NCBI GenBank assembly: GCA_035288405.1
Contig: DATEAK010000162.1
Location: 1 to 6,374, forward strand
Direction of reading: 5' to 3'
Origin: JACPSX01 sp035288405 [NCBI: bacterium]
GTDB lineage: Bacteria > JACPSX01
DNA: 6,374 bases
Both the position numbers and the translations under genes were made by a program. Each line of letters starts with the position of its first letter. Positions within the stretch are counted from its first letter, which is position 1. Positions 1-6,374 of the stretch are shown here, one piece after another. The notes below the pieces were generated by a model. It was not told the DNA's origin and did not search any database. It saw only the letters and a program-made list of their open reading frames with translations.

Positions 1-33
1 CATTTTCTTAGATCAGGGGAGAGGATCTGACCC

Positions 34-855
34 GTGTTCGGCAAGAATCTTGCCTTCAAGCCCGAGAGAGGTGACGTGGGCTCTTCTCTGGATTCCATAA
101 GCATCGTCTTGGCCCGCCCCCAAGGTTCCGCCAATGTAGGCGCAGTGGCCAGAGTGCTGGCCAACACGGGGCTTCGCCGCCTGGTTCTCGTAGAGCCTTG
201 CGATTACCTGTGTGACGAGGCCTTCAAAATGGCACTCCGGGCCCGCCCCTTACTCGAAGGGGCGCGGGTGGTTGCAAGCCTCAGGGAAGCCCTGGAAGGA
301 GCGGGATTCGTGGTCGGGACGAGTCGCCGGCTCGGCCAGGCCCGAGGTTCTGGAGCTTCTCCCAGGGAATTGGCGCCAAAGATTTTGGAATTCGTCCCCG
401 GGGTTGAGGTCGCTTTCGTGTTTGGCCCCGAAGACCGGGGTCTGACGAACGAGGAACTCTCCCTCTGCCACGAACTCCTCACGATTCCAACCCATCCAGA
501 CTTTTCCTCTCTGAACCTCGCTCAGGCCGTGATGCTCGTCTGCTACGAGATCTATACGTGCCATCTGCCAAAGGCATCTGCTGCCCCGGCCAGATCCCTG
601 GCCACTTCCCGGGATTTGGAAGAGTTCTATGCGCAAATGGAAAGCACGCTTACCCGCATTGGGTTTCTGAATCCCCAGAATCCAAGCCACATCCTGCGGT
701 CCTTGCGCCGGATCTTTAGCCGAGCTTTATTGGACGAGAGGGAAGTACAGATCTTGCGGGGGATGTTTCATCAATTTGATTGGTATATTTCTTCCGGGCG
801 AGATCGTGAGAATGCCTCCCCGGTCCCGCCTGCTGGTTCGGAGTTTCCCGACTAG
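34..855 (+). CDS. trmJ: TrmJ-like tRNA/rRNA 2'-O-ribose methyltransferase (SpoU/TrmH, SPOUT fold)
   Basis: Predicted SAM-dependent RNA 2'-O-methyltransferase; in the TrmJ family the usual product is Cm/Um at position 32 of the tRNA anticodon loop, in the cytoplasm. The three SPOUT motifs are all visible: motif 1 around residues 34-46 (N34, G36, R40, N44, G46), motif 2 at 128-142 (FVFGPEDRGLTNEEL) and motif 3 at 151-172 (S158, L160, N161, A163, Q164, AV, Y171, E172). Together these build the SAM-binding knot; N34 and R40 are typical of the catalytic/phosphate-binding motif. The 273 residues slightly exceed the roughly 250 usual for TrmJ, with about 20 extra residues at the N terminus. The GTG at 34 has a purine-rich ribosome site at 16-25; a second GTG at 76 (residue 15), preceded by GAGAGAGG at 64-71, would remove most of that extension and is a real alternative. 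The C-terminal part (about 185-260) fits the family's helical region. Assignment to TrmJ rather than another SpoU protein rests on the GPEDRGLTNEE and PDFSSLNLAQAV motifs. The gene converges with the HDOD gene. Confidence 0.87.
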   Translation: MFGKNLAFKPERGDVGSSLDSISIVLARPQGSANVGAVARVLANTGLRRLVLVEPCDYLCDEAFKMALRARPLLEGARVVASLREALEGAGFVVGTSRRLGQARGSGASPRELAPKILEFVPGVEVAFVFGPEDRGLTNEELSLCHELLTIPTHPDFSSLNLAQAVMLVCYEIYTCHLPKASAAPARSLATSRDLEEFYAQMESTLTRIGFLNPQNPSHILRSLRRIFSRALLDEREVQILRGMFHQFDWYISSGRDRENASPVPPAGSEFPD

Positions 856-994
856 GAAGCATTCATGGTGATTCAGAAAATCCCGAAAAGCTGGTTCGCA
901 TTCGGAATGGTTGTGCACTCCGACCTGGAATCACCCACTTCGTTCGATAGATTCCGATCAAGGCGGATCTCCACAGGCTTGAGCTGATCTTGAA
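856..994. other. Convergent intergenic gap between trmJ and the HDOD gene
   Basis: This gap separates two genes that end towards each other, where terminators are expected. I see no hairpin followed by a clear T-run on either strand. Two weak inverted repeats are present: arms at 867-876 and 925-935 (one bulged base, 48-base interior that itself holds a short CATTC/GAATG repeat at 899-909), and arms at 949-956 and 964-970. No gene is supported here. Confidence 0.5.
949..970 (-). terminator. Weak hairpin after the HDOD gene
   Basis: Read on the minus strand, AGATCCG and CGGAATCT form a 7-bp stem with one bulged base and a 7-base loop, starting 24 bases after the HDOD stop codon. There is no U-rich tail, so it is at best a weak or Rho-assisted 3' end structure; it may be chance. 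Confidence 0.22.
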
Positions 995-1858
995 CTACTT
1001 GCCTATTTGATTTTCCTGGAATTCGGGAATTTTGGAGACGGATAGGACAAGGTCAGAGCAGAAAATGTCGAATTCCTTTTCTTCAAGAGAAAGCGATTTC
1101 AGAACGTCTTCCGTTACGGGGTTCAAGAGACCGTCACAGCCGAGGCCAAACCCCATGAGGCTGGTGGCCAGGTTGCTCACATGGACAAAGCTGACGAGCA
1201 TCTTGTTGTCTCTTGCTTGCAGTGGTTCGTGATGGAAACGGATGGCCTCCCGAATGGGGTCCGGAAAGAGCCACCTTTCCGCCGCTTTTTCACCGATTTC
1301 CGTGTGGTCAAATCCGAGAGATTCCTTTTCTGCCCGGACAAAAGACAGTTTCTCTCTTTTTACCCGCCCTTGGATTTCCGCGAAAGAGTTTTCAACCGCG
1401 TTACTGAGGATAATCTTGCCGATATCGTGGAGTAAACCTGCCGTGAAGGCAATATCCTTGAGTGCGGGAGCTTTCTTGACGGCCAAAATTCTGCTGCCTA
1501 AAGCACAGGCTACCGAGTGTTTCCACAATTCCCCGGCGCCGAGCCCATACCCTGAGAGTTCGCGATTATAAATGGATCTGACCGTAGTGGCGATCACCAT
1601 GCTACTGATGGTGCTGAAACCCAGAAGGGAAACGGCCTGATTCACCGAGGAGATTTTCTGGGCAAAACCGTAGAAGGGGGAATTGCACCATCTGAGCACA
1701 TTTGCGGTGAGCGCTTGGTCCGTCGAGATGACCTTTGTGATGTCCTGGACTGAAGCAGAGGGGTCCCTTGTCAGTTCCATGATGCGGTGGACCGACGTGG
1801 GCATCGGAGGCAGCTCCTTTAGGCCATTTAAAATCTCTTCCGTTGATGTCGTGGCCAT
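995..1858 (-). CDS. HDOD-domain signalling protein
   Basis: A 287-residue cytoplasmic protein made almost entirely of one HDOD domain (HD-related output domain, about residues 9-210) with a short C-terminal tail. Family signs are the opening LKELPPMP (residues 13-20), the ISTDQALTANVLRWCNSPFYG stretch (44-64), AVSLLG (75-80), LLHDIGK (142-148) and FHHEP (208-212). HDOD proteins are regulatory outputs in bacterial signal transduction, often linked to chemotaxis, motility, cell-cycle or c-di-GMP networks, and normally not enzymes. Here the HD-phosphohydrolase metal residues look largely kept: H114, H144-D145, H185 and H209-H210, while the last acidic position is N229. No receiver, GGDEF or EAL domain is fused to it, so its input must come from a partner. 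The ATG at 1858 has GAAGGCAGGAG just upstream on the minus strand, giving a usable ribosome site. It stands alone, divergent from the carboxylase cluster, so a functional link to that cluster is not implied. Confidence 0.88.
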   Translation of the reverse strand: MATTSTEEILNGLKELPPMPTSVHRIMELTRDPSASVQDITKVISTDQALTANVLRWCNSPFYGFAQKISSVNQAVSLLGFSTISSMVIATTVRSIYNRELSGYGLGAGELWKHSVACALGSRILAVKKAPALKDIAFTAGLLHDIGKIILSNAVENSFAEIQGRVKREKLSFVRAEKESLGFDHTEIGEKAAERWLFPDPIREAIRFHHEPLQARDNKMLVSFVHVSNLATSLMGFGLGCDGLLNPVTEDVLKSLSLEEKEFDIFCSDLVLSVSKIPEFQENQIGK

Positions 1859-1993
1859 GTCTCCTGCCTTCTCGTTCCCTTTGCCGACTCATGGAGAGCC
1901 CGTACGGTCAATGGGGTACCCTGCACCCTGACCATTTTGCCCCTTCCGTCTTTGTCGCTAGGAAGGTCCTCCTTTTTCAGCGGTACTAGAAAA

Positions 1994-2023
1994 ATTATCG
2001 GCAACTCGGTCAGGTACCTTGAA
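1994..2023 (-). promoter_or_regulatory. Candidate promoter for the HDOD gene
   Basis: On the minus strand GATAAT (1994-1999) matches the -10 consensus at five of six bases, with a poor -35 TTCAAG (2018-2023) 18 bases upstream. Transcription would start near 1987 and leave a leader of about 130 bases. Weak because of the -35. Confidence 0.25.
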
Positions 2024-2204
2024 CTGTTTCCCCGAGGACAATCATTGTTTTCGAAAGGATTTGGATACTTTGGGTCTCGTGCCGCTCTCTTGAATAGAAA
2101 GCCCTCGTCGAGGGCCATTGGTTCTGGCCAAGAGCGGGGTGTTCCCCATACGCAAGCAAAGAGCTCAGGCACGGACTGTAGATTTCTCCCAGCCGTTTTG
2201 AGCC

Positions 2205-2224
2205 ACGGAACGCCGGTGTTCCGT
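2205..2224. promoter_or_regulatory. Perfect inverted repeat, likely operator
   Basis: Arms ACGGAAC (2205-2211) and GTTCCGT (2218-2224) are exact reverse complements with a 6-base spacer. The repeat ends 15 bases upstream of the -35 box of the promoter at 2240-2268, the usual place for an activator site. No T-run follows, so a terminator is less likely. A dimeric regulator of the carboxylase/transporter cluster could bind here; no regulator gene lies in the window. Confidence 0.45.
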
Positions 2225-2239
2225 CGGGTGCGAAATGGT

Positions 2240-2268
2240 TTGAAAGCGATCCGGCGTTTTGTTATAAG
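2240..2268 (+). promoter_or_regulatory. Sigma70-like promoter of the carboxylase cluster
   Basis: TTGAAA (2240-2245) and TATAAG (2263-2268) each match consensus at five of six bases and are separated by the optimal 17 bases. The region is locally AT-rich in a GC-rich neighbourhood. Transcription would begin near 2275, giving a leader of roughly 90 bases before the GTG at 2364. This is the best promoter in the window. Confidence 0.6.
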
Positions 2269-2350
2269 AAAAGAATATATTCGTCTATTTCCGGCACTTC
2301 TCTAAATTCCTCGAGGGGTATCACCTGGAAAAGTGTTTTTCCCCCGCCAC

Positions 2351-2357
2351 GGAGAGG
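2351..2357 (+). promoter_or_regulatory. Ribosome binding site deciding the GTG start at 2364
   Basis: GGAGAGG lies 6 bases before the GTG at 2364. The in-frame ATG at 2379 (residue 6) has only a poor GGGA at 2 bases, so the GTG is the better start. Confidence 0.6.
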
Positions 2358-2363
2358 GTCGCG

Positions 2364-4421
2364 GTGCTTTCTCGGGAAATGCGCAGGGTCACGGTTGATA
2401 TCGATACGGGAGGAACCCACACGGATGGATTTTTCGCGCGCGGCGAGGAAGTCGTTCGCGCCAAAGTGGAGACGACTCCTCACGATCTGACCGTTTGTTT
2501 CCAGCAATGTCTCTTGGAAGGCGCCAGACTCCTCGGCTACTCCCAACTCGCCGATCTACTTGCCGACACGGCGGTCGTGCGATTTTCCACCACGATCGGC
2601 ACCAACACCCTGATCCAGCGCAACGGTCCGAAGCTCGGGGTGCTGGTAACTTCGGGATATGAAAATACTCTCTATGCGGCCTCCGCAGCCGATCATCCCG
2701 TCCTTGGGTTTCTGGTCCCGGTGGAGATGGTCGTCGGAATCCGGGGAGAGGTGGGTCCGGCGGGAGGAGTTGCCGCGGAAATCGAGCCGGAGCAAGTCAA
2801 AGGGGCTCTCAAAGAGCTCTTGGAGCGCGGGGCCAGGATGATCGTCGTAAGCTTGAAAGGAGCCTACCGAAACCCTGCTCAGGAGCGACAGGTCAAGGAG
2901 GTGATCCTCTCTCAGTACCCGCGTCATTATCTCGGATCCGTCCCCGTTCTTCTGTCCAGCGAAATCACCGTACGCCCGGGCGAAGCGGAGCGTACGAATG
3001 TGACTCTCCTGAATGCTTACTTTCACCCCAACATGGCTCGCACTCTGTACCGCTCCGAAGATCTTCTGCGGGAGGCGGGTTATCCACGGCCTCTTCTCAT
3101 CGTCCACGCCGATGGGGGGACCGCCCGAGTCGCCAAGACCCGCGCCATCGACACCTACAATTCGGGGCCTGTGGCCGGACTGCATGGGAGCGCCTTCCTG
3201 GCCGAGAACTACGGGCATGAGAATGTGGTGACCTTGGACATTGGCGGCACGAGCAGCGATCTGGGAGTTTTGGACCGGGGAAGACTGCCCCAGGAGTTAC
3301 GTCCGCGGGTCGAGGGGATTCCCATCAATCTCCCTTCCCTTTCTGTCGCCACGTTGGGTGCTGGAGGGGGGTCCATTGCTTCCGTTACAGCGCAAGGATC
3401 GCTGCGGGTGGGGCCAGAGAGCGCCGGAGCCCTGCCGGGTCCTGCCTGTTACGGCCTGGGAGGGGAATCTGCGACGGTCACGGATGCGAATCTTGTTTTG
3501 GGGTTCATGGACCCCGACTATTTTCTGGGTGGAAAAAAGAGGTTGAACCGTCGGCTGGCCGAGGAATCTCTCACACGCAGAGTGGCCGGACCTCTAGGGA
3601 TGTCGCTGGAGAAAGCAGCCGGCCGAGTTATCGAAGAGATGGAAGGAAACGTCATCTCCCGTCTGAAACTCCTCTTGAAGGAGAGAGGGATTTCCGCCGG
3701 CCGGGCCGTCCTCTATGGGTTTGGCGGTGCGGGGGGGCTTCACTGCAGCCGGATTGCCGATGGCTGCGGGATTCCGAGAGTTTATACGTTTTCCCATAAT
3801 CCCGTCTTCTGTGCCTTTGGAGCCTCCACGATGGAGGTGGTCCATGTGTACGAGTCCTATTTTCCGTTCCGTATCGTACCCGGGGCCCCTGAGGATTCCC
3901 TCCGTGACAAATTCAATGAGACGGTCAGGGCGTTGCAGGACCGCGCCTTTCGGGACATGCGTGGGGAGGGATTTCCTCCTGACCAGGTAACCTTTGCTCT
4001 GGAGCTGGAGACGGAGGGCGGGAAAGACGGAGCCAGGCTCACTCCGGTTTCTCGTCTGAACTTGCTCACGGGGGAGGATTTTGCTGCATTCGCCTCTGAG
4101 CTGTCTGACAGTGGTCGTGAGACCGGCAGGAGAGAGATCCGTGTGGAGGTGTTTCGGCTGCGTGCCCGGGCTCCAATTCCCCGTCCCGCTTTGAGGAGTC
4201 TGCCACTGGAATCCGAGGAGAGCTCGGGGGCGCAAAAAGGGGAACGCCCGGTCTTCTGGCTCGGAAAATGGCTGACCACTCCCATTTATTCCCGGGAGAA
4301 GCTGCGACCCGGCAACCGGGTGACGGGACCGGCGATTATCGAAGGACAGTTTACAAACTATGCGGTACCCTCCGGGAAAGTATTTGTGCTGGATTCGCTT
4401 GGGAACGGGGTTCTTGACTAG
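2364..4421 (+). CDS. Hydantoinase A / acetone-acetophenone carboxylase-type ATP-binding large subunit
   Basis: A 685-residue (about 73 kDa) cytoplasmic protein of the hydantoinase A/oxoprolinase family, whose members use ATP to activate a carbonyl or amide substrate, or bicarbonate in ketone carboxylases. The N-terminal domain opens with the phosphate-binding motif DIDTGGTHTD (12-21) and includes TTIGTNTLIQR (76-86). The central Hydantoinase_A domain shows the second phosphate motif DIGGTSSD (292-299), the glycine-rich LGAGGGSI (331-338), PGPACYG (358-364), TDANLVLG (373-380) and FGGAGGLHC (453-461; most relatives have GGAGPLH). The C terminus (GPAIIEG through the VPSGKVFVLD segment) is the normal end of the family, so it is full length and intact. 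It is 65 bases upstream of a small acetone carboxylase gamma-like subunit, which argues for a ketone carboxylase rather than a true hydantoinase or 5-oxoprolinase. The hydantoinase-B-type partner is not in this window. Acetophenone carboxylase subunit 1 is the closest kind by size and gene order, from memory. The substrate is unknown. Confidence 0.85.
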   Translation: MLSREMRRVTVDIDTGGTHTDGFFARGEEVVRAKVETTPHDLTVCFQQCLLEGARLLGYSQLADLLADTAVVRFSTTIGTNTLIQRNGPKLGVLVTSGYENTLYAASAADHPVLGFLVPVEMVVGIRGEVGPAGGVAAEIEPEQVKGALKELLERGARMIVVSLKGAYRNPAQERQVKEVILSQYPRHYLGSVPVLLSSEITVRPGEAERTNVTLLNAYFHPNMARTLYRSEDLLREAGYPRPLLIVHADGGTARVAKTRAIDTYNSGPVAGLHGSAFLAENYGHENVVTLDIGGTSSDLGVLDRGRLPQELRPRVEGIPINLPSLSVATLGAGGGSIASVTAQGSLRVGPESAGALPGPACYGLGGESATVTDANLVLGFMDPDYFLGGKKRLNRRLAEESLTRRVAGPLGMSLEKAAGRVIEEMEGNVISRLKLLLKERGISAGRAVLYGFGGAGGLHCSRIADGCGIPRVYTFSHNPVFCAFGASTMEVVHVYESYFPFRIVPGAPEDSLRDKFNETVRALQDRAFRDMRGEGFPPDQVTFALELETEGGKDGARLTPVSRLNLLTGEDFAAFASELSDSGRETGRREIRVEVFRLRARAPIPRPALRSLPLESEESSGAQKGERPVFWLGKWLTTPIYSREKLRPGNRVTGPAIIEGQFTNYAVPSGKVFVLDSLGNGVLD

Positions 4422-4486
4422 CGCCGTTCCAGGGGTCCACTTGTTGACGAGGGCATTTTTCGGCTGCCTGGTAGGGAGAGCGGCAG

Positions 4487-4834
4487 ATGGCGAATAGAGT
4501 TCGAATCACGGAATATCTGGGTATTGACGTGGACAAGGAGCTGTGGTGCTGTAACCGCTGCGGAAGGGAACTTATCTCGGCTCGGGAAAATTACAAGAAG
4601 GGGTGCCTGGTTTACGAGCGGGATCCGCGCACGATCCACCAGCCTCTCGTGGAGAATGCCGAATACAACTTTGCCCCGGATCCGGAATGGTGTCGGATCG
4701 TGGAATTTTACTGCCCGGGATGTGGGGTTATGGTTGAGAATGAGTACTTACCCCCGGGTCATCCGATCACCCACGATATCGAACTGGATATCGATGCGCT
4801 GAAGGCTTCCGTAAAAAGTCCCGGAGTTTCTTGA
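4487..4834 (+). CDS. Acetone carboxylase gamma-like zinc-site small subunit
   Basis: A 115-residue (about 13 kDa) soluble protein of the acetone carboxylase gamma subunit family. The zinc site is visible as two CxxC pairs, C22-C25 (CNRCG) and C76-C79 (CPGCG), with an extra C21 next to the first. Other family hallmarks are RENYK (33-37), LVYERD (41-46), DPEW (65-68), EFYCPGCG (73-80) and LPPGHP (88-93), ending in an acidic tail before the stop. Acetone carboxylase gamma proteins run to about 165 residues with an N-terminal arm absent here; the short form is more like the 15 kDa subunit of acetophenone carboxylase. In those enzymes the small subunit is structural and helps hold the hydantoinase-A and -B type subunits together. 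The ATG at 4487 is preceded by AGGGAGAG (4473-4480) with 6 bases of spacing. The 65-base gap to the upstream gene has no obvious terminator, so the two are probably co-transcribed. Confidence 0.83.
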   Translation: MANRVRITEYLGIDVDKELWCCNRCGRELISARENYKKGCLVYERDPRTIHQPLVENAEYNFAPDPEWCRIVEFYCPGCGVMVENEYLPPGHPITHDIELDIDALKASVKSPGVS

Positions 4835-4848
4835 TGAAGTTTCCCCCA

Positions 4849-4874
4849 GACCACGATCAACCGTGATCGTGGTC
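4849..4874 (+). terminator. Strong 11-bp hairpin after the small subunit gene
   Basis: GACCACGATCA (4849-4859) and TGATCGTGGTC (4864-4874) pair perfectly around the 4-base loop ACCG, beginning 14 bases after the stop codon. The following bases are only mildly T-rich (CTTCTGTTGT) and there is no clean T-run. It may act as a partial terminator, an RNA-processing or stabilising stem that separates expression of the carboxylase subunits from the transporter, or, as DNA, a protein-binding palindrome. Confidence 0.5.
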
Positions 4875-4918
4875 GGTGCCTTCTGTTGTCGCGCTGACGG
4901 ATCTTTTGCTCGAGAGTA

Positions 4919-4992
4919 AGAAAGAGCGGGCAGAGGTGGCCTCCTTTCTCCTGTTCTGGGACCTGTTTACGGCACAGGGATGAGAGCCCTGT
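4919..4992 (+). repeat. Two further small hairpins in the 4835-5075 intergenic region
   Basis: AGAAAG (4919-4924) pairs with CTTTCT (4944-4949), enclosing GAGG/CCTC (4933-4936 and 4940-4943), and ACAGGG (4974-4979) pairs with CCCTGT (4987-4992) around a 7-base loop. Together with the hairpin at 4849-4874 they make this gap rich in potential RNA structure. No open frame in it has gene-like features, and no known riboswitch class was recognised. Confidence 0.3.
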
Positions 4993-4997
4993 TGGAA

Positions 4998-5026
4998 TTG
5001 ACAGCCGGAGGCGTTTCTGATAGTTT
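4998..5026 (+). promoter_or_regulatory. Candidate second promoter for the transporter genes
   Basis: TTGACA (4998-5003) is a perfect -35 box. The -10 is weak: TAGTTT (5021-5026) at 17 bases matches three of six, and GATAGT (5019-5024) at 15 bases matches four of six. A start near 5033 would give a leader of about 40 bases. It would allow the transporter to be expressed apart from the carboxylase subunits. Confidence 0.35.
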
Positions 5027-5056
5027 TCTGACACTCTGACTTTCCAGAAAATCATC
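5019..5056. repeat. Imperfect 12-base-arm inverted repeat at the transporter promoter
   Basis: GATAGTTTTCTG (5019-5030) and CAGAAAATCATC (5045-5056) are reverse complements at 10 of 12 positions, including an uninterrupted 7-base core (TTTTCTG/CAGAAAA), with a 14-base spacer. The left arm overlaps the candidate -10 box and the right arm ends just before the ribosome site AAGGGGG (5062-5068). It could be a repressor operator or a leader hairpin. Confidence 0.35.
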
Positions 5057-5075
5057 TCAGCAAGGGGGTGCAGCC

Positions 5076-6047
5076 ATGGATCGGGATCGCAAGATCGCGG
5101 GGGTCATTTGTGCTCTGGTTGCCTTCATGCTTTTTGCAGGAAGGACTTGGGCCCAGGATTTGAAGAAAGCAACGGTTGCAACCACAAGCGCTGGAGCAGC
5201 AGCGGGGCTGATCAGCAAGATCATCAACGACCAAAGGCTCGACAAAAAGCAGGGGCTGGACATTGACTTTAAATACTTCGATCCAGCCAAGGCAGAAGAG
5301 GCGGTCTTCTTTAAAACGGTCGATGCCGGAATCTTTGCTCCCGTGTCGGCGGTGCGAGCCAATCTCAAGGGGCAAATGATCCAGCTTTTCCAGCCGATCA
5401 TGCTGAGCCACTTCTCGATCGTCGTTCCCACCGACTCACCGGTAAAAACCATAGAGGATCTGAAAGGGAAAAAGCTGGGCCTTTTGGCCCGGGTTTCGGC
5501 TATGTACACGTCTTTTGCCACCATTGTAAAGATGCGTGGAGGGGACATAGAGAAAGATTACCAGCTGACCTTCGGCACTCCGCAGGCTTTAAACGCGTTT
5601 CTCCTCCGAAAAGATATGGACGCCATCGGCCAGTTTGACGCATTCACTTCCAAGCTGCTCGCCGCCAACCAAGCCCGGGAAATTGCCACCTTCAACGATT
5701 TATGGCGTAGCGAGACGGGGCAACCCTTGTTGATTATCGGGATTGCGGCGCACAAAGAATGGATCGACAAAAATCAGGATCTGGCCAGGCGCTTGGGGCG
5801 GGCCTTTGCGGACGGGGTACGCATGCTCAAGACAAACCCTGCTAAGGTCATCGAAGAGCAAAAGGAGTTCCTGGGGGTCAAAACGCCTGAGGAAGTGAGG
5901 CTGGTTACTTCCCGAATGCCCGGGATCTTCGTCGAGGGCTGGACTCCGAAGCTCCTGGAGAACACAAAGTTTTTGATCCAGAAAAATGTGGAGATGAAGA
6001 TCCTGGATCAAATGCCCAGGGAAGAATTTTTGCGTAACCTGGAGTAA
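5076..6047 (+). CDS. ABC transporter periplasmic substrate-binding protein (SsuA/TauA/NMT1 type)
   Basis: A 323-residue exported binding protein of the nitrate/sulfonate/taurine (NMT1/SsuA-like) group, which captures a small organic solute in the periplasm and hands it to a membrane permease. A Sec signal peptide is clear: charged start MDRDRK, hydrophobic core about residues 7-21, and a likely cut after A26 (TWA-QD). There is no convincing lipobox. Family signs include IEDLKGKKLG (126-135), the hinge-region motif of these two-lobed proteins, and the alternating beta/alpha pattern on both sides of it. The family covers nitrate, sulfonates, taurine, thiamine precursors, aromatics and more, so the ligand cannot be named. 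The ATG at 5076 has AAGGGGG (5062-5068) at 7 bases. It is 65 bases upstream of a matching permease and 241 bases downstream of the small carboxylase subunit, so it may import the carboxylase's substrate or a related compound. Confidence 0.85.
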   Translation: MDRDRKIAGVICALVAFMLFAGRTWAQDLKKATVATTSAGAAAGLISKIINDQRLDKKQGLDIDFKYFDPAKAEEAVFFKTVDAGIFAPVSAVRANLKGQMIQLFQPIMLSHFSIVVPTDSPVKTIEDLKGKKLGLLARVSAMYTSFATIVKMRGGDIEKDYQLTFGTPQALNAFLLRKDMDAIGQFDAFTSKLLAANQAREIATFNDLWRSETGQPLLIIGIAAHKEWIDKNQDLARRLGRAFADGVRMLKTNPAKVIEEQKEFLGVKTPEEVRLVTSRMPGIFVEGWTPKLLENTKFLIQKNVEMKILDQMPREEFLRNLE

Positions 6048-6112
6048 GTCCCGAAGCCCTATTGCAGCGGGCCCTGGAGTCTCTGCCACCGAGAGATGAC
6101 GACAAGGAACTT

Positions 6113-6374
6113 ATGAACAGGCTGTCCGTAAACCTGATCCGGGGTCTCTCGTTCCTGGCCATCCTTGTGATCTGGTGGATTATTTCCCTTTTCTTCCCCC
6201 CGAGTTTTATTCCGGGACCCGTAATCGTTCTCAAGAAAGTGGCGGGTTTGCTCGTTTCCGGCGAGTTTTTCTTTCACATGTATAAAACCCTGCTGCGGGT
6301 TATCTTGGGATTCCTATGGGCGTTCGTGGTTGGCGCCGTGATGGGGATGGTCATGGGGTTTAACCGGCTGGCGG
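6113..6374 (+). CDS. ABC transporter permease, SsuC/TauC type (5' part, runs off the window)
   Basis: Only the first 87 codons are present; the frame is open to the window edge. The protein begins with a short basic segment (MNRLSVNLIRG), a first membrane helix (about 12-28, containing IWW), the FIPGP turn (32-36) followed by an amphipathic segment ending in SGEFFFHMYKTLLR (49-62), and a second helix (about 63-83, GF-AFVVG-VMGMVMGF). This order (first helix with a W, P-P/S-P turn, L..SGE.....TLLR...GF....G...G...G) is that of the permeases pairing with NMT1/SsuA-type binding proteins, forming the membrane channel for the upstream binding protein. The ATG at 6113 has AAGGA (6104-6108) at 4 bases; a TTG at 6062 in the same frame is less likely. 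An ATPase gene is expected next, outside the window. Confidence 0.83.
   Translation, partial: MNRLSVNLIRGLSFLAILVIWWIISLFFPPSFIPGPVIVLKKVAGLLVSGEFFFHMYKTLLRVILGFLWAFVVGAVMGMVMGFNRLA

What the first reader, a model, noticed from the sequence alone, without database searches (positions are those of the whole stretch)
2364..4834. Hydantoinase-A subunit paired with an acetone carboxylase gamma subunit, but no hydantoinase-B subunit: possible unusual or incomplete ketone carboxylase
Seen: an intact HyuA-type gene directly followed by a small zinc-site gene carrying the gamma-family signature (EFYCPGCG, LPPGHP), then an ABC transporter. Known: acetone carboxylase (three subunits) and acetophenone carboxylase (hydantoinase-A and -B type subunits plus a small zinc subunit) both need a HyuB-type subunit; the acetophenone operon, as I recall, also begins with a 70 kDa HyuA-type and a 15 kDa subunit. 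Inference: either the other subunits lie beyond the transporter, which would make an operon with an embedded uptake system, or this is a reduced two-subunit enzyme with new chemistry. Either version differs from the described acx and apc operons.
Basis: partly seen in the sequence, partly recalled or inferred. Interest (0 to 1): 0.62.

Follow-up and report, generated by a model that had tools for sequence, protein, structure and literature searches.

The report
Front half of ketone carboxylase operon
The two genes are the first two of the four core genes of an acetophenone-carboxylase-type enzyme; the other two are not in this short stretch, so it is most likely a rearranged or cut-off copy of a known kind of enzyme rather than a new two-part one.

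Summary
In detail: an intact HyuA-type gene (2364-4421) is followed by an intact small zinc-site gene (4487-4834), then a substrate-binding protein and a permease cut by the window end; no HyuB and no second HyuA were found in the window. The pair is not odd in itself. The HyuA-type protein is of the alpha-prime (ApcA) class and the small protein of the gamma (ApcB) class of acetophenone carboxylase, whose gene order is alpha', gamma, alpha, beta. In 60 of 62 relatives with 5 kb or more after gamma, a second HyuA and a HyuB follow; the exceptions are a locus with a scaffold gap in alpha and an archaeal assembly whose ApcD-like gene lies on another contig. Unusual is only that a transporter stands where alpha normally stands. 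A perfect 11-bp hairpin and a 241-bp gap after gamma suggest a separate transcription unit. Both proteins keep nearly all residues conserved in their classes, which argues for a working enzyme whose alpha and beta genes lie elsewhere. A free-standing two-subunit enzyme is not excluded but has little support. Low interest.

The parts
2364..4421 (+). HyuA-type kinase subunit of the ApcA (alpha') class, 685 aa, intact
   Evidence: NCBIfam ApcA 487 bits, ApcC 447.5 bits, both below their curated cut-offs; on the side of the HyuA upstream of gamma in the tree; ATP motifs DTGGTHTD, DIGGT, GALPGP and no alpha fingerprint
4487..4834 (+). ApcB-type gamma subunit with four-cysteine site (C22, C25, C76, C79), 115 aa, intact
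   Evidence: NCBIfam ApcB 5.6e-54, 181.5 bits against a cut-off of 250; PDB 5l9w_C 1.9e-46; the four Cys invariant in 82 rows, the window included
4849..4874 (+). perfect 11-bp hairpin, loop of 4, 14 bases after the gamma stop; possible transcript end or operator; no T run
   Evidence: read; folded within 4830-4900 (z -2.12, 5 of 200 shuffles as low); not listed by the terminator scan
5076..6047 (+). NMT1/SsuA-type ABC substrate-binding protein; probably a neighbouring unit
   Evidence: Pfam NMT1 5.1e-14; NCBIfam SsuA_fam 1.2e-19, below its cut-off
6062..6374 (+). start of an ABC permease, cut by the window end
   Evidence: NCBIfam ABC_perm_U 1.8e-8, TauC 4.9e-6, both below cut-off; no Pfam match

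Best explanation
The pair is apcA-apcB of an acetophenone-carboxylase-type (ApcABCD) ATP-dependent, biotin-free carboxylase. Shown: family, class (alpha' and gamma), intact reading frames, conserved ATP motifs and cysteines, and that relatives carry alpha and beta after gamma. Inferred: the alpha (ketone kinase) and beta subunits are encoded elsewhere in this genome, either beyond the transporter or unlinked, and the four assemble as in the known enzyme. There alpha' is thought to phosphorylate bicarbonate and alpha the enol of the ketone. The ABC transporter is most likely a neighbouring unit whose link to the carboxylase is unproven.
For: Gamma: 5l9w_C 1.9e-46 and ApcB 181.5 bits. HyuA type: a branch with SH-aLRT 97 separates 43 rows (all 39 upstream HyuA in the tree, 3 rows of other position and the window) from the 38 HyuA after gamma, 4 general HyuA and 2 others. 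The alpha fingerprint, as a loose pattern, is absent from the window; it is in 45 of 76 HyuA after gamma and 1 of 76 before it, the window being one of those 76. Order: 60 of 62 gamma ORFs with 5 kb or more downstream have a HyuA and a HyuB after them. Conservation: window alpha' agrees in 91 of 94 columns, and gamma in all 28 columns conserved at 95% or more. GC3 is 60-71% in all six genes. Split precedents: L038 has alpha', gamma and alpha, and an ApcD-like beta (42% to beta of such clusters, 24-27% to general HyuB) stands alone on another contig of that assembly; L127 holds two ApcD-like beta genes with no HyuA labelled beside them.
Against: No alpha or beta was seen, and nothing beyond the window is held. 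Neither protein reaches NCBIfam's equivalog cut-off, so the substrate need not be acetophenone. By single-sequence phmmer the HyuA type scores slightly higher against Apc alpha (438.7 bits) than alpha' (410.3 bits), against the tree and NCBIfam. The tree is a quick one with long-branch warnings. The residues proposed for the bicarbonate site of A. aromaticum alpha' are not kept, in the window or in most alpha' read. In no relative examined did a transporter stand in place of alpha.
Confidence: 0.75

Rival explanations
1. Assembly artefact or chimera: the real contig continues into apcC and apcD, and the transporter was joined at the gamma end, near the 11-bp palindrome.
For: The break lies where relatives continue into alpha, beside a perfect hairpin. 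L002 and L003 show how assemblies break in this cluster: a 100-N gap inside alpha in L002, and a contig end 156 bases after gamma in L003, with a HyuB at the start of another contig of that genome.
Against: No ambiguous letters in the window; similar GC3 on both sides; the substrate-binding protein gene begins behind a plausible ribosome site. Reads are not available.
Confidence: 0.1
2. Relic: a rearrangement or loss removed alpha and beta, and the pair is a remnant on its way out.
For: No credible alpha or beta sequence remains in the 241-bp gap or elsewhere in the window; the transporter stands at the alpha position.
Against: Both frames are intact and keep nearly all conserved residues, unlike decaying genes.
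Confidence: 0.1
3. A free-standing two-subunit alpha'-gamma enzyme, for example an ATP-dependent bicarbonate or small-substrate kinase with its own uptake system.
For: A hairpin and gap close the unit after gamma, and an uptake system follows. Apc hydrolyses ATP with bicarbonate as sole substrate (PMC5214803, section 5). Two of the 30 different genomes searched for HyuB had no match: G002 (L002) and G004 (L004).
Against: Both of those two show the start of an alpha gene after gamma: L002 has a scaffold gap inside it, and the L004 contig ends 1,325 bases after gamma, so these assemblies are cut rather than reduced. Among the 62 gamma ORFs with 5 kb or more downstream none stands without a following HyuA. 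The three enzyme branches described in PMC5214803 section 7 all have a beta-type (HyuB) subunit.
Confidence: 0.05

Closest known systems
Acetophenone carboxylase, ApcABCD(E), Aromatoleum aromaticum (PDB 5l9w)
   Same: Gene order HyuA type then gamma; gamma aligns over nearly its whole length; ATP motifs and the four cysteines are present
   Different: Alpha, beta and epsilon are not in the window; an ABC transporter follows gamma; both proteins fall below the NCBIfam equivalog cut-offs
Acetone carboxylase AcxABC (PDB 5svb, 5m45)
   Same: HyuA-type and gamma-type subunits are homologous
   Different: Weaker matches (gamma 7.1e-9, HyuA type 1.2e-77); gamma is 115 aa here and 168 aa there; gamma is the third gene there (PMC5214803 section 7)
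Caprolactamase CapAB, hydantoinase, 5-oxoprolinase
   Same: HyuA-type kinase subunit
   Different: These pair with a HyuB-type subunit and have no gamma; the window HyuA type is of the alpha' class

Membership tests
Acetophenone carboxylase type (Apc) | Alpha'-class HyuA subunit encoded just before a short gamma subunit | tested here: met
   phmmer alone leans the other way on alpha against alpha'
Acetophenone carboxylase type (Apc) | Gamma with four conserved cysteines and without the roughly 50-residue N-terminal extension of Acx gamma | tested here: met
   length rule from PMC5214803 section 7
Acetophenone carboxylase type (Apc) | Alpha (ApcC) and beta (ApcD) genes present | tested here: inconclusive
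   absent from the window; the rest of the genome is not held
Acetophenone carboxylase proper (equivalog of the A. aromaticum enzyme) | NCBIfam equivalog cut-offs for ApcA and ApcB | tested here: not met
   487 of 1250 bits and 181.5 of 250 bits: Apc-like, not the acetophenone enzyme itself by that rule
Acetophenone carboxylase proper (equivalog of the A. aromaticum enzyme) | ATP-dependent carboxylation of acetophenone | not testable with these tools
   needs enzyme assay
Acetone carboxylase (Acx) | Gamma of about 168 aa as third gene, after the two large subunits | tested here: not met
   gamma is 115 aa and second, behind one HyuA-type gene
Two-subunit hydantoinase/oxoprolinase (HyuAB) | HyuB next to HyuA and no gamma subunit | tested here: not met

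The most novel reading that the evidence does not exclude
The alpha' and gamma subunits form a free-standing two-protein ATP-dependent enzyme, for example a carboxyphosphate-forming module, fed by its own ABC transporter, without any HyuB-type partner.
Probability: 0.05. Interest if true: 0.6.

Novelty: new member of a known kind. Interest (0 to 1): 0.17.

Why it matters
As it stands it adds one Apc-like gene pair with an unusual downstream neighbour. If alpha and beta were truly missing from the genome, it would test what alpha' and gamma can do without the rest of the core, which the one characterised enzyme cannot show.

Tried and rejected
Placing the organism: TrmJ was sought only in samples of one phylum (99 and 148 genomes, overlapping); the best matches there are 48-51% identical. 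The best two lie in an order of which 8 genomes are held; 7 of those 8 have general HyuA proteins at 31-34% identity and 0 of 8 a gamma match (with no positive control among them). The organism was not identified. Transporter link: an HMM of the window SBP and its kin found no SBP in the 80 loci. In a sample of 297 genomes of that phylum only one, G058, had close matches, seven at 36-44%; of seven stretches fetched there, one carried HyuA and HyuB. A query of the class of G058 found only that genome and no match. No gamma relative in viral contigs. Of 79 plasmid records with a gamma match three were looked at and show the four core genes. The glutamate and lysine proposed for the bicarbonate site of Apc alpha' (E248, K281) are N and D in the window; but K is found in only 4 of 69 readable alpha' and E in 4 of 35, so this was not used for or against. 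Papers: PMC5214803 abstract and sections 5, 6, 7 read; PMC8453981 and PMC4729919 passages only; everything else search listings. The searches (25 of 29 papers listed) gave no title or abstract start that describes an Apc cluster with a transporter inside or an alpha'-gamma pair alone; those papers were not read.

Limits of the counts: gene labels come from HMMs of my own on stop-to-stop ORFs, many over-extended. One search kept 80 of 101 relatives, all found through exact peptide patterns. The tree took its two main groups from L001 to L044 only (rows of other position from all loci; ORFs of 580 aa or more). One search counted HyuA ORFs of 550 aa or more. HyuB was sought in 30 different genomes of the 80 loci, not in all.

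Full report
What is there. The window holds a TrmJ-type gene (34-855, +), an HDOD gene (995-1858, -), the HyuA-type gene (2364-4421, +), the small gene (4487-4834, +), a substrate-binding protein (5076-6047, +) and the start of a permease (6062 to the end, +). No HyuB and no second HyuA were found.

What the two proteins are. The small protein is 115 aa and matches the small subunit of acetophenone carboxylase (PDB 5l9w chain C, 1.9e-46) far better than that of acetone carboxylase (7.1e-9); NCBIfam names it ApcB, 181.5 bits, under its cut-off of 250. The HyuA-type protein scores best with the NCBIfam model ApcA (487 bits) and next with ApcC (447.5), both far below cut-off. phmmer against the PDB ranks the two chains the other way round: 438.7 bits for the 732-residue chain the depositors call gamma subunit, which I take as ApcC or alpha, and 410.3 for the 658-residue chain they call alpha, which I take as ApcA or alpha'. 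Subunit names here follow PMC5214803: apcA codes for alpha', apcB gamma, apcC alpha, apcD beta (section 7).

The tree favours alpha'. With 87 rows, a branch with SH-aLRT 97 separates 43 rows (all 39 HyuA in the tree that lie upstream of gamma, three of other position, and the window) from the 38 HyuA that lie after gamma together with four general HyuA and two others. It is a quick tree with long-branch warnings. The alpha fingerprint that the structure paper gives (R/KERiDsxG, next to the beta interface) is absent from the window; as a loose pattern it is found in 45 of 76 HyuA after gamma and in 1 of 76 before it, the window being one of the latter. So the window protein is most likely alpha', the subunit that does not touch beta in the structure.

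What relatives look like. A scan of one genome per species gave 101 relatives of the small protein, of which 80 loci were kept. They hold 81 gamma ORFs. Of 62 with at least 5 kb of sequence after gamma, 60 have both a HyuA and a HyuB there. The two exceptions have a HyuA but no HyuB next to it. L002 has a 100-N scaffold gap inside alpha, and its genome has no HyuB match. L038, from a Thaumarchaeota assembly, has alpha', a URO-D-like gene, gamma and alpha; its genome has four HyuB matches, and the one I fetched, 684 aa and alone among other genes on another contig, is ApcD-like: 42% identical to the beta of such clusters against 24-27% to five general HyuB. Of the 19 ORFs with less sequence, 11 have both, 5 have the HyuA only, and 3 end within 156 bases of gamma. 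HyuB was sought in 30 different genomes of these loci: 28 have it, and G002 (L002) and G004 (L004, contig cut 1,325 bases after gamma) do not. Draws of 297, 400 and 396 genomes from three phyla gave 12, 11 and 12 gamma places (some the same as before), all followed by a HyuA within the 1.5 kb held (54, 59; 81, 82). Three annotated plasmid records of 79 with a match show the four core genes, one with a uroporphyrinogen decarboxylase family gene between alpha' and gamma. In none of these did a transporter stand in place of alpha.

Is the pair working? The window alpha' agrees with its class in 91 of the 94 columns that are at least 90% conserved among 72 alpha' proteins, and gamma keeps all 28 columns conserved at 95% or more, the four cysteines among them (82 rows, the window included). 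All three ATP motifs named in the structure paper have counterparts (DTGGTHTD, DIGGT, GALPGP). Codon third-position GC is alike in all six genes, 60-71%. This is what a gene pair in use looks like and argues against decay.

The transporter. Between gamma and the substrate-binding protein are 241 bases with a perfect 11-bp hairpin 14 bases after the gamma stop. It has no T run, and the terminator scan does not list it, so it may end the transcript or bind a regulator; either way it favours a separate unit. That is inference. The substrate-binding protein and permease are of the sulfonate/taurine type by matches below cut-off. No protein of this SBP family was found in the 80 loci.

Mechanism, as far as it can be said. 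In the characterised enzyme, alpha and alpha' are presumed ATP-dependent kinases; the authors tentatively assign the ketone to alpha and bicarbonate to alpha', and call direct participation of gamma unlikely. By homology the window codes for the bicarbonate-side kinase and the zinc subunit. The residues named for the bicarbonate site (E248, K281) are N and D here, as in most alpha' proteins that could be read, so that assignment is not firm for the wider family.

Verdict. The finding is real but most likely ordinary: the first half of an Apc-type gene set with an unusual neighbour. The missing half cannot be looked for, since no sequence beyond the window is held. The most novel reading, a two-subunit enzyme, is not excluded and has little positive evidence.

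Noticed in passing
57 of the 80 loci, e.g. L043 14674-15567, L039 10329-11273, L016 6899-7840: By an iterated HMM of my own, 57 of 80 loci carry a URO-D/MtaA-like gene in or beside the cluster: 44 after beta, 11 between gamma and alpha, 1 between alpha' and gamma, 1 before alpha'. 36 score 100 bits or more; 21 score less and are doubtful: of 13 members scanned, 5 reach Pfam URO-D's cut-off, and all five of the low scorers with no NCBIfam match had no Pfam family match above cut-off either. L043's copy matches NCBIfam ApcE (8.6e-111); its predicted model (pLDDT 90.7) matches the solved ApcE 9fou (Z 41.3), then an MtaA-like methyltransferase and UROD structures (Z 22-26). So the epsilon subunit has a URO-D-like fold and probable homologues may be commoner than the 2017 paper says; the ApcE structure was released in 2025.
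   Followed up: partly
L038 5873-12485 and L110 6730-8781: A natural split: alpha', URO-D-like gene, gamma and alpha on one contig, and a stand-alone ApcD-like HyuB on another contig of the same archaeal assembly.
   Followed up: partly
L127 5626-7692 and 11644-13716: Two ApcD-like HyuB genes (56-57% to the beta of L007, same genome) in 14.7 kb without any HyuA labelled beside them.
   Followed up: partly
window 4849-4874: Perfect 11-bp inverted repeat with a 4-base loop just after the gamma gene and no T run.
   Followed up: partly
G058 (L103-L109, L131-L137): One genome gave 114 first-look candidates for the window's substrate-binding protein (7 scored) and 28 for HyuA: possibly a large expansion of both families.
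   Followed up: partly
window 34-1858: A TrmJ-type methyltransferase gene and a divergent HDOD gene lie upstream; in samples of the one phylum tried, TrmJ is at best 48-51% identical.
   Followed up: partly
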